DNA of 64,000 bases from Streptococcus uberis (GTDB lineage: Bacteria > Bacillota > Bacilli > Lactobacillales > Streptococcaceae): assembly GCF_000785785.1 (NCBI RefSeq), contig NZ_JRQN01000002.1, positions 62,001 through 126,000 of the forward strand, written 5' to 3'. Shown in pieces: positions 1 through 64,000 of the stretch. Position 1 is the first letter of the stretch, and each line of letters starts with the position of its first letter. The notes beneath the pieces were generated by a model that was not told the DNA's origin, did no database searches, and saw only the letters and a list, made by a program, of their open reading frames with translations. A program made the position numbers and the translations under genes.

Positions 1-2164
1 CTTCTTTAAGGTCCATTACGTTCAAGTTAACGTGTTGTCCACCGTTTTCGAAGTAGCCATCAAGAACAGTTACTAAGTTATCAACTTGTTCGTCAAATGT
101 TTTACCAAGTGCGCGTGGTGAAACTTGAGTAGTCAATGAGATACCATCGTTAGCGTGTGAAAAGTCAAGTTTAGCTAATGAGTTCAAGTTTTGTAACCAA
201 CCACCTTTGGCTTTGTTAGATGGGTTAGCACCTGGTGAGAAGAATTCAACTTTACTTGTGTTAGTTGTTCCATCTTCATTTAAGAATACACCACGGTGAA
301 CTGGAGAGTTACCAGTTTGTTTAGAGTAAGCAACGTTTGATGTGATTGTAAGAAGTGAAACTGAAGCTTCTGCGTTCTTGTAAAGTTTGTGGCTTGCTAG
401 ACGTGAATGGTAAGCTTCCATCAACCATTTAGCGATATCATCAACACGGTCATCATCTTCACCGAAGCGTGGGAATTCACCAGTTACTTCATAGTCGTAG
501 ATGTAGCCATTTTCGTCGCGGATAGTTTTAACTGTAGCATATTTGATTGCTGACAACGTATCAACAGTATTTGCGAAACCACAGATACCGAATCCCATGT
601 TAGCACGTTGTTTACTTGGCAAGAAAGCCATTTGAACCGCTTCGTAGTTATATTTATCAGTCATGTAGTGGATGATATTAAGGGCATCTACATAAGTGTC
701 TGTCAACCAGTCAAGGGATTTTTCGAAGTTAGCCATAACGTCATCGTAGTTAAGGATTTCAGAAGTGATTGGTTCAACAACATTAAATACTTTGTAGTCT
801 CTATGAACATCGTCGTAACCACCGTTAAGGCCTGTAAGTAGAGCTTTAAGAACGTTAACACGTGCACCGAAGTATTGGATGTTATGACGTTGGTCTTCGT
901 TTTCTGGGTCAAGTGGAGATACACAACATGAGATACATGACATTTCGCCGTATCCCTCTTTAGCCATAGTTGTAACACCTTCATATTGGATTGAAGAGTG
1001 TTTATGACTCATTGTCATACAATAGCGACGGAAAGTATGTGGTAATTGGTCAGTCCAAAGAACTGTTAAGTTTGGTTCTGGGGAGTTACCGATGTTATCA
1101 AGAGTGTTCAAGAAACGGTAGTCCATTTTAGTAACACGGTGACGACCGTCGTTACCCATACCAGCCATAGATGTTGTGATAAATGTCGGGTCACCTGAGT
1201 AAAGTGCATCGTAAGCTTTTGTACGACCAAATTTAACAGTACGTAATTTAAGAACGAAATCATCTACAAATTCTTGGATTTCTGATTCAGTAAATGTTCC
1301 ACGTGCTAAGTCGCGTTCTGCAAAGATATCAAGAACGATTGGCACCCGTCCAAGAGATGTAGCAGCACCATTGATGACACGACATACAGCCATGAATGCA
1401 ATGTTAACCCATTGGATGGCTTCTTTAACATTTTCAGCAGGACGACGAACATCAACTCCGTAAAGATCACCAAGTTTAGCAACTTCACCAAGTGCTTGGT
1501 ATTGTAAATTAATTTCTTCGCGTAAACGGATTGACTCTTCATCAATTTCAGTGATTGAGTTCCAGTCGTTTACTTTTTCTTGCATCAAGTAGTCTGCACC
1601 GTAAACAGCAAGACGAGCATAAACACCGATGATACGTCCACGTGAGTAGGCATCTGGAAGACCGGTTACAGTGTGAGCGTGACGTGCGCGACGAATGTTT
1701 GAAGTATAGGCCCGGAAGATACCATCATTAACTGTTGTTACATATTTTGTGAAGATTTCATGTACAGCTGGGTCAGGTTCATAGCCATTTTCTTTAAGAG
1801 TAGTTTCCGCCATACGGATACCACCTTTTGGCATGAAGTTTAATTTGAACAATTCATCATTTTGGATACCGTAAATAACTTCATTTTCTTTGTCGATATA
1901 TCCAGCAGGAATCCCAGCGATTGATGAAGGACGAGTATCATACGGGAAGCGAGTTGCTTCATAATTTGCTTTAGTTTCTTCGATTACTTTTTTAATGTGA
2001 AGTGAACGTTCAGTTGCTCCAGCTAAGAAAGTTTCGTCACCATCATAAGGTGTGTAGTTAGCTTGAACGAAACGAGAGACACTTGCTTTTTCTTTCCAGT
2101 CTGTTCCTTTAAAGCCTTCCCAAGCCTTTTCAAAAACATCTGAGTTAGTTTTTACAGTTGCCAT
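1..2164 (-). CDS. pflB: Formate acetyltransferase (pyruvate formate-lyase), C-terminus cut by window edge
   Basis: Glycyl-radical enzyme converting pyruvate and CoA to formate and acetyl-CoA in anaerobic mixed-acid fermentation. The frame starts at ATG 2164 behind a TCTCCT complement (AGGAGA Shine-Dalgarno) and stays open for about 721 codons to base 1. The adjacent catalytic cysteines are seen in SCISCCVSP near residue 413. Streptococcal PFL is about 775 residues, so roughly the last 50, including the glycyl-radical loop (RVSGYAV type), lie outside the window. N-terminal and central blocks such as GGIRMAE and [20 protein letters not shown] are typical of the family. The gene stands alone with its own promoter. 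Identity is secure; completeness cannot be judged. Confidence 0.96.
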
Positions 2165-2186
2165 TTATTTTCTCCTTTAAATTCTA

Positions 2187-2203
2187 GTAACAGTATCTGT
2201 TAC
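2187..2203. promoter_or_regulatory. Perfect 17-bp palindrome in the pflB 5' untranslated region
   Basis: GTAACAG-TAT-CTGTTAC is a perfect inverted repeat with 7-bp arms lying between the pflB promoter and its Shine-Dalgarno. It could be a repressor operator or an mRNA hairpin. It does not match the Rex (TTGTGAA-type) consensus, so the binding protein is unknown. Confidence 0.5.
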
Positions 2204-2220
2204 ACTTACAAACATAGTTT

Positions 2221-2248
2221 ATCATACAGGAAACGGTTTCCCAAGCAA
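2221..2248 (-). promoter_or_regulatory. pflB promoter with cre-like site between -35 and -10
   Basis: On the minus strand a -35 TTGCTT (2248-2243) and -10 TATGAT (2226-2221) are 16 bp apart. The spacer contains the near-palindrome AGGAAACGGTTTCC (2228-2241), which matches 11 of 14 positions of the CcpA cre consensus TGWAANCGNTNWCA. CcpA control of pfl is known in other streptococci; here it is an inference from the site. Confidence 0.55.
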
Positions 2249-2322
2249 ATTTCTTGACAAATCTTCAATTCTTTTATAATACAGTTCGAAATAGTCCAAA
2301 AATCTGTATTATATGATTAAAA

Positions 2323-2351
2323 TTGAACAGTTTAGTCAATAAAGGTATAAT
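2323..2351 (+). promoter_or_regulatory. dinB promoter
   Basis: TTGAAC (2323-2328), a 17-bp spacer and a perfect TATAAT (2346-2351) lie 17 bp before the dinB start. A second candidate, TTGACA 2254-2259 and TATAAT 2275-2280, has a short 15-bp spacer. Confidence 0.7.
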
Positions 2352-2368
2352 GGTGACAGAGGTATATT

Positions 2369-3463
2369 ATGCTTATTTTCCCACTAATAAATGACACATC
2401 ACGCAAAATAATCCATATTGACATGGATGCTTTTTTTGCTGCTGTGGAAATTCGTGATAATCCTAGTTTGCATGGGAAAGCAGTTATTATTGCCAGGGAC
2501 CCTCGTGAAACTGGTGGCCGTGGTGTAGTCTCCACCTGTAGTTATGAAGCAAGGGAGTTTGGTATTCACTCAGCAATGAGTTCAAAGGAAGCTTATGAGC
2601 GGTGTCCGCAGGCGGTCTTCATTTCTGGTAATTATGCTAAATATAGGGAAGTTGGTGCTCAGATTCGTCAGATTTTTAAACGGTATACGGACTTAGTAGA
2701 ACCTATGTCAATTGATGAAGCCTACCTTGATGTGACCGAAAACAAATTAGGTATTAAATCTGCTTTGAAAATAGCAAAGCTGATTCAGCATGATATTTGG
2801 ACAGAATTGCATTTGACCTGTTCAGCGGGTGTTTCCTACAATAAGTTTCTCGCCAAATTAGCTAGTGATTATAAAAAACCGCATGGTTTAACACTTATTC
2901 TTCCTGAGGATGCGCAGCGCTTTCTTTCGGACTTACCAATTGAAAAATTCCACGGTGTAGGTAAAAAGTCAGTAGAAAAACTGCATGAAATGGGTGTATA
3001 CAAAGGGGAAGAGTTGCTACTTCTGACAGAGATGACCTTAATCGACCAATTTGGTCGTTTTGGATTTGACCTCTACCGCAAAGCCAGAGGGATTAGTCAA
3101 TCACCAGTGAAACCTAATCGGATTCGAAAATCAATTGGTAGTGAACGCACTTATGCAAAGCTCTTATATAATGAGGGGGATATAAAAGCTGAAATTAGCA
3201 AAAATAGTAAACGCGTAGCTGATTTAATGGAAAAAAATGATAAGCTCGGAAAGATAGTTATTTTGAAGGTTCGTTACTCTGATTTTTCAACCTTGACCAA
3301 GCGTCTTAGTCTAGAAGAATTGACCCGTGATTTTGATGTTATTAATCAAAAAGCGCTTGATATTTTTGATAGTCTTGATGAAAATGACAGCGGCGTGCGT
3401 TTATTAGGAGTAACCATGTCAGGACTTGATGATAAGCAACTTGATATTTCTTTAGAGATATAA
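2369..3463 (+). CDS. dinB: DNA polymerase IV (Y-family translesion polymerase)
   Basis: Error-prone Y-family polymerase that extends past lesions and misaligned termini. The 364 residues are full length. The metal-binding blocks are visible: [12 protein letters not shown] around residues 17-27 and the SIDEAYLDV motif near 114-122. A helix-hairpin-helix-like segment ([17 protein letters not shown]) follows, then the little-finger region. GAGG lies about 8 bases before ATG 2369. It is transcribed away from pflB from its own promoter and ends in a hairpin shared with the convergent gene. No LexA/DinR-type operator was recognised in front of it. Confidence 0.95.
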
Positions 3464-3487
3464 AAAACGCCACGTGGGCGTTTTTTT
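3461..3487. terminator. Bidirectional terminator between dinB and the membrane-protein gene
   Basis: AACGCC-ACGTG-GGCGTT with an A-run before and a T7 run after, so it can work on both strands. It overlaps both stop codons. Confidence 0.8.
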
Positions 3488-3965
3488 ATGCGTCTATTTC
3501 TTCGCTATTGTCATCAGTTTCTTTGTTGTTTAATGTTTTTGCTTTTGAAAAAGCAAAGTAATAAAGAGTCAAGAAGATTATTTGGATGACTATAGCAACT
3601 ATTGAAGGTTGCGCAGTAAGGATTGAAATCAAGTTTACAGTTACCAAGCCGAATCCTAATAGGTAGGGTAAAAGTGAAATTTCTAAACGATTTTTAATTT
3701 TCTTGTGATTGAGGATACAAAAAACAATGATACCAATTGTTAAAAGTATAGAAAGTACGGAAATGAAGATTGCAAATGGTGACATGGCTTGTTCAATAAC
3801 GGCAAGTTTCTCAGTGGGAATAGATGATTTGAATTCGTCATTTCCTAGGAAGAGAATCATTAATACCAATCCAATGACTGATAAAATCGCTAGAATGGTA
3901 TTAAGGACAATAATAAAAATATTTAGTGTTTTAAGTGACTGACGCACTTTTTCATAAGATATCAT
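3486..3965 (-). CDS. Small integral membrane protein, function unknown
   Basis: I do not recognise the family. The start at 3965 (MISYEKVRQ) is chosen because GGAGG lies 4 bases upstream on that strand; an in-frame ATG at 3989 lacks such a site. The 159 residues contain four hydrophobic segments: roughly residues 15-40, 62-84, 97-117 and 120-137. A short charged tail ends in DDNSEEIDA. The N-terminal SYEKVRQSLKTL is amphipathic and cytosolic in the likely topology. It sits convergent to dinB and downstream of recD2 on the same strand, about 80 bp away, with no clear functional link. Confidence 0.75.
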   Translation of the reverse strand: MISYEKVRQSLKTLNIFIIVLNTILAILSVIGLVLMILFLGNDEFKSSIPTEKLAVIEQAMSPFAIFISVLSILLTIGIIVFCILNHKKIKNRLEISLLPYLLGFGLVTVNLISILTAQPSIVAIVIQIIFLTLYYFAFSKAKTLNNKETDDNSEEIDA

Positions 3966-4044
3966 AAAACCTCCAAAATTTGTATGCAATTAATAATACA
4001 ACACAAGTATAGCATAGTTTTGCCACTTACAACATAGCAATTAC

Positions 4045-6474
4045 TTATTTTTTAAAAAATTTTTCAAAATCTGCTTCTGTCAGACCGATTAAGGGGTCAA
4101 TAGTCATCAAATTGTCTAAACTTAAAATAGATGTTTGAGCTATATCAGTAGGGGGCTTGGATGAGGTAGAGGTAACTTCACTTGTAGAACCCACGTCATC
4201 AGCAGTAGAACTGATAGATAAAGAGTCTTCACTTTCAGTTTTTTTAGAATTTTCGTGTATTAAGTCTTCTGTTTTGTTTGTGAATCGTTGCACGAGAAAG
4301 GTTTTGCGTTTGTCACCTTCATTTTTGATGGCAAAGTCAAAAGCTGAGTACTCTCCCAGTAAAATCAATTTACTCTTAGATCTTGTGACAGCCGTATAAA
4401 TTAGATTCCGTTGAAGCATCCGCCCACTTTGACGAGTTATAGGTAAAATGACGACTTGGAATTCACTCCCTTGCGATTTATGGATACTCATGGCATAAGC
4501 TAACGTGATTTTTAACCATTCGTTTCGAGGATAAGTTACCTCGGAACCATCAAAGTCCATCACAATTTCATCTTGTTTTGATTCGGTGTACTTTGCTGGA
4601 ACTAGGTCGATAATATAACCGATATCTCCATTAAAAACGTTTAACTGAGTATCGTTAACTAAATGTAAAATTTTGTCCCCTTTTCTGAAACGCATGTCAT
4701 TAAAGAGAAACTCTGTACGATTGTCTAAAGGATTGAGTAAGTCCTGCATTAATTGGTTGAGATTAGTGATGCCGGCTTGGCCTTTATACATTGGAGCTAA
4801 GATTTGAATTTCATCAGCTGGGATACCACTCTTGACTGCTGATGCAACAATTTTGGTGACCATGGTGGGTATGTGTTGTGGCATAGCCTCAAAGTAAGAG
4901 CGGTCAGCTTTTTTATCGCGAAAGTCGACTGGTAGTAAGCCTTGTCGCATTTGGTTTGCTAAATTAACAATGGTTGAATCTGTAGACTGTCGGAAAATTT
5001 TACGGAGGGCGATTTGTGGTAGACTGCTAATTTTTAATAAGTCAGCTAAGACTTGCCCTGGCCCCACAGAAGGTAATTGATCACTGTCGCCGACTATGAC
5101 GATTTGTGTGTTAGACGAAATGGCGCCTAATAATTGATTGGCTAACCAAGTGTCAACCATGGAGAACTCATCAACAACAAGTAACTTGCAATCTAAATAA
5201 TCTTCCATGGCTTGGTAATCATTGTCACCATTTAGTCCAAGGTGTCGGTGGATGGTTGCACTTGGTAAGCCAGTCAGTTCATTAATTCGTCTGGCAGCCC
5301 GACCAGTCGGTGCTGCTAAAACAATTGGTAAATCCTTTTTATTTAAATCAATTTGATTGATGCGAGCGTAGGCTTCTAAAATGCCTCTGATAACAGTTGT
5401 TTTACCTGTTCCTGGCCCGCCAGTTAGAATGAAAACCTTACTTGTTAAAGCTCGATAAATTGCATCCTTTTGGATTTGATCGTAAGTAATAGCAAAGTCA
5501 TTTTCGATGGCTTTGATTTCTTTGGCAATCGTTTCTTGCGATGTTTGATTCTCAAAAGGGGTATCAAGCAATCGTTGTAGATGTGACTTGATTCCCTCTT
5601 CAGCAGAATATAAGGAGGCATCAAAAATCTTTGTTCCAGCATTATAAACTTTTTGATCAGTAATTAGTTGGCTTAATTCTTGGGCAACTTGTGCAGGATC
5701 GCATGCAATTTGGCGAGAATCTTCTAATAAATCAATGGCATAGGCCAGCAAATCACGAGCTTCAATATAGGTATCGCCTTGATTGATAGATTGCTCTAAT
5801 AAACTGTGGAGAAGTGCAGCTCGGAAGCGTTCGGGTGCAGTATCAGCAATGCCTATTTCTTGAGCTAACTTGTCGGCCATTTTAAAGCCAATTCCTTGAA
5901 TATCCTCAACAAGTTGATAGGGATTGGATTTAACGCGTTCAACGGCTTCTTCTTTATACTGATCATAAATTTGGAAGGCCATCCGATTAGATAAGCCTAG
6001 TTCTACCAGGGCTGCGATAATTTGCTCTGTCCCATAATTGATTCTTAGCTTGGCAACAAAAGCTTCTCGGTTAGCTTTGGAAAATCCATTAATCGTTTCT
6101 AATTGGCTTGGGTCTTCTAGAATTTTATCAATGGTATTATCGCCGTACAAGCTGATAATTTTTTCAGCGGTTTTTTTACCAATTCCTTTAAAGTGATCAC
6201 TTGCAAAGTATTTGATTAATCCTGATCTACTCGGTTTAGCGCGCTGGTAACGGCTAAGTTGAAGTTGTTGCCCATACTTTGGGTGTTGGCTTAGTTGGCC
6301 CCAGAATGTGTAATCCTCACCTTCCATGATGTCTGCCATAGTGCCCGTGATGATAATCTCAAACTCATCAAAATCACTATCAGTGTCTTCAATCATAAGC
6401 GTTAATATTTTAAAAAAATTGCTACTATTTTCAAAGATGATGCGGTCCACGGTTCCGGAAAAGAAATATTCCAT
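4045..6474 (-). CDS. recD2: ATP-dependent RecD2-type DNA helicase (SF1B)
   Basis: RecBC-independent 5'-3' helicase implicated in genome integrity in Firmicutes. The 809 residues are in the family's range. An N-terminal OB-like part is followed by helix-hairpin-helix segments (FKGIGKKTAEKI, LVEDIQGIGFKMADKL). The helicase core follows with Walker A GGPGTGKTT near residue 352, VVDEFSMVD (motif II), GDSDQLPSVGPG (motif III) and the C-terminal LAYAMSIHKSQGSEF block (SH3-like insert and motif V/VI region). An AAAGGA Shine-Dalgarno precedes ATG 6474. The last 80 residues are Ser/Thr-rich and low-complexity. No promoter of its own is obvious; lepB and rnhC lie upstream on the same strand, with a repeat element between. 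Confidence 0.94.
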   Translation of the reverse strand: MEYFFSGTVDRIIFENSSNFFKILTLMIEDTDSDFDEFEIIITGTMADIMEGEDYTFWGQLSQHPKYGQQLQLSRYQRAKPSRSGLIKYFASDHFKGIGKKTAEKIISLYGDNTIDKILEDPSQLETINGFSKANREAFVAKLRINYGTEQIIAALVELGLSNRMAFQIYDQYKEEAVERVKSNPYQLVEDIQGIGFKMADKLAQEIGIADTAPERFRAALLHSLLEQSINQGDTYIEARDLLAYAIDLLEDSRQIACDPAQVAQELSQLITDQKVYNAGTKIFDASLYSAEEGIKSHLQRLLDTPFENQTSQETIAKEIKAIENDFAITYDQIQKDAIYRALTSKVFILTGGPGTGKTTVIRGILEAYARINQIDLNKKDLPIVLAAPTGRAARRINELTGLPSATIHRHLGLNGDNDYQAMEDYLDCKLLVVDEFSMVDTWLANQLLGAISSNTQIVIVGDSDQLPSVGPGQVLADLLKISSLPQIALRKIFRQSTDSTIVNLANQMRQGLLPVDFRDKKADRSYFEAMPQHIPTMVTKIVASAVKSGIPADEIQILAPMYKGQAGITNLNQLMQDLLNPLDNRTEFLFNDMRFRKGDKILHLVNDTQLNVFNGDIGYIIDLVPAKYTESKQDEIVMDFDGSEVTYPRNEWLKITLAYAMSIHKSQGSEFQVVILPITRQSGRMLQRNLIYTAVTRSKSKLILLGEYSAFDFAIKNEGDKRKTFLVQRFTNKTEDLIHENSKKTESEDSLSISSTADDVGSTSEVTSTSSKPPTDIAQTSILSLDNLMTIDPLIGLTEADFEKFFKK

Positions 6475-6506
6475 GTCATATCCTTTCTAAGGAAATGCCT
6501 AATTTA

Positions 6507-6680
6507 GAGAGTGGGACAAAAATCAGTAATTTCTTAGAAATTTGATTTTGTCGTCCCACCTCCGCAAAGTTTAGTAGAGCTGTAAAAGTTGATTTTCAAC
6601 GTATTAGAACCCACTCAACCACTGCCTTACATACATAAATCTATAAAAAAATTGAGACTGAGAACATTTTGTCCCAGACT
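6507..6680. repeat. Streptococcal intergenic repeat carrying a terminator
   Basis: The element starts AGAGTGGGACAAAA and ends with the inverted counterpart TTTTGTCCCAGACTC. An inner stem pairs GTGGGAC (6511-6517) with GTCCCAC near 6551-6557. Read on the minus strand, the lepB-proximal end is a hairpin followed by a T-run, so it can terminate lepB. The segment ccactgcctta to the end is repeated in opposite orientation at 49581-49650. GTGGGAC-bounded repeats of this kind are widespread between genes in streptococci. Confidence 0.7.
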
Positions 6681-6686
6681 CCTGAC

Positions 6687-7280
6687 TTATTTTAAAAAAT
6701 TGATACGGTTAAATGGCCAAAAACGGAATTTAACTTCGCCGATTAAATTTTTGGCTTTAAAGGTTCCTACTTCTCGACTATCCTTTGAGACGATACGGTC
6801 ATCACCTAGTAGGAAGTATTCTCCTTTAGGAACAGATACTGAAAAACTAGTTTGCCCTTGGCTATCCGTTGTAAAGGCATTTGAGTTTCTTGCCAATTCT
6901 TGGAATAGACTACTGTAAGAATAGGTTTTTTGAAGTTTATCTTTCTTGAATAGCGCAATAAATTTTTCCAGATAGCTCTCTTTGGTCTGTTTGCCATTGA
7001 TATAGAGGGTATCGTTTTTGTATTCAATTGTGTCACCAGGTAATCCGATAACACGTTTGACAATTTCTTTTTTAACACCATTTTCTGTTTCTTGAGCAAC
7101 GACAATGTCAAAACGGTCAATTTTAGCTTGGTTAAAGACAATTAATCGTTCCCCATGAGCAAGTGTTGGGTCCATTGAATGCCCATCTACTTTTACAGGT
7201 TGCCAAATGAAAAGGCGGCTAAGTCCAAAAATAAGCATAAACAGGGTGAATAACCCCCATTCTTTAATAAATTTTTTCAT
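6687..7280 (-). CDS. lepB: Signal peptidase I
   Basis: Membrane-anchored serine protease that removes signal peptides from Sec-exported proteins. The 197-residue protein has one N-terminal membrane segment (about residues 8-26). The catalytic Ser is S35 in GHSMDPT and the Lys is about K75 in VKRVIGLPGD, with the family block LLGDDRIVSKDSREVG near the C-terminus. AAGGAG lies just before ATG 7280 and overlaps the end of the rnhC frame, so the two are likely translationally coupled. The rnhC-lepB pairing is common in streptococci. Confidence 0.95.
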   Translation of the reverse strand: MKKFIKEWGLFTLFMLIFGLSRLFIWQPVKVDGHSMDPTLAHGERLIVFNQAKIDRFDIVVAQETENGVKKEIVKRVIGLPGDTIEYKNDTLYINGKQTKESYLEKFIALFKKDKLQKTYSYSSLFQELARNSNAFTTDSQGQTSFSVSVPKGEYFLLGDDRIVSKDSREVGTFKAKNLIGEVKFRFWPFNRINFLK

Positions 7281-7288
7281 GATACTCC

Positions 7289-8202
7289 TTATGGTAATTT
7301 CTTAGCTAGACCAAGAGCTTTCTTGGTATTTGCAAAATGTAATTTGGCACTAAATTCTAAGGCTGCCATGCCATAGGCTTCAAGCAATTTAGAAGCGACT
7401 TGGTCAGACCGTTTGCCAGCACCACTTGGTAATTGATAACCTAATTCTGCACCTAAATCCTTTAAATTTTCTAAAAAAAGATTTCTAGCAATAATCGAAC
7501 TGACTGCAACGGCAAGGTAATCACTTTCAGCTTTCTCTTGGAAAGTTAATGGATTCCTAAACTGATTTTTTTCTTTTTTTAAGTGTTTTTGGTAATTGGC
7601 TTGACTGGTGAAGGCGTCAATGACAATTTTATCGGCTGTCACGCCCTCTTTTAGCAGTAAAAAGATAGCTTGATTATGGAGTGCCACTTTGACAGACACG
7701 GCATTATAAGGCTTGTCTGGTCCAACCATTTGATTATATTTTTTAGGGGACAATAGCAGAGCTTTGTGAGGTATTCTTGCTTCCAATAGTGGTGCAATGT
7801 GTTGAATTTTTGGATCTGTTAAGTTTTTTGAGTCATCAACTCCTAATTCTTTCAGATAGGGATGGTCTTCTGGGGTAACAAAGCTAGCTACTACGGCAAT
7901 GCCCCCAAAATAAGAGCCGTTGCCTACCTCATCGCTTCCTATCAGGCAAGGTTTTGGTTTTTAGAGCTATCCATTCCCCCAAGAGAAGAAGTAGGAGTTT
8001 GATAACCAAACTCAGTAGCAACATCCTGCGATGCAGTTCCTTGAAAAACCAGCTTGCCTGAGGTATATAATAATATAGTGACCCCTTGGTACTTTGCGCA
8101 AAAGGCTACATAGGGATTGTTATTAGCGGTTTGATAGGCATTCAGACGATTTAAAAGCTCTGCTTTTTGAGGACCGTCTATTTTCATCACAATGGTTTCC
8201 AT
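7289..8202 (-). pseudogene. rnhC: Ribonuclease HIII, one frameshift as read
   Basis: Removes RNA from RNA:DNA hybrids, replacing RNase HI in many Firmicutes. The N-terminal substrate-binding domain (METIVMKIDGPQ to about residue 83) runs into TGA just after SSKNQNLA, near 7943. The neighbouring frame continues with the catalytic block [15 protein letters not shown], then DDSKNLTD, and later [15 protein letters not shown], to stop 7289. Restoring one base near 7943-7950 rejoins the domains into an ordinary protein of about 304 residues. Because all catalytic acids persist in frame on both sides, recent mutation or an assembly error is more likely than long decay. It is divergent from zapA. Confidence 0.88.
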
Positions 8203-8273
8203 AGAAGATATTCTATCATAAATTAGTTTGTCCTGGGTAGTTTATCTTCTTACAATCTGATTAAGTTTGTTAT

Positions 8274-8302
8274 TTTACGAAAGTTTGAAATTAAGGTATA
8301 AT
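8274..8302 (+). promoter_or_regulatory. zapA-cvpA promoter
   Basis: TTTACG (8274-8279), a 17-bp spacer and TATAAT (8297-8302) precede an AGAGG Shine-Dalgarno and ATG 8320. Confidence 0.65.
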
Positions 8303-8319
8303 GCTATAAGAGGTATCCT

Positions 8320-8628
8320 ATGAATAGTAAGAATCGTTACAAGTTCACATTTGGTGAAAAGACATTAACCTTAACGACTGACAAAGACAATCTCTTTATG
8401 GAAGAAGTTGAACGTGTTGCCACAGAGAAGTATAAAGCAATCAAAGATAAGTTGCCAGAGGCTGACAGTGAAACAGTAGCTATATTGATGGCCATCAACT
8501 CCTTATCAACGCAGTTGAAACGTGAGATTGAAGTTGAAAAAATTGAGCAAGAGATTAGCCAATTACGTCAAAAAACCTTAGAGGGTATACAAGAAAAAGC
8601 TAATCAAGCTGATTTAGGTGAGGAGTAG
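8320..8628 (+). CDS. zapA: ZapA-like cell division protein
   Basis: A 102-residue soluble protein. The first half (NRYKFTFGEKTLTLTTD) looks like the beta-strand head of ZapA. The second half is an Ala/Glu-rich helix suited to coiled-coil dimerisation (VAILMAINSLSTQLKREIEVEKIEQEISQLR region). ZapA cross-links FtsZ filaments at the septum. Context supports the call: Bacillus has the same order rnhC, zapA, cvpA (yshB) and mutS2. The gene ends 2 bp before cvpA, so the two form an operon. Sequence similarity alone would be weak evidence for this short protein. Confidence 0.75.
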   Translation: MNSKNRYKFTFGEKTLTLTTDKDNLFMEEVERVATEKYKAIKDKLPEADSETVAILMAINSLSTQLKREIEVEKIEQEISQLRQKTLEGIQEKANQADLGEE

Positions 8629-8630
8629 TT

Positions 8631-9175
8631 ATGCTGTCACTTCTCATTCTTTTGGTGGTGCTTTGGAATTTTTATATTGGTTACCATCGAGGCATTATTT
8701 TACAATCTTTCTATGTTATTGGTATTGTGCTTTCTCTTTTTGTTGCTAGTCAGCATTACCAAAGTTTAGCTAATAACATTGCTTTATGGGTTCCCTATTC
8801 AAATCCTACTGAAGGTGTCACTGTTTATTTCTTCAAAGATGTTTCTCTTTTTGATTTGAGCAAAGTCTATTATGCAGGTATTGCATTCTTTATTATTTTT
8901 CTGGCTTGTTATGCCTTATTCGTTTGATAGGCATCTTAACTTATTTTTTCCCTATTGACTATTTTGATAATATAAAGACCAATATTATTGCGGGTATCAT
9001 CGCTAGTTTAGTGATTCTACTTGTTTGTGCAATGGGGTTGAGTATCCTTGCAACAGTTCCGTCGGAAACTGTCCAATCACAATTACATCATCATTTTTTA
9101 ACGCGATTTTTAATTGAACATTTTCCGCCAGTGACAACGATGATTAGAGAGTTGTGGATAACAAAAGTATTATAG
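8631..9175 (+). pseudogene. cvpA: CvpA family membrane protein, one frameshift as read
   Basis: CvpA proteins are small inner-membrane proteins, linked in enterobacteria to colicin V production and envelope stability. The first frame gives MLSLLILLVVLWNFYIGYHRG and further membrane segments to about residue 98, then hits TGA at about 8925. The adjacent frame continues smoothly (RLIGILTYFFPIDY, then VILLVCAMGLSIL) to TAG 9175. One extra base near 8918-8926 would restore a protein of about 181 residues with four membrane segments, normal for the family. It follows zapA by 2 bp and precedes mutS2. Confidence 0.83.
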
Positions 9176-9189
9176 AAGTTGGGACAGGA

Positions 9190-9216
9190 ACCCATGAGGA
9201 CTTTGTCCTCATGGGT
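9190..9216. terminator. Strong hairpin after cvpA (terminator-like, no T-run)
   Basis: Perfect 12-bp arms ACCCATGAGGAC and GTCCTCATGGGT with a TTT loop. Flanking GGGACAG and CTGTCT can extend the stem. The GGGACA edge resembles the streptococcal intergenic repeat at 6507-6680. No uridine run follows. Confidence 0.55.
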
Positions 9217-9238
9217 GTCTGTCTACTCACTTTAGTCA

Positions 9239-9267
9239 TTCATTTTAACGCGAATTTAGGGTATAAT
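9239..9267 (+). promoter_or_regulatory. mutS2 promoter abutting the start codon
   Basis: A perfect TATAAT at 9262-9267 has a weak -35 (TTCATT, 9239-9244) at 17 bp. The expected transcription start is near 9274, which is the mutS2 start itself, implying a leaderless or nearly leaderless mRNA. Confidence 0.5.
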
Positions 9268-9274
9268 GATGTCT

Positions 9275-11609
9275 ATGGATATAAAAATTTTAGAACAGTT
9301 AGAATTTCAAAAGGTCAAGGAGCAATTCCAGGCCTATCTTCAAACTGAACAGGGGAAAGTGGAACTGCAACAATTAGTTCCTACGACTAACCCGGATAAA
9401 ATCAACGATTATTTTACAGAAATCTCCGAAATGGAAGGGATTTTTATTGAACATCATCATTTTGCTTTGGGATCGCTCCGTGATGTCAATGATAGCCTTC
9501 ACCGTCTAGAATTGGACGCTGACCTAAATATCTCAGAGCTTTTAGACATAAAAAAACTCTTACTTGTTTCTGCAGAAGCCAGTCGTTTTTACATGGATTT
9601 AGAAAATGTCGAATTGGTGGCCCTGAAAAGACTTTTTGAGAAAATAGAAATTTTCCCTCAGTTGCAGGGAAGCCTACAAGCCATCAATGATGGAGGCTTC
9701 TTAGAGAATTTTGCCAGTCCAGAATTGGAAGCAATCCGTCGTAAGATTTCAAATAGCGAACACCAAATTCGACAGTCGCTACAAGATGTGCTCAAGAAGC
9801 ATGCTGATTATCTGTCAGAATCCTTAATTGCTAGTCGAAACGGCCGTAGCGTGCTTCCTGTGAAAAATACCTTTAGGAATAAAATCGCAGGGGTTGTTCA
9901 TGATATTTCTGCTTCAGGGAATACAGTCTATATTGAACCGCGTGCTTGGTGCAATTGAATGAAGAAATAACGCAATTACATGCCGATGAACGTCATGAGA
10001 TGGCACGAATTCTCAAAGAATTATCAGCCATGGTTCGACCACATAGTCGGGCGCTCACTAATAATGCTTGGTTACTGGGACATCTCGACTTTGTCCGTGC
10101 TAAGTACCTCTTTATGAAGGAGAAGAAGGCGACTATTCCAACTGTTACTGCTGATAAATCAGTGCAATTGTTGAACGTCCGTCATCCACTCTTGCAAAAA
10201 GCTATTCCTAATGACTTGCATTTTTCTAAGGATCTAACCGTTATTGTTATAACGGGTCCTAATACGGGTGGTAAGACAATTATGTTAAAAACCCTCGGTT
10301 TAGCACAATTGATGGGGCAGTCAGGATTGCCTATTCTAGCTGACTTCGGATCCCAAATTGCTGTTTTTGATGGGATTTTTGCAGATATTGGCGATGAGCA
10401 ATCAATTGAGCAAAGCCTCTCAACATTTTCTAGTCATATGACCCACATTGTGTCAATTCTTGACCAAGCGTCAGCTGATAGCCTCGTTCTCTTTGATGAA
10501 CTTGGTGCTGGTACTGATCCTCAAGAGGGTGCTAGCTTAGCTATGGCGATTTTAGAAGAGCTTAGATTAAAAGAAATAAAAACAATGGCAACGACGCATT
10601 ATCCGGAGTTGAAGGCTTATGGTATTGACTCTGCTTTTGTGGAAAATGCAAGTATGGAGTTTGACAGTAATAGTCTGAAACCGACTTATCGGTTTATGCA
10701 GGGGGTCCCTGGTCGTTCAAATGCTTTTGAAATTGCTAGGCGTTTAGGTTTGGCAAGTCATATTGTGATGGATGCTCAGCACTTTACGGATACGGATTCT
10801 GATGTGAATCGGATTATTGAAGAACTGGAAAGACAGACCTTAGAGAGTCGTAAGAGACTGGATCATATCAAGGAAGTTGAGCAAGAAAACCTCAAATTTA
10901 ATCGGGCAGTTAAAAAGCTTTATAATGAATTTTCTCATGAACGTGATAAGGAAATGGAGAAGGTTATCAAAGAGGCGCAAGAAATTGTTAATCTGGCTTT
11001 GGCAGAGAGTGAGTCAATTCTTGCCAAACTGCATGATAAATCTCAATTAAAGCCACATGAAGTGATTGAGGCTAAGACACAGTTGAAAAAATTAGTACCT
11101 CAATCTGACTTGTCACAAAATAAGGTTTTGAAAAAAGCTAAAAAGCTACGTGCTGCAAGGGTTGGTGACGATATTATTGTGACAGCTTATGGGCAACGTG
11201 GAACCTTGACCAGCCAACTAAAAGATAAGAAGTGGGAAGCTCAAGTTGGATTAATCAAGATGACTTTGAAAGAGGATGAATTTACCTTGGTTAAGGCAGC
11301 TGAAGAAAGTCAGAAACCTAAGAAGCAACTGGTTAATGTCATTAAAAAAGCTGCAACTGGCTCTGGCCCCGTGCCCGTCTTGATTTACGAGGCAAGCGGT
11401 ATGAGGAAGCGATGCAAGAGTTAGATGCTTTCATTGATCAAGCTTTGGTTAACAATATGAGCCAAGTTGATATTATTCATGGTATTGGGACGGGGGTTAT
11501 TCGTGAAGCGGTCACCAAGTATTTAAGACGCAATAAACATGTTAAGAGTTTTGCTTATGCCCCGCAAAATGCAGGTGGTTCAGGTTGCACCATTGCGACC
11601 TTGGGTTAA
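9275..11609 (+). pseudogene. mutS2: MutS2 (RqcU-type) ATPase/endonuclease, two frameshifts as read
   Basis: MutS paralogue with a C-terminal Smr nuclease domain; acts on recombination intermediates and, in Bacillus, on collided ribosomes. Three frames are needed. Residues 1-228 end at PRAW instead of the expected PRAVVQLNEE (one G lacking near 9946). The ATPase part has [19 protein letters not shown] and [12 protein letters not shown] second shift near 11373 (GTGCCCG where GTGGCCCG fits) puts [16 protein letters not shown] out of frame; the Smr part then ends with [14 protein letters not shown] and [11 protein letters not shown]. ATGs at 9266 and 9269 are alternatives; 9275 ([11 protein letters not shown]) is preferred because the -10 overlaps the earlier ones. 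No Shine-Dalgarno is seen. Confidence 0.88.
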
Positions 11610-11643
11610 TAGTTGCAAAAGACATTTTTTAAAGTGAAGGTAA

Positions 11644-11692
11644 TAAAAAAGCTTAGTCAGTCTCAATTGCATGAGATGACTAAGCTTTTTTG
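11644..11692. terminator. Bidirectional terminator between mutS2 and the oxidoreductase
   Basis: AAAAAAGCTTAGTCA pairs with TGACTAAGCTTTTTT around an inner TCTCA/TGAGA stem with one bulged G. It suits both convergent genes. Confidence 0.85.
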
Positions 11693-11713
11693 ATACCACC
11701 TAAATGGCTTGTC

Positions 11714-13033
11714 TTAGAAATTGAAAACGTCGTTTAGGTTTTCGACCATTGATGGGTGAGTGAAGACCTGATTTTTCAAGTAAGTGTATGGGATATTATT
11801 ATCCATTGCCATTTTGATTACATTAATATATTCCTGTGATTGACTGGCGAATAAGGTAGCTCCTAGTATCAGGTTAGTTTGGGTATGGACAATAACCTTG
11901 AAACTACCACGTAAATCATTATTTACATGGGCCCGTGGCATATTAGCTACGAGTAATTCGTTGGCTTTGTATGGGATATTTTTTTCTTGAGCTTCTTTTT
12001 CAGTCAGTCCAACTTGTGATAATGGTGGTTCAAGGAAAGCAGTAGTTGGAAGGTTCAGGCGTTCTTTGTGACTGTAGTTACTATTTCCTGTTAACTGACC
12101 ATAGACAATACGAAAATCATCAAGTGATGTATAGGTAAATTGAGGGCCTCCGTTAACATCACCAACGGCATAGATACCGTCAACTGCCGTTTGACAAAAG
12201 TCATTAACTGAAATGGCACCACGGTCAGTGACACTAATATCTGTATTTTCTAAACCTAAACCTTCTGTTGCAGGTTTGCGACCCATGGCATAAAGGACGA
12301 GATCAAAGGTCTCGTCTTGGTCATCCGCAGTTACACTAACGCGGTCATCGGCTGTATTTTGAATGTTTGCTACTTTTGCATCTAGTTTAAAGCTAATGCC
12401 ATCTTCTTCCATATAGCTTTTGGCTAGTTTAGCAATACTTTCCTCGTAACGTCCGAGAATTGTGGGAGCAGCTTCGTATACCACGACTTGACTGCCGAGT
12501 TTAGCATATAAACTAGCAAATTCTAAACCAATATTTCCGCCTCCAATAACTGCAAGTCGTTCTGGTTTTTTATCAATGGCTAAGATACCTGTACTATCAA
12601 CAACATGACGACTTGTCATTAAGCCAGGGATTGGGAAGTGATTAGATACTGCACCAGTATTAATAACAATTGTTTCTGCTGAGACATTGACTTGTTCTTC
12701 GCCAGCTGAGATTTGGATGATTTTGTTTTCTAAGAAGGTTGCTTTACCATTGTAGAGCGTAACCCCAGATGAGCGAAGACCATTTTCATTTTTTTGTCGC
12801 AGACGTGTCACAACTGTTTCTTTATGTGTCATGGCTTCTTCGAAGTTGGCGTTTTTTTCTGTAGCAAGTATTAAAGCTTTAGTGGGAATACAACCAATAT
12901 TGATGCATGTTCCACCAAACATCTCCTTAGATTGTTCAATCAGTGCAACTTTTTGGCCTTCTTGTGCCATTTTGCCAGCTAGAGTTTTTCCTGCTTTACC
13001 GAAACCAACGACAATGAGATCATAATTTTCCAT
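11714..13033 (-). CDS. FAD-dependent pyridine nucleotide-disulfide oxidoreductase (RclA/Mer-like)
   Basis: The 439 residues show the dihydrolipoamide-dehydrogenase fold. An N-terminal FAD Rossmann motif (VVGFGKAGKTLAG) is followed by the redox-active disulfide GGTCINIGCIPTKA with C43 and C48. A second NAD(P) Rossmann (VIGGGNIGLEFAS) and the FAD motif YAVGDVNGG precede a C-terminal dimer domain. The usual catalytic HP pair of the family is seen in FTHPSM near the C-terminus. The 438-440 residue size fits the RclA/YkgC group, linked to hypohalous-acid or metal stress, more than lipoamide dehydrogenase; no 2-oxoacid dehydrogenase genes are adjacent. The substrate is not determined. It is divergent from trxA, which may be functionally meaningful. 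Confidence 0.85.
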   Translation of the reverse strand: MENYDLIVVGFGKAGKTLAGKMAQEGQKVALIEQSKEMFGGTCINIGCIPTKALILATEKNANFEEAMTHKETVVTRLRQKNENGLRSSGVTLYNGKATFLENKIIQISAGEEQVNVSAETIVINTGAVSNHFPIPGLMTSRHVVDSTGILAIDKKPERLAVIGGGNIGLEFASLYAKLGSQVVVYEAAPTILGRYEESIAKLAKSYMEEDGISFKLDAKVANIQNTADDRVSVTADDQDETFDLVLYAMGRKPATEGLGLENTDISVTDRGAISVNDFCQTAVDGIYAVGDVNGGPQFTYTSLDDFRIVYGQLTGNSNYSHKERLNLPTTAFLEPPLSQVGLTEKEAQEKNIPYKANELLVANMPRAHVNNDLRGSFKVIVHTQTNLILGATLFASQSQEYINVIKMAMDNNIPYTYLKNQVFTHPSMVENLNDVFNF

Positions 13034-13163
13034 CGCAAACTCCTTGTATTATATTATTGTAGTTGTTATTTTAGCAAATGATTGGGTACCTGTCTGAAAT
13101 CTGCTACGCTTTTTATATTTTTTGTTATCAATTTTTTTATTGACAGATCAACGTAGTAGATTC

Positions 13164-13192
13164 TTGCCATATCAAATGATTTGACTTAAAAT
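13164..13192 (+). promoter_or_regulatory. trxA promoter
   Basis: TTGCCA (13164-13169), a 17-bp spacer and TAAAAT (13187-13192) precede an AGAAAG ribosome site and ATG 13227. Confidence 0.6.
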
Positions 13193-13226
13193 AAGGATAT
13201 AAACTAGAAGAAAGTGAGAATATCAG

Positions 13227-13541
13227 ATGACACAGATTGTAACAGATGCAACATTTGAATCAGAAACTAAAGAAGGCTTGGTCTTAGTTGACTTTTGGGC
13301 AACATGGTGTGGTCCATGTTTAATGCAAGCACCCATCTTAGAACAATTATCTGAAGAGCTAGATGAAGATGAATTGAAAATTGTAAAAATGGATGTTGAT
13401 GAAAACCCAAACACAGCACAAGCATTTGGGATTATGTCTATTCCAACCCTATTATTTAAAAAAGACGGTCAAGTTGTAAAACAGGTAGCTGGTGTACATA
13501 CCAAAAGTCAAATCAAAGCTATCATTGCTGAATTAAGTTAA
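13227..13541 (+). CDS. trxA: Thioredoxin
   Basis: Cytosolic dithiol reductant of 104 residues. The active site WCGPC places the cysteines at C28 and C31, and the cis-proline lies in MSIPTLLF. Following WCGPC is LMQAP where many thioredoxins have KM-AP, a minor variation. Single-gene unit with its own promoter and a strong terminator. The Firmicute order mutS2-trxA is conserved, here with the oxidoreductase gene inserted between on the opposite strand. Confidence 0.95.
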   Translation: MTQIVTDATFESETKEGLVLVDFWATWCGPCLMQAPILEQLSEELDEDELKIVKMDVDENPNTAQAFGIMSIPTLLFKKDGQVVKQVAGVHTKSQIKAIIAELS

Positions 13542-13544
13542 GAC

Positions 13545-13568
13545 AAAAAGCCCTAAGTAGGGCTTTTT
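13545..13568. terminator. Terminator shared by trxA and mutY
   Basis: AAAAAGCCCTA-AG-TAGGGCTTTTT is a perfect inverted repeat with A and T tracts on both sides, placed between the two convergent genes. Confidence 0.88.
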
Positions 13569-13570
13569 TG

Positions 13571-14709
13571 CTACTTCAACAATTGTGCCATCATTTTTTT
13601 CTGTGGTGTGGCCATTGGGAGATTATCAAAATCTTCTAAGTGAAGCCATTGCAGTTCTAAATGATTGGGCAATTTATCATCACTGACGGAGCCTTCTAAG
13701 AGCTCGATGGACCACTTTTGATGACTGAAAGTGTGAGTAAGCTTTTTATGAACGGTCTCATGCCAGGTCGGCTGTAGTTGATAGTGTTCAGAAAAAGCAT
13801 CCTTCTGTGATAAGGTCTCAAGAATTTCCTGTGACTGACCAAAAAGATCCATTTGTTGACTCTGAAAATTAGTCTCAATAATTGGAAAAGTCCAAAAACC
13901 GCCAAGAAGAGGTCCAGCATTATTCTTTTCAATCAGGTATTTACCTTCCGCATTTCTAATCACAAAAGCCTGAATTTCCATGGGACGCGGCTTTTTCTTA
14001 GGTAACTTAATGGGATATTTGTCGTAAGTTCCATGGAGATAGGCTGCGCAGAAAAACTTAATTGGGGAGTCATCTGGTCTGGGATTTTTAGCAGATTCGA
14101 TATCAGTGCCCAGATCCATTAGTGCTTGGTTGAAATCTCCGGGGCGATCTGGATCAATTAGTTTTTCCATGATTGCCTGAAAAATTTTTCGATTCTTAGG
14201 ATTTCCAATATCATAATCAACCTCAAATAATCTAGCCATCACACGCATGACATTGCCGTCAACAGCAGGCTCAGGTAAATTAAAAGCAATACTTGAGATT
14301 GCACCAGCGGTATATGGGCCAATCCCTTTTAATTCTGATATGTCTTCAAAGCGTGATGGGAAAGTCCCATCAAAATCGGTCATGATTTGTTGCGCAGCCT
14401 TCTGCATATTTCTTACGCGTGAGTAGTAACCAAGCCCTTCCCAGGCTTTTAACAGTTTTTCTTCAGGGGCGTTAGCAATTTTTCAATAGTCGGAAACCAC
14501 TCAAGAAAACGCTGATAGTAAGGAATGACAGTTTGAACTTGAGTTTGCTGGAGCATAATCTCAGAAACCCAAATGAAATAAGGATTTGTTGTACGTCTCC
14601 AAGGGAGATCTCGTTTTTCTTGGTCGTACCAGTTTAGGAGAGTACGACGAAAGGAATCAATTTTTTCGGGATTCCACATGTCAATACCATAATCTTTTAA
14701 ATCTAACAT
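13571..14709 (-). pseudogene. mutY: A/G-specific adenine glycosylase MutY, one frameshift as read; cluster cysteines mostly absent
   Basis: Removes adenine opposite 8-oxoguanine. The first frame starts at ATG 14709 (MLDLKDYGI), carries SEIMLQQTQVQT with the catalytic Glu, and breaks after IEKL at about 14476. Adding one G (TTGGCTAAC for TTGCTAAC) restores LANAPEEKLLKAWEGLGYYSRVRNMQ. The helix-hairpin-helix ELKGIGPYTAGA and the catalytic Asp in AVDGNVMRV follow. Where most MutY proteins have four [4Fe-4S] cysteines, this one reads IESAKNPRPDDSPIKFFCAAY, with only one Cys. Cluster-less MutY proteins are known in some lactic acid bacteria. A NUDIX-like C-terminal domain ends at 13571. There is no Shine-Dalgarno before 14709; an extended -10 (TGCTACAAT) ends only 7 bases upstream. 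Confidence 0.88.
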
Positions 14710-14805
14710 GTCCATATTGTAGCAAATATTGACTAGTTGTGGAAAGGAAAAGATAGTTTTTTGTGATGCATAAAATGTAATTTTATAAAAAAGAGGAGTT
14801 TTATA

Positions 14806-14834
14806 TTGACAAAAGGAAACGCTTACATTATAAT
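14806..14834 (+). promoter_or_regulatory. Consensus sigma-A promoter with embedded cre-like site, start of leader locus
   Basis: TTGACA (14806-14811), exactly 17 bp, then TATAAT (14829-14834): one of the best promoters in the window. The spacer holds AGGAAACGCTTACA (14814-14827), matching 12 of 14 cre consensus positions, so CcpA repression in glucose is predicted. It drives a transcript containing no conventional gene before the terminator at 15504. Confidence 0.72.
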
Positions 14835-14886
14835 AAAAGTATAAAGAAGGATGACATAATGACACAGATTTATAGGAGGTTTTCTT

Positions 14887-14928
14887 ATGATGAAACTACA
14901 TGTCGCACGGTACAAAAACGGAGACTAA
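14887..14928 (+). CDS. Candidate 13-residue leader peptide, copy 1
   Basis: ATAGGAGGTTTTCTT places a perfect AGGAGG 7-8 bases before ATGATG. The frame reads MMKLHVARYKNGD and stops at TAA. The shared ARYKNGD with copy 2, encoded by identical DNA, argues the reading is not accidental. It may be a leader peptide, a small peptide gene, or the surviving 5' end of a lost gene. An overlapping 37-codon frame (14859-14972) is possible but not conserved in copy 2. Confidence 0.4.
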   Translation: MMKLHVARYKNGD

Positions 14929-15231
14929 GTAGCTCTAACTGCGGTAGGCAAACCCAATTTTACGTATGTTAACAAAGTGATCACGCTGTTAAACTTATTC
15001 TAAGCTCGAGAGATTTGGCCAAAGGAGCGCTCTATACAGTATAAGTTGTAGCTTTTATGTTTTAAGAAGTGTCAAACACTTTTTAGAATTAGCATATACA
15101 AGTAATGAGGTTTTTCTAGATAAGACTTTCAAAAATTGTATAGTTTGTTATTGTCACTCAGGGAAAACGTTAAAAATTATTATTGTTATTGTCGCACAGG
15201 GAAATGAGTTTTTCTTTATTAGGAGGATCTT

Positions 15232-15285
15232 ATGAATCTTGCAAGATACAAAAACGGAGACACAGTTGGCTATTGCAAAAAATAG
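15232..15285 (+). CDS. Candidate 17-residue leader peptide, copy 2, hairpin over its stop codon
   Basis: TTAGGAGGATCTT precedes ATG. The frame reads MNLARYKNGDTVGYCKK and stops at TAG. The stop lies inside a hairpin, GGCTATT-GCAAAA-AATAGCC (15268-15287), which could couple translation of the peptide to RNA structure. MNLARYKNGDTVGY vaguely recalls the N-terminus of fumarylacetoacetate-hydrolase-type proteins, but no such gene follows. Function unknown. Confidence 0.4.
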   Translation: MNLARYKNGDTVGYCKK

Positions 15286-15503
15286 CCAAAGAAGTGAAAC
15301 CAATGTAAAATTTACAACATCATCATTATAGATTATGTGAAAACTAAATAGTATATATTTTAAAGCATTTCATAGAAAGAGAGGAGAATAAACCCTATCA
15401 GAAAAATAATAAGATTTATTTCCTTTTATATAGGAAAGTTTGCAGATAACTCCTTATGAAATGAATGAGAAAGGAATATATTCTATAAGAAAGAATTAAA
15501 TGA

Positions 15504-15545
15504 AAAAGGCATCCAAAAGTGTGCATTGGGTGTCTTTATTTTTTT
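15504..15545 (+). terminator. Terminator closing the leader locus
   Basis: AAAGGCATCCAA pairs with TTGGGTGTCTTT (two G-U pairs) and is followed by TATTTTTTT. Confidence 0.75.
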
Positions 15546-15556
15546 AAAATTTTTCC

Positions 15557-15585
15557 TTGCTTATAGCTTAAATTTAGAGTATAAT
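15557..15585 (+). promoter_or_regulatory. rpsF-ssb-rpsR promoter
   Basis: TTGCTT (15557-15562), a 17-bp spacer and TATAAT (15580-15585). The leader holds a small hairpin, CCTACAA/TTGTAGG near 15613-15632. I do not see the CCG element of the known S6:S18 autoregulatory motif. Confidence 0.7.
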
Positions 15586-15658
15586 AGTAGTCTGTGAGAA
15601 TACCTCACTTACCTACAAAAAAGTTGTAGGTCATTAGTCCAAAAGGAGGAAAAAATCA

Positions 15659-15949
15659 ATGGCAAAATACGAAATTCTTTATATTATTCGTCCAAACATT
15701 GAAGAAGAAGCTAAAAACGCTTTGGTATCACGCTTTGACTCTATCTTAACTGACAACGGTGCTACAATCGTTGAATCAAAAGATTGGGAAAAACGTCGTC
15801 TTGCATATGAAATCAATGATTTCCGCGAAGGTCTTTACCATATCGTTAACGTTGAAGCAACTGATGCTGTCGCTCTTAATGAGTTTGACCGTTTATCAAA
15901 AATCAACGGTGACATTCTTCGTCACATGATCGTTAAACTTGACGCTTAA
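15659..15949 (+). CDS. rpsF: 30S ribosomal protein S6
   Basis: The 96-residue primary rRNA-binding partner of S18 on the 30S platform. [17 protein letters not shown] and the [20 protein letters not shown] segment are diagnostic. AAGGAGG precedes the ATG. It is first in the operon rpsF-ssb-rpsR, with 20 bp to ssb. Full length and intact. Confidence 0.97.
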
Positions 15950-15969
15950 GACTTATAAGAAGGTAGTTT

Positions 15970-16467
15970 ATGATTAATAATGTAGTACTAGTTGGTCGTA
16001 TGACCAAAGATGCAGAACTTCGTTACACACCAAGTCAAGTGGCTGTTGCTACTTTTACACTTGCTGTTAACCGTACATTCAAAAGTCAAAATGGGGAGCG
16101 CGAAGCAGATTTCATTAACTGTGTTATCTGGCGTCAACCAGCTGAGAACTTAGCGAATTGGGCTAAAAAGGGTGCTCTAGTTGGTATTACTGGTCGTATT
16201 CAGACTCGTAATTACGAAAATCAACAAGGGCAACGTGTCTATGTAACTGAAGTGGTTGCGGATAATTTCCAAATGTTGGAAAGCCGTGCTACACGTGAAG
16301 GTGGTTCATCTAACTCTTATAATGGCGGTGGATTCAATAACAATTCATCATCATCAAACAATAGTTACTCAGCCCCTACTCAGCAAACACCTAACTTTGG
16401 TCGCGATGATAGCCCGTTTGGTAATTCAAATCCAATGGATATCTCAGATGACGATCTACCATTCTAA
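15970..16467 (+). CDS. ssb: Single-stranded DNA-binding protein
   Basis: Replication and repair SSB of 165 residues. An OB-fold ([21 protein letters not shown] to about residue 105) is followed by a Gly/Ser/Asn/Gln-rich linker. The acidic tip [10 protein letters not shown] binds partner proteins. GAAGG lies 7 bases before the ATG. Conserved position between rpsF and rpsR supports it being the housekeeping copy. Confidence 0.97.
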
Positions 16468-16554
16468 TAGAGTGGGTTTGGGAAAATGAACTCTTCAGAG
16501 TTCAGATACTGATAATTTATCAGGTCAAAAAGATAATATAAAAGGAGAAAACAC

Positions 16555-16794
16555 ATGGCTCAACAACGTCGTGGCGGATTCAAACGCCGTAAAAAAGTTG
16601 ACTTTATCGCAGCTAATAAAATTGAATATGTTGATTACAAAGACACTGAACTTTTAGGCCGTTTCGTTTCAGAACGTGGAAAAATCTTACCTCGTCGCGT
16701 AACAGGAACATCAGCTAAAAATCAACGTAAAGTAACAGCAGCGATCAAACGCGCACGTGTTATGGCATTAATGCCTTACGTAAACGAAGACTAA
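16555..16794 (+). CDS. rpsR: 30S ribosomal protein S18
   Basis: The 79-residue S6 partner, rich in Arg and Lys: [18 protein letters not shown], then [26 protein letters not shown] precedes the ATG. Last gene of the operon, 87 bp after ssb, closed by a terminator immediately downstream. Confidence 0.97.
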
Positions 16795-16801
16795 ATTAAA
16801 G

Positions 16802-16822
16802 AAGAGCGTAAGCTCTTTTTTT
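16802..16822 (+). terminator. Terminator of the rpsF operon
   Basis: AAGAGC-GTAA-GCTCTT followed by a T-run. Confidence 0.85.
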
Positions 16823-16928
16823 ATTTGGGATCATTGCCCTTGTTTATTTTAACAATAACTATTTGTCTTGATTTTTGGGTAATAGTGGAACGGTCTAGGC
16901 AGTGTAACTATGGGAAAACAGACTAAGA

Positions 16929-16964
16929 ACAAAAGCACCGACAATTTAATGTCGGTGCTTTTGT
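16929..16964. terminator. Terminator of the DUF1129-type gene
   Basis: Perfect 15-bp arms: ACAAAAGCACCGACA and TGTCGGTGCTTTTGT around ATTTAA. Placed 22 bp beyond the stop of the minus-strand gene; T-tracts on both strands. Confidence 0.8.
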
Positions 16965-16986
16965 TAGTCATAATTAAATTTCTATC

Positions 16987-17652
16987 TTAGCGTTGTTGTG
17001 CAGCCATTGCATTTTGAACATTGTATTTGCGTTTCAAATAGTAACGTAAAGCAAAAGCTATGCCTCCGATGATAACAAGTGGAAATGGTGGAAGAAGTGG
17101 ATTTATAGATCTTGGTAAGAAAGCTGTTGCAGAATAAATCCCAAACCAACCTAGCATCGCAAGAGATAAGGCACCGAAAGTTTTTATCCAATTTGGGCGT
17201 TGGCTTTTCTCTTTGCCTAAATGGCGATAGATAAAGTAGTAAGTGGCATACATTGATGCTCCGCCCCCAAATCCTAGTGCTAGAAGGGATACAAGTCCAG
17301 TTACTGTTGCATTGGGATTAAAGAAAGTCATCATTCCATTTAACAAGGAAACAACTCCGATGAAGAGAAAAGATGTATCTAACCACATTAACCAAGGATT
17401 AGTGTTTTTTGGTTTGTCATTGGCTTTTCCATTTGTTCCATCTTTTTTCTCAGTAAATGATGCAGCCCAAGCTGTAGGTGCTCCAAGAAAAGATCGTGCA
17501 GGAATACCTTGTCTTTGTTTTTCGAGGATAGTTGGGACTGTTTCTTCAAGAATGTCTTTAATTTCTTGATCAGTTTTACCATCTTCAATTAGACGGTTAG
17601 TAGCAATATGAATAAATTCTTGGTTTTTCTTTGTTAAGTATTGAAAATCCAT
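16987..17652 (-). CDS. DUF1129-type membrane protein
   Basis: A 221-residue protein: a soluble N-terminal part (MDFQYLTKKNQEFIHIATNRL, with KTDQEIKDIL) of about 90 residues, then four hydrophobic segments near residues 95-110, 118-135, 155-175 and 182-200. The tail is basic. This architecture and the neighbourhood next to corA and uvrA fit the DUF1129 family of streptococci, whose function is unknown. AGGAGA precedes the ATG at 17652. An adjacent divergent operon and a strong terminator suggest a single-gene unit or co-transcription with corA 77 bp upstream. Confidence 0.75.
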   Translation of the reverse strand: MDFQYLTKKNQEFIHIATNRLIEDGKTDQEIKDILEETVPTILEKQRQGIPARSFLGAPTAWAASFTEKKDGTNGKANDKPKNTNPWLMWLDTSFLFIGVVSLLNGMMTFFNPNATVTGLVSLLALGFGGGASMYATYYFIYRHLGKEKSQRPNWIKTFGALSLAMLGWFGIYSATAFLPRSINPLLPPFPLVIIGGIAFALRYYLKRKYNVQNAMAAQQR

Positions 17653-17729
17653 TGTTTCTCCTTAAAATATATCTTTTTTATAGTAGTTTGTTTTACAGAT
17701 TAACAGGTCAATTATCGTTTTTGATATAC

Positions 17730-18674
17730 TTAGAACCATTTTTTTCGAATAAAATAGAAAACAATGAATGACGATAAGAGGCTTGCTAGTAATACGACGA
17801 CCCAAAAACCGTGTTCTAAATCATTTAGTGGTAGCCAATTGTTTTGGAAGTTCATACCATAGGCAGAAAAGATAACTGTTGGGATATCTAAAGTCATCGT
17901 CATCAAGGCCAAAGTTTTCATGATCGTATTCTGATTATTATTAATGATTGACGCAGTCGTATCAGTCATAGCATTCAAGACATTTTCATAGATGCCAGCC
18001 ATCTCGATGGCCTGTTGCGTTTCAATCAGCGTGTCTTCTAAAAGGTCTTCATCTTCGATGTATTTTTTTAATGAGCTAGTGCTGCTAGACAATTTCTTAA
18101 CAATTCGTTCGTTGAATTTCAAGGAAGCTTTCAGGTAGACAATAGACTTTTCAAGTTCCATCATGTCAATTAGCTCTTCATTACGAGTGGCAGCCTCTAG
18201 CTGGGCTTCCAATCGATCGCTTTGTCTGTCGATAGTGCGAAGGGCAGTAAGAAATAGCTCAGCGTTGCGGTAGAGCAACTGGAAGACGAAGCGGGTCTTC
18301 ATAAAAGTATAAAAGTTTTTAACCCGTTTATTATGAAAATGCTCAAAGAGTGTTAAGTCATTCAAACAAGTCGTGATTACAGCATTTTCTGTAACAATAA
18401 TACCAAGCGGAACAGTCACATAATAGCTTTTGTTATTGCGTTCTTCATAGGCTGGAACGTCGACAATGATCAATGTATAATCATCTTCAACTGTTATACG
18501 AGATGTTTCTTCAATATCGAGTGGCGCACGTAAGTCAGAAAGATCGATGTTAAATTGATCAGCAACTTCAATCGACTCTTCCTGGGAAGGGTTGACCAAT
18601 TTAATCCAAGCCCCTGGCTCGAATGTTTCTATTTCTTTGAATTCAATTGCCGATGAAAGAAACATTTGTTTCAT
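17730..18674 (-). CDS. corA: CorA-type magnesium transporter
   Basis: Pentameric Mg2+ channel-like transporter. The signature YGMNF lies before the last two membrane helices, followed by NWLPL and a short cytosolic tail ending in RKKWF. The long N-terminal domain is acidic and helical, as usual. Start 18674 (MKQMFLSS) is chosen because GGAGGG lies 7 bases upstream on that strand, giving 314 residues; an in-frame ATG 13 codons earlier has no such site. It reads away from uvrA. Confidence 0.92.
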   Translation of the reverse strand: MKQMFLSSAIEFKEIETFEPGAWIKLVNPSQEESIEVADQFNIDLSDLRAPLDIEETSRITVEDDYTLIIVDVPAYEERNNKSYYVTVPLGIIVTENAVITTCLNDLTLFEHFHNKRVKNFYTFMKTRFVFQLLYRNAELFLTALRTIDRQSDRLEAQLEAATRNEELIDMMELEKSIVYLKASLKFNERIVKKLSSSTSSLKKYIEDEDLLEDTLIETQQAIEMAGIYENVLNAMTDTTASIINNNQNTIMKTLALMTMTLDIPTVIFSAYGMNFQNNWLPLNDLEHGFWVVVLLASLLSSFIVFYFIRKKWF

Positions 18675-19041
18675 GACAAGCCCTCCTTTTTCTGAAAAAT
18701 TCATGTATAACATTAGCCATTTTATAGTAGGAAAATTTTTGAAAAATTACTAAAAAGGCAATAATACCTTACTATTATACTACAAAAAGTAAAATTTTGG
18801 GGTAGTATAAAATGATAAAATTTTCATATTGTCCTAGAAAACGTTTTAATGAATTTTTGTATTATTTTTCAACTAACATCAAACTCCATTTTCTTTCAAG
18901 CTAATTTGATAGGTTAAAGTAAAAGAGAATAAAATTTCTAATTTTGCACAAAGTATAGGCAATCTTTTCAGTCAGCTATCTCTTAAAATTTTGGTATAAT
19001 ATAAGAAATTTCAAGGGAGGTGTGCTGACAAGCACTATCAC
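18675..19041. other. AT-rich intergenic region between corA and uvrA
   Basis: No gene is seen in these 367 bases. It must hold the corA promoter. A TATAAT at 18995-19000 is the likely uvrA -10, without a good -35. GGGAGG at 19015-19020 and a small hairpin at 19022-19035 lie before the uvrA ATG. No SOS-type operator was recognised. Confidence 0.6.
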
Positions 19042-21872
19042 ATGCAAGATAAATTAATTATTCATGGAGCTAGGGCTCACAATTTAAAAAATATAGATGT
19101 CGAGATTCCTCGGGATAAGCTGGTTGTTGTGACGGGGTTATCTGGTTCTGGGAAGTCTAGTTTGCTTTTGATACCATCTATGCTGAGGGACAACGCCGTT
19201 ATGTGGAGAGTCTTTCGGCTTATGCACGCCAATTTTTAGGTAACATGGAGAAACCTGATGTTGACTCAATTGATGGCTTAAGCCCAGCTATTTCCATTGA
19301 CCAAAAAACAACCAGTAAAAATCCACGCTCAACCGTGGGGACTGTGACGGAAATCAATGACTATTTGCGCCTACTTTATGCGCGTGTTGGCACGCCATAC
19401 TGTATCAATGGGCATGGAGCTATTACGGCTTCATCTGTTGAACAGATTGTTGAGCAGGTTTTAGAATTGCCAGAACGGACAAGAATGCAGATTTTGTCAC
19501 CAATTGTACGTCGTAAGAAGGGGCAACATAAGTCGATTTTTGAAAAAATTCAAAAAGATGGTTATGTGCGTGTTCGGGTTGATGGGGATATCTATGATAT
19601 TTCAGAAGTTCCGGAATTATCTAAGAGTAAAATGCATGATATCGAAGTGGTTATTGACCGTTTGGTCAATAAAGATGGCATCAGAAGTCGTCTTTTTGAC
19701 TCAGTAGAAGCAGCCCTTCGTTTAGGGGATGGCTATCTGGTAATTGATACTATGGATGGCAATGAAATGCTCTTTTCAGAACATTACTCTTGTCCTGTCT
19801 GTGGTTTTACTGTTCCAGAATTGGAACCTCGTCTCTTTTCATTTAATGCACCGTTTGGTTCATGTCCGACCTGTGATGGTTTGGGAATTAAGTTGGAAGT
19901 CGATTTAGATCTCGTTATTCCTGATCCTAGTTTGACGCTAGCGCAAGGAGTCTTAGCACCTTGGAATCCCATTTCTTCCAATTACTATCCAACCATGCTT
20001 GAACAAGCCATGAAAGCTTTTGGGATTAGCATGGATACGCCTTATCAAGAGCTTTCAGATGAGGAAAAAGAGATTATCCTTTATGGTTCAGGTGATAAGG
20101 AATTCCATTTCCACTATGTCAATGATTTTGGTGGTGAACGTAATATTGATATTGCTTTTGAAGGTGTTATTACCAATATCAACCGTCGCTATCATGAAAC
20201 TAATAGTGAGTATACACGTAATGTCATGCGTGCTTATATGAATGCTCTTAAATGCACAACCTGTCACGGTTACCGTCTCAATGACCAAGCTCTTTGCGTG
20301 CATGTCGGCGGTGAAGACGGTTTAAATATTGGGAAATTGTCAGAATTATCAATTGCTGATCATCTTGAGTATATTGAACAATTACAATTGACGGAAAATG
20401 AGTCAACCATTGCTAAGCCAATTGTCAAAGAAATTCATGATCGTCTGACCTTCTTAAATAATGTTGGTCTTAATTATCTGACCCTTTCTCGTGCTTCGGG
20501 AACCCTGTCTGGTGGGGAGAGTCAGCGGATTCGACTAGCAACGCAAATCGGTTCTAACCTATCGGGAGTGCTCTACATTCTGGATGAGCCATCGATTGGT
20601 CTCCACCAAAGAGACAACGATCGCCTCATTGATAGCTTAAAGAAAATGCGTGATTTGGGGAATACCTTGATTGTTGTTGAACACGATGAAGATACCATGA
20701 TGCAGGCTGATTGGTTGATCGACGTCGGTCCAGGGGCCGGTGAGTTCGGTGGTCAAATCATTGCTTCAGGTACGCCAAAACAAGTAGCTCGCAATCGAAA
20801 ATCGATTACAGGTCAGTATTTGTCTGGTAAGAAATCAATTCCTGTACCTTTAGAACGTCGTAAGGGCAATGGTCGTTTTATTGAAATAAAGGGGGCCAGT
20901 GAAAATAACTTGCAAAACCTTGATGTTCGATTCCCTTTAGGCAAATTTATTGCTGTGACCGGTGTCTCCGGATCAGGAAAATCTACGCTAATTAATTCCA
21001 TTCTGAAAAAGGCGCTGGCGCAAAAACTCAATCGTAATTCTGAGAAGCCGGGTAAGCACAAATCCATTGAAGGAACGGAACATATTGAACGCTTGATTGA
21101 TATTGATCAAAGTCCAATTGGTCGGACGCCACGTTCAAATCCGGCCACTTATACGGGGGTCTTTGATGATATCCGTGATCTGTTTGCACAGACCAATGAA
21201 GCTAAGATCCGTGGCTACAAGAAGGGGCGCTTTTCCTTCAATGTCAAAGGCGGACGTTGTGAAGCCTGTTCTGGTGATGGGATTATCAAGATTGAAATGC
21301 ATTTCCTACCTGATGTCTATGTTCCGTGTGAAGTTTGCCATGGCCGACGTTATAATTCAGAGACTTTAGAAGTTCATTATAAAGAGAAAAATATTGCTCA
21401 AATCCTAGATATGACTGTTGATGATGCTCTGCCATTCTTCTCAGCTATTCCGAAGATTGCTCGTAAGATTCAAACGATTAAGGATGTTGGTCTAGGTTAT
21501 GTTACTCTTGGTCAACCAGCGACAACCCTTTCTGGTGGTGAAGCGCAACGGATGAAGTTGGCTTCAGAGTTACACAAACGGTCAACAGGTAAGAGTCTTT
21601 ATATCTTAGATGAGCCAACAACTGGTCTTCACACTGACGACATTGCACGTCTCTTGACTGTTTTAGAACGCTTTGTTGATGAAGGCAATACTGTTCTTGT
21701 GATTGAACATAATCTTGATGTCATTAAATCAGCGGACCATATTATTGACCTTGGTCCGGAAGGTGGTGTTGGCGGTGGACAGATTATTGCGACTGGTACG
21801 CCAGAAGATATTGCCAAAGTTAAAGAGAGCTATACAGGTTATTATTTGAAAGAAAAATTGGATTTGAAGTAA
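19042..21872 (+). pseudogene. uvrA: Excinuclease ABC subunit A, one frameshift as read
   Basis: Damage-sensing ATPase of nucleotide excision repair. It begins [18 protein letters not shown] with Walker [10 protein letters not shown], then breaks at about 19164: TTGCTTTTG stands where TTGGCTTTTGAT would give [22 protein letters not shown]. After that all is in order. The zinc modules CPVCG/CPTCDG and [14 protein letters not shown], two ABC signatures [12 protein letters not shown] and [12 protein letters not shown], and a second Walker [10 protein letters not shown] are present. Total about 943 codons, normal for UvrA. One restored G makes it whole, so loss in vivo is doubtful. A hairpin separates its Shine-Dalgarno from the ATG. 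Confidence 0.93.
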
Positions 21873-21950
21873 ATAACTAGAAATTGATAATTCATATACT
21901 TTTCTTATGTGATGAGGGAAGGCAACGACTTTCGAAGAAATTCTATGCCT

Positions 21951-22009
21951 AATTTTTTAGCCTAGGTCTAAAAAATTCCCCGTACTTGAAAACAAGAGTT
22001 TTCAAGTAC
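21951..22009. terminator. Two adjacent perfect hairpins after uvrA
   Basis: Hairpin one is AATTTTTTAG-CCTAGGT-CTAAAAAATT (21951-21977). Hairpin two is GTACTTGAAAAC-AAGA-GTTTTCAAGTAC (21982-22009). Neither ends in a long T-run on the plus strand. They probably terminate or process the uvrA mRNA. Confidence 0.5.
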
Positions 22010-22147
22010 TAACACCACATTGAGAAGTATTTTTTGTTAACCCAAATAATGATGAAACATATATTATATAAAAGGATTGACGATAACTTTCAAATGCCCA
22101 TAAATCATGGTAAACTAGAGGGAAGTAATGTGTACAGGAGAATAAAA

Positions 22148-23224
22148 ATGGAAAACTTTTTAAGTAGTCGTTTAGCGACTTTACAAAATCGTTTAGTAAG
22201 TGATCAGTTAGAAGCTATCTTGATTACAAATCTCAAAAATATTTATTATTTAACTGGCTTTTCTGGAACAGCGGCGACGCTTTTGATTACCCCAAAAAGA
22301 AGCATTTTTATTACTGATGCTAGATATACATTGATAGCTAAAGACAAGGTTAAGCATTTTGATATTATTGAAAGCCGGACACCCTTAAAAGAGATATTAG
22401 CCATTTTACAGGCAGATAAGTGCCAAAACTTAGCCTTTGAAGATGATATTAGTTTTCTTTTTTACCAACAACTTCAAGAGGTCTTTCACAACATAACTTT
22501 ACAGCATCAGTCAGGATTTATTGAAGAGCAACGCTTGATCAAAGATAGCAGTGAAATTGCGACAATTGCCAAAGCTTGTTCCATCTCAGACAAAGCCTTT
22601 AGTGATGTACTTGATTATATCAAACCAGGTAAAACGAGAGAAGTGGACGTGGCAAACTTCCTTGATTTTCGGATGCGTCATTATGGGGCTTCAGGAACTT
22701 CCTTTGAGACGATTGCAGCCTCTGGCCCGCGTTCTGCGATGCCACATGGTCGTGCTAGCAATAAAGTGATTGAAAGTGGCGACAGTTTGACCATGGATTT
22801 TGGGTGTTACTACGACCATTACGTCAGTGATATGACCCGGACAATTCATATTGGGCAAACAACAGACCAAGAAAAAGAAATTTACCAGATTACTTTAGAG
22901 GCTAATAAGGCTTTAATTGATAAAGCGCGTGCTGGCATGACATACACGGACTTCGACCGGATACCACGTGAGATAATTACAAGTGCTGGCTATGGTCCCA
23001 ACTTCACACACGGGATTGGACATGGCATTGGTCTTGACATTCACGAGAATCCATTTTTTGCCAAAAGCGATAAGGTCTTGCAAGCAGGAATGGTAGTCAC
23101 TGACGAGCCTGGTATCTATCTAGATAATCTCTACGGTGTACGGATTGAGGATGATTTAGTGCTAACTGAAGATGGTTGCCAAGTTTTAACACTAGCACCA
23201 AAGGAATTGATTGTGATAAACTAA
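22148..23224 (+). CDS. pepP: Xaa-Pro aminopeptidase (M24B family)
   Basis: Cytosolic metallopeptidase removing an N-terminal residue before proline. The start at 22148 (MENFLSSRLATLQ) follows CAGGAG by 7 bases; a longer in-frame reading from 22034 has no ribosome site. In 358 residues the N-terminal creatinase-like domain is followed by the pita-bread domain. Metal ligands are seen in LTMDFGCYYDHYVSDMTRT (two Asp), THGIGHGIGLDIHE (His), TDEPGIY (Glu) and RIEDDLV (Glu). The precise cleavage specificity (PepP or PepQ-like) is not certain. Possible weak promoter: TTTCAA 22088 and TAAACT 22111, 17 bp apart. Confidence 0.9.
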   Translation: MENFLSSRLATLQNRLVSDQLEAILITNLKNIYYLTGFSGTAATLLITPKRSIFITDARYTLIAKDKVKHFDIIESRTPLKEILAILQADKCQNLAFEDDISFLFYQQLQEVFHNITLQHQSGFIEEQRLIKDSSEIATIAKACSISDKAFSDVLDYIKPGKTREVDVANFLDFRMRHYGASGTSFETIAASGPRSAMPHGRASNKVIESGDSLTMDFGCYYDHYVSDMTRTIHIGQTTDQEKEIYQITLEANKALIDKARAGMTYTDFDRIPREIITSAGYGPNFTHGIGHGIGLDIHENPFFAKSDKVLQAGMVVTDEPGIYLDNLYGVRIEDDLVLTEDGCQVLTLAPKELIVIN

Positions 23225-23253
23225 TCAGCTCTGCAATGTGAAAGAGGAAAAAG

Positions 23254-23715
23254 ATGGAAAAAAGATTATCATGGCAAGATTACTTTATGGCTAATGCTGA
23301 ACTTATTTCAAAGCGATCAACCTGTGACAGAGCATTTGTCGGGGCTGTTTTGGTTAAGGATAATAGAATCATCGCAACTGGCTATAACGGTGGTGTCTCA
23401 GCAACAGATAATTGCAGTGAAGCAGGTCATTATATGGAGGATGGTCATTGTATACGGACTGTTCATGCTGAAATGAATGCCTTAATTCAGTGTGCTAAGG
23501 AAGGGATTTCAACCGATGGGACGGAGCTTTATGTGACTCATTTTCCGTGCATTAATTGTACCAAAGCACTGCTACAAGCAGGAGTCAAAACGATTACTTA
23601 TAAAGCTCACTATAGACCGCACCCTTTTGCAATTGAGTTGATGGAGAAAAAAGGTGTTATCTATCAGCAACATGATGTGCCAGAAATCACTTTGGGTGGT
23701 CAAGAGATAAAATAA
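23254..23715 (+). CDS. comEB: Deoxycytidylate deaminase (ComEB-type)
   Basis: Converts dCMP to dUMP for thymidylate synthesis. The 153 residues carry the zinc site HAEMNAL and PCINCTKAL, and the substrate block [23 protein letters not shown]. Called comEB because it lies in late competence operons in Bacillus; here comEA and comEC are not adjacent, so a housekeeping nucleotide role is likely. AGAGGAAAAAG precedes the ATG. It follows pepP by 29 bp, likely co-transcribed. Confidence 0.9.
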
Positions 23716-23843
23716 TCGGAGAAGTCATTCTACCTTAGTTAACCTAGGGCTAGACATAAACTGAAGTAGGCATAAAAGATTTGAGAATAGTCTGTTTTTG
23801 TGTTAAAATGGGTTGATAAATATTTTAGTAAGAGGTAATAATA

Positions 23844-24401
23844 ATGATTGAAGCAAGTAAGCTTAGAGCAGGTATGACTTTTGAGGCTGAAGGTAAATTG
23901 ATTCGTGTTCTTGATGCAAGTCACCACAAACCAGGTAAAGGTAATACAATCATGCGTATGAAATTACGTGATGTACGTACAGGATCAACTTTTGATACAA
24001 CTTACCGTCCTGATGAAAAATTCGAACAAGCAATTATTGAAACTGTCCCAGCTCAATATTTATATAAAATGGATGATACAGCTTACTTCATGAATACAGA
24101 TACATATGATCAATATGAAATTCCTGTAGCAAATGTTGAGCAAGAATTGCTTTACATTCTTGAAAATTCAGATGTAAAAATTCAATTCTACGGAGATGAA
24201 GTAATCGGTGTAACGGTACCAACTACAGTTGAATTAACAGTTGCTGAAACGCAACCATCTATTAAAGGTGCAACAGTTACTGGATCAGGTAAACCTGCAA
24301 CTCTTGAAACAGGACTTGTGGTTAACGTTCCAGACTTTATCGAAGCTGGACAAAAACTTGTTATCAACACAACAGAAGGTACATACGTTTCTCGTGCCTA
24401 A
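23844..24401 (+). CDS. efp: Elongation factor P
   Basis: Rescues ribosomes stalled at polyproline. The 185 residues show three beta-barrel domains. [14 protein letters not shown] starts the KOW-like first domain, with the tip loop [11 protein letters not shown] whose Lys lies near residue 32. The third domain contains the signature [25 protein letters not shown] region near residues 138-162. AAGAGGTAATAATA precedes the ATG. Heads the efp-asp23-nusB cluster. Confidence 0.96.
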
Positions 24402-24441
24402 TAGCTTGTCAACCATTAGTTGAGAACAGAAAGGAAATGCT

Positions 24442-24831
24442 ATGATTAGTGAAAATATTGGTGAAATTGTTATTTCACCACGCGTTCTAGAAGTGATTAC
24501 TGGGATTGCTACAACACAAGTTGATGGCGTTCATTCACTACATAACAAAAAAATGGCAGATAGTTTTAATAAAGCTAGCCTTGGTAAAGGTGTTTATCTC
24601 CGTACAGAAGAAGACGGAACTGTTACTGCAGATATCTATGTGTATCTACAATATGGTGTGAAAGTGCCAACGGTTTCAGTTGCTATTCAAAAAGCAGTTA
24701 AAGCTGCTGTATATGATATGGCAGAAGTGATACTTTCAGCTGTTAACATTCATGTAGAAGGTATTGTTCCAGAAAAAACACCAAAACCGGATATGAAATC
24801 ATTATTCGATGAGGATTTTTTGGATGACTAA
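24442..24831 (+). CDS. Asp23/Gls24 family protein
   Basis: 129 residues: [21 protein letters not shown], then [20 protein letters not shown] and [10 protein letters not shown]. Asp23/Gls24 proteins are envelope-stress-associated; the small ones between efp and nusB are conserved in Firmicutes (Bacillus YqhY type) and have been tied to fatty acid synthesis control. AAAGGAAA precedes the ATG. Its stop overlaps the nusB start by several bases, so the two are translationally coupled. Confidence 0.88.
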
Positions 24832-25273
24832 GAGTTTTCAAAATTCGAGACGTGATTTACGGGAGCGCGCTTTTCAAGCTTTGTTTAATATGGAACTTGG
24901 TGGAGAATTCTTAGAAGCCTCTCAATTTGCCTATGATTATGATAAGGTTATTGAAGAAGACGAGAAATCTGATATTCCAGCCTTCTTATTAAACTTAGTA
25001 AATGGTGTTAATGACCATAAAGCAGAATTGGATCAATTAATCACAGAAAACCTTAAAACAGGTTGGTCAATTGAACGACTTACTTTATCAGATAAAACAA
25101 TGTTACGTTTAGGTCTTTATGAAATCAAATATTTTGATGAAACACCAGACCGGGTTGCTTTGAATGAAATCATTGAGATTGCCAAAAAATATTCTGATGA
25201 AACATCTGCAAAATTTGTAAATGGCTTACTCAGCCAATTTGTGACTGAAACAGATGATACTAAAAAAGACTAA
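24824..25273 (+). CDS. nusB: Transcription antitermination protein NusB
   Basis: With NusE binds boxA of rRNA leaders. Start 24824 ([21 protein letters not shown]) is inside the end of the preceding gene behind GAGG, giving 149 residues. The helical fold motifs [17 protein letters not shown] and [40 protein letters not shown] are diagnostic. Ends the operon; a hairpin follows at once. Confidence 0.95.
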
Positions 25274-25295
25274 AGCATTAGCTTCAGTCTTTTTT
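25263..25295. terminator. Terminator between nusB and scrR
   Basis: AAAAAGACT-AAGC, loop ATTA, GCTT-AGTCTTTTT with one mismatch; A and T tracts on both sides serve both convergent genes. Confidence 0.82.
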
Positions 25296-26259
25296 AGATG
25301 CTTGATCCAGGTAGAAGAGTAATCGGTAAGATGTAATCTTTACTGGTTTTTTCTTGCTTTATTTTTTTGATTAAAATCTCAATGGATAATTTAGCAATTT
25401 CTTCAATGGGTTGCTTGATAGTGGTTAATTGTGGGAAATAATTTTCAATAAAAGCAGTTCCATCATAGCCGATTAATTTAACATTTTCGGGGACTGCTAA
25501 ACCTAGTTTTTTGGCAACTTTCATAATTAAAATAGCTGTCAAATCATCAGAAGCAAAGATGCCATCTGGCTGTCTAGTGGATAAGATTGATCGGATTTCC
25601 ATTTCTCGTCGGATAGTCGATAAATTGTTAGGTAATCTGATGATTTCAGCACTCTTTTTCAATTGGTATGAAAAACCTAATTGTCTCAGACCAGTTGGTG
25701 AGTCAGAATTATCATTACCTGTAATCATAATCATTTTTTGGCAGTTATACTTTTGCAGAGTTTGGGCGGCTAAGATTCCGCCTTGAAAATTATCAGATGA
25801 AATAATTGGGATTTTGGGAGCTAAATTTCGGTCAAAAGCAACAATAGGAGCTTCAACACGTTCGTAGTCTTCAATACCCAAATTATGACTAGAAGAAATA
25901 ATACCGTCTACTTGATTTGCAGCCAACATTTCTAGGTATTCTTTTTCTTTTTGAGGATTGCTTTGGCTATTACAAATAATTGCTTTATAACCATGATTAA
26001 ACAGTTCGATTTCCAGATATTCAATTAGCTCTGCGTAAAAAATATTACTGATATTGGGAAAAATTAAACCAACTAATTGGGCTGATTTTCCTTGTAAACT
26101 TCTAGCTAGATTATTAGGTTGGTAGCCTAATTCTTTCATAGCTTCTTTTACCTTATCAACGGTTTTTTGAGAAAGATAGCCTTTTTTATTGATGACACGT
26201 GAGACAGTTGTTGGACTAACACCTGCTAATTCTGCAACATCAGTTAATTTTGCAACCAA
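25294..26259 (-). CDS. scrR: LacI-family sucrose operon repressor
   Basis: A 321-residue repressor. The N-terminal helix-turn-helix AKLTDVAELAGVSPTTVSRVINKKGYLSQKT and hinge NNLARSLQGKSAQLVGLIFPN are followed by the periplasmic-binding-protein-like sensor. It starts 2 bp after the scrB stop, so scrB and scrR are one transcript. Palindromic sites in the scrA-scrB intergenic region and before scrK are the likely targets. In S. mutans the homologous repressor is relieved on sucrose uptake. Confidence 0.92.
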   Translation of the reverse strand: MVAKLTDVAELAGVSPTTVSRVINKKGYLSQKTVDKVKEAMKELGYQPNNLARSLQGKSAQLVGLIFPNISNIFYAELIEYLEIELFNHGYKAIICNSQSNPQKEKEYLEMLAANQVDGIISSSHNLGIEDYERVEAPIVAFDRNLAPKIPIISSDNFQGGILAAQTLQKYNCQKMIMITGNDNSDSPTGLRQLGFSYQLKKSAEIIRLPNNLSTIRREMEIRSILSTRQPDGIFASDDLTAILIMKVAKKLGLAVPENVKLIGYDGTAFIENYFPQLTTIKQPIEEIAKLSIEILIKKIKQEKTSKDYILPITLLPGSSI

Positions 26260-26261
26260 AA

Positions 26262-27699
26262 TTATTTCCTCATTTCATAGTAATTACCTGAAACTTGACC
26301 TTTGATAATTGAAATGCCAGATTCCTCTTTTGAAGGGAAGACGCGACTTGTTAAAACTTGATTTCCTTGATTAACAAAAATTTCAATTGTCGACTTGTCA
26401 AGATAGATATTAAGTGTAACATCTTCTTGAGGGATTTGGCAAGTTCTGATCGTCCCAAAATCAGTAGCATATTGTTGGCCAACCTGACTTCTATCCAGGC
26501 TTAATTGACCAGACTTGGTATCAATTGTTAGCACTAAGCCGCGTCCTTTTCCATCTGAAAAAACCTTTAACTCAGTCACTTGATTTGCAGGAACTTGCAG
26601 TTCTAATTCATAAGTATTTGAACTACTGGCTTTATCGGCAAAAGCTTGTGCCTCCCTCTAAGGGATGTGATGGCATCAACAGGTGTCTGATAAAGTTGTC
26701 CATCTTTGATATGTAACTCTTTGACTAAACTTAGAGCGCCCTGGTAATCAAATTGATCACTTGGATAATTGATATCAGGTAAGCCAATCCAGGAAATAGC
26801 TAATGCTTTCCCATCAGGATTATTAAAAGCCTGGGTAGCATATGCTTCAAAACCGAAATCTAAGTTTTCAAGTTTTCTTGGACCAATTAATTTTCCATTT
26901 TCAGGGTCGAATGACTCGAAGATTTGATAAGTATTAGGGTAGATGTTGGCGTAGTTTAACACCTGTCGTGATAAGCCTGTGGACTAAAGATGAGCACTGG
27001 CTTACCATCGACAAAAACTAAGTTTGGGCACTCAATCATATAGGCTGTTCCACTATTATCAAAATTCAAGTCAGCGACGAATTTCCAGCTGTCGACTTGG
27101 TTGTTAACAGCTTTGTAGAGTTTAATAATGCCTTTTTTGTTGAGGTTTTGACCACCGATAATGGCATAAAACTGCTCTTGATATTGGAAAATCTGAGGAT
27201 CACGAAAATGATCAGTAGTGTCTTCTGGTTGCTCAATCAAAGCATGGTTAAATTTCTCGATTTTTCCATTTTTATCCATGAAGGCTCCGATTTGTAAGGG
27301 GTGGCGTACCCAATCTTGATCCCGCACATTACCTGTATAAAAGAGGAAAAGTTTTTCGTCAATAGCGTAGGCTGAACCTGAGTATGCACCATGACTATCA
27401 TTTGCATGGTCTGGTAACAATTTGGTTCCTGTCTCGGTAAAGTTTACGAGATCCTTCGATACCATGTGAACCCACTGTTTTAATCCATGAGCTGCGCCAA
27501 ATGGCCAATTTTGATAGAAAAGATGATATTGGCCATCAAAATAAGAAAAGCCATTAGGATCATTTAATAAGCCTGTTTTTGCTTCAATATGATAGTTGCA
27601 GTGCCAAGGAGATTGACTGATACGTTCTTCTATTTTTTCAATTTCCGCTTTTGTCCATTGATCATAAGTTTTATAACGGACTTCTTTTGGTAATTCCAT
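26262..27699 (-). pseudogene. scrB: Sucrose-6-phosphate hydrolase (GH32), two frameshifts as read
   Basis: Splits sucrose-6-phosphate delivered by ScrA into glucose-6-phosphate and fructose. The first frame has the GH32 nucleophile block GLLNDPNGF, the FRDPQ motif and the acid/base ECPNL. It breaks near 26977, where CAGGCTTATC replaces CAGGGCTTATC, so FSPQGLSRQVLNYAN is interrupted. A second shift near 26655, in the GGGAGG-containing stretch, interrupts SLRG before AQAFADK. The third frame (VTELKVFSDGKG) completes the beta-sandwich to 26262. Both lesions read as one missing G. All catalytic residues remain, so the gene is probably intact or very recently broken. Confidence 0.88.
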
Positions 27700-27729
27700 T
27701 TGAGGCTCTCTTTCGTTTTACTCTACACT

Positions 27730-27749
27730 ATTATATTAAACGTTTTCCT
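27730..27749 (-). promoter_or_regulatory. scrB -10 and ScrR/cre-type operator
   Basis: On the minus strand TATAAT (27735-27730) is preceded directly by AGGAAAACGTTTAA (27749-27736), an AAACG-centred LacI-family operator. The -35 is weak. Confidence 0.55.
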
Positions 27750-27788
27750 TTGTAAAATCAACAATAAATAGAGAAATAAAAAAATATA

Positions 27789-27826
27789 TGTCAAACGCTT
27801 GACATGTATTTTTGACATGCTAAAAT
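27789..27826 (+). promoter_or_regulatory. scrA promoter with overlapping operator
   Basis: TTGACA (27799-27804), 16 bp, TAAAAT (27821-27826). The near-palindrome TGTCAAACGCTTGACA (27789-27804) covers the -35, a good position for repression by ScrR. Confidence 0.75.
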
Positions 27827-27838
27827 ATTAAGCAAGAG

Positions 27839-27853
27839 GTGAAACGGTTTCAC
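27839..27853 (+). promoter_or_regulatory. Second scrA operator, at the transcription start
   Basis: GTGAAACGGTTTCAC is a perfect odd palindrome around CGG, just after the scrA -10. It fits ScrR or CcpA; both belong to the LacI family and recognise similar cores. Confidence 0.7.
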
Positions 27854-27880
27854 TTAAAAATAAAAGGAGATTTTTGCAGA

Positions 27881-29779
27881 ATGGACAATAAACAAATTGC
27901 AAAAGAAGTCATTGATGCAATTGGTGGTCGTGAAAATGTAAAAAGTGTCGCACACTGTGCAACGCGTTTACGTGTCATGGTTATTGATGAAAACAAGATT
28001 GATAAAGAGAAAGCTGAAAACATTGAAAAAGTTAAAGGTGCCTTTTTCAACTCAGGTCAATATCAAATGATTTTTGGTACTGGTACGGTCAATAAAATTT
28101 ATGATGAAGTAGTGGCTCTTGGTTTACCGACAGCATCAACTGGCGAACAAAAAGCAGAAGCTGCTCAACAAGGTAACATGTTCCAACGCGCTGTCCGTAC
28201 TTTTGGTGACGTTTTTGTTCCAATTATTCCTGCAATTGTAGCGACTGGTTTGTTCATGGGGGTTCGTGGTTTAGTTACACAACCTACTATTATGGAACTG
28301 TTCGGTATTCATCATTACGGTGAAAACTTCTTAATGTATACACGTATCCTTACTGATACAGCTTTTGTTTATTTGCCTGCATTAGTTGCTTGGTCAGCCT
28401 TCCGCGTTTTTGGTGGAAATCCTCTGATTGGTATTGTTCTCGGTTTGATGCTTGTTTCAAATGAGTTGCCAAATGCTTGGGTTGTTGCTTCAGGTGGGGA
28501 TGTTAAACCTTTAACCTTCTTTGGTTTTATTCCAGTTGTTGGTTACCAAGGGACAGTGCTTCCAGCTTTCTTTGTTGGTTTGGTTGGGGCTAAATTTGAA
28601 AAATGGTTGCATAAAAAAGTACCAGAAGCTTTGGACTTATTAGCTACGCCATTCTTAACCTTTGCTATTATGAGTGCCCTAGGACTCTTTGTCATCGGTC
28701 CAGTTTTCCATTCTCTTGAAAATGTTGTTTTAGCTGGTACGCAAGCAGTATTACATTTACCATTTGGTATTGCTGGTTTGATTGTCGGTGGTATCCAACA
28801 ATTAATCGTTGTAACTGGTATTCACCATATCTTTAACTTTCTCGAAGCACAATTAATTGCTAATACAGGAAAAGATCCATTTAATGCTTACTTAACAGCA
28901 GCAACTGCAGCACAAGCAGGAGCAACATTAGCTGTTGGTGTTAAAACAAAATCTCTTAAACTTAAAGGGTTAGCTTTCCCTTCAACACTTTCTGCTTTAC
29001 TAGGGATTACAGAGCCAGCTATCTTTGGGGTTAACTTACGTTATCCAAAAGTATTTGTCTCGGGTTTACTCGGTGGTGCCGTAGCTGGTTGGGTTGCTGG
29101 TCTCTTCAAAATTGCCGGTACTGGTTTTGGTATCACTGTATTACCAGGTACATTACTTTACTTAAACGGACAATTAGTTCCATATATTATTACGCTTTTG
29201 ACAGGCTTATCAGTAGCCTTTGCGATTTCATATGTTTGGGGTTACAAAGAAGAGGAAGCAACAGAAATTGTTGCGTTATCATCTGAAACACAAGCTCCAA
29301 TTGCTGAGAGTGCACAATCAAGTTTAAAAGAAGAAACAATTGTTAGTCCACTTTCAGGTACTTACCAAGCGCTTGATCAAGTGTCTGATCCAGTATTCTC
29401 ATCTGGTGCAATGGGTAAAGGTATTGCAGTGAAACCAAGTGGTAATGCAGTTTATTCTCCAGTTGATGGAACAGTTGAAGTTGCTTTTGAAACTGGTCAC
29501 GCTTTTGCTATCAAATCTGATTTAGGTGCTGAAGTACTTATTCATATTGGTATTGATACAGTCTCAATGGCTGGCGATGGCTTTAAACCAGCTGTTAAAG
29601 TTGGTCAAAAGGTTCAAAAAGGCGCCTTGTTAGGTCATTTTGATTCGGCTCGAATTGCTTCAGCAGGTCTTGATGATACAACAATGGTCATTGTAACTAA
29701 TACGGCAGATTATTCAGATGTGAATATCCTTGCTACATATGCTCTGACGACAAGTCAAAAAATCTTGACTGTAAAATAA
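27881..29779 (+). CDS. scrA: Sucrose-specific PTS enzyme IIBCA
   Basis: Imports sucrose with phosphorylation at the glucose 6-position. Start 27881 (MDNKQIAKEVIDAIGG) follows AAGGAGA; an in-frame ATG 14 codons earlier lies on the operator. In 632 residues: IIB (phospho-Cys C26 in AHCATRLR), IIC with about ten membrane segments (residues 105-455; GITEPAIFGVNLR is characteristic), and a C-terminal IIA (residues 490-632) with the phospho-His region VLIHIGIDTV. Divergent from scrB-scrR and ahead of scrK. Confidence 0.95.
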   Translation: MDNKQIAKEVIDAIGGRENVKSVAHCATRLRVMVIDENKIDKEKAENIEKVKGAFFNSGQYQMIFGTGTVNKIYDEVVALGLPTASTGEQKAEAAQQGNMFQRAVRTFGDVFVPIIPAIVATGLFMGVRGLVTQPTIMELFGIHHYGENFLMYTRILTDTAFVYLPALVAWSAFRVFGGNPLIGIVLGLMLVSNELPNAWVVASGGDVKPLTFFGFIPVVGYQGTVLPAFFVGLVGAKFEKWLHKKVPEALDLLATPFLTFAIMSALGLFVIGPVFHSLENVVLAGTQAVLHLPFGIAGLIVGGIQQLIVVTGIHHIFNFLEAQLIANTGKDPFNAYLTAATAAQAGATLAVGVKTKSLKLKGLAFPSTLSALLGITEPAIFGVNLRYPKVFVSGLLGGAVAGWVAGLFKIAGTGFGITVLPGTLLYLNGQLVPYIITLLTGLSVAFAISYVWGYKEEEATEIVALSSETQAPIAESAQSSLKEETIVSPLSGTYQALDQVSDPVFSSGAMGKGIAVKPSGNAVYSPVDGTVEVAFETGHAFAIKSDLGAEVLIHIGIDTVSMAGDGFKPAVKVGQKVQKGALLGHFDSARIASAGLDDTTMVIVTNTADYSDVNILATYALTTSQKILTVK

Positions 29780-29785
29780 TAAGTG

Positions 29786-29812
29786 GGCTAGGAGACTAGC
29801 CTTTTATTATTA
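29786..29812 (+). terminator. scrA terminator
   Basis: GGCTAG-GAGA-CTAGCC followed by TTTTATTATTATT. Confidence 0.72.
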
Positions 29813-29852
29813 TTAAAACTAAGATTGTATCTTAAGAAAAGTAAATAATAGC

Positions 29853-29903
29853 TTGATTAACCTATTTGAAACACCTATAATATAAAGAAGAAAACGCTTT
29901 ACA
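29853..29903 (+). promoter_or_regulatory. scrK promoter and AAACG-type operator
   Basis: TTGATT (29853-29858), 17 bp, TATAAT (29876-29881). GAAAACGCTTTACA (29890-29903) follows at the expected start of transcription and resembles the scrA operators, suggesting ScrR or CcpA control. Confidence 0.65.
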
Positions 29904-29915
29904 GAAGGAGAAAAA

Positions 29916-30797
29916 ATGGCAAATTTATATGGTAGTCTAGAGGCTGGCGGAACAAAATTTATTTGTGCCGTTGGTAATGATGACTTAGAAATTGTTGCTA
30001 AAAGCCAATTTCCGACAACTAGTCCAGAAGAGACAATTGCTGCAACCATTGCTTTTTTCCAAGACTTTAAAGAAGACTTGGTAGGACTTGCTATTGGTTC
30101 TTTTGGGCCAATTGATATAGATGACAACTCAGAAACTTATGGTTACATCACAACAACCCCGAAACCAAACTGGGCTAATGTCGATTTACTTGGTAAAATT
30201 AAAGAAGCCTTGCAAGTTCCTGTTTATTTTACAACTGATGTTAACAGTTCGGCATATGGTGAAATGCTGGTACGTAATGGTGTTGATAGCTTAGTTTACT
30301 ATACCATTGGAACTGGTATTGGTGCCGGAGCTATTCAGGATGGCCATTTCATCGGGGGCCTTGGCCACACCGAAGCTGGTCATACCTACGTCATGGCTCA
30401 TTCTAATGATATTGAAACTAACTTTACTGGCGTATGCCCATTCCACAAAGGTTGCTTAGAAGGCATGGCCGCAGGTCCAAGTTTGAAAGCAAGAACTGGC
30501 ATTCGTGGCGAGCTGATTGAGGAAAATTCAGCTGTTTGGGATGTTCAGGCTTTCTACATTGCTCAGGCCGCACTGCAGGCAACCATGCTCTACCGTCCGC
30601 AAATCATCGTTTTTGGTGGTGGTGTAATGGCCCAGTCCCATATGGTGACTCGGGTTCATCAGGCTTTTGAGGAATTAATGCAGGGCTACCTACCAGTCCC
30701 AGACTTGAAAGGTTACATTGTCACACCAGCAATTGCGGAAAATGGCTCCGCTACTCTAGGAAATTTTGCTTTAGCTAAATTAGTAGCTGGTCAATAA
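29916..30797 (+). CDS. scrK: Fructokinase, ROK family
   Basis: Phosphorylates the fructose released by ScrB. In 293 residues: phosphate loop LEAGGTKF at the N-terminus, IGTGIGAGAI near residue 132, and the ROK zinc motif GHTYVM then CPFHKGCLEGMAAGPSL. GAAGGAG precedes the ATG. It has its own promoter with an operator-like site and a strong terminator. Confidence 0.94.
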   Translation: MANLYGSLEAGGTKFICAVGNDDLEIVAKSQFPTTSPEETIAATIAFFQDFKEDLVGLAIGSFGPIDIDDNSETYGYITTTPKPNWANVDLLGKIKEALQVPVYFTTDVNSSAYGEMLVRNGVDSLVYYTIGTGIGAGAIQDGHFIGGLGHTEAGHTYVMAHSNDIETNFTGVCPFHKGCLEGMAAGPSLKARTGIRGELIEENSAVWDVQAFYIAQAALQATMLYRPQIIVFGGGVMAQSHMVTRVHQAFEELMQGYLPVPDLKGYIVTPAIAENGSATLGNFALAKLVAGQ

Positions 30798-30801
30798 TCA
30801 G

Positions 30802-30836
30802 AAAAACCACTTAAACAGTATTTTAAGTGGTTTTTT
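30802..30836. terminator. scrK terminator
   Basis: AAAAACCACTTAAA pairs with TTTAAGTGGTTTTT, then further T residues. Confidence 0.88.
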
Positions 30837-30859
30837 CCTTTCTTTTACTTCCAAGAGAT

Positions 30860-30876
30860 GATACTATTTTAGTATC
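30860..30876 (+). promoter_or_regulatory. Palindrome before the RpiR-family gene
   Basis: GATACTA-TTT-TAGTATC, a perfect 17-bp inverted repeat 20 bp before the start codon. Could be an autoregulatory operator; the binding factor is unknown. Confidence 0.4.
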
Positions 30877-30895
30877 AAATGACTACGGAGAAGAC

Positions 30896-31672
30896 ATGGA
30901 CTTTAAAGAACGTATATCTGTTCAATTTACAAATCTGACGAAAACAGATAAGAAAATATCTAATTATTTAATACAAAATCCTGAGTTTTTAACGGAAAAT
31001 AGTGTACAAGGCGCAGCTAAGCTAATGAATACCTCACCAGCTGCTTTGGTTCGTCTTGCTCAAAAAATTGGCTATAAAGGCTTAGCCGATTTCAAAATGG
31101 ACTTGGAAAATTATGCCAAGGATAAACCAGGTAAGGAGCAAGCAGAAGGCGCGACGGTTCGTGATCAAGTTTTATCTAACTATCGTGATACACTTGACAT
31201 CATACAAGGACATCTAAGAGAAGAGGATTTACTGCAAGTGGTACGAATTATTCTTGAAGCCAGTCGGGTCAGAATTCTCGGAATAGGGAGTTCAGGATTG
31301 CGGGCTGAGGAGATGGTTTATCTTTTGCTTTACCAGGATGTCTATACAGAAAGTATCACCAGTAAGACCAAGATGCTTTATCTGGCTCGCAATTTAAGGC
31401 CAGATGATGTTTTGATATTCTATACGGTTTCTGGAAATAAAGATTTTCAAGAATTATTTATTGCAGCTAAAAAAGTTGGTGCGAAAATTATTATCTTAAC
31501 TATGGTTGATAATCCCTATGTTCGTGACTATGCTGACCATTTATTTGTTTTGCCTTCAAATTTACAACAATTAACCAATACCAGTGGTGAATTCTATCAG
31601 ATGGATAACCGGCTGCAGTTTTCAATTTTCTCTGAAATATTAGCAGCTTATGTCAATCAAGAGTTAAAATAA
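30896..31672 (+). CDS. MurR/RpiR family transcriptional regulator
   Basis: Sugar-phosphate-responsive regulator of 258 residues. Start 30896 (MDFKERISVQFTNLT) follows CGGAGA; a longer frame begins inside the scrK terminator and is rejected. An N-terminal helix-turn-helix (LTENSVQGAAKLMNTSPAALVRLAQKIGYKG region) is joined to a SIS domain (VRILGIGSSGLRAEEM, IFYTVSGNKDF). It precedes a PTS IIC and a 6-phospho-beta-glucosidase, so it probably senses a phosphorylated beta-glucoside. The TTGAAAT-type palindrome ahead of the IIC gene is the likely target. Confidence 0.88.
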   Translation: MDFKERISVQFTNLTKTDKKISNYLIQNPEFLTENSVQGAAKLMNTSPAALVRLAQKIGYKGLADFKMDLENYAKDKPGKEQAEGATVRDQVLSNYRDTLDIIQGHLREEDLLQVVRIILEASRVRILGIGSSGLRAEEMVYLLLYQDVYTESITSKTKMLYLARNLRPDDVLIFYTVSGNKDFQELFIAAKKVGAKIIILTMVDNPYVRDYADHLFVLPSNLQQLTNTSGEFYQMDNRLQFSIFSEILAAYVNQELK

Positions 31673-31693
31673 ATTTCAAAGTTAAAATTATAG

Positions 31694-31721
31694 TTGAAAT
31701 AAATTTCAAACGTGGTATAAT
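31694..31721 (+). promoter_or_regulatory. PTS IIC promoter overlapped by RpiR-type operator
   Basis: TTGAAA (31694-31699), 16 bp, TATAAT (31716-31721). The perfect palindrome TTGAAAT-AA-ATTTCAA (31694-31709) covers the -35. RpiR-family operators commonly have TGAAA/TTTCA arms. Confidence 0.7.
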
Positions 31722-31766
31722 AACCTTACATAAAAAATACTATTCACTAGTTAAAAGGAGATTACC

Positions 31767-33062
31767 ATGAATAAATTTATGGATATGCTTAGTGAAAAGG
31801 TCTTGCCTGTAGCAACTCTTTTAGGAAATAATAAATATTTATTAGTCCTTCGCGATGCTTTCATGCTTTCTTTTCCTTTGACAATGTTTGGTTCTTTGAT
31901 TGTAGTTTTCAATAATCTACCATTTTGGCCTGATAGTTTAAAAGCCCAATTTTCAACGCTTTTTGGAAATGGTCAAAGTGCAACCATGTCGATAATGACA
32001 GTTTTCGTGTCATTAGGAATTGGTTATTACATGGGTAAAGCAGAAGAAATGGAAGAAGGCATTTATGCCGCGGTCGTTTCTCTAGCTTCATTCCTAGTCT
32101 TAACACCATTCTTTTTTGATGTTTTAGGTGAAGATGGCAAAGTTGCAGCAACTGCAAATGGTGCACTGAGCCTTGACCGTCTTGGTGCTAAAGGAATGTT
32201 TCTTGGTATTATTGCTTCATTCTTAGCAGCAAAATTATTTGTCTACTTAACAAAACGTGGCTTTACCATTAAAATGCCGGAAAGTGTTCCACCAGCAGTT
32301 TCAAAATCTTTCTCAGCTTTGATTCCTGCCATTGGGACCTTATTATCATTCTTAATTGTTAATGCTATTATGGTTGGTTTATTTAAAACTAATTTACATG
32401 ATGTGATTTATAACCTAATTCAAAAACCATTAACTGGTTTAGGGACAAGTTTACCTGCCACAATTGTTGCCCTCTTCTTTGTTCAATTTTTATGGTTCTT
32501 TGGTTTACATGGACAAGTTATTGTCAATTCTGTATTTGAACCTTTCTGGCAAACAAATATGTTAGATAATGCTCAATTAACCCAACAAGGAGCAGATGCC
32601 TTAGCAAAACATGGTCATATTGTAACTAAATCATTCATGGATACCTTTACAGTTGGTTTGGGTGGTTCTGGTTCAACTTTAATTGTTGTTTTAATCATGG
32701 CATTCTTTATGAAACATAAACAATATAAAGAAGTTGGTCGCTTTGCTTTAGGACCTGGTATCTTCAACGTAAATGAACCTGTTATCTTTGGTTTACCAAT
32801 TGTTATGAATGCTAGTATCTTTATTCCATGGCTGTTAGCTCCAATTGTCTCAGTCATTATTGCTTACTTAGGATTTGCTAGTGGTTTGGTACCATTAACT
32901 ACAGGTGCCCAAGTACCATGGACTATGCCAATCTTTATTTCCGGATTCTTAGCAACTAACTCAATTATGGGCTCATTATTGCAATTGGTTCAAGTTGTTG
33001 TGATCGGACTTATTTGGTTCCCATTCCTCAAAATGATTGACCGTGATGACCAATCATTATAA
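31767..33062 (+). CDS. PTS cellobiose/beta-glucoside-type enzyme IIC
   Basis: 431-residue membrane permease of the Lac/cellobiose PTS family. It starts MNKFMDMLSEKVLPVATLLGNNKYL, typical of CelB/LicC-like IIC, and has about ten membrane segments and the conserved NEPVIFGLPIV block near residue 340. No IIA or IIB gene is adjacent, so these must be supplied from elsewhere. AAAGGAG precedes the ATG. It lies in an operon with the downstream glycosidase. Confidence 0.9.
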   Translation: MNKFMDMLSEKVLPVATLLGNNKYLLVLRDAFMLSFPLTMFGSLIVVFNNLPFWPDSLKAQFSTLFGNGQSATMSIMTVFVSLGIGYYMGKAEEMEEGIYAAVVSLASFLVLTPFFFDVLGEDGKVAATANGALSLDRLGAKGMFLGIIASFLAAKLFVYLTKRGFTIKMPESVPPAVSKSFSALIPAIGTLLSFLIVNAIMVGLFKTNLHDVIYNLIQKPLTGLGTSLPATIVALFFVQFLWFFGLHGQVIVNSVFEPFWQTNMLDNAQLTQQGADALAKHGHIVTKSFMDTFTVGLGGSGSTLIVVLIMAFFMKHKQYKEVGRFALGPGIFNVNEPVIFGLPIVMNASIFIPWLLAPIVSVIIAYLGFASGLVPLTTGAQVPWTMPIFISGFLATNSIMGSLLQLVQVVVIGLIWFPFLKMIDRDDQSL

Positions 33063-33071
33063 TATAAATCA

Positions 33072-33105
33072 GGAGGAAGTTGACATGACATCGACTTCCT
33101 TTTTT
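33072..33105 (+). terminator. Hairpin between PTS IIC and glycosidase genes
   Basis: GGAAGT and ACTTCC arms separated by 13 bases, followed by a T6 run. It may attenuate rather than end the transcript, since the glycosidase has no other visible promoter. Confidence 0.55.
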
Positions 33106-33116
33106 AAGGAGAAATT

Positions 33117-34532
33117 ATGAAAACATTACAATTCCCAGAAACTTTTTGGTGGGGAGCAGCGACAAGTGGTCCTCAGTCAGAAGGTAATTTCAAGAAAAAA
33201 CATCAAAATGTGATGGACTACTGGTATGCGACTAGTCCCCAAGATTTTTACAATCAGGTTGGTCCTGATACAGCTTCTGATTTCTACCATGACTATAAAT
33301 CGGATATCAAATTAATGAAAGATTGTGGTCTTAATACGGTTCGTACCTCTATTCAATGGTCTCGCTTGATTGATGATCTGGAAACAAACACCGTTAACCA
33401 AGAAGCAGTTGATTTCTATAATGCTGTTATTGATGAGTTCATAGCCCAAGGCATAACACCATTCATGAACTTGCACCATTTTGACTTACCTGTTGAATTA
33501 TTGCACACCTACGGAGGCTGGGAAAACAAGCACGTTGTTGATTTATTTGCAGACTTTGCAGAAAAATGTTTCCAGCTTTTTGGTGATCGTGTTAAATACT
33601 GGTTTACGCATAATGAACCTTTAGTTGTTGTAGAAGGTGGGTACTATGAGCAGTTCCATTACCCTAAAAAAGTCGATGGCAAAGCTGCTGTCCAAGTTGC
33701 CTACAATCTCCAGCTTGCAAGCAGCAAAGCAATTGCCAAGTATCGTCAATTGCAATTAGATGGACAAATTGGAATCATTCTTAACTTGACACCGGCTTAT
33801 CCAGCTAGCCAAGACACAGAAGACTTAAAAGCTGCACACATTGCTGATTTATGGTATAACCGCCTCTTCATGGATGCCAGTAGCAAGGGGCAATTTCCCC
33901 AAGAGTTAGTGGAAATCCTATCGCAAGAAGGAGTTCTTTGGCAAGCAAATGATGAGGAGTTGACTCTTATCAAAGAAAATACCATTGATTTGCTCGGTGT
34001 GAATTTTTATCATCCAAATCGTGTTCAAAGACCTAAATATTCGTCAAATAGTTTAGCAGTCGATTTTTTACCAACAAAATTTTGGCAGGCTTATGACATG
34101 CCAATGGCTAGGATGAATGTTGATAAGGGGTGGGAAATTTATCCACAGGCAGTTTACGATATTGCAAAGGACATTCAGAAAAACTATGCTAATTTAGACT
34201 GGTTTATCAGTGAAAATGGTATGGGTGTCTCTCGTGAAGAACGTTACCTTAACGAGGAAGGAATGATTGAAGATGATTATCGGATCCAATTTATCCAAGA
34301 GCACCTTTACTGGCTCCACAAAGGCATGGAAGAAGGCAGTAACTGTCTGGGTTATCATCTGTGGACCCCGATTGATTGTTGGAGTTGGGCCAATGCTTAC
34401 AAAAATCGTTATGGACTTGTGACAAATAACATACATACCCAGGTTAAATCTTTGAAAAAATCAGGTTACTGGATGAGTGAGCTAGCAGATAACAATAGTT
34501 TTACAGTTGATGAAACGATTTTGGAACACTAA
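33117..34532 (+). CDS. 6-phospho-beta-glucosidase (GH1)
   Basis: 471-residue cytosolic hydrolase of phosphorylated beta-glucosides. GH1 signatures: N-terminal FWWGAATSGPQSEG, acid/base Glu in THNEPLVVVEGGYY, and nucleophile Glu in FISENGMGVS. Length and position after an RpiR regulator and a PTS IIC support phospho-substrate use. AAGGAG lies 6-7 bases before the ATG. The exact sugar (cellobiose, salicin, arbutin) cannot be read from sequence. Confidence 0.92.
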   Translation: MKTLQFPETFWWGAATSGPQSEGNFKKKHQNVMDYWYATSPQDFYNQVGPDTASDFYHDYKSDIKLMKDCGLNTVRTSIQWSRLIDDLETNTVNQEAVDFYNAVIDEFIAQGITPFMNLHHFDLPVELLHTYGGWENKHVVDLFADFAEKCFQLFGDRVKYWFTHNEPLVVVEGGYYEQFHYPKKVDGKAAVQVAYNLQLASSKAIAKYRQLQLDGQIGIILNLTPAYPASQDTEDLKAAHIADLWYNRLFMDASSKGQFPQELVEILSQEGVLWQANDEELTLIKENTIDLLGVNFYHPNRVQRPKYSSNSLAVDFLPTKFWQAYDMPMARMNVDKGWEIYPQAVYDIAKDIQKNYANLDWFISENGMGVSREERYLNEEGMIEDDYRIQFIQEHLYWLHKGMEEGSNCLGYHLWTPIDCWSWANAYKNRYGLVTNNIHTQVKSLKKSGYWMSELADNNSFTVDETILEH

Positions 34533-34927
34533 TGTGCTCATATATTTAGCTGATTTTAGGAGTTAAGCATGTTCTGGAATAATTATCGTCCTGAAATAAT
34601 TGTTATTATGATATTTTTTGAAAAAATAACCTTAAAAAGCTAATTTCCACTTAACAAAAGCTCGTTTTTAGGATATCATTAATTTGTATAAGAAATTTCT
34701 GGAGAGAGTATATTCTTATACATACCAAACAAGACGAGGGGTAACGCCGCGTTACTCCTTTTAGATTTTTAAATACCAATAGATTTTTGGATTAAAAAAT
34801 CACTTACTGGTCTAGCTTTTAAAAACGATTAATGATTGAATAAAATGCTACTAAAAGATAGTTAGCTTGACTACCTAAAAAATGCTATAATAAATTTAAA
34901 AGTGATAACAGTGAATAGAGGTATATT
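34533..34927. other. Gene-poor region upstream of manA
   Basis: Besides the small ORF, it holds an inverted repeat GTATAAGAA (34686-34694) with TTCTTATAC (34713-34721), and a terminator-like stem GGGGTAACG-CCG-CGTTACTCC followed by TTTT (34737-34761). A likely manA promoter is TTAGCT 34862 and TATAAT 34886-34891 with 18 bp between. Confidence 0.5.
34569..34643 (+). CDS. Possible 24-residue small ORF
   Basis: AGGAG lies 7 bases before ATG. The peptide MFWNNYRPEIIVIMIFFEKITLKS has a hydrophobic centre. Good ribosome site but no homology I recognise; it could be a remnant of a lost gene. Weak evidence. Confidence 0.25.
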   Translation: MFWNNYRPEIIVIMIFFEKITLKS

Positions 34928-35878
34928 ATGTCAGAACCATTTTTTCTTAACGCTAGCATGCATGATAAAATTTGGGGTGGAACTAAATTAAGAGACATTT
35001 TTAATTATGATATTCCAACAGAAACAACAGGTGAATATTGGGCAATTTCGGCTCATCCAAATGGAGTTTCAACGATTGCAAATGGCAAATTTAAAGGGCA
35101 AGGATTAGATCGGGTTTATTCTGAAAATCCTGATTTATTTGGTAACCCTACTGAAAAAGTTTTTCCGCTTTTAACAAAAATCCTGGATGCCAATGACTGG
35201 CTTAGTGTTCAGGTTCATCCAGATGATGCTTATGGATTAGAGCATGAAGGTGAACTTGGCAAAACAGAATGCTGGTATATCATTTCTGCGGATCCCGGTT
35301 CAGAAATTATTTATGGTCATAATGCTAAATCAAAAGAAGAGTTAGCTCAGTTGATTGAGGCAGGTGATTGGGAGAATTTGTTGACACGTATCCCTGTTCA
35401 AGCTGGAGACTTTTTCTATGTGCCAAGTGGAACAATGCATGCTATTGGGAATGGTATCTTGATACTTGAAACACAACAATCAAGTGATACAACCTACCGT
35501 GTTTATGACTTTGACCGTAAGGATGCAGAAGGGAAATTAAGAGATTTACATATTAAGGAATCAATTGATGTCTTAACAATTGGTCAACCAGAAAACAGTG
35601 TTCCAGCCACAATGGTAATGGATAATATTGTTACAACAACTTTGGTGTCAAATCCATTTTTTACTGTTTATAAATGGTCTATCAATCAGATTGTTAGCAT
35701 GAAGCAAACTGCGCCTTATTTGTTGGTTTCTGTTTTATCTGGTCAAGGGCAATTGGCTGTGGGAGATAAGGCTTATGCACTTGAAAAAGGAATGCATTTT
35801 ATCTTGCCAAACGATGTTAAAACGTGGTCCTTAGAAGGACAAATTGAGATGATTGTTAGTCATCCGAATCAGAAATAA
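34928..35878 (+). CDS. manA: Mannose-6-phosphate isomerase (class I)
   Basis: Interconverts mannose-6-phosphate and fructose-6-phosphate. In 316 residues the zinc-cupin motifs are visible: DKIWGGTKL at the N-terminus, LSVQVHPDDAYG (Gln/His ligands), GKTECWYI (Glu ligand) and PSGTMHAIGNG. Short firmicute type. AGAGGTATATT precedes the ATG. Single gene between a noncoding region and secA; position next to scr genes and secA is conserved in the pyogenic group. Confidence 0.94.
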   Translation: MSEPFFLNASMHDKIWGGTKLRDIFNYDIPTETTGEYWAISAHPNGVSTIANGKFKGQGLDRVYSENPDLFGNPTEKVFPLLTKILDANDWLSVQVHPDDAYGLEHEGELGKTECWYIISADPGSEIIYGHNAKSKEELAQLIEAGDWENLLTRIPVQAGDFFYVPSGTMHAIGNGILILETQQSSDTTYRVYDFDRKDAEGKLRDLHIKESIDVLTIGQPENSVPATMVMDNIVTTTLVSNPFFTVYKWSINQIVSMKQTAPYLLVSVLSGQGQLAVGDKAYALEKGMHFILPNDVKTWSLEGQIEMIVSHPNQK

Positions 35879-35909
35879 GTATTAAATTTTTTAGAAATAG
35901 AAAAAAGAT

Positions 35910-35942
35910 GAGAAAAGAGCTAGGAATAAGCTTCTTTTCTCT
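35910..35942 (+). terminator. Probable manA terminator
   Basis: GAGAAAAG-AGCT pairs with AGCT-CTTTTCTC across AGGAATA with one bulge; a T-rich stretch follows. Confidence 0.5.
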
Positions 35943-35961
35943 TTTCATTTGGGGGGATTTC

Positions 35962-35990
35962 TTGAACTGAGTGCTCAATTGTGTTAGAAT
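35962..35990 (+). promoter_or_regulatory. secA promoter
   Basis: TTGAAC (35962-35967), 17 bp, TAGAAT (35985-35990), followed by AAAGGAA and ATG 36022. Confidence 0.7.
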
Positions 35991-36021
35991 GAACTGATAA
36001 GAAGACTCGAAAGGAACTAGA

Positions 36022-38550
36022 ATGGCCAATATTCTACGCAAAGTCATTGAAAATGACAAAGGCGAAATAAGAAAACTAGAAAAATTAGCAAAAAAAGTAG
36101 AAGCTTATGCTGATCAAATGGAAGCTCTATCTGACTCAGAATTACAAGCTAAGACACCTGAATTCAAACAACGCTACCAAAATGGAGAAAGTTTAGAAGA
36201 TTTATTACCAGAAGCATTTGCAGTTGTCCGTGAAGCTTCTAAGCGTGTTTTAGGTCTTTTCCCATATCGTGTTCAAATTATGGGGGGGATTGTTCTTCAC
36301 AATGGTGACGTTCCTGAAATGCGTACTGGTGAGGGGAAAACTTTAACAGCGACCATGCCTGTTTACCTCAATGCTCTTGCAGGTGAAGGTGTTCATGTCA
36401 TCACTGTTAATGAATACCTTTCAACACGTGATGCAACTGAAATGGGTGAAGTCTATAGTTGGTTAGGTTTATCTGTTGGGATTAACTTAGCAGCCAAATC
36501 ACCAGCTGAAAAACGGGAAGCTTACCTTTGTGATATTACTTACTCAACCAACTCAGAAGTAGGTTTTGACTATCTCCGTGATAATATGGTTGTCCGTCAA
36601 GAAGATATGGTTCAAAGACCACTTAGCTATGCTTTGGTCGATGAAGTTGATTCAGTTTTAATTGATGAAGCTAGAACGCCATTAATTGTTTCAGGTGCTG
36701 TTAGCTCAGAAACCAACCAATTATATATGCGTGCCGATATGTTTGTTAAAACATTATCTAAAGATGACTATATTATTGACGTTCCAACGAAAACAATTGG
36801 TTTAAGTGATTCAGGTATTGATAAGGCTGAGAGTTATTTCAATCTCAATAATTTATATGACATTGAAAATGTTGCCCTTACTCACTTCGTCGATAATGCC
36901 TTACGTGCAAACTACATCATGCTTTTAGATATTGATTATGTGGTCAGTGAAGATGGTGAAATTCTAATTGTCGATCAATTTACGGGACGCACTATGGAAG
37001 GGCGTCGTTTCTCAGACGGCCTTCACCAAGCAATTGAAGCCAAAGAGGGCGTACGTATTCAAGAAGAATCTAAAACGAGTGCATCAATTACCTACCAAAA
37101 TATGTTCCGGATGTACAAAAAATTGGCGGGGATGACTGGTACAGCTAAAACGGAAGAAGAAGAATTCCGCGAAGTTTATAACATGCGGATTATTCCAATT
37201 CCGACAAACCGTCCAGTAGCTCGTCTTGACCATACAGACCTTTTATACCCAACCTTGGAATCTAAGTTTAGAGCTGTTATTGCTGATGTTAAAGAGCGCC
37301 ATACTAAAGGCCAACCAGTCCTTGTTGGTACGGTTGCCGTTGAAACCAGTGATTACATTTCTAAAAAATTAGTTGAAGCTGGCGTTCCTCACGAAGTTCT
37401 TAATGCCAAAAACCACTTTAAAGAAGCCCAAATTATCATGAATGCGGGGCAACGTGGCGCTGTTACCATTGCGACCAACATGGCTGGACGTGGAACAGAT
37501 ATTAAACTTGGTGAAGGTGTTCGTGAACTCGGTGGTCTATGTGTTGTCGGGACAGAGCGTCACGAAAGTCGCCGCATTGATAATCAGCTGCGCGGACGTT
37601 CAGGGCGTCAAGGTGATCCAGGTGAGTCTCAGTTCTACTTATCACTTGAAGATGATTTAATGAGACGTTTTGGTTCTGATAGAATTAAATCAGTACTTGA
37701 CCGCATGCGCTTGGATGAAGAAGATACTGTAATCAAATCAGGCATGTTAGCTCGTCAAGTTGAATCAGCACAAAAACGTGTTGAAGGTAACAACTATGAT
37801 ACACGTAAACAAGTCCTTCAATATGACGATGTTATGCGTGAACAACGTGAAATCATTTATGCTAACCGTCGTGATGTTATTACAGCAAATCGTGATCTTG
37901 GTCCAGAAATCAAAGCAATGATTAAACGTACAATTAAACGTACCTTAGAAGCTCATTCACGTAGCAATCGAAAGGATGCCTTGGACGCCATTGTTGCTTT
38001 TGCACGAACAAATATTGTTCCTGAAGAAAGTATTTCCGTCAAAGATATCCGTGACATGAAAGATGAGCAAATCAAAGACTATCTTTATGAGAAAGCCTTA
38101 GCTATCTATGAAAGTCAAATTGCTAAATTACATGATCAAGATGCTATCTTAGAGTTCCAAAAAGTCTTGTTATTAATGATAGTTGATAACAAATGGACAG
38201 AACATATTGATGCTCTGGATCAATTACGTAATGCAGTTGGTTTACGTGGTTATGCACAAAATAACCCTGTTGTTGAATATCAAGCTGAAGGCTTCATGAT
38301 GTTCCAAGCGATGATTGGTGCAATTGAGTTTGATGTAACGCGTACTATGATGAAAGCTCAAATTCATGAACAAGAACGTGAACGCTCAACTCACCATGCA
38401 ACAACGACAGCAGCACATAATATTGCTGCGCAAGGAAGTGGCCAAGAATCTGATGGTGCACTTGATTTTTCAGGTGTTAAACGTAATGAGCTTTGCCCAT
38501 GTGGTTCAGGTAAGAAATTTAAAAATTGTCATGGAAGAAAAACCTACTAA
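36022..38550 (+). CDS. secA: Preprotein translocase ATPase SecA
   Basis: Motor that pushes preproteins through SecYEG. The 842 residues are typical for streptococcal SecA1. Walker [12 protein letters not shown] near residue 95, [17 protein letters not shown] (DEAD box), GRGTDIKL and [13 protein letters not shown] in the second motor domain are present. The C-terminal zinc-binding SecB-type motif [14 protein letters not shown] is present, although streptococci lack classical SecB. Intact reading frame. First gene of a run leading to acpS and alr. Confidence 0.97.
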
Positions 38551-38584
38551 GACAAGTCAGATTTTTTCTAACACATAAGACAAA

Positions 38585-38610
38585 GGAAGCTGAGAAAATT
38601 CTCAGCTTCC
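38585..38610. terminator. Hairpin between secA and acpS
   Basis: Perfect arms GGAAGCTGAGAA and TTCTCAGCTTCC with a 2-base centre. No T-run, so processing or partial termination is possible. Confidence 0.5.
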
Positions 38611-38650
38611 GAGGTTTATGATCACAAAATACATTGATTTAGGATAAGAA

Positions 38651-39007
38651 ATGATTATTGGACATGGTATTGATTTACAAGAGATTTCAGCTGTTGAAAA
38701 AGCTTATCAACGCAATGAACGTTTTGCTCAAAAAGTTTTAACCAGTAAGGAATTGGCTGTTTTTAATAGTTTAACTGGGAAACGCCAGATTACCTATCTA
38801 GCAGGTCGATGGTCAGCTAAAGAAGCCTTTGCTAAGGCGATGGGAACTGGAATTGGTAAGTTAACTTTTCATCATATTGAAGTCTTGTCAGATGAAAAAG
38901 GGCGGCCCTACATTAGCCAGTCTCCTTTTACTGGCAACAGTTTTATCAGTATTTCTCACAGTGGGAACTATGTTCAAACAAGTGTGATTTTGGAGGAAAA
39001 CAAATGA
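38651..39007 (+). CDS. acpS: Holo-[acyl-carrier-protein] synthase
   Basis: Transfers phosphopantetheine from CoA to ACP. In 118 residues the Mg-binding block GHGIDLQEI at the N-terminus and the catalytic block [18 protein letters not shown] near residues 50-68 are present. Its stop overlaps the alr start by 4 bp (ATGA), so both are coupled. The acpS-alr order after secA is conserved in streptococci. Confidence 0.95.
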
Positions 39008-40110
39008 TTTCAAGTTTACATCGCCCAACAGTGGCAACCGTCAATTTAGATGCCATCAGAGATAATATAAAACAAGTACAAGCTCATATCCCAACAGGTA
39101 AAAAGACTTATGCAGTTGTAAAAGCTAACGCCTATGGTCATGGGGCAGTTCAAGTTGCTAAGGCTATTGATGCAGAAGTAGATGCTTACTGTGTCTCAAA
39201 TCTTGATGAAGCCATTGAATTACGCCAAGCAGGCATCACCAAAGAAATTCTCATTTTAGGGATTATTTTAGCAGATCAAGTAGCTTTAGCTATTGAAAAT
39301 CAGGTAACCCTTACCGTTTCTAGTCTGGAATGGTTGAATACCCTAAAAGCAAGTAGTATTGATGTAAGTAATCTCCATGTCCATATAAAAGTCGATTCTG
39401 GCATGGGTCGAATTGGTGTCCGTAGTCTTTCTGAGGCTAAGGCCTTGATTGCTGCGCTCTTAGCTCAAGATATCCATGTTGACGGGATTTTCACCCATTT
39501 TGCAACGGCAGATGAAGCTAATGCGGACAAGTTTAATCAACAACTAAGATTCTTTACAGACCTGGTAGAATCATTGGACTACAAGCCTGCGCTTGTTCAT
39601 GCTAGTAATTCGGCAACCAGTCTTTGGCATAGTGAAACCATTTTTAATGCTGTGCGTTTAGGTATTGTTATCTATGGATTAAACCCAAGCGGAACAGATT
39701 TGGATCTACCCTACCCATTGACTGCAGCGCTATCTTTGGAAAGTAAGCTTGTTCATGTTAAAACAATTGCAGCTGGACAAACTGTTGGTTATGGGGCTAC
39801 CTATCAAGCAACCGAAGAAGTAGTCGTTGGTACGATTCCAATTGGTTATGCAGATGGTTGGACGAGAGATATGCAAGGTTTCTCTCTTTTGGTTGATGGG
39901 AAAACTTGTGAGATTATTGGACGGGTATCGATGGATCAGGTGACGATTAGGTTACCAAAGGTTTATCCGATTGGGACGACGGTAACCTTGATTGGTCAGA
40001 ATGGAGATCATATCATTTCAGCGACGGACGTTGCCACTAAACGAGGAACAATCAATTATGAAGTGCTTTGTGTCTTGAGTGACCGGGTTCCACGTTTTTA
40101 CAGTAATTAG
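39004..40110 (+). CDS. alr: Alanine racemase
   Basis: PLP enzyme making D-alanine for peptidoglycan. 368 residues. The PLP Lys is in [18 protein letters not shown] near residue 40; the catalytic Tyr is in TVGYGATYQ near residue 262. GRVSMDQ and [10 protein letters not shown] complete the family pattern. GAGGAAAACAA before the ATG gives ribosome access inside acpS. Confidence 0.95.
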
Positions 40111-40207
40111 AAATGACAATATATAAAGATAATGGCTTACAATTAAGCATTTTCATACAAATAAAAGATTTTGTCACCTTCAGTGCTGAGATGACCATAA
40201 GAGAACT

Positions 40208-40236
40208 GGAGAGGATATGATCATCCTCTCCTTTTT
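40208..40236 (+). terminator. Terminator after alr
   Basis: GGAGAGGAT-ATGATC-ATCCTCTCC followed by T5. It separates the secA-acpS-alr unit from the transporter cluster. Confidence 0.82.
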
Positions 40237-40299
40237 GCAAGTCAAAAGTTACTTGTTGGTTTTTTATTGATGTCATAAAAGAATAAAAATAGAAAGAAT

Positions 40300-42081
40300 A
40301 TGAGGTCTATGATCGAAAAGAATACATCATTAACAAGGCAAAAGAAGAAAGCCTTATTAGGTCGTCTAAAAAAAGAAGTCGCTTCTAAAATGCCATTGAT
40401 TTATCTAGCGGCATTCCTATCTTGGTTGCAATTTCTAACACGGATTATTAGTTTTTATCTGATTGCACAGATGGCTTATCGGATTTATCAAGGGTATCCA
40501 ATAAACTTAGGGAATTTGCTCTTAGCACTTCTTGGATTAAATGGGCTAGGATTTGGTTTAGCCTACTTTGCTAAAAAATTACAGGGTATTGCGTCACAGT
40601 TTGCTAGAGACAATCTCAAGAAGGCTTTTTTTGAAGCATTTATTAAACAAGATGGTCATTTTGAGCAAGATGTTAGTTTGGCAGATACCTTTATGGTAGC
40701 ATCACAAGGGATTGATAGTTTGGATACCTATTATTCACACTACCTATCATTGTCATTTAGGACTTTGTTTAATTGTAGTAGTGTTTTAGCCTTAGTTCTA
40801 GCTGTCTTTCCAAAAGGAGCGTTGGTTTTTCTACTAACTCTTCCCTTGATTCCACTTTCAATTATTCTGATGCAAAATCGATCTAAAAAAATAATGGCTC
40901 ATTATTGGGGTACTTACATGGATGTAGGTAATTTATTTTTAGATCATTTAAAGGGGTTGAATACACTATATTCCTATCAGGTTGATCAAGCCTATGAAGA
41001 CAATTTTTTAAAAAAGGCTGAGTCTTTTCGAGTGGCCACAATGAACTTGTTGGCATTTCAATTACAGGCTGTGGGTTATATGGATGTCGTCATGTATCTT
41101 GGGGTTGGTATATCAGGCTTATTATCAGTGAATGCTATGGCACTAGGGCAGTTGAATCTTGCATCCTTTCTCTTTTTTATCTTAATCGCAACAGAATTTT
41201 TTGTTCCCATTAGAGAGCAAGGATATGGTATGCATCTGGTTATGATGAATACTAAAATGGCAGATCGTATTTTTAGCTTTTTAGATAGTATTACTACTGA
41301 TAATGAGCTTTTAGCTTATCAGTCTGAAACGATGCCTGCTTTTGATCAAGTTAGTGTTAGAAACTTGTCATTTTCTTATGACCAAAAGCCCTTACTATCA
41401 AACATCACAATTGATTTACAAAAGGGGCAATTGACTGCTCTTGCAGGTGTTTCTGGTCGAGGGAAAACAAGTCTAGCTCAGCTTTTTTTGAAACGATTCC
41501 TAGCTGATAGTGGAAATATCTTTTTTGGGAAACAAAGTATTCGAGACCTTAGTCAAAAAGCAATTAACACAGAAGTAATGTATATATCTAATCAGTCTTA
41601 TTTGTTGAATCAATCTATTTATGATAATTTAGCAATGGCGACGGACATGTCCAAGGAAGACTTGCAGATCTGGCTGAAGAAGACTGATTGTCTAAATTTT
41701 ATTGATAAATTACCAGATGGACTTGATACCTTGGTGGGGTCTGATGGTGATTATTTATCACCTGGACAACGACAACAAGTTATCTGTACCAGGGCTATTT
41801 TGGCTAAACGCTCATTTTATATTTTTGACGAGATAACGGCTAGTGTTGATCAAGATAATGAAAAAGTGATTATGGAATTAATAAAACATTTAGCAAGCGA
41901 AGCTATTGTCTTGATGATTACCCATAAAATGAAACAAGTGGCTCTTGCCGACCAAGTTTTATTTTTGGAAGCTAAGCAAATAGCTAGGGTCGCTGATCCA
42001 GTCAGTCTTTATCAGCAAAACAAGATATATCGTAACTTAGTTGATACACAAACTGGATTGGAGGAAAGTCAATATGCTTAA
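40300..42081 (+). CDS. Half-ABC transporter (permease-ATPase fusion), subunit 1
   Basis: 593 residues: six membrane segments in the first 330 residues, then an ATPase with an unusual Walker A GVSGRGKTS, signature LSPGQRQQ and IFDEITASVDQ, where Ile-Thr-Ala replaces the common PTSALD. Overlaps the next gene by 8 bp, so it forms a heterodimer with it. The pairing with an ECF module resembles the eqbHIJKL transporters of the equibactin locus of S. equi and YbtP/YbtQ-like uptake systems. Siderophore or other chelate import is a hypothesis. ATG 40309 is an alternative start. Confidence 0.82.
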   Translation: MRSMIEKNTSLTRQKKKALLGRLKKEVASKMPLIYLAAFLSWLQFLTRIISFYLIAQMAYRIYQGYPINLGNLLLALLGLNGLGFGLAYFAKKLQGIASQFARDNLKKAFFEAFIKQDGHFEQDVSLADTFMVASQGIDSLDTYYSHYLSLSFRTLFNCSSVLALVLAVFPKGALVFLLTLPLIPLSIILMQNRSKKIMAHYWGTYMDVGNLFLDHLKGLNTLYSYQVDQAYEDNFLKKAESFRVATMNLLAFQLQAVGYMDVVMYLGVGISGLLSVNAMALGQLNLASFLFFILIATEFFVPIREQGYGMHLVMMNTKMADRIFSFLDSITTDNELLAYQSETMPAFDQVSVRNLSFSYDQKPLLSNITIDLQKGQLTALAGVSGRGKTSLAQLFLKRFLADSGNIFFGKQSIRDLSQKAINTEVMYISNQSYLLNQSIYDNLAMATDMSKEDLQIWLKKTDCLNFIDKLPDGLDTLVGSDGDYLSPGQRQQVICTRAILAKRSFYIFDEITASVDQDNEKVIMELIKHLASEAIVLMITHKMKQVALADQVLFLEAKQIARVADPVSLYQQNKIYRNLVDTQTGLEESQYA

Positions 42082-43747
42082 GTCAGTTATTCCTAGCTAT
42101 AAGATGGCCAAGCGGTTACTTAGCTTAATGAAAGAATTGCTACCTTTTATTGCCTTAGCAGTTATTTTTGCTGTGATGGGTTTTGTGGTGACACTCACTA
42201 TTCCTGTTGCCTTAGTTCGTTTGGGCTTAGCTTCTGTTAATGGTCAGTTTATTCCCGTATATTATTATGCTGTTTTTATAGGGTTAGCATTGCTGAGGGG
42301 CCTTTGCCGCTATGGAGAACATTACTTTGGTCATTATGTTGCCTTTCATACCTTAGCAAAATGTAGAGGTCTTCTTTATCAGAAGTTACGTCGATTAACA
42401 CCACAAGCTCTTGATCAGAAAGACAGTGGTCAGTTGTTAAAAATGATTGGGGAGGATATTGAAGCTCTTGAAATTTTCTTTGCTCATACCATTGCCCCAA
42501 TTTGTACAGGTCTTCTGTCAGCTCTGTTGATTTTTATTGTTTTTGCTTCGTTTAATATCCTTTTAGCAATTATTGCCTTGTTTACTTATTCATTACTGGC
42601 TCTTGTTATTCCTTATTATTTTGCGGATGCTTTGGAACTGTTATTAGCAGAACAGACAAAAAATCGTAAGCGTTACGCTTCCTTTTTTATTGAAAGTTTA
42701 CAGGCAATGAAAGACTTATTGCAATTTCAACTGGTTAATAAACGCTTTTTAGCCTTGAATCAATTGAGTCAAAGCGTTAATGGTTCCGAAAGAAAGATTG
42801 CCCAAAAGCAATATATGCAATTTACTGTTACATTCTTTGTCCTTGGTTTAGGACTTACCTTATTTACCTTTATTGATTTTTATTTGATGAGAAGACAAGC
42901 TCTATCTTTTCAAGAAGGCATTCCATTACTAGTTGCTTTTTCAGCGTCATTTGCCCCCTTTTTGGAACTGGGCAGATTACCTTTAGGTTTTAAACGAGCC
43001 ATGCATGCTGGGGATCACTTGTTCTCTATATTAGATGAAAGGGAGCCAGAATTATCTGGCAACAAGCAACTGGAGAGGCTTGATACTGTATCTATTGATA
43101 ATTTAAATTTTACCTATCCCAATTCGGAACGAGTTCTCTATTACAATTTATCGGGAACTTTTTCAAAAAATGGTATAATAGCTATTCAAGGAGAGTCTGG
43201 CTCCGGCAAATCAACTCTAATGAAGTTGATTATGCGCTGGTATGCTTTTCAATCAGGACATATTTACTTGCAAAATCAAACTATCCAGGAACTCAATCCT
43301 TCTGAGTTACAAAATACGATTGCTTACCTTCCACAACATGCACAATTATTTTATCAAAGTATCAGAGATAACTTGACGTTAGGGCGGGAAGATATTAGCG
43401 ATGAGGCTATTTGGAACTTGGCTGAAAGATGTGGATTGAAAAAGAGACTCTTATCTTGTCCACAAGGTCTAGATACGATCATTTCAGATCCAAATATGTT
43501 CTCAGCAGGTGAACGACAACGGCTTGAATTAATGCGCGCACTCTTAAAAGAAGCAGAATGCTATATCTTTGATGAGCCGACCTCGCATCTAGATTCTCTT
43601 AACGAAAGCTTATTATTATCAATTATAAAAAAAGAATGTCATGGTTTAGTCTTTTTAATCTCACACCGCCGGTCAACTCTTGCCTATGCGGATCAGATTT
43701 TTCAATTAGATCAGGGGCAATTAAAGGAGATACAAAAAAATGAATAG
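42074..43747 (+). CDS. Half-ABC transporter (permease-ATPase fusion), subunit 2
   Basis: 557 residues. Start 42074 (MLKSVIPSYKMAKRLL) lies behind GGAGG inside the 3' end of the preceding gene. Six membrane segments lead to an ATPase with standard Walker A GESGSGKST, signature FSAGERQR, and IFDEPTSHLDSL. The canonical site here and the altered one in the partner suggest an asymmetric heterodimer. It overlaps the S-component gene by 8 bp. Confidence 0.83.
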   Translation: MLKSVIPSYKMAKRLLSLMKELLPFIALAVIFAVMGFVVTLTIPVALVRLGLASVNGQFIPVYYYAVFIGLALLRGLCRYGEHYFGHYVAFHTLAKCRGLLYQKLRRLTPQALDQKDSGQLLKMIGEDIEALEIFFAHTIAPICTGLLSALLIFIVFASFNILLAIIALFTYSLLALVIPYYFADALELLLAEQTKNRKRYASFFIESLQAMKDLLQFQLVNKRFLALNQLSQSVNGSERKIAQKQYMQFTVTFFVLGLGLTLFTFIDFYLMRRQALSFQEGIPLLVAFSASFAPFLELGRLPLGFKRAMHAGDHLFSILDEREPELSGNKQLERLDTVSIDNLNFTYPNSERVLYYNLSGTFSKNGIIAIQGESGSGKSTLMKLIMRWYAFQSGHIYLQNQTIQELNPSELQNTIAYLPQHAQLFYQSIRDNLTLGREDISDEAIWNLAERCGLKKRLLSCPQGLDTIISDPNMFSAGERQRLELMRALLKEAECYIFDEPTSHLDSLNESLLLSIIKKECHGLVFLISHRRSTLAYADQIFQLDQGQLKEIQKNE

Positions 43748-44333
43748 TTTGAAACTAAAAGATATTATTTTGACAGGTGCTTTTTCAGCACTCTACTTTA
43801 TCTGTGTTGGTCTAGGAACCTTAATTGGGATATTATTTGATAAGTCAGGAAATATGATTTATGCACCTGCTTTTTCAGCACTTTTAGGGGGAACTGTTTA
43901 CTTTCTTTTAGCTACTAAAATTCAGAAATTTGGAGCTATTACTTTACTAGGTGCCATCATGGGGTTCTTCTACTTTTTATCAGGTCATTTCTTGGCAGCG
44001 TTATTACCAGCACTTATTTTTGGTGTTGCAGCTGATGCCATTGCCTATTTGGGCTGTTATAAAAAACAGAGTTTCAACTTGCTTTCTTATATTATTTTTT
44101 CGTTTGTTAATACAGGGCCGATTCTTTTAATGTGGTTTGTACGTGATACCTATATCCAAAATTTACTAGCGCGTGGCAAAGATATGGCTTATGTTAATCG
44201 TGTCATGGTGGACTTAACTTTAGGCAATGTTTCATGGTTTGTCTTCACTGTTTTATTAGGTGCCTTTTTAGGTGGGTTGTTTGGCCTAAGTCTTTTGAAA
44301 AAGCACTTCCTCAAATCTGGTATTTTGTCATGA
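43740..44333 (+). CDS. ECF transporter S component, Trep_Strep/MptD-like family
   Basis: 197-residue, very hydrophobic protein with about six membrane segments, starting MNSLKLKDIILTGAFSALYF. The pattern with GALLG and FGVAADAIAYLG matches the TIGR02185 Trep_Strep type of putative ECF substrate-binding components. It would determine specificity for the EcfT and EcfA genes that follow. Overlaps the next gene by an ATGA. Substrate unknown. Confidence 0.78.
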   Translation: MNSLKLKDIILTGAFSALYFICVGLGTLIGILFDKSGNMIYAPAFSALLGGTVYFLLATKIQKFGAITLLGAIMGFFYFLSGHFLAALLPALIFGVAADAIAYLGCYKKQSFNLLSYIIFSFVNTGPILLMWFVRDTYIQNLLARGKDMAYVNRVMVDLTLGNVSWFVFTVLLGAFLGGLFGLSLLKKHFLKSGILS

Positions 44334-45010
44334 CATTAGATGTCAGAACAAAAATGCTTTTGTTGCTGTTGGCCAATGTGACTTTATTGAGCAGGACACA
44401 GGGGTGGCAGGAAATGATGATTGTCATGGTTTTCATTCTTATCTTATATTTACTGGGGAAGAAACTACTAGCTAAGCATTATTTTCTCGCTTTTTTGTTT
44501 TTACTTGCCTTGGATAAGCTTCCGTTAGAGGTTTTACCAAACTATCTCTTTCATCTTTTATCTTTAATTTTAGTTCTTGCTAAATTTCTCTTGCCAACTT
44601 GTTTAGCGGCAACTATTTTATTGCGTACTAGTAGTGTTTATGAACTGGTTCATGGACTTAGAAAGTGGCATTTTCCTGAGGTCCTCTTGTTGACTTTTGC
44701 GGTCATGATGCGGTTTTTACCACAAATTAAGATAGAGGCTACTACGATTCAAGCAGCATTAAAGCTAAGAGGTATCTTGTTGAGGAAAGCTGATTTATTC
44801 AGGCATCCTAAACGTTACTTTGAATATTTTTTAGTGCCTTTAATGATGTCGTTATTACGAAGTAGTCAAGACCTAACACTAGCGACTCTAACAAAAGGTT
44901 TGGCTATAAAAATGAGAGCTACTGAATGCTTTCAATCACGTTTAACTATTTTAGATTGGGGGATTCAAATTTGGGCTCTGATAAGTATGATTTACATGGT
45001 GATAGTATAA
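44330..45010 (+). CDS. ECF transporter T component (CbiQ/EcfT-like)
   Basis: 226 residues from ATG 44330 (MTLDVRTKMLLLLLANVT). Four to five membrane segments. EcfT proteins contain coupling helices with Ala-Arg-Gly motifs; here KLRGILLRKA and LTKGLAIKMRA are the divergent counterparts. It couples the S component to the ATPase. ATGA overlap upstream and a 40-bp overlap downstream indicate a tight operon. Confidence 0.8.
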   Translation: MTLDVRTKMLLLLLANVTLLSRTQGWQEMMIVMVFILILYLLGKKLLAKHYFLAFLFLLALDKLPLEVLPNYLFHLLSLILVLAKFLLPTCLAATILLRTSSVYELVHGLRKWHFPEVLLLTFAVMMRFLPQIKIEATTIQAALKLRGILLRKADLFRHPKRYFEYFLVPLMMSLLRSSQDLTLATLTKGLAIKMRATECFQSRLTILDWGIQIWALISMIYMVIV

Positions 45011-46413
45011 TAAAAGCTAAAGATTTGACGTTTACTTATGCGGCAAGAAAAGCTTTTTCTTGTCAGGTAGAAAATCTTGACATTAAAAACGGCGAGTTGA
45101 TTGTCTTATGTGGAAAATCTGGCTCCGGAAAATCGACTTTTTTAAAATTACTAAATGGTTTGGTCCCTGATTATTTTCCTGGTCATTTAGAAGGTCAATT
45201 AACAATTGGTGAGCAGATAATCGGACAGGTTAGTGTTGAAGACTTATCGCGTCGTGTTGCATCTGTCTTTCAGAACCCGTCAAGTCAATTTTTTTATAAA
45301 GAGGTAAAACATGAGTTGGTCTTCCCATGTGAAAACCAAGGGTTAGAGCCTGAAAAAATTCAAAAAAAATTAGCACAAGTGGCTCATGATTTTACATTTT
45401 CTGACTTGTTAGAGCGGGATATGTTTAGTTTATCAGGTGGTCAAAAACAAAGAGTTGCAATTGCTAGTGCTATTATGCAAGGGCCAGATATTATTTTATT
45501 TGATGAACCAACGGCCAATTTGGATAGTCAAGGAATTGCTAGTGTAACTAGCTATCTTCATGCCTTGAAAAAGGCAGGTAAAACAGTTATTGTTGCTGAA
45601 CACCGTTTAAGCTATTTGAAAGATTTAGCTGATCGTTATTTATATTTTAGAGATGGGGCCTTGGTTGAAACGTTTACTAATTTAGAAATGCTCCAAATGA
45701 CAAGTGACCTAAGAGAAATTTATGGCTTGCGTTGTCTTGACGTAATCCCAGTCCAAGAAAAGCTGGAAAATCTAATGGTGACTAGAACTTTTGATGCCCA
45801 AAATCAGTTGGTCATCAGAGACCTTCAAGTAAAAGCTGGGAAAAAAAAATTAGCGTTCATTGATTACTTAACTTTTGAACGAGGAGTAATCACAGGTATA
45901 GTGGGACCAAATGGTATTGGGAAATCTCGATTTGCTACTTATTTAGCAGGATTATATGAAGATAAAAAGGCGACATTTACTCTGGATAAGCAGCCGTTAC
46001 TAGTTAATGACCGTCTGGCTAAATCGGCCATTGTTATGCAGGATGTCCGTTTGCAGTTGTTTGCTGATACAGTTTATAAAGAGCTTACCCTTGGTCGAAC
46101 TATGAAAGAAAGTGAAGCCTTAGCTATACAGTCAGTCTGTCAGGAATTGGGGTTGAATCATCTATTAGATAAACATCCAATGAGTTTATCAGGGGGAGAG
46201 CAACAGCGTCTAATGATAGCTTCCTGCCTACTCTCTGATAAGGATATCTTAATTTTTGATGAACCGACGAGTGGTCTCGATTTGGAACACATGATAGCAG
46301 TTTCGCGTTTACTCAAACAATTAAAAGCAAAAGGTAAACTGATTGTGCTTATTTCACATGATGAAGAATTGTTGTCTGATACATGTGATCGCATTTATAA
46401 GATGCCAAGCTAA
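44971..46413 (+). CDS. ECF transporter ATPase with two fused ABC domains
   Basis: About 480 residues holding two nucleotide-binding domains in one chain. Domain 1: Walker A GKSGSGKST, VFQNPSSQFF Q-loop, LSGGQKQRVA, LFDEPTANLD. Domain 2: Walker A GPNGIGKSR, VMQDVRLQLF, LSGGEQQRLM, IFDEPTSGLD. The second Walker A ends in SR rather than ST. No in-frame ATG fits; TTG 44971 behind GGGGG is the best start, though a start at 44926 is possible. It combines EcfA and EcfA' of usual systems. Confidence 0.82.
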   Translation: MGSDKYDLHGDSIIKAKDLTFTYAARKAFSCQVENLDIKNGELIVLCGKSGSGKSTFLKLLNGLVPDYFPGHLEGQLTIGEQIIGQVSVEDLSRRVASVFQNPSSQFFYKEVKHELVFPCENQGLEPEKIQKKLAQVAHDFTFSDLLERDMFSLSGGQKQRVAIASAIMQGPDIILFDEPTANLDSQGIASVTSYLHALKKAGKTVIVAEHRLSYLKDLADRYLYFRDGALVETFTNLEMLQMTSDLREIYGLRCLDVIPVQEKLENLMVTRTFDAQNQLVIRDLQVKAGKKKLAFIDYLTFERGVITGIVGPNGIGKSRFATYLAGLYEDKKATFTLDKQPLLVNDRLAKSAIVMQDVRLQLFADTVYKELTLGRTMKESEALAIQSVCQELGLNHLLDKHPMSLSGGEQQRLMIASCLLSDKDILIFDEPTSGLDLEHMIAVSRLLKQLKAKGKLIVLISHDEELLSDTCDRIYKMPS

Positions 46414-46521
46414 TTTTTTTGTTGATAATGGATGAACTAGACACTTTACCGTGCTAAAGCTAAAAAACTCTTGTATAATAGGTACAAGAGTTTTACTTAT
46501 GATGAGGGGTATTATCGAAAT

Positions 46522-48537
46522 ATGAATAGACAATCACCAATTTCAGAATTGAAAGGGCTTGGCCCCAAGTCTGCAGAAAAGTTTCACCAATTAGATATTT
46601 ATACTATTGAGGATTTATTGCTCTATTATCCTTTTCGCTATGAGGATTTCAAGAGTAAGTCAGTCTTTGATTTACAAGATGGTGAAAAAGCTGTTTTAAC
46701 AGGACAAGTGGTGACACCGGCTAATGTTCAATATTATGGCTTTAAACGCAACCGACTTTCCTTCAAAATCAAGCAAGATGAGTTGGTCATTGCAGTCAAT
46801 TTCTTTAATCAGCCTTATTTGGCTGATAAGGTTGGATTAGATAAAGAAGTTGCTATTTTTGGTAAATGGGACCAGAAAAAAACTGCCCTCACTGGCATGA
46901 AATTTTTGATGTCCTTAGAAGATGATTTACAACCAGTTTATCATACTGTCCAAGGTGTCAATCAAACAGCTTTGATTAAAGCTATTAAATCGGCCTTTGA
47001 GACAAATGTTTTACAAGAAATTACTGAAAATATCCCAGACATCTTACTCAAAAAATATAAGCTGATGCCAAGACAAGCGGCTATTAGAGCTATGCATTTT
47101 CCGAAGGATCTGACAGAGTATAAATTAGCTTTACGCCGTATAAAATTTGAAGAACTCTTTTATTTTCAAATGCACTTGCAATTGCTAAAAGTGGCTAATA
47201 AGTCAGAAAGTTCTGGTTTAGCTATCAACTTTTCACAAGAATCTGTCAATACTGTCATTAGCAGTCTTCCCTTCCCTTTGACTGATGCACAAAGCAAGAG
47301 CCTGACCGAAATCTTAGCCGATATGAAATCAGGCCAACATATGAACCGCCTTTTACAAGGGGATGTTGGTTCAGGGAAAACAGTTATTGCTAGTCTAGCC
47401 ATGTATGCCGCCTGTACTGCTGGCTTTCAGTCAGCACTGATGGTTCCAACTGAAATTCTCGCTGAGCAGCATTATGACAGTCTCAGTCAACTATTTCCTG
47501 ACCTGTCCATAGCTCTCTTAAAATCGGGAATGAAGGCAGCTGAGAGACGAACTGCCTTAGCAGCAATTGCTGATGGCTCTGTAGATATGATTGTTGGGAC
47601 TCATGCCTTAATTCAAGATACCGTCCAGTACCATCATTTGGGGCTTGTTATTACAGATGAACAGCACCGCTTTGGGGTTAAGCAACGACGGATTTTTAGA
47701 GAAAAAGGTGACAATCCTGACGTCTTAATGATGACGGCTACGCCCATTCCTCGTACACTGGCCATTACCGCCTACGGCGAGATGGACGTGTCAATCATTG
47801 ATGAACTGCCTGCAGGGCGTAAGCCCATTGTGACCCGTTGGGTCAAACACCAAGAGCTAGATAAGGTTTTGCCTTGGATTAAGGAGGAAATTGCCCAAGG
47901 CGCCCAAGTTTATGTCATTTCTCCCTTGATCGAAGAGTCTGAGGCACTTGATTTGAAAAACGCTGTTGCTTTAGAAGAAGAGTTGAAAGATTACTTTAAA
48001 GAGTCTGCCAGAATTGCTTTGATGCACGGCAAAATGAAAAATGACGACAAAGATGCCATCATGCAAGCCTTCAAAAATAAGAAGACTGATTTGTTGGTAT
48101 CAACTACTGTTATTGAAGTCGGGGTTAATGTCCCTAACGCGACCATTATGTTGATTATGGATGCGGATCGCTTTGGACTTAGTCAATTGCATCAGCTTCG
48201 TGGTCGGGTTGGTCGTGGACATAAGCAATCTTATGCTATTTTAGTAGCTAATCCAAAGACGAATTCTGGGAAAGAACGGATGAAAATCATGACAGAAACC
48301 ACTGATGGCTTTGTTCTAGCTGAAGCTGATTTGAAGATGCGTGGTTCTGGGGAAATTTTTGGAACACGCCAGTCTGGTATTCCAGAATTTAAAACAGCAG
48401 ATATTGTTGAAGACTACAATATTTTAGAAGAAGCTAGACGCATTGCTAGTGAAATTGTTTCGCAAGTAGCTTGGCAAGAAGATGATCGCTGGCAAGTGAT
48501 TCTATCACACTTGAGTGAAAAAGGTAATTTTGATTAA
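46522..48537 (+). CDS. recG: ATP-dependent DNA helicase RecG
   Basis: Remodels stalled forks and Holliday junctions. Start 46522 (MNRQSPISELKGLGPKSAEKF) gives 671 residues, the usual streptococcal length; an in-frame ATG 17 codons upstream falls on the putative -10 TATAAT (46474-46479). An N-terminal wedge domain is followed by the helicase core with LLQGDVGSGKTVIASLA, TDEQHRFGVKQR, TATPIPRTLA and QLRGRVGRGHKQSYA. Normally next to alr in related genomes; here the transporter cluster intervenes. Confidence 0.95.
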   Translation: MNRQSPISELKGLGPKSAEKFHQLDIYTIEDLLLYYPFRYEDFKSKSVFDLQDGEKAVLTGQVVTPANVQYYGFKRNRLSFKIKQDELVIAVNFFNQPYLADKVGLDKEVAIFGKWDQKKTALTGMKFLMSLEDDLQPVYHTVQGVNQTALIKAIKSAFETNVLQEITENIPDILLKKYKLMPRQAAIRAMHFPKDLTEYKLALRRIKFEELFYFQMHLQLLKVANKSESSGLAINFSQESVNTVISSLPFPLTDAQSKSLTEILADMKSGQHMNRLLQGDVGSGKTVIASLAMYAACTAGFQSALMVPTEILAEQHYDSLSQLFPDLSIALLKSGMKAAERRTALAAIADGSVDMIVGTHALIQDTVQYHHLGLVITDEQHRFGVKQRRIFREKGDNPDVLMMTATPIPRTLAITAYGEMDVSIIDELPAGRKPIVTRWVKHQELDKVLPWIKEEIAQGAQVYVISPLIEESEALDLKNAVALEEELKDYFKESARIALMHGKMKNDDKDAIMQAFKNKKTDLLVSTTVIEVGVNVPNATIMLIMDADRFGLSQLHQLRGRVGRGHKQSYAILVANPKTNSGKERMKIMTETTDGFVLAEADLKMRGSGEIFGTRQSGIPEFKTADIVEDYNILEEARRIASEIVSQVAWQEDDRWQVILSHLSEKGNFD

Positions 48538-48619
48538 CTGACATGAGCACATTCAAAGTCAGAAATCGATTACAAAAAATGGTATACTGAACTGATAAGC
48601 TAAATCAAAGGAGAGTATT

Positions 48620-49537
48620 ATGAGCAATCAATTAATTGGGCAGACAGGCATTGAAGGGTCACGTATTGCATTAGGCTGTATGCGAATGGCATCTTTAGAA
48701 GTTGCTGAGGCAGAGAAAGTTATTGCAACGGCACTTGATGAAGGGATTACTTTTATCGATCATGCTGACATCTATGGAGGTGGAGAATCTGAAATTCGTT
48801 TTAGAGATGCGGCTAAAAATCTCGGCTTATCTCGAGACCACTATCTTTTGCAATCAAAATGTGGGATTCGTAAAGGATTCTTTGATTTTTCAAAAGATTA
48901 TATCTTAGAGTCAGTCGATGGTATTCTAGACCGTCTTGACACCGACTATTTGGACTTTTTAGTTTTACACCGTCCAGATGTACTGGTTGAACCTGAGGAG
49001 GTTGCAGAAGCTTTCCATCAACTCGAAAAAGCTGGGAAGGTGAAGCATTTTGGTGTCAGCAATCAAAATCCCCATCAAATGGCATTGCTTCAGTCCTACC
49101 TTGATAAACCATTAGCAGTTAATCAAATGCAATTGTCACCTGCGCATACACCGATGTTTGATGCTGGTTTCAATGTCAACATGCGAAACCAAGCTTCAAT
49201 TGATCATGACAACGGTGTTGTTGATTATTGTCGTCTTAATAAAATAACTATTCAGGCATGGTCGCCTTTCCAAATTGATTTGGACAAAGGGCTATTTACT
49301 GGTAACCCAGATTATGAAGACTTAAATCAAACCATTGCTAATTTGGCAGATCATTACAATGTTTCTGATGAGGCAATTATTATGGCATGGATTCTGCGTC
49401 ACCCAGCTAAGATGCAAGCTATTGCTGGTTCAATGAATCCAGAACGGTTGAAGAGAATTACACAAGCTTACCAAGTCGAATTAACACGTCAAGAATGGTA
49501 CGACATCTACCGTAGTGCAGGTAACGTTTTGCCATAG
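48620..49537 (+). CDS. Aldo/keto reductase
   Basis: NADPH-dependent carbonyl reductase, 305 residues. TIM-barrel family motifs: IDHADIYGGGESEIRF (catalytic Asp and Tyr), LLQSKCG (Lys), LDYLVLHRPD-type (seen as DFLVLHRPDV) and a C-terminal AIAGSMNPERLKR cofactor loop. Closest in look to the YdhF group. AAAGGAG precedes the ATG; an extended -10 TGGTATACT lies at 48581-48588. Substrate unknown. Confidence 0.87.
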   Translation: MSNQLIGQTGIEGSRIALGCMRMASLEVAEAEKVIATALDEGITFIDHADIYGGGESEIRFRDAAKNLGLSRDHYLLQSKCGIRKGFFDFSKDYILESVDGILDRLDTDYLDFLVLHRPDVLVEPEEVAEAFHQLEKAGKVKHFGVSNQNPHQMALLQSYLDKPLAVNQMQLSPAHTPMFDAGFNVNMRNQASIDHDNGVVDYCRLNKITIQAWSPFQIDLDKGLFTGNPDYEDLNQTIANLADHYNVSDEAIIMAWILRHPAKMQAIAGSMNPERLKRITQAYQVELTRQEWYDIYRSAGNVLP

Positions 49538-50146
49538 CCAAAAAGAATGTTTCCTGAAATAAGCATTCTCAGCAGCAAGACACGAGTCTGGAACAACTGT
49601 TCTCAGACTCTATTTTTTTTTTTATAAATTTATGTATATAAGGCAGTGGCCACAAACAGTTTTATTTCTTTGTCTGAGTAGTGTGTCAAGAAAAGCTGAT
49701 TTGGCACTGTTTTCAAGCCATGTTTTAATCTTATTTTTCAACTTAAATTAAAACATGGCTTGAAAAAAATGTGATTATAATATAAAATTAGTTTAATTAA
49801 CTCAACTATTGATAAGAATAAAAAAATATCAAAAGCATGAGAAAAGTTTGAAAAAAACTGCCTTCTTAATTACATATGTTGCTTGGAAATAGATTAAAAA
49901 GCAGTTTTGGGGTCTTTTTTGGACTGTTAAGGACATATGCCTTATGTTTCGTTGGCTAATAGTGTTATTTGGAGGTATTTTTTTAGGGAATCGTAAGCAT
50001 GTCGCTTCGTAAATATTAAAAAATTAAGGATTTTTCGCAGATTAAGGCAATAGTTCGAAATAGAAGCTTCTAATTTTAATGAGGTGTTGTGTGAATAGCT
50101 ACCAGAAAAAGACATTAATAGTCAGCTACAGAGGAGATGGAGGTAT
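49538..50146. other. Non-coding region before the surface-protein gene
   Basis: Apart from the repeat/terminator, it contains a long perfect inverted repeat: a 20-bp arm 49710-49729 (TTTTCAAGCCATGTTTTAAT) and its complement 49747-49766 with a 17-base loop. A weaker AAAACTGC/GCAGTTTT pair lies near 49856-49910. No gene was seen; AT content is high. Promoter for the following gene is not clear. Confidence 0.55.
49581..49650 (+). repeat. Second copy of the intergenic repeat segment, doubling as terminator
   Basis: GAGTCTG-GAAC-AACT-GTTC-T-CAGACTC followed by about ten T residues terminates the aldo/keto reductase gene. The stretch through aggcagtgg (T-tract, ATAAATTTATGTATATAAGG) matches 6618-6680 on the opposite strand. 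Both copies sit directly behind a gene, in terminator position. Confidence 0.72.
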
Positions 50147-52234
50147 ATGAAAGTAACAAAGATTAAGAAAAAGTTAATGCTTGTTTTGGGATGTGCAACA
50201 ATTCAATGCTTTGCGATTTCGACAGTAGATACTGTTAGTAGTGACCAAATAACAAGTGATTTTAGCTCGTTTGAAAAATATAGAAGTGATAATAAGCAGA
50301 GATTAGTTGATGAATCTATGGGTTCAAACCAACACGTTCATTTTAATCGTAGTACCGTTGAATTAAAGGTCGGTGATGTGTTTGACTTGGATTTGGGTGA
50401 AGGGAACCGGAAAATTGATGATAGTCAAATTCAGTGGATTGGTTACCAACCCTATGGATATCCGACCCTCATCTCAAAAAAATTCTCTATTGAGAAGAGT
50501 CCTAGTTACAAAGAAACTAATGAACACTTTGCCCAATTAGATATAAAAAATGGGAAAATCACTGCCAACTTGCCAGGAGAGTACGAAGTTTATGCTAAGT
50601 ACAAAGATCAGACTTTCCTTGCACGTGTCTATATTCTTGATAATGCAGAATTAGAGACTCGCTTAAAGGCTCGAAAGGTTTCAGCTGTTACAAAGGAAAT
50701 TGCAGATTACATTAAATCTCAAACGTCAGATATCTATGAACAAGTCAAGATGGTACATGATTATATTTGTTTATCCGTATCTTATAGTGAACGAAATTGG
50801 ACAAATCCGGCATATAATTCACTGATTGAAGGAAGAGCAATCTGTGTAGGCTATACTGAAGGAACCAAATTGCTCTTAGATGAATTAGGTATTCCAAATG
50901 CTGTTCAAAGAGGAACGATTAATAATTATGGTCATAGATGGAACCTGGTGCAAATTGATGGTATCTGGTACAACCTTGATACCACATGGGACAGCCTTGG
51001 CGGAAGAGTCCGGTATCAGTATTTTTTAGTTGAAAAAGAAGCTTTTGGGACAAATCGAAAAGTCAATGAGAACACGATTGCTAAAGCGGAATACCAATTA
51101 AATGGCAACTCAACGATTGGAAATAACAAATATAGTCAACTTCAGACTAGTGGGCAATTGAAGTTACAAGCAAATGAAGCTATTAAAGCTTTAGTTGACA
51201 AAAAGACTATAAAAACTCAGGCAATGGACAAATATGACTTCAATGAGATGCTGCTAAATAAAAAGGAATTTGGTAAAGGGAACCTGGATCCATTTGGTAT
51301 TAAGGTAGAGGATGTTATTTTTGAAGAACCTGATCCAAAAGTGTTAGAAGCAGAAAAGCAAGCCGAGCAAGAGCGCCAGGCTAAAGCAGAAGCAGAAAAG
51401 CAAGCCGAGCAAGAACGTCAAGCAAAAGTGGAAGCAGAAAAGCAATCCGAGCAAGAACGTCAAGCCCAAGCAGAAGCAGAAAAGCAATCCGAGCAAGAAC
51501 GTCAAGCAAAAGTGGAAGCAGAAAAAGAAGCTAAACAAACAAAGGTTCTGGTAGATAATGCGAGCACTATCACCATTACCTTGTCAGCTAGTGAAAAAGC
51601 AACAAGTAATCAGATTAAAAAACTTGATAGCAAATCTTTGGCAAATGTGAAAGACTTGAACGGAAAAGTAGCAGATACTTATGACATTGACCTACTTGAT
51701 CAAGAAGGTCGTGTGACAAAACTATTAGGAAAAGCAACTGTTACACTTCCAAAACGTAACGGTCTAGTAGTTGAAAAAGTTCTCTATATTCATCCCACTT
51801 TTGGGGATAGTGAATCCCTTGTTTTCCACCAAAATGAGAATTCAGTATCCTTTGATGTTAGCCATTTATCAATGTATAGTGTCGTCTATGTCAATGTATC
51901 AACTAATGGTGAAGGCATAAATACAGTTTCAACACCATCCTTAGTTGTTCCTAACACAAGCCCGGTGGAAAACGTGACTGCTGCTAAACCTAACATGGTA
52001 GAGACTAGTGAGCCTGTGCTTAATTCAAATCCTGCAATGCTAGGAGCAGATATTAATGCAGCTTCAACGATGCTGTTGTCAGATGCTAACACAAGGTCAG
52101 GGGCCAAGTCAAAAGCTAAAAAACGTCCCTTGACAACGACTGGACATCGCGTCACCCTTATAGCACTTTTCAGTGTAGGTCTTATAGGCACAATCTTAAT
52201 TTACCTGACAAAATTTTTTCGTCAAAAAGTCTAA
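50147..52234 (+). CDS. Surface-anchored transglutaminase-like domain protein
   Basis: 695 residues. N-terminal signal peptide (KIKKKLMLVLGCATIQCFAIS). Region 190-300 is a transglutaminase/protease-like core: IEGRAICVGYTEGTKLLLDELGIP (Cys), NNYGHRWNLVQIDG (His), YNLDTTWDSL (Asp). Then a charged segment with four 14-residue AEAEKQxEQERQAK repeats (about 401-460), a beta-rich domain (480-590) and a Thr/Pro/Asn-rich stretch. The C-terminus, KKRPLTTTGHR, a hydrophobic helix and FFRQKV, has the layout of a sortase signal but reads LTTTG instead of LPxTG. GGAGATGGAGG precedes the ATG. Possible role: surface remodelling or adhesion; unproven. Confidence 0.82.
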   Translation: MKVTKIKKKLMLVLGCATIQCFAISTVDTVSSDQITSDFSSFEKYRSDNKQRLVDESMGSNQHVHFNRSTVELKVGDVFDLDLGEGNRKIDDSQIQWIGYQPYGYPTLISKKFSIEKSPSYKETNEHFAQLDIKNGKITANLPGEYEVYAKYKDQTFLARVYILDNAELETRLKARKVSAVTKEIADYIKSQTSDIYEQVKMVHDYICLSVSYSERNWTNPAYNSLIEGRAICVGYTEGTKLLLDELGIPNAVQRGTINNYGHRWNLVQIDGIWYNLDTTWDSLGGRVRYQYFLVEKEAFGTNRKVNENTIAKAEYQLNGNSTIGNNKYSQLQTSGQLKLQANEAIKALVDKKTIKTQAMDKYDFNEMLLNKKEFGKGNLDPFGIKVEDVIFEEPDPKVLEAEKQAEQERQAKAEAEKQAEQERQAKVEAEKQSEQERQAQAEAEKQSEQERQAKVEAEKEAKQTKVLVDNASTITITLSASEKATSNQIKKLDSKSLANVKDLNGKVADTYDIDLLDQEGRVTKLLGKATVTLPKRNGLVVEKVLYIHPTFGDSESLVFHQNENSVSFDVSHLSMYSVVYVNVSTNGEGINTVSTPSLVVPNTSPVENVTAAKPNMVETSEPVLNSNPAMLGADINAASTMLLSDANTRSGAKSKAKKRPLTTTGHRVTLIALFSVGLIGTILIYLTKFFRQKV
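51347..51532 (+). repeat. 42-bp tandem repeat inside the surface-protein gene
   Basis: About four near-identical 42-bp units encoding AEKQ(A/S)EQERQA(K/Q)(A/V)E. Units alternate GCC/TCC (Ala/Ser) in the same position. In-frame copy number changes would vary the length of the coiled stalk. Confidence 0.82.
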
Positions 52235-52376
52235 ATCAGTTTGACGCATTAGCACTTGTAATGGGCGACAAGGATTAGGATTTGAAGGGTACCATAAGCC
52301 TCATCTACTTCATTACATAAGAAATAAGAAGCAAAAAAAGACAAATAAGTTCCGTGACCTATTTGTCTGTTACCTG

Positions 52377-52402
52377 AGAATGCTCAAAGAGCATTCTTTT
52401 TT
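52377..52402 (+). terminator. Terminator of the surface-protein gene
   Basis: AGAATGCTC-AAA-GAGCATTCT followed by T6. An additional hairpin with GACAAATA/TATTTGTC arms lies just before (52340-52367). Confidence 0.82.
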
Positions 52403-52421
52403 GTGTTTCATTTTACAAAGC

Positions 52422-53384
52422 TTAGCCTTCAATGTATTCTTTCAGTTCTTGCCCCTCTAAACCGGCATTTAGGGCTATTAATAGTTTGAGACGTGCTTTT
52501 GGAGCGTTTAGCTCTTTGACGAACATAATACCTGCTTTCTGTAAGCTTGCGCCACCACCTTGGTAATTATAGACTGGCTCTGCTATTCCATTAAAGCAGC
52601 GAGAGACAAGGACGACTGGAATGCCAAGGTCAATTAGTTTTTGTACTTCTGGGACAGCTAGTGGAGGGATGTTTCCAGCTCCTAAGGCTTCGATTACTAA
52701 GCCTTGAATAGTGTCAGGTGTGAGCAAGCTGAGGATACTTTGGTCACCCATTCCGGCGTAAGCTTTGACAATTGGAACAGTTCCCGAGATTTGCTTGAGG
52801 TCAAAGCGGACGCGAGGCTCGGCTGTTTTGAAGAAGAGAATATCATCTTTTAAAATAACGCCCAGTGGACCATGTGTTGGTGTTTGAAAGGTTGAAATGT
52901 TAGTAGTATGTGTTTTAGTCACATATTTAGCTGCATGAATTTCATCATTCATGACCACTAAAACCCCCTTGTCTTTTGCTTTGTCATTGCTAGCAACACG
53001 TAAGGCGGTCAAGTAATTATAAATACCATCACTGCCAATTTCATTTGAACTGCGCATTGCTCCAGTAATAACAATTGGAATTTTAGGAACTTGCATAGTA
53101 TCTAAAAAATAGGCGGTTTCTTCTAAGGTGTCCGTTCCATGTGTAATGACAATGCCATCATATTTTGGTCCGTCTTCTTTAATTTTGTGGTAGAGATCAA
53201 GCATATGAACTGGTCTGATATGAGGACTTGGTAAATTTAAGAAATCAACGACACTTAATTGGATATTTTCGAGTTCAAGACCAATTTGCGTCATTGGATT
53301 AATGTGATTTGGAGCGACTTTACCAAATGCATCTGACTGCATAGATATCGTACCGCCAGTATGTAAGACCAAAATTTGTTTCAT
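52422..53384 (-). CDS. ansA: L-asparaginase (type I)
   Basis: Hydrolyses L-asparagine to aspartate and ammonia. In 320 residues the two active-site blocks are HTGGTISMQ at the N-terminus (nucleophilic Thr) and ITHGTDTLEETAYFL near residue 85 (second Thr, Asp). No signal peptide, so cytosolic type I. It is divergent from the HAD-fusion gene; the short intergenic region must hold both promoters. Confidence 0.93.
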   Translation of the reverse strand: MKQILVLHTGGTISMQSDAFGKVAPNHINPMTQIGLELENIQLSVVDFLNLPSPHIRPVHMLDLYHKIKEDGPKYDGIVITHGTDTLEETAYFLDTMQVPKIPIVITGAMRSSNEIGSDGIYNYLTALRVASNDKAKDKGVLVVMNDEIHAAKYVTKTHTTNISTFQTPTHGPLGVILKDDILFFKTAEPRVRFDLKQISGTVPIVKAYAGMGDQSILSLLTPDTIQGLVIEALGAGNIPPLAVPEVQKLIDLGIPVVLVSRCFNGIAEPVYNYQGGGASLQKAGIMFVKELNAPKARLKLLIALNAGLEGQELKEYIEG

Positions 53385-53454
53385 TATTTATCCTACTTCC
53401 TTCGATTTGTGGTATAATCTATTCTAACATAAAGAGAAGTGAGTAAAATAAGTT

Positions 53455-54843
53455 TTGACAATTAAAGCCGTTTTTTTTGATATTGATGGGACATTATTAA
53501 ATGACCGAAAAAACGTTCAAAAAACAACTCAAAAAGCAATCAGAAGTCTTAAAAATCAAGGTATTATGGTTGGTCTAGCGACGAGTCGCGGGCCTGGTTT
53601 TGTGCAGCCTTTTCTTGAAAATTTTGGTTTAGATTTTGCAGTAACTTATAATGGCCAAATTATTTTAACACGTGATAAGATTCTCTATCAAAATCAATTA
53701 CCAAAATCACTGATTTATAAAATCATTCGTTATGCTAGTGAAAAGAAAAAAGAAGTATCGTTGGGAACGGTAGCAGGCTTAGCTGGTTCACGTATTATTG
53801 ATATGGGGACTAGTCAGTTTGGACAAGTTGTTTCAAGTATTGTCCCTAAAAGTATGGTAACGACAGTTGAAAGCAGCTTTAAAAACTTGATTCGTCGCAT
53901 TAAGCCACAGAGTTTCACAAATCTCGTTACAATTATGCGCGAGCCCATTTATCAAGTGGTTATGGTAGCCTCAGTTGAGGAAACAAAAGAAATTATTGAA
54001 AAATTTCCTCATGTTAAGATTACTAGAAGTAGTCCCTATTCCATTGATTTCATCTCGATGGAACAATCGAAAATCAAGGGAATTGAACGTTTAGGTGAGA
54101 TGTTTGGTTTTGACTTATCAGAGGTAATGGCCTTTGGCGATTCTGATAATGATTTGGAGATGTTGAATGGTGTGGGAGTCGGAGTTGCCATGGGCAATGC
54201 CGATGAATTGGTTAAAGAAGGGGCTCACTTTGTTACAGCTTCCAATAATAATGGGGGAATCTCAAAAGCTCTAGCTCATTATGGTCTGATTCACTTGGAT
54301 ATTGAAAAGAGCTTTAAGAGTCGCGATGAAAACTTCAACAAGGTTAAGGATTTTCACCGAGTTATGGATGGAGATACCGTGGAAACCCCACGAGGTTATT
54401 CATTGAAAGAAGCCAGTCACCGTGCTGACTTTAAGGTTGAAGAACTTGTTGAATTCTTATATGCGACTAGCCAAGGTGAGAAAAGTCATTTCACCCAGTC
54501 CTTGATGGATTTACACTCTGCAATAGATCGCGCAGCTATTAAAGTTCAATCAAAAGAACACCCTGAGACACCAATGGTTGGTCAAGTTGATGCTCTTACA
54601 GACTTGCTTTACTTTACATATGGTTCCTTTGTTTTGATGGGAGTTGATCCTCAGCCGATTTTTGAAACAGTCCATGAGTCAAATATGGGGAAAATGTTCC
54701 CTGATGGGAAGGCTCATTTTGATCCGGTTACGCATAAAATCTTAAAACCATCAGATTGGGAAGAGCATTATGCGCCAGAAAAGTCTATCAAGAAAGAATT
54801 AGATAAGCAATTACAAAAATCATTACAAAAATTGGAAAAATAA
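53455..54843 (+). CDS. Cof-type HAD-IIB phosphatase with MazG-like C-terminal extension
   Basis: 462 residues, nearly twice a usual Cof protein. Residues 1-270 are the HAD phosphatase: AVFFDIDGTLL, LATSRGPG, and FGDSDNDLEMLNGVGVGVAMGNA. The remaining 190 residues (KVKDFHRVMDGDTVETPRG, then FKVEELVEFLYATSQGE and VDALTDLLYFTYGSFVLMG) look like an all-helical NTP pyrophosphohydrolase of the PRA-PH/MazG type. The combination suggests a house-cleaning nucleotide phosphatase; that is inference. The start is TTG at 53455; TGGTATAAT at 53410-53417 is an extended -10. Confidence 0.82.
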   Translation: MTIKAVFFDIDGTLLNDRKNVQKTTQKAIRSLKNQGIMVGLATSRGPGFVQPFLENFGLDFAVTYNGQIILTRDKILYQNQLPKSLIYKIIRYASEKKKEVSLGTVAGLAGSRIIDMGTSQFGQVVSSIVPKSMVTTVESSFKNLIRRIKPQSFTNLVTIMREPIYQVVMVASVEETKEIIEKFPHVKITRSSPYSIDFISMEQSKIKGIERLGEMFGFDLSEVMAFGDSDNDLEMLNGVGVGVAMGNADELVKEGAHFVTASNNNGGISKALAHYGLIHLDIEKSFKSRDENFNKVKDFHRVMDGDTVETPRGYSLKEASHRADFKVEELVEFLYATSQGEKSHFTQSLMDLHSAIDRAAIKVQSKEHPETPMVGQVDALTDLLYFTYGSFVLMGVDPQPIFETVHESNMGKMFPDGKAHFDPVTHKILKPSDWEEHYAPEKSIKKELDKQLQKSLQKLEK

Positions 54844-54884
54844 AAAAAGCACTCCATATGCTAGCGATCGGAGTCTTTTTAATA
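54841..54884. terminator. Terminator between HAD-fusion and universal stress genes
   Basis: AAAAAG-ACTCC and GGAGT-CTTTTT arms with a single mismatch, shared by two convergent genes. Confidence 0.65.
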
Positions 54885-54893
54885 AGGTTTTGA

Positions 54894-55346
54894 TTATAGT
54901 GTTTTTCCGCTATCACGTACAACTAATAGGTCGACTTTGGCATGACGCATGATATACTCAGATGAAGATCCGATAAGCAGACGTTCAAAGGTGTTAAGAC
55001 CCGTTGCTCCAACCATGATCAAATCAACGTTTTCACGGTCAGGGATTTCATGAGCTAGTAAGTTTTTAGGGTTTCCAAATTCAATGACTTGACGTATTTT
55101 TGTTAACCCTTGGGCACGTGCTTGTTGCTCTAATTCGGACAAGACATCTTTGGCTTCTTGTTCTAATTTATCATAAATATAAGTGTCAAATGTGGCAACG
55201 CTTTGTAGGGCACGTGTATCAATAACATGAGCGAGAATTAATTCACCATTATTACGAAGTGCAACGTTTACACCTTTGTTAAAAGCCAATTCTGATTCGA
55301 AAGAACCATCAACTGCAACTAAAATGTGTTCATACTTTTGTGACAT
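54894..55346 (-). CDS. Universal stress protein (UspA family)
   Basis: 150 residues with the Usp fold: ILVAVDGSFESELAF at the N-terminus, and DLIMVGATGLNTFERLLIGSSSEYIMRHAKVDLLVVR, whose G-2x-G-9x-G(S/T) pattern is the ATP-binding form. AGGAGGACAAGGTT precedes the ATG. It sits opposite the aminotransferase gene; function is general stress survival, not more specific. Confidence 0.9.
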   Translation of the reverse strand: MSQKYEHILVAVDGSFESELAFNKGVNVALRNNGELILAHVIDTRALQSVATFDTYIYDKLEQEAKDVLSELEQQARAQGLTKIRQVIEFGNPKNLLAHEIPDRENVDLIMVGATGLNTFERLLIGSSSEYIMRHAKVDLLVVRDSGKTL

Positions 55347-55538
55347 AACCTTGTCCTCCTATGTAAAACTAATAAAGTATACTTTATACTTGTATTATAC
55401 ACCAATTTATAAGTTATTGAAAGCGTTTTATGTTTTTTACTGAAATAAATCTTGAATATCGTTTCAAATCTTAATTATCGAAAAATTCTTTCTATTTTTA
55501 AAATATTTGTTTATAATATAGAGCAAAAGGAGTTTGCT

Positions 55539-56752
55539 ATGAAGATATTTGAAAAATCGTCAAAATTAGACCATGTTGCTTATGATATCCGTGGACCTGT
55601 TTTAGAAGAAGCAGAACGCATGATGGCAAATGGGGAGAAAATATTACGATTAAATACAGGTAATCCAGCTGCTTTTGGATTTGAAGCACCAGATGAAGTT
55701 ATTCGTGATTTAATTGTTAATGCACGTTCGAGTGAAGGGTATTCTGATAGTAAGGGTATTTTTTCTGCTCGTAAAGCTATTATGCAATATTGTCAACTCA
55801 AAAAATTCCCACCAGTAGATATTGATGATATCTATTTAGGAAATGGGGTGTCTGAGCTTATTTCAATGTCATTGCAGGCCTTACTTAATGATGGAGATGA
55901 AGTACTTGTTCCTATGCCAGATTATCCATTATGGACAGCTTGTGTTAGCTTATCAGGTGGAAAAGCTATTCACTACCTTTGTGATGAACAGTCAAATTGG
56001 TATCCAGATATTGAAGATATCAATCAAAAGTGACAGACAGAACAAAAGCAATTGTTGTGATTAATCCTAATAATCCGACTGGAGCACTCTACCCGGATGA
56101 TATTTTATTAGATATTATTCAAGTTGCTAGAGAAAATGATTTGATTATTTTTGCTGATGAAATCTATGATCGTTTGGTTATGGATGGTGCTCAGCATAAG
56201 GCTATTGCTAGTTTGGCCCCTGATGTTTTTTGCGTGTCAATGAATGGCTTGTCTAAATCACATCGGATTGCGGGTTTCCGTGTTGGGTGGATGGTTTTAT
56301 CTGGTCCAAAACGTAATGTTCATGGTTATATTGAAGGTTTAAATATGTTAGCTAATATGCGCTTATGCTCTAATGTCTTAGCGCAACAAGTTGTACAAAC
56401 ATCTCTAGGTGGTCACCAATCTGTTGATGAATTGTTATTGCCAGGTGGACGGATTTATGAACAACGTAATTTTATTTACAAGGCAATTAATGATATTCCG
56501 GGTTTGTCAGCTGTTAAACCACAAGCTGGGCTTTACATTTTTCCAAAGATTGATCGAACCATGTATGCTATTGACGATGACGAGATGTTTGTCTTAGACT
56601 TATTAAAGCAAGAAAAAGTAATGCTCGTTCATGGCAAGGGCTTTAACTGGAATGAACCAGATCATTTCCGCATTGTTTATCTTCCAACTGTAGAAGAATT
56701 AGCAGATGTTCAAGAAAAAATCACTCGTGTTCTTAGTCAATATAAACGATAA
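55539..56752 (+). pseudogene. alaT: Alanine-type PLP aminotransferase, one frameshift as read
   Basis: Class I aminotransferase, probably alanine:2-oxoglutarate. Start 55539 (MKIFEKSSKLDHVAYDIRGPV) follows AAAGGAG. The first frame (LRLNTGNPAAFGFEAP, DIYLGNGVSELISM, PMPDYPLWTA) ends with a stop at 56033. Adding one A in the CAATCAAAAG stretch near 56022 restores DI(K)SKVTDRTKAIVVINPNNPTGALYP. The PLP Lys is in NGLSKSHRIAGFRVGWM. Total about 404 residues. It precedes codY, as in related streptococci. Confidence 0.88.
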
Positions 56753-56757
56753 TAACT

Positions 56758-56806
56758 AAAAAAAGTTTAGAAACTTGGCATATTTTTCCGAGTTTCTTTT
56801 TTTAAA
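56758..56806 (+). terminator. Terminator before codY
   Basis: AGAAACTTGG pairs with CCGAGTTTCT (one G-U), followed by T7. Confidence 0.72.
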
Positions 56807-56851
56807 TGAAGTGAAAAAAAGATTAAAATAGGAATTGTAGAAATAATAAAC

Positions 56852-56866
56852 AATTTTCTGATAATT
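56852..56866 (+). promoter_or_regulatory. CodY box upstream of codY
   Basis: AATTTTCTGATAATT matches the published CodY motif AATTTTCWGAAAATT at 14 of 15 positions, immediately upstream of the codY -35. Predicts autoregulation. Confidence 0.75.
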
Positions 56867-56868
56867 CC

Positions 56869-56897
56869 TTGCGAAATCGATTTTCCTTTGATATAAT
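56869..56897 (+). promoter_or_regulatory. codY promoter
   Basis: TTGCGA (56869-56874), 17 bp, TATAAT (56892-56897). Confidence 0.72.
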
Positions 56898-56932
56898 TGA
56901 GACGCAATAAAATCAAAGGAAAAAGGTGAAAA

Positions 56933-57715
56933 ATGCCAAATTTATTAGAAAAAACACGTAAGATTACATCCATTCTACAACGGTCTGTTGATAGTTTAGA
57001 AACTGAATTACCTTACAATACAATGGCATCTCGTTTAGCAGATATTATTGATTGTAATGCATGTATTATTAATGGTGGCGGAACGTTATTAGGTTATGCC
57101 ATGAAATATAAAACAAATAATGACCGCGTTGAAGAGTTTTTTGAAGCTAAGCAGTTTCCAGATTCTTATGTAAAAGCTGCAAGTCGTGTCTATGATACTG
57201 AGGCAAACTTAACAGTTGAAAATGAATTAACCATTTTCCCTGTAGAGTCAAAAGATGTTTATCCAGATGGTTTAACAACAATTGCGCCAATCTACGGCGG
57301 AGGAATGAGACTTGGTTCATTAATTATCTGGCGAAATGATGAGCAATTCCATGATGATGATTTGATTTTAGTTGAAATTTCAAGTACGGTAGTGGGTATT
57401 CAATTGTTGAACTTACAAACTGAAAATCTTGAAGAAACAATCCGTAAACAAACAGCTGTTAACATGGCAATTAATACCTTATCTTATTCTGAAATGAAGG
57501 CTGTTGCAGCAATTCTAGGTGAATTAGATGGAAATGAAGGTCGCTTAACAGCCTCTGTTATTGCTGATCGTATTGGAATTACACGTTCAGTAATTGTTAA
57601 TGCTTTACGTAAACTTGAAAGTGCTGGTATTATTGAGAGTCGTTCGCTTGGTATGAAGGGAACCTACCTGAAAGTCATTAACGAAGGAATCTTCGAAAAA
57701 CTCAAGGAATATTAA
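56933..57715 (+). CDS. codY: GTP-sensing global regulator CodY
   Basis: Represses nutrient-acquisition and amino-acid genes when branched-chain amino acids are plentiful. 260 residues: N-terminal GAF ligand domain ([16 protein letters not shown] to about 150) and C-terminal winged helix with [23 protein letters not shown] near residue 205. AAAAGGTGAAAA precedes the ATG. In streptococci the ligand is mainly BCAA, with GTP less important. Own CodY box in front. Confidence 0.97.
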
Positions 57716-57716
57716 T

Positions 57717-58253
57717 ATGTGACTAGATACTTAATATCATTAATTATACTCAAGATTCTGTTGTCGATAATGGAAGATTAACAGATAGTAAGCCAGCTTA
57801 AGCCATATCAGAAGCAATCTTTGAAGTGACTAAGGCTGGTTTCGAACGAGGAGATTATATCTTCTTTACTGTAGATAGTCATGATTTTGAGGATGGTTTT
57901 CATCCAGAATCAAAATTATTTCCACCTCATAATATTCTGGGTACAAATGGACGACATGTATTTTGCCCTAGCTGACTATTATGAGGCTATAAAGGCTGAT
58001 GATGCTGTTTTTTTGGTTAGATAAGCGATATTATTCGGCATTCTCTGGAACTAACCTAGATGTTCGTTTGAAAACATAGAGTAACTAATCTGGAGTGTTA
58101 ACAGAGATTTGTGTTTTACATACAGCGATTGATGCTTACAATTTAGCTTATCCTATTGAAATTGTATAAGATGCGGTTGCTAGTATTTCAGAAGAAAATC
58201 ATCAATGGGCACTCAATCATTTTGAGTCTGTTCTTGGTGCTAAACTGATTTAA
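57717..58253 (+). pseudogene. Decayed isochorismatase-family cysteine hydrolase (nicotinamidase-like)
   Basis: Read across frames: NYTQDSVVDNGRLTDSKPA-stop-AISEAIFEVT, then GDYIFFTVDSHDFEDGFHPESKLFPPHN, ADYYEAIKADDAVFWLDKRYYSAFSGT, GVLTEICVLHTAIDAYNLAYP, and ALNHFESVLGAKLI-stop. These are conserved blocks of the cysteine hydrolase that follows codY in related streptococci; the active Cys is in TEICVLH. At least four in-frame stops (57720, near 57810, 58077, 58167) and frame changes show real decay, unlike the single-base lesions elsewhere. No functional product is expected. Confidence 0.85.
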
Positions 58254-58280
58254 AAAGACGTGGGGAAACCACGTCTTTTT
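58252..58280. terminator. Terminator beyond the decayed hydrolase
   Basis: AAAAAGACGTGG-GGAAA-CCACGTCTTTTT; symmetrical A and T tracts also serve the minus-strand regulator gene. Confidence 0.85.
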
Positions 58281-58283
58281 CGT

Positions 58284-58544
58284 CTACTTTTTAATAATTA
58301 AATTGATTGCTTGGTTAATACGTTCTTCTTGAAGTTTAGGATCTTCGGATGGATTTTCAATTACTTCAGTAATTTTTTCACCAATAATGACGCCCATTGT
58401 ACTATTAATGCTTGAACGAATTGCTGTTAGTTGAGTGATAATATCAAAGCAAGATTGGTCTTCTTCAATCATCCGTTGTATTCCTCGGATTTGCCCCTCT
58501 GTTCGTTTAAGTCGATTAATAATATCCTTTTTTCTTGTTTTCAT
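58284..58544 (-). CDS. CsoR/CstR-type repressor of the sulfur operon
   Basis: 86 residues of the all-helical CsoR/RcnR (DUF156) family: NRLKRTEGQIRGIQRMIEEDQSCFDIITQLTAIRSSINSTMGVIIGEKI. The first conserved Cys (SCFD, about residue 32) is present. The copper-CsoR His-Cys pair on helix 2 is absent, which argues against copper. The second Cys of persulfide sensor CstR (IECVK in S. aureus) reads TEVIE here, so the partner thiol is also missing. It faces rhodanese and CoA-disulfide reductase genes, as CstR does in Enterococcus and Staphylococcus. I infer a reactive-sulfur sensor with altered chemistry. Confidence 0.83.
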   Translation of the reverse strand: MKTRKKDIINRLKRTEGQIRGIQRMIEEDQSCFDIITQLTAIRSSINSTMGVIIGEKITEVIENPSEDPKLQEERINQAINLIIKK

Positions 58545-58616
58545 AAAAACCTCACTTCCGAGGATTAATTATACTTTCCTAAATCTGCTTTGTCAATTTA
58601 TACCCTGTTTTTTTAG

Positions 58617-58665
58617 TTGACTTTAGAAGAGTGACATGCTATTCTAAAAATACCATACGGGGTAT
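58617..58665 (+). promoter_or_regulatory. Sulfur operon promoter and CstR-type operator
   Basis: TTGACT (58617-58622), 17 bp, TATTCT (58640-58645). The inverted repeat ATACCATACGGGGTAT (58650-58665) sits at the transcription start. A half-site TATACCC lies at 58600-58606 near the repressor gene. GG-rich ATACC/GGTAT repeats are the usual targets of this repressor family. Confidence 0.68.
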
Positions 58666-58678
58666 TTGAGGAGAGAAA

Positions 58679-59002
58679 ATGATCTTTACTAAATTTTTTA
58701 AACAACAAGCATCTTTGACCACACAAGAACTGCAAAAACTATTACAAACTGATAACGTAACGTTACTGGATGTCAGAACACGACAGGAGTTTCAGTCGGC
58801 TCATATTAGAGAAGCAAGAAATTTTCCTTTATCGGATATTACAACCTATAAGGGAACAAAAGATAAACTGATTTATGTCATTTGTCAGTCAGGAATGCGG
58901 AGCAAACGAGCTTGTAAGACATTGAATCAATTGGGATACTCTACAGTTAATATTAAAGGTGGCATGTCTGCATGGACAGGACCTAAACTAAATTCGAAAT
59001 AA
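58679..59002 (+). CDS. Rhodanese-domain sulfurtransferase 1
   Basis: 107-residue single rhodanese domain: LLDVRTRQEFQSAHIREARNFPL and the active loop CQSGMRS (Cys about residue 77), ending GGMSAWTG. GAGGAGAG precedes the ATG. First gene of the operon; it would carry sulfane sulfur as a Cys persulfide. Confidence 0.9.
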   Translation: MIFTKFFKQQASLTTQELQKLLQTDNVTLLDVRTRQEFQSAHIREARNFPLSDITTYKGTKDKLIYVICQSGMRSKRACKTLNQLGYSTVNIKGGMSAWTGPKLNSK

Positions 59003-59016
59003 TAAAGAGGTAGAAA

Positions 59017-60668
59017 ATGAAGATTATTATTGTAGGTGGTGTAGCAGGTGGGATGTCTGCAGCGACACGACTCAGACGTTTAATGGAAGATGCAGAAATT
59101 ATTGTATTTGATCGGGGTCCATATGTTTCGTTTGCTAATTGTGGCTTGCCCTACCATGTTTCAGGAGAAATTGCTGATCGCAATAGCTTATTGGTACAGA
59201 CTCCGGAACGACTTAAAGCAAGGTTTGAATTAGATGTTCGTCCAGAAACTGAGGTAATGGCGATCCATCCAAAGGAAAAAATGGTTACTGCTCAGCATGC
59301 TGGAGTAACGTATACAGAGTCTTATGATAAGCTTATCTTGTCACCTGGCGCGAAACCATTTTTTCCTCAGATACCTGGCTTAGATGAGTCTGAAAATGTA
59401 TTTAGTTTAAGAAATATACCAGATCTAGATAAGATTATGGCTCAGATTGATCATCAAAAAGTGGGACAAGCAACGGTCATTGGAGCAGGATTTATTGGTC
59501 TTGAAATGGCTGAAAGTCTATCAAAGAAAGGCTATGACGTTACAATCGTTGAAAAGGCGCTTCATGTTTTGCCGCCTTTAGATGAAGAAATGGCTAGCTT
59601 TGTTCAAGCAGAGTTGGTAAAAAATAAGATCAAAGTCATTACTGGACAGTCTGCACAATCCTTTGAAGAAAAAGGACGCGTGATTATTTTAGAAGATGGT
59701 AGCAAATTAATGTCAGACCTGACAATTATGTCGGTTGGTGTCATGCCTGCATCAGATTTGGCAAAAGAAGCTGGGTTAACATTAGGGTTTAAAGATGGTA
59801 TTTTGGTCAATGACAATTATCAAACAAGCAATGATGATATTTATGCAGTTGGCGATGCATCATTGTTAAACAAGAAATTACAGGTCAAGATGCTTTGATT
59901 TCTCTGGCTAGCCCAGCAAATCGTCAAGGCCGTCAAGTTGCAGATGTCATAGCAGGAATCAGCCGCAAAAATAAAGGAAGTATTGGCACAGCTATTGTCC
60001 GTGTTTTTGACCTTTTGGCAGCCTCAACGGGACTTAGTGAACGTCAAGCTAAACAAAGCTTTAACGATGTCGCTGTACTTCATACGAGTGGCAAAGATCA
60101 TGCTTCATACTTCCCAGGTGCAACTGACATTACTCTTAAATTGGTATTTAGTAAAAACAGTGGCCTTATCTATGGCGCTCAAGCAGTTGGACAAAAAGGT
60201 GTTGATAAACGCATTGATATCCTAGCTACCGCTATAAAAGTTGGATTGACTGTAGAGGAATTGCCAGAGTTAGAATTTACTTATGCGCCACCATTTGGTG
60301 TTGCTAAAGACCCTGTAAATATGGCGGGCTATGTCGCAACCAATCTGTTAGAGGGAACTAGTGAAACGGTACAATGGTATCAGTTAGAAGAAGAATTGTC
60401 AAAAGGTAAAAAGCTATTGGATGTGCGTACTGTTTCAGAGTTTGCAGCAGGTCATTTTGCTGAAGGGATCAATATCCCTCTTGATGACTTACGTAATCGA
60501 TTAAATGAACTTGATAAAGAGCAAGCGTATATTGTTAGTTGTCATAGTGGTTTGCGCTCTTATTTGGCGGAACGCATTCTTAAGCAGGAAGGTTTTACCG
60601 TTCAAAATTTAGATGGTGCCTACTCTCTTTATCAAAGTGTTTACCCAGAAAGGATTACCCATGTTTAA
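59017..60668 (+). pseudogene. CoA-disulfide/persulfide reductase fused to rhodanese, one frameshift as read
   Basis: FAD enzyme of the Cdr/CoAPSR group. N-terminal FAD motif IIIVGGVAGGMSAATRLRR and the active Cys C42 in SFANCGLPYHVSGE; second Rossmann ATVIGAGFIGLEMAESL; YAVGDAS. Near 59865, TTGTTAAACAA stands where TTGGTTAAACAA would give ASLVKQEITGQDALISLASPANRQGRQ, so one G is missing. The rest has a dimer domain (FTYAPPFGVAKDPVN) and a C-terminal rhodanese with CHSGLRS. About 551 residues in total. It would reduce CoA persulfide using NAD(P)H. Confidence 0.88.
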
Positions 60669-60960
60669 ATCGGAATCAATCACACAGTTACAAGAATTAC
60701 TTAAACAAGACAAGCTAAATCTAATTGATGTTCGTGAAAGCTTTGAATACGAAGCAGGACATGTACCAAGTGCAGTCAATATGCCCTTAAGCGACTTTGA
60801 AGAAAGCTATCAGACCTTGGATAAAAACAAAAGCTACCATATTATTTGCCATTCTGGTGGTCGTTCAGCCCAAGCATGTGCTTATCTGAGCAATCAAGGA
60901 TTTGAAGATGTGACAAATGTTGAAGGCGGAACAAGCGCCTGGACAGGAAAATTAGATTAG
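60661..60960 (+). CDS. Rhodanese-domain sulfurtransferase 2
   Basis: 99 residues from ATG 60661 (MFKSESITQLQELLKQDKLNLIDVRES); starts 8 bp inside the end of the reductase gene. Active loop CHSGGRS with Cys at about residue 62, ending VEGGTSAWTG. With the fusion domain and the first gene this makes three rhodanese modules in one operon; their loops differ (CQSGMRS, CHSGLRS, CHSGGRS), implying different partners. Confidence 0.9.
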   Translation: MFKSESITQLQELLKQDKLNLIDVRESFEYEAGHVPSAVNMPLSDFEESYQTLDKNKSYHIICHSGGRSAQACAYLSNQGFEDVTNVEGGTSAWTGKLD

Positions 60961-61001
60961 CTATTAAAAGGCCTTAGGAAAACTCCTAAGGCCTTTAATA
61001 G
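60961..61001 (+). terminator. Long terminator of the sulfur operon
   Basis: CTATTAAA-GGCCTTAGGA, loop AAAC, TCCTAAGGCC-TTTAATAG with one bulged A: an 18-bp stem. No long T-run, but the downstream arm contains TTTAATAG. Confidence 0.7.
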
Positions 61002-61057
61002 ATTGGGAATTGTGTTTAGGAAGAAAGAAGAGAGTTTATGTCACTAGGCGTAAAAGG

Positions 61058-61126
61058 TTAGTAAGTGTAAAAACCACGACCAGCAGATTTGCCTATATAG
61101 CCTTTATCTAAGAAATCTTCTTTTAA
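61058..61126 (-). pseudogene. C-terminal remnant of a 3-hydroxyacyl-CoA dehydrogenase-like gene
   Basis: On the minus strand the last 22 codons before TAA (61060-61058) read LKEDFLDKGYIGKSAGRGFYTY. This is the typical C-terminus of 3-hydroxybutyryl/3-hydroxyacyl-CoA dehydrogenases (V-x-x-G-x-x-G-x-K-x-G-x-GFYxY). A stop codon lies immediately upstream and no more of the gene is seen, so it is a relic of a deletion. Confidence 0.5.
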
Positions 61127-61257
61127 TTATAGTCATATTTTTAAAAAAATAGACAAAAATATTTTTTTGACTTGTTTTTTTGAAAAAATAGACATATAAT
61201 ATATCACGTAAAGATATATATAGTATATCATATTTAAGCAAAAGTGAGGTATTTATT

Positions 61258-61881
61258 ATTCAATTCACCACAAGACAAAAGTCGATTATATCGATTGTTA
61301 AAGAAAAAGAGCCAATAACTGGTGAAAAAATTGCAGATCTCTTACAAGTTACAAGAGCAACCTTGCGATCAGACTTAGTTGTTTTAACCATGCTAGGAGT
61401 TTTAGATGCGAAACCCAAAGTTGGTTATTTTTATGTTGGCAAGTCAGAATCTCATCAAGAATACCAGTTATATAAAAATATGAAAGTGTCAGATATTATG
61501 GGAATACCTCAAATGGCACATCAGAATGACTCGGTTTATGATGTTATCGTTCAAATCTTTATGGAAGATTCAGGTGGCGTTTTTATCTTGGATGAATCAG
61601 ATTATCTCTGTGGACTAGTTTCTAGGAAAGATTTATTGAAAGCGACAATTGGTAGTGGCGATTTAACAAAACTGCCTATTGGAATGATAATGACTCGTGT
61701 ACCTAATGTTTCAACTGTTAGTGGCGATGAATTTGTCCTTTCAGCGGCTGAAAAATTGGTGGCCCGAGAAGTGGATAGTCTTCCTGTCGTAGAACAAGCT
61801 GAACATGGTAAATTAAAGGTGATAGGAAAACTGTCAAAAACGATAATTACCAAACTTTTCCTTGAATTAAAAGAGAAGTAG
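61258..61881 (+). CDS. ccpN: CcpN-type regulator with CBS domains, apparent ATT start
   Basis: HTH domain followed by two CBS domains, like Bacillus CcpN, which represses gluconeogenic genes. Reading from 61258 gives (M)IQFTTRQKSIISIVKEKEPITGEKIADLLQVTRATLRSDLVVLTMLGVLDAKPKVGYFY, a complete HTH. CBS parts: KVSDIMGIP to about residue 140 and IGMIMTRVPNVSTVSGDE to the end; 207 residues. No ATG, GTG or TTG lies before the HTH; the codon after GAGGT (61246-61250) at good distance is ATT. TTG 61363 would delete half the HTH. The following gene pair supports the CcpN assignment. Confidence 0.82.
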   Translation: MQFTTRQKSIISIVKEKEPITGEKIADLLQVTRATLRSDLVVLTMLGVLDAKPKVGYFYVGKSESHQEYQLYKNMKVSDIMGIPQMAHQNDSVYDVIVQIFMEDSGGVFILDESDYLCGLVSRKDLLKATIGSGDLTKLPIGMIMTRVPNVSTVSGDEFVLSAAEKLVAREVDSLPVVEQAEHGKLKVIGKLSKTIITKLFLELKEK

Positions 61882-61896
61882 ATTGGTGGAGGTATT

Positions 61897-62712
61897 ATGG
61901 ACGATCAATTAGAAATATATATTGTATCAGATTCGTTAGGAGAGACAGCACGTGCTATCGCTAATGCCTGTATACAACAATTTCCAATGCAAGATGAATG
62001 GCAATTTAAGCGTTTCTCAAATATTAATACAGAATCACTTTTAGAAAATGTATTAGAAGAGGCGAAAAATAAGAATGTTTGCATCATGTATAGCCTCGTC
62101 GACGACCACTTGGCTACATATGCTCAGAAAAGATGTGAAGAAGAAGCTGTTGTCTATGTTGATTTATTAACCAATGTTATTAAAGCAATGTCAAGAGTTT
62201 CAGGGATTACACCACTTGGACAACCAGGACTGTTGCGGAAGTTAGATAAAGAGTATTTTAAGCGTGTCGAAGCTATTGAATTTGCAGTAAAATATGATGA
62301 TGGCAAAGATCCAAGGGCAATTCTAGCTGCGGATTTAGTTTTATTAGGGGTATCAAGAACGTCAAAAACACCTTTAAGTATGTACTTGGCAGATAAGCAT
62401 CTTAAGGTTGTCAATATCCCTTTAATACCTGAAATTCCAATTCCTAAGGAACTTTATCAGATTAATCCAAGAAAGATAATTGGTTTGACAAATTCGATTG
62501 AACGACTCAGTCAAGTTCGAAGAGAAAGGTTAAGAGCCATGGGCTTATCAAGCACTGCGAACTATGCAAATATGGATCGTATTTTTGAAGAATCGACCTA
62601 TGCAGAAGACGTCATGAAAAAACTTACCTGTCCTATAATTAACGTTTCTGAAAAAGCTATTGAAGAAACAGCAACAATTATTCTTGAAATCTTAAAAAAT
62701 AATGAGCTATAA
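61897..62712 (+). CDS. ppsR: Pyruvate phosphate dikinase regulatory protein (PDRP/DUF299)
   Basis: Bifunctional kinase/pyrophosphorylase that inactivates and reactivates PPDK through a Thr next to the catalytic His. 271 residues: [25 protein letters not shown] at the N-terminus, P-loop [17 protein letters not shown] near residue 150, and [26 protein letters not shown] precedes the ATG, 15 bp after ccpN. It adjoins ppdK, the target enzyme. Confidence 0.92.
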
Positions 62713-62726
62713 AAATGGAGGCACAC

Positions 62727-64000
62727 ATGGAAACTAAGTTTGTTTATCGTTTTGTTGAAGGCCATAAAGACATGCGCAGTCTTTTAGGTGGAAAAGGAGC
62801 TAATTTGGCAGAAATGACAAGTATCGGCTTACCTGTTCCTCAAGGATTTACCATTACAACTGAAGCTTGTAATGACTATTATGATAATGATAGTCAAATT
62901 CGCGACATCGTATTAGATCAAATTGATTCCGCTTTGGAAGAATTAGAAGTTGAACAAGAAAAAAAATTAGGAAGTGATCAAGATCCACTTTTAGTATCTG
63001 TTCGTTCTGGTGCAGTCTTTTCAATGCCAGGTATGATGGATACCATTTTAAACCTTGGTTTAAATGATACCAGTGTCCTTGGACTAATTTCAGCAACGAA
63101 AAATGAACGCTTTGCTTATGATAGCTACCGTCGTTTTATCCAAATGTTTGCAGATGTAGCTATTGGTATTCCAAAATACAAATTTGAATCTGTTCTAGAT
63201 AAAGTCAAAGCAGAAAATGGCTATCAAGATGATACAGATTTAACAAGTGAAGACTTACAAAAAATTGTAACCGCATTCAAAAATATTTATCAATCTGAAA
63301 CTGGAACTGCTTTTCCACAGGAACCAAAAGAACAGTTGATGCTAGCTATTGAAGCAGTTTTCAAATCTTGGAATAATCCAAGAGCTCAAGTTTATCGTCG
63401 ACTAAACGATATTTCACATACGCTTGGCACAGCAGTTAATATTCAATCAATGGTTTATGGAAATATGGGTGATAACAGCGGAACAGGGGTTGCTTTCACT
63501 CGTAATCCATCAACTGGAGAAAAACATCTTTTCGGTGAATACTTAATTAATGCTCAAGGCGAAGATGTGGTTGCAGGTATTCGCACACCTCAAAGCATCG
63601 ATCGTCTTAAAGAAGATATGCTTAAGATTTATGATCAATTTGTTGAAATTACAAACATCCTTGAAAAACATTATAAAGATATGCAGGATGTTGAGTTTAC
63701 CATTGAAAAAGGACGTTTATTTATGCTCCAAACACGTAATGGTAAACGGACAGCTAAAGCTGCTATTAAGATTGCAGTAGACCAAGTTAATGAAGGTTTA
63801 ATCACAAAAGAAGAAGCGATTCTTCGTATTGAACCTCGTCAGTTAGAACAAATATTACACCCGTCATTTGATCCAAAAGATTTAGAAAATGCCGAGCTTC
63901 TTGTCAAAGGACTTCCTGCATCACCAGGTGCAGCTTGTGGTCAAATTTACTTCCACGCCGATGACGCGGTACGTGAAGCCAATGCAGGTAAAACAGTTCT
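62727..64000 (+). CDS. ppdK: Pyruvate phosphate dikinase, C-terminus cut by window edge
   Basis: Makes PEP from pyruvate, ATP and phosphate (reversible). Start 62727 (METKFVYRFVEGHKDM) follows TGGAGG. ATP-grasp N-terminal domain: LLGGKGANLAEMTSIGLPVPQGFTITT, VSVRSGAVFSMPGMMDTILNLGLN, GNMGDNSGTGVAFTRNPSTG and GRLFMLQTRNGKRTAKAA. The swivelling His domain begins at LVKGLPASPGAACGQ, and the frame is open at base 64000 (424 codons). About half of the usual 870-880 residues, with the PEP-binding domain, lies beyond. Intact as far as seen. Confidence 0.95.
   Translation, partial: METKFVYRFVEGHKDMRSLLGGKGANLAEMTSIGLPVPQGFTITTEACNDYYDNDSQIRDIVLDQIDSALEELEVEQEKKLGSDQDPLLVSVRSGAVFSMPGMMDTILNLGLNDTSVLGLISATKNERFAYDSYRRFIQMFADVAIGIPKYKFESVLDKVKAENGYQDDTDLTSEDLQKIVTAFKNIYQSETGTAFPQEPKEQLMLAIEAVFKSWNNPRAQVYRRLNDISHTLGTAVNIQSMVYGNMGDNSGTGVAFTRNPSTGEKHLFGEYLINAQGEDVVAGIRTPQSIDRLKEDMLKIYDQFVEITNILEKHYKDMQDVEFTIEKGRLFMLQTRNGKRTAKAAIKIAVDQVNEGLITKEEAILRIEPRQLEQILHPSFDPKDLENAELLVKGLPASPGAACGQIYFHADDAVREANAGKTV

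Follow-up and report, generated by a model that had tools for sequence, protein, structure and literature searches.

The window, the whole stretch of 64,000 nucleotides of Streptococcus uberis DNA that was analysed, holds an array of two very short open reading frames (micro-ORFs), flanked on the left by a divergent mutY-like gene and on the right by rpsF-, ssb- and rpsR-like genes (named from their translations). The features of the array are given below.

14806..14834, plus strand: sigma-70 type promoter TTGACA-17-TATAAT, the sole convincing one of the array (12 of 12 consensus positions; place and sequence kept in relatives)
14814..14827, plus strand: cre-like operator AGGAAACGCTTACA, between the -35 and -10 hexamers
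14874..14879, plus strand: Shine-Dalgarno (SD) sequence AGGAGG of micro-ORF 1, invariant in a seven-way alignment
14887..14928, plus strand: micro-ORF 1, peptide MMKLHVARYKNGD up to its stop codon (sequence and frames)
14943..14963, plus strand: conserved non-coding motif GGTAGGC...TTTTAC, 3' of micro-ORF 1 (alignment of seven arrays; present in some form in 8 of 348 loci)
15013..15047, plus strand: strongly conserved non-coding block ATTTGGCCAAAGGAGCGCTCTATACAGTATAAGTT (12 of 348 loci, which are 9 distinct arrays, match its exact pattern)
15050..15100, plus strand: site of the middle RYKNGD micro-ORF of three-module relatives, absent from the window (seven-way alignment, columns 270-345)
15147..15162, plus strand: direct repeat, copy 1, GTTATTGTCACTCAGG, which holds the second -35 proposed earlier (repeat analysis)
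15185..15200, plus strand: direct repeat, copy 2, GTTATTGTCGCACAGG (repeat analysis)
15221..15226, plus strand: Shine-Dalgarno sequence AGGAGG of micro-ORF 2
15232..15285, plus strand: micro-ORF 2, peptide MNLARYKNGDTVGYCKK up to its stop codon (sequence and frames, alignment of seven arrays)
15266..15289, plus strand: 9-bp hairpin that starts just past the RYKNGD codons and spans the stop of micro-ORF 2 (folding)
15303..15308, plus strand: ATG-TAA start-stop pair, after GAAGTGAAACCA
15450..15459, plus strand: conserved CTCCTTATGA close to the end of the array (loci read, alignment of seven arrays)
15505..15545, plus strand: intrinsic terminator of the array (12-bp stem followed by a T-run, z -3.5)

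It can be seen that, first, the pair of micro-ORFs described in the initial annotation is present, each preceded by AGGAGG and each encoding RYKNGD, with TACAAAAACGGAGAC in common. Secondly, the ORF listing and the frames contain no conventional gene between the micro-ORFs and the terminator, as had been stated. The terminator hairpin occupies 15505-15537 with the T-run next to it; a simple terminator scan gave none because its loop limit was 8 and the actual loop is 9. The hairpin across the second stop codon is likewise there, with a stem of 9 bp rather than the 7 bp reported before (-11.5 kcal/mol, z -4.3), and an element related to it occurs in other streptococcal arrays. A degenerate pattern for the core matched twice in the 64-kb window and in 0 of 100 shuffles. 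No further RY[KR]NGD was found in the window's genome, where the third match of the pattern is SYKNGD.

The promoter of full consensus lies 53 nt ahead of the first ATG, and micro-ORF 2 is internal to the array. A CG-centred cre-like operator was found by regular expression at this place in at least 38 of 49 streptococcal loci, a search that missed L005 and L133, whose promoters look alike on reading or alignment. The array would thus be placed under CcpA and repressed on good carbon sources. The earlier proposal of a carbon-regulated small-peptide or leader system therefore came close, with the operator recurrent and the core conserved at the amino-acid level; the part ascribed to CcpA is read from the site. 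Two duplicated cre-promoter modules had also been proposed. Promoter 1 is perfect and the duplication of SD and micro-ORF stands, while the hexamers of copy 2 reach only 9 of 12 consensus matches and weak promoter-like sites are common (12 in the kilobase, against 4.9 expected). In addition, the TTGTCA of copy 2 falls within a direct repeat, GTTATTGTCRCWCAGG (15147-15162 and 15185-15200), which is kept in relatives in the alignment of seven, whereas the cre-like letters at copy 2 are not. A second promoter was not accepted because of the 9/12 hexamers and the position within the repeat; its "cre-promoter" is probably a chance occurrence, and what was duplicated is therefore the SD with its micro-ORF, not a regulated promoter.

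A DNA search gave matches in 30 of 147 genomes of the genus. The micro-ORF, mostly repeated, and not a longer gene, is carried by 29 of these 30 loci (examples of the repeated peptides are MLKMNLSRYKNGD and MNVARYKNGDTLASCIK); L030, the locus with the weakest best match, has no RYKNGD-like motif. A pattern search matched in 104 of 284 genus genomes, which is not a count of arrays because the pattern admits SYKNGD and matches inside ordinary genes. Altogether 82 loci were considered, 60 from the genome searches and 22 among the matches listed from a scan of a species-genome collection; 73 of them have at least one micro-ORF with SD and ATG, and removal of near-identical ones left 49 distinct loci with 1-8 micro-ORFs each and at least two copies in 44. 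Among 16 named streptococcal loci that were read, the array lies beside a mutY-like gene and/or upstream of rpsF in 14, with both neighbours in 6. S. ovuberis, S. merionis and S. moroccensis have a single copy elsewhere in the genome. An Azaaromatic (yjdF) riboswitch match of 70.8 bits lies in the same genome stretch as one of the arrays (L016:2859-2956).

The conservation of the peptide was analyzed at the level of single residues. Among 174 SD-ATG micro-ORFs from the 49 loci with no more than two mismatches from RYKNGD, the residues were kept as follows: D in 174, R in 173, N in 173, G in 172, Y in 171 and K in 167. In a set of 159 streptococcal modules, 158 encode RYKNGD and one RYKDGD, with 73 different nucleotide cores and five arginine codons in common use; the zero entropy at non-wobble positions in this set arises by construction, since the regular expression demanded the motif, and the counts from the 174 ORFs and of synonymous changes are less biased. 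Seven residues precede R in 107 of the 159 modules and four in 28; N stands at -3 in 106, and A, G or S at -1 in 145. The stop codon follows D directly in 53 of the 159 and a sense codon follows in the others. Five loci found through promoter similarity alone (L015, L016, L020, L024 and L027) all carry the core, with 17 synonymous and 0 nonsynonymous codon differences from the first core of the window (12 and 0 without L024, whose first module is decayed and for which the next one was compared). These results show that the RYKNGD core is conserved at the amino-acid level in Streptococcus and that the tail is free. The micro-ORF family is real and under selection, and both micro-ORFs of the window are genuine members of this apparently undescribed family of very short genes, whose RYKNGD core is strongly conserved.

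The species-genome collection was scanned with a gapped SD-ATG-core pattern that required GGAGG and at most 8 residues before R. At least 118 stretches matched, many of them within genes or in other phyla and chance-looking. Clear short ones were found in Anaerococcus, Peptoniphilus, Parvimonas, Peptostreptococcus, Granulicatella, Ezakiella, Anaerotignum, Erysipelotrichaceae and Lachnospiraceae; MNYKNPQRYKNGD is an example of the Peptoniphilaceae type. At least 65 distinct RYKNGD micro-ORFs lie outside Streptococcus, a number that includes the viral contig L192 and metagenome bins of uncertain or other phyla (L068, L090), which may be chance. Outside Streptococcus the motif was itself the search key, so that diverged forms are missed and its invariance is partly by construction. 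The residues ahead of it formed no part of the search pattern: N stands at -3 in 46 of the 65, P at -2 in 29 and Q at -1 in 31, so that N at -3 is common to streptococci and the other groups. The tail after the core has 0-26 residues. When 20 such loci were followed back to their whole genomes, each of which by selection had at least one match, the pattern occurred 54 times (RYKNGD in 53 cases, SYKNGD in one) and its reverse twice; the richest genome had 10 exact RYKNGD matches. In a random sample of the phylum, searched with AGR codons only, 8 of 299 genomes matched; besides the window only L181 is a leader, and the other seven loci lie within longer frames. A phage origin was rejected, one such micro-ORF (L192) being present among 23 viral stretches. 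In an Erysipelotrichaceae locus (L087), three micro-ORFs MCT[SC][MI]ARYKNGDG at 2924, 6225 and 7684 lie within 5 kb and have near-identical upstream regions, and may be copies of one promoter-leader cassette.

A downstream ORF could be called for 49 of the 65 (among the matches listed); 13 have no callable ORF and 3 stand at the end of the locus. A basic and hydrophobic N-terminus, resembling a signal peptide or a membrane anchor, is present in 47 of these 49 downstream ORFs and in 69 of 225 further genes from those loci, as judged by a simple hydropathy rule that membrane proteins pass too (Fisher p 2e-18, which overstates independence since several loci come from the same genome). A stricter filter gave 24 of 27 against 28 of 188. 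The distance from the stop of the micro-ORF to the downstream gene has a median of 53 nt and ranges from -4 to 222. The families recognised downstream are DUF6973 (L061), Amidase_6 (L099), C39-like peptidase (L240) and Lactococcin_972 (L147), with none for most of the others; no common domain was found, and an all-against-all blastp of 18 downstream proteins gave only weak local matches. An NlpC/P60 protein (L088) was discarded as a downstream gene, the RYKNGD letters overlapping its start in another frame. Elsewhere in the Firmicutes the micro-ORFs sit just before genes whose products begin like exported or membrane proteins; in streptococci they form mostly stand-alone tandem arrays with a cre-like operator.

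Among single streptococcal leaders, one stands before a secreted protein and an ABC transporter, one before ABC-transporter genes, and one before a cluster that includes maturase components of the SagD family (283 bits, cut-off 219) and the SagC family (49 bits, below the cut-off of 188). Downstream of the micro-ORF MNYCNNFRYKNGDMLNSR in L268 (genome G182, 400-1100) lie two putative RiPP precursors, short and Cys-rich, together with maturase genes of the SagC/SagD families. In L059/L263 (genome G052), the micro-ORF MRYSLPSRYKNGDI lies beside an HTH regulator that reads by eye like the PlcR type; further neighbours are an ABC transporter, a secreted protein of 90 aa and a short peptide that looks exported.

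Lactococcin 972 clusters share the leader in part. One leader precedes a PF09683 (lactococcin-972 bacteriocin) protein in Anaerococcus (L147), and four streptococcal loci have an RYRNGD leader ahead of a PF09683 match, at 95-97 nt from core to gene in L326, L328 and L329 and with the match starting 138 nt after the core in L324. Most such loci differ in having no clean leader, and the link was rejected as a general rule: a leader was found in 0 of the 30 top loci, and 40 further loci comprised 4 with a clean RYRNGD leader, 11 with RYKNGD letters lacking an in-frame start and 25 with nothing. The window's genome has 0 matches to PF09683. The 11 loci with letters (L307-L311, L313, L315-L318 and L343) keep AGATATAAGAATGGAGAT (RYKNGD) upstream of the lactococcin-972 gene without an in-frame start codon, 244-245 nt from core to gene in 10 of the 11; this may be a broken leader, an unusually started leader or chance.

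The initial annotation knew of no described element that matched, and the searches of literature, Pfam, NCBIfam and Rfam likewise found none. RYKNGD was not mentioned in the full-text literature searched, subscription papers lying mostly outside that search; YKNGD was found only in papers unrelated by title and abstract, and the literature found on streptococcal small ORFs, leader peptides and bacteriocins contained no description of an RYKNGD family. The accessible text of a uORF survey (PMC8632094), an arrest-peptide survey (PMC10987492), a paper on leaderless communication peptides (PMC10518010) and the uORF4u paper (PMC10219788) contains no such motif. Five of the longer leaders had no match in Pfam or NCBIfam. 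No Rfam covariance model reached gathering in the window, and in five loci scanned up to E 0.5 the only match touching an array was SurA (19 bits, gathering 100, E 0.24), on the minus strand opposite 15385-15460 of the window; two strong Rfam matches lie elsewhere. The micro-ORF family is thus apparently undescribed, of the leader-peptide kind, with a stand-alone array form in streptococci.

Three kinds of known peptides were compared with it. As given in the accessible text of the respective reports, KNAD is the chloramphenicol-induced arrest sequence of CmlA (PMC10192921), and ErmBL arrests at Asp10 (PMC8274638). On that basis these leaders resemble the RYKNGD micro-ORFs in being tiny ORFs with their own SD, a short nascent chain and key residues ending in Asp, while the second-to-last residue of the core is Gly and not the Ala of KNAD. 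They differ in having a resistance gene downstream and a drug-dependent arrest, whereas the RYKNGD micro-ORFs precede genes for exported proteins or none, their arrest is conjectural and a general SD switch is missing. This likeness may serve as a lead and not as a test. The Sec/YidC-related arrest peptides (SecM, MifM, ApdA/ApdP, uC_KYxIW) are also upstream ORFs tied to export in which a motif is kept and the rest varies; they carry an N-terminal localization signal and precede localization-machinery genes, whereas the RYKNGD peptides, mostly of 10-30 aa, have no localization signal and precede the exported cargo itself, and the array neighbours read by eye were mutY-like and rpsF-like. Leaderless communication peptides (LCPs; SIP and relatives) share very short ORFs, the lack of a signal sequence, a place near effector genes and occurrence in Firmicutes. 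According to the accessible part of PMC10518010 they are hydrophobic 8-9-mers of differing sequences beside ropB homologues; the R-Y-K-N-G-D core is hydrophilic and the same in distant groups, and no ropB homologue was seen by eye among the ORFs of 11-19.5 kb of the window.

The explanation that we favour, while holding it somewhat short of even odds, is that the micro-ORFs form a leader family and that their nascent chain has a conserved target, probably the ribosome, in a manner like that of CmlA and ErmBL. Each micro-ORF would give a short peptide, often with N at -3, then RYKNGD and a free tail, and the core would act while still inside or beside the ribosome, or else some other machine that is widely conserved. 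Ribosomes might pause or arrest on reaching the C-terminal Asp, mostly at codon 9-14, and arrest and its relief would set the translation or the mRNA lifetime of what follows. A core common to distant Firmicutes, an irrelevant tail and a last fixed residue at codon 9-14 are what is expected of a nascent chain that contacts the ribosome; the short ORF with its own SD, conserved in core amino acids and free in its codons, is shared with arrest leaders. Since the downstream proteins are mostly unrelated, a leader acting in cis seems preferable to a partner. The array of the window is a different matter: with no other RY[KR]NGD in the genome, cis control of an exported gene does not account for it there. 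In the streptococcal array the element is multiplied without a protein gene, so that under this explanation the arrested RNA or the peptide itself would be the product, with CcpA presumably repressing the array on good carbon sources. A more specific form of this idea, which we regard as a long shot, is that the arrays are ribosome-catching RNAs: on poor carbon sources, with CcpA off, the RNA would be coated with 2-8 arrest micro-ORFs and would yield no protein but halted ribosomes or a dosed amount of RYKNGD peptide, as the stand-alone multiplied form of a leader that controls the export of effector or competition proteins elsewhere.

The same lack of a cis target keeps a second explanation alive, a possible one to which we give about one chance in four: the released peptide would act in trans as a short cytosolic or exported signal or ligand, made in many copies from arrays and together with exported effectors elsewhere. 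Arrays multiply the peptide, leaderless signals are known in Firmicutes (PMC10518010, accessible part), and the streptococcus with the PlcR-like regulator combines the micro-ORF with a short exported-looking peptide, a secreted protein and a transporter. However, signal codes usually differ between species and here one core is shared by distant Firmicutes (a search by motif misses forms that have diverged); the tail is free, LCPs lack the strongly hydrophilic character of the core, and no constantly linked receptor gene was seen among neighbours read by eye. A signal would moreover be redundant in a genome with as many as 10 matches, which precede unrelated genes in the cases read.

It seems unlikely that a strong SD and a short ORF near the 5' end merely load ribosomes and protect the mRNA, the peptide being incidental. 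A strong SD does precede the micro-ORFs, though the selection required one (GGAGG in the collection scan), and the spacing to the next gene is free; the conservation at the amino-acid level with free wobble positions speaks against it.

Slightly less probable still is an attenuator like that of ermC: the SD of the next start codon would be masked by a hairpin, which a ribosome stalled on RYKNGD would open. Many streptococcal modules do have a hairpin from just past the core into (A)AGGRGTGA..CCAATG. But of 43 AGGRGTGA..CC elements found after streptococcal micro-ORFs, many of them behind the hairpin, 18 have ATGTAA, with the stop right after the start, 11 have another ATG and 14 have no ATG, so that a following ORF is often lacking. 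No compensatory pair changes were found in the hairpin among 32 of 40 distinct elements plus the window, aligned in two groups (A2 and A3) with 8 of the more divergent elements left out by eye, a weak test because the register of the hairpin shifts between sequences. Outside Streptococcus the switch was modelled for 42 of 43 leaders (one was left out, its SD lying within the footprint) with 60 mononucleotide shuffles each. Covering 14 nt after the core shifted SD accessibility by a mean of 0.018, and 8 of the 42 fell below p 0.1 where about 4 are expected, most clearly L061, L175, L252 and L254. SD sequestration was therefore rejected as the general mechanism there, a minority at most fitting it, and the spacing of -4 to 222 nt means that one geometry cannot serve all leaders. 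If arrest occurs under the nascent-chain explanation, its output would more likely be mRNA stability or coupling than release of an SD.

We consider it equally improbable that the streptococcal locus is a structured small RNA of which the micro-ORFs are only a part. Long non-coding blocks are conserved among the nearest arrays of the window, and the hairpin of copy 2 is stable. The best-conserved block (15013..15047), in which no compensatory pairs were found, is nevertheless confined by exact pattern to the 9 distinct arrays, and micro-ORFs persist in loci whose spacers have changed. Furthermore, the stretch 14900-15010 after micro-ORF 1 folds worse than 199 of 200 shuffles, and the Rfam scans described above gave no match in the window and, for the arrays in the five loci, none that passed the threshold. 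The earlier alternative of two decayed 5' ends of a duplicated ordinary gene, for which the lack of a gene in the window is the one argument, is very improbable and was rejected, since no ordinary protein continues from RYKNGD in the loci read, where the micro-ORF itself is repeated, and the core changes are synonymous.

One hexapeptide core in very short genes of streptococci and distant Firmicutes, before unrelated exported and sometimes bacteriocin-like proteins, suggests that exported effectors are under a level of control that has been overlooked. RYKNGD is, under the nascent-chain explanation, a very short and directly testable candidate arrest sequence. Regulons such as those suggested by up to 10 exact matches per genome may be invisible because ORFs of this kind fall below the usual limits of annotation.

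In the window, the mutS2-like (9946-11609), mutY-like (13571-14865) and uvrA-like (19042-21872) genes, named from their translations, are each split over two frames, which suggests indel errors of the draft assembly or real frameshifts.
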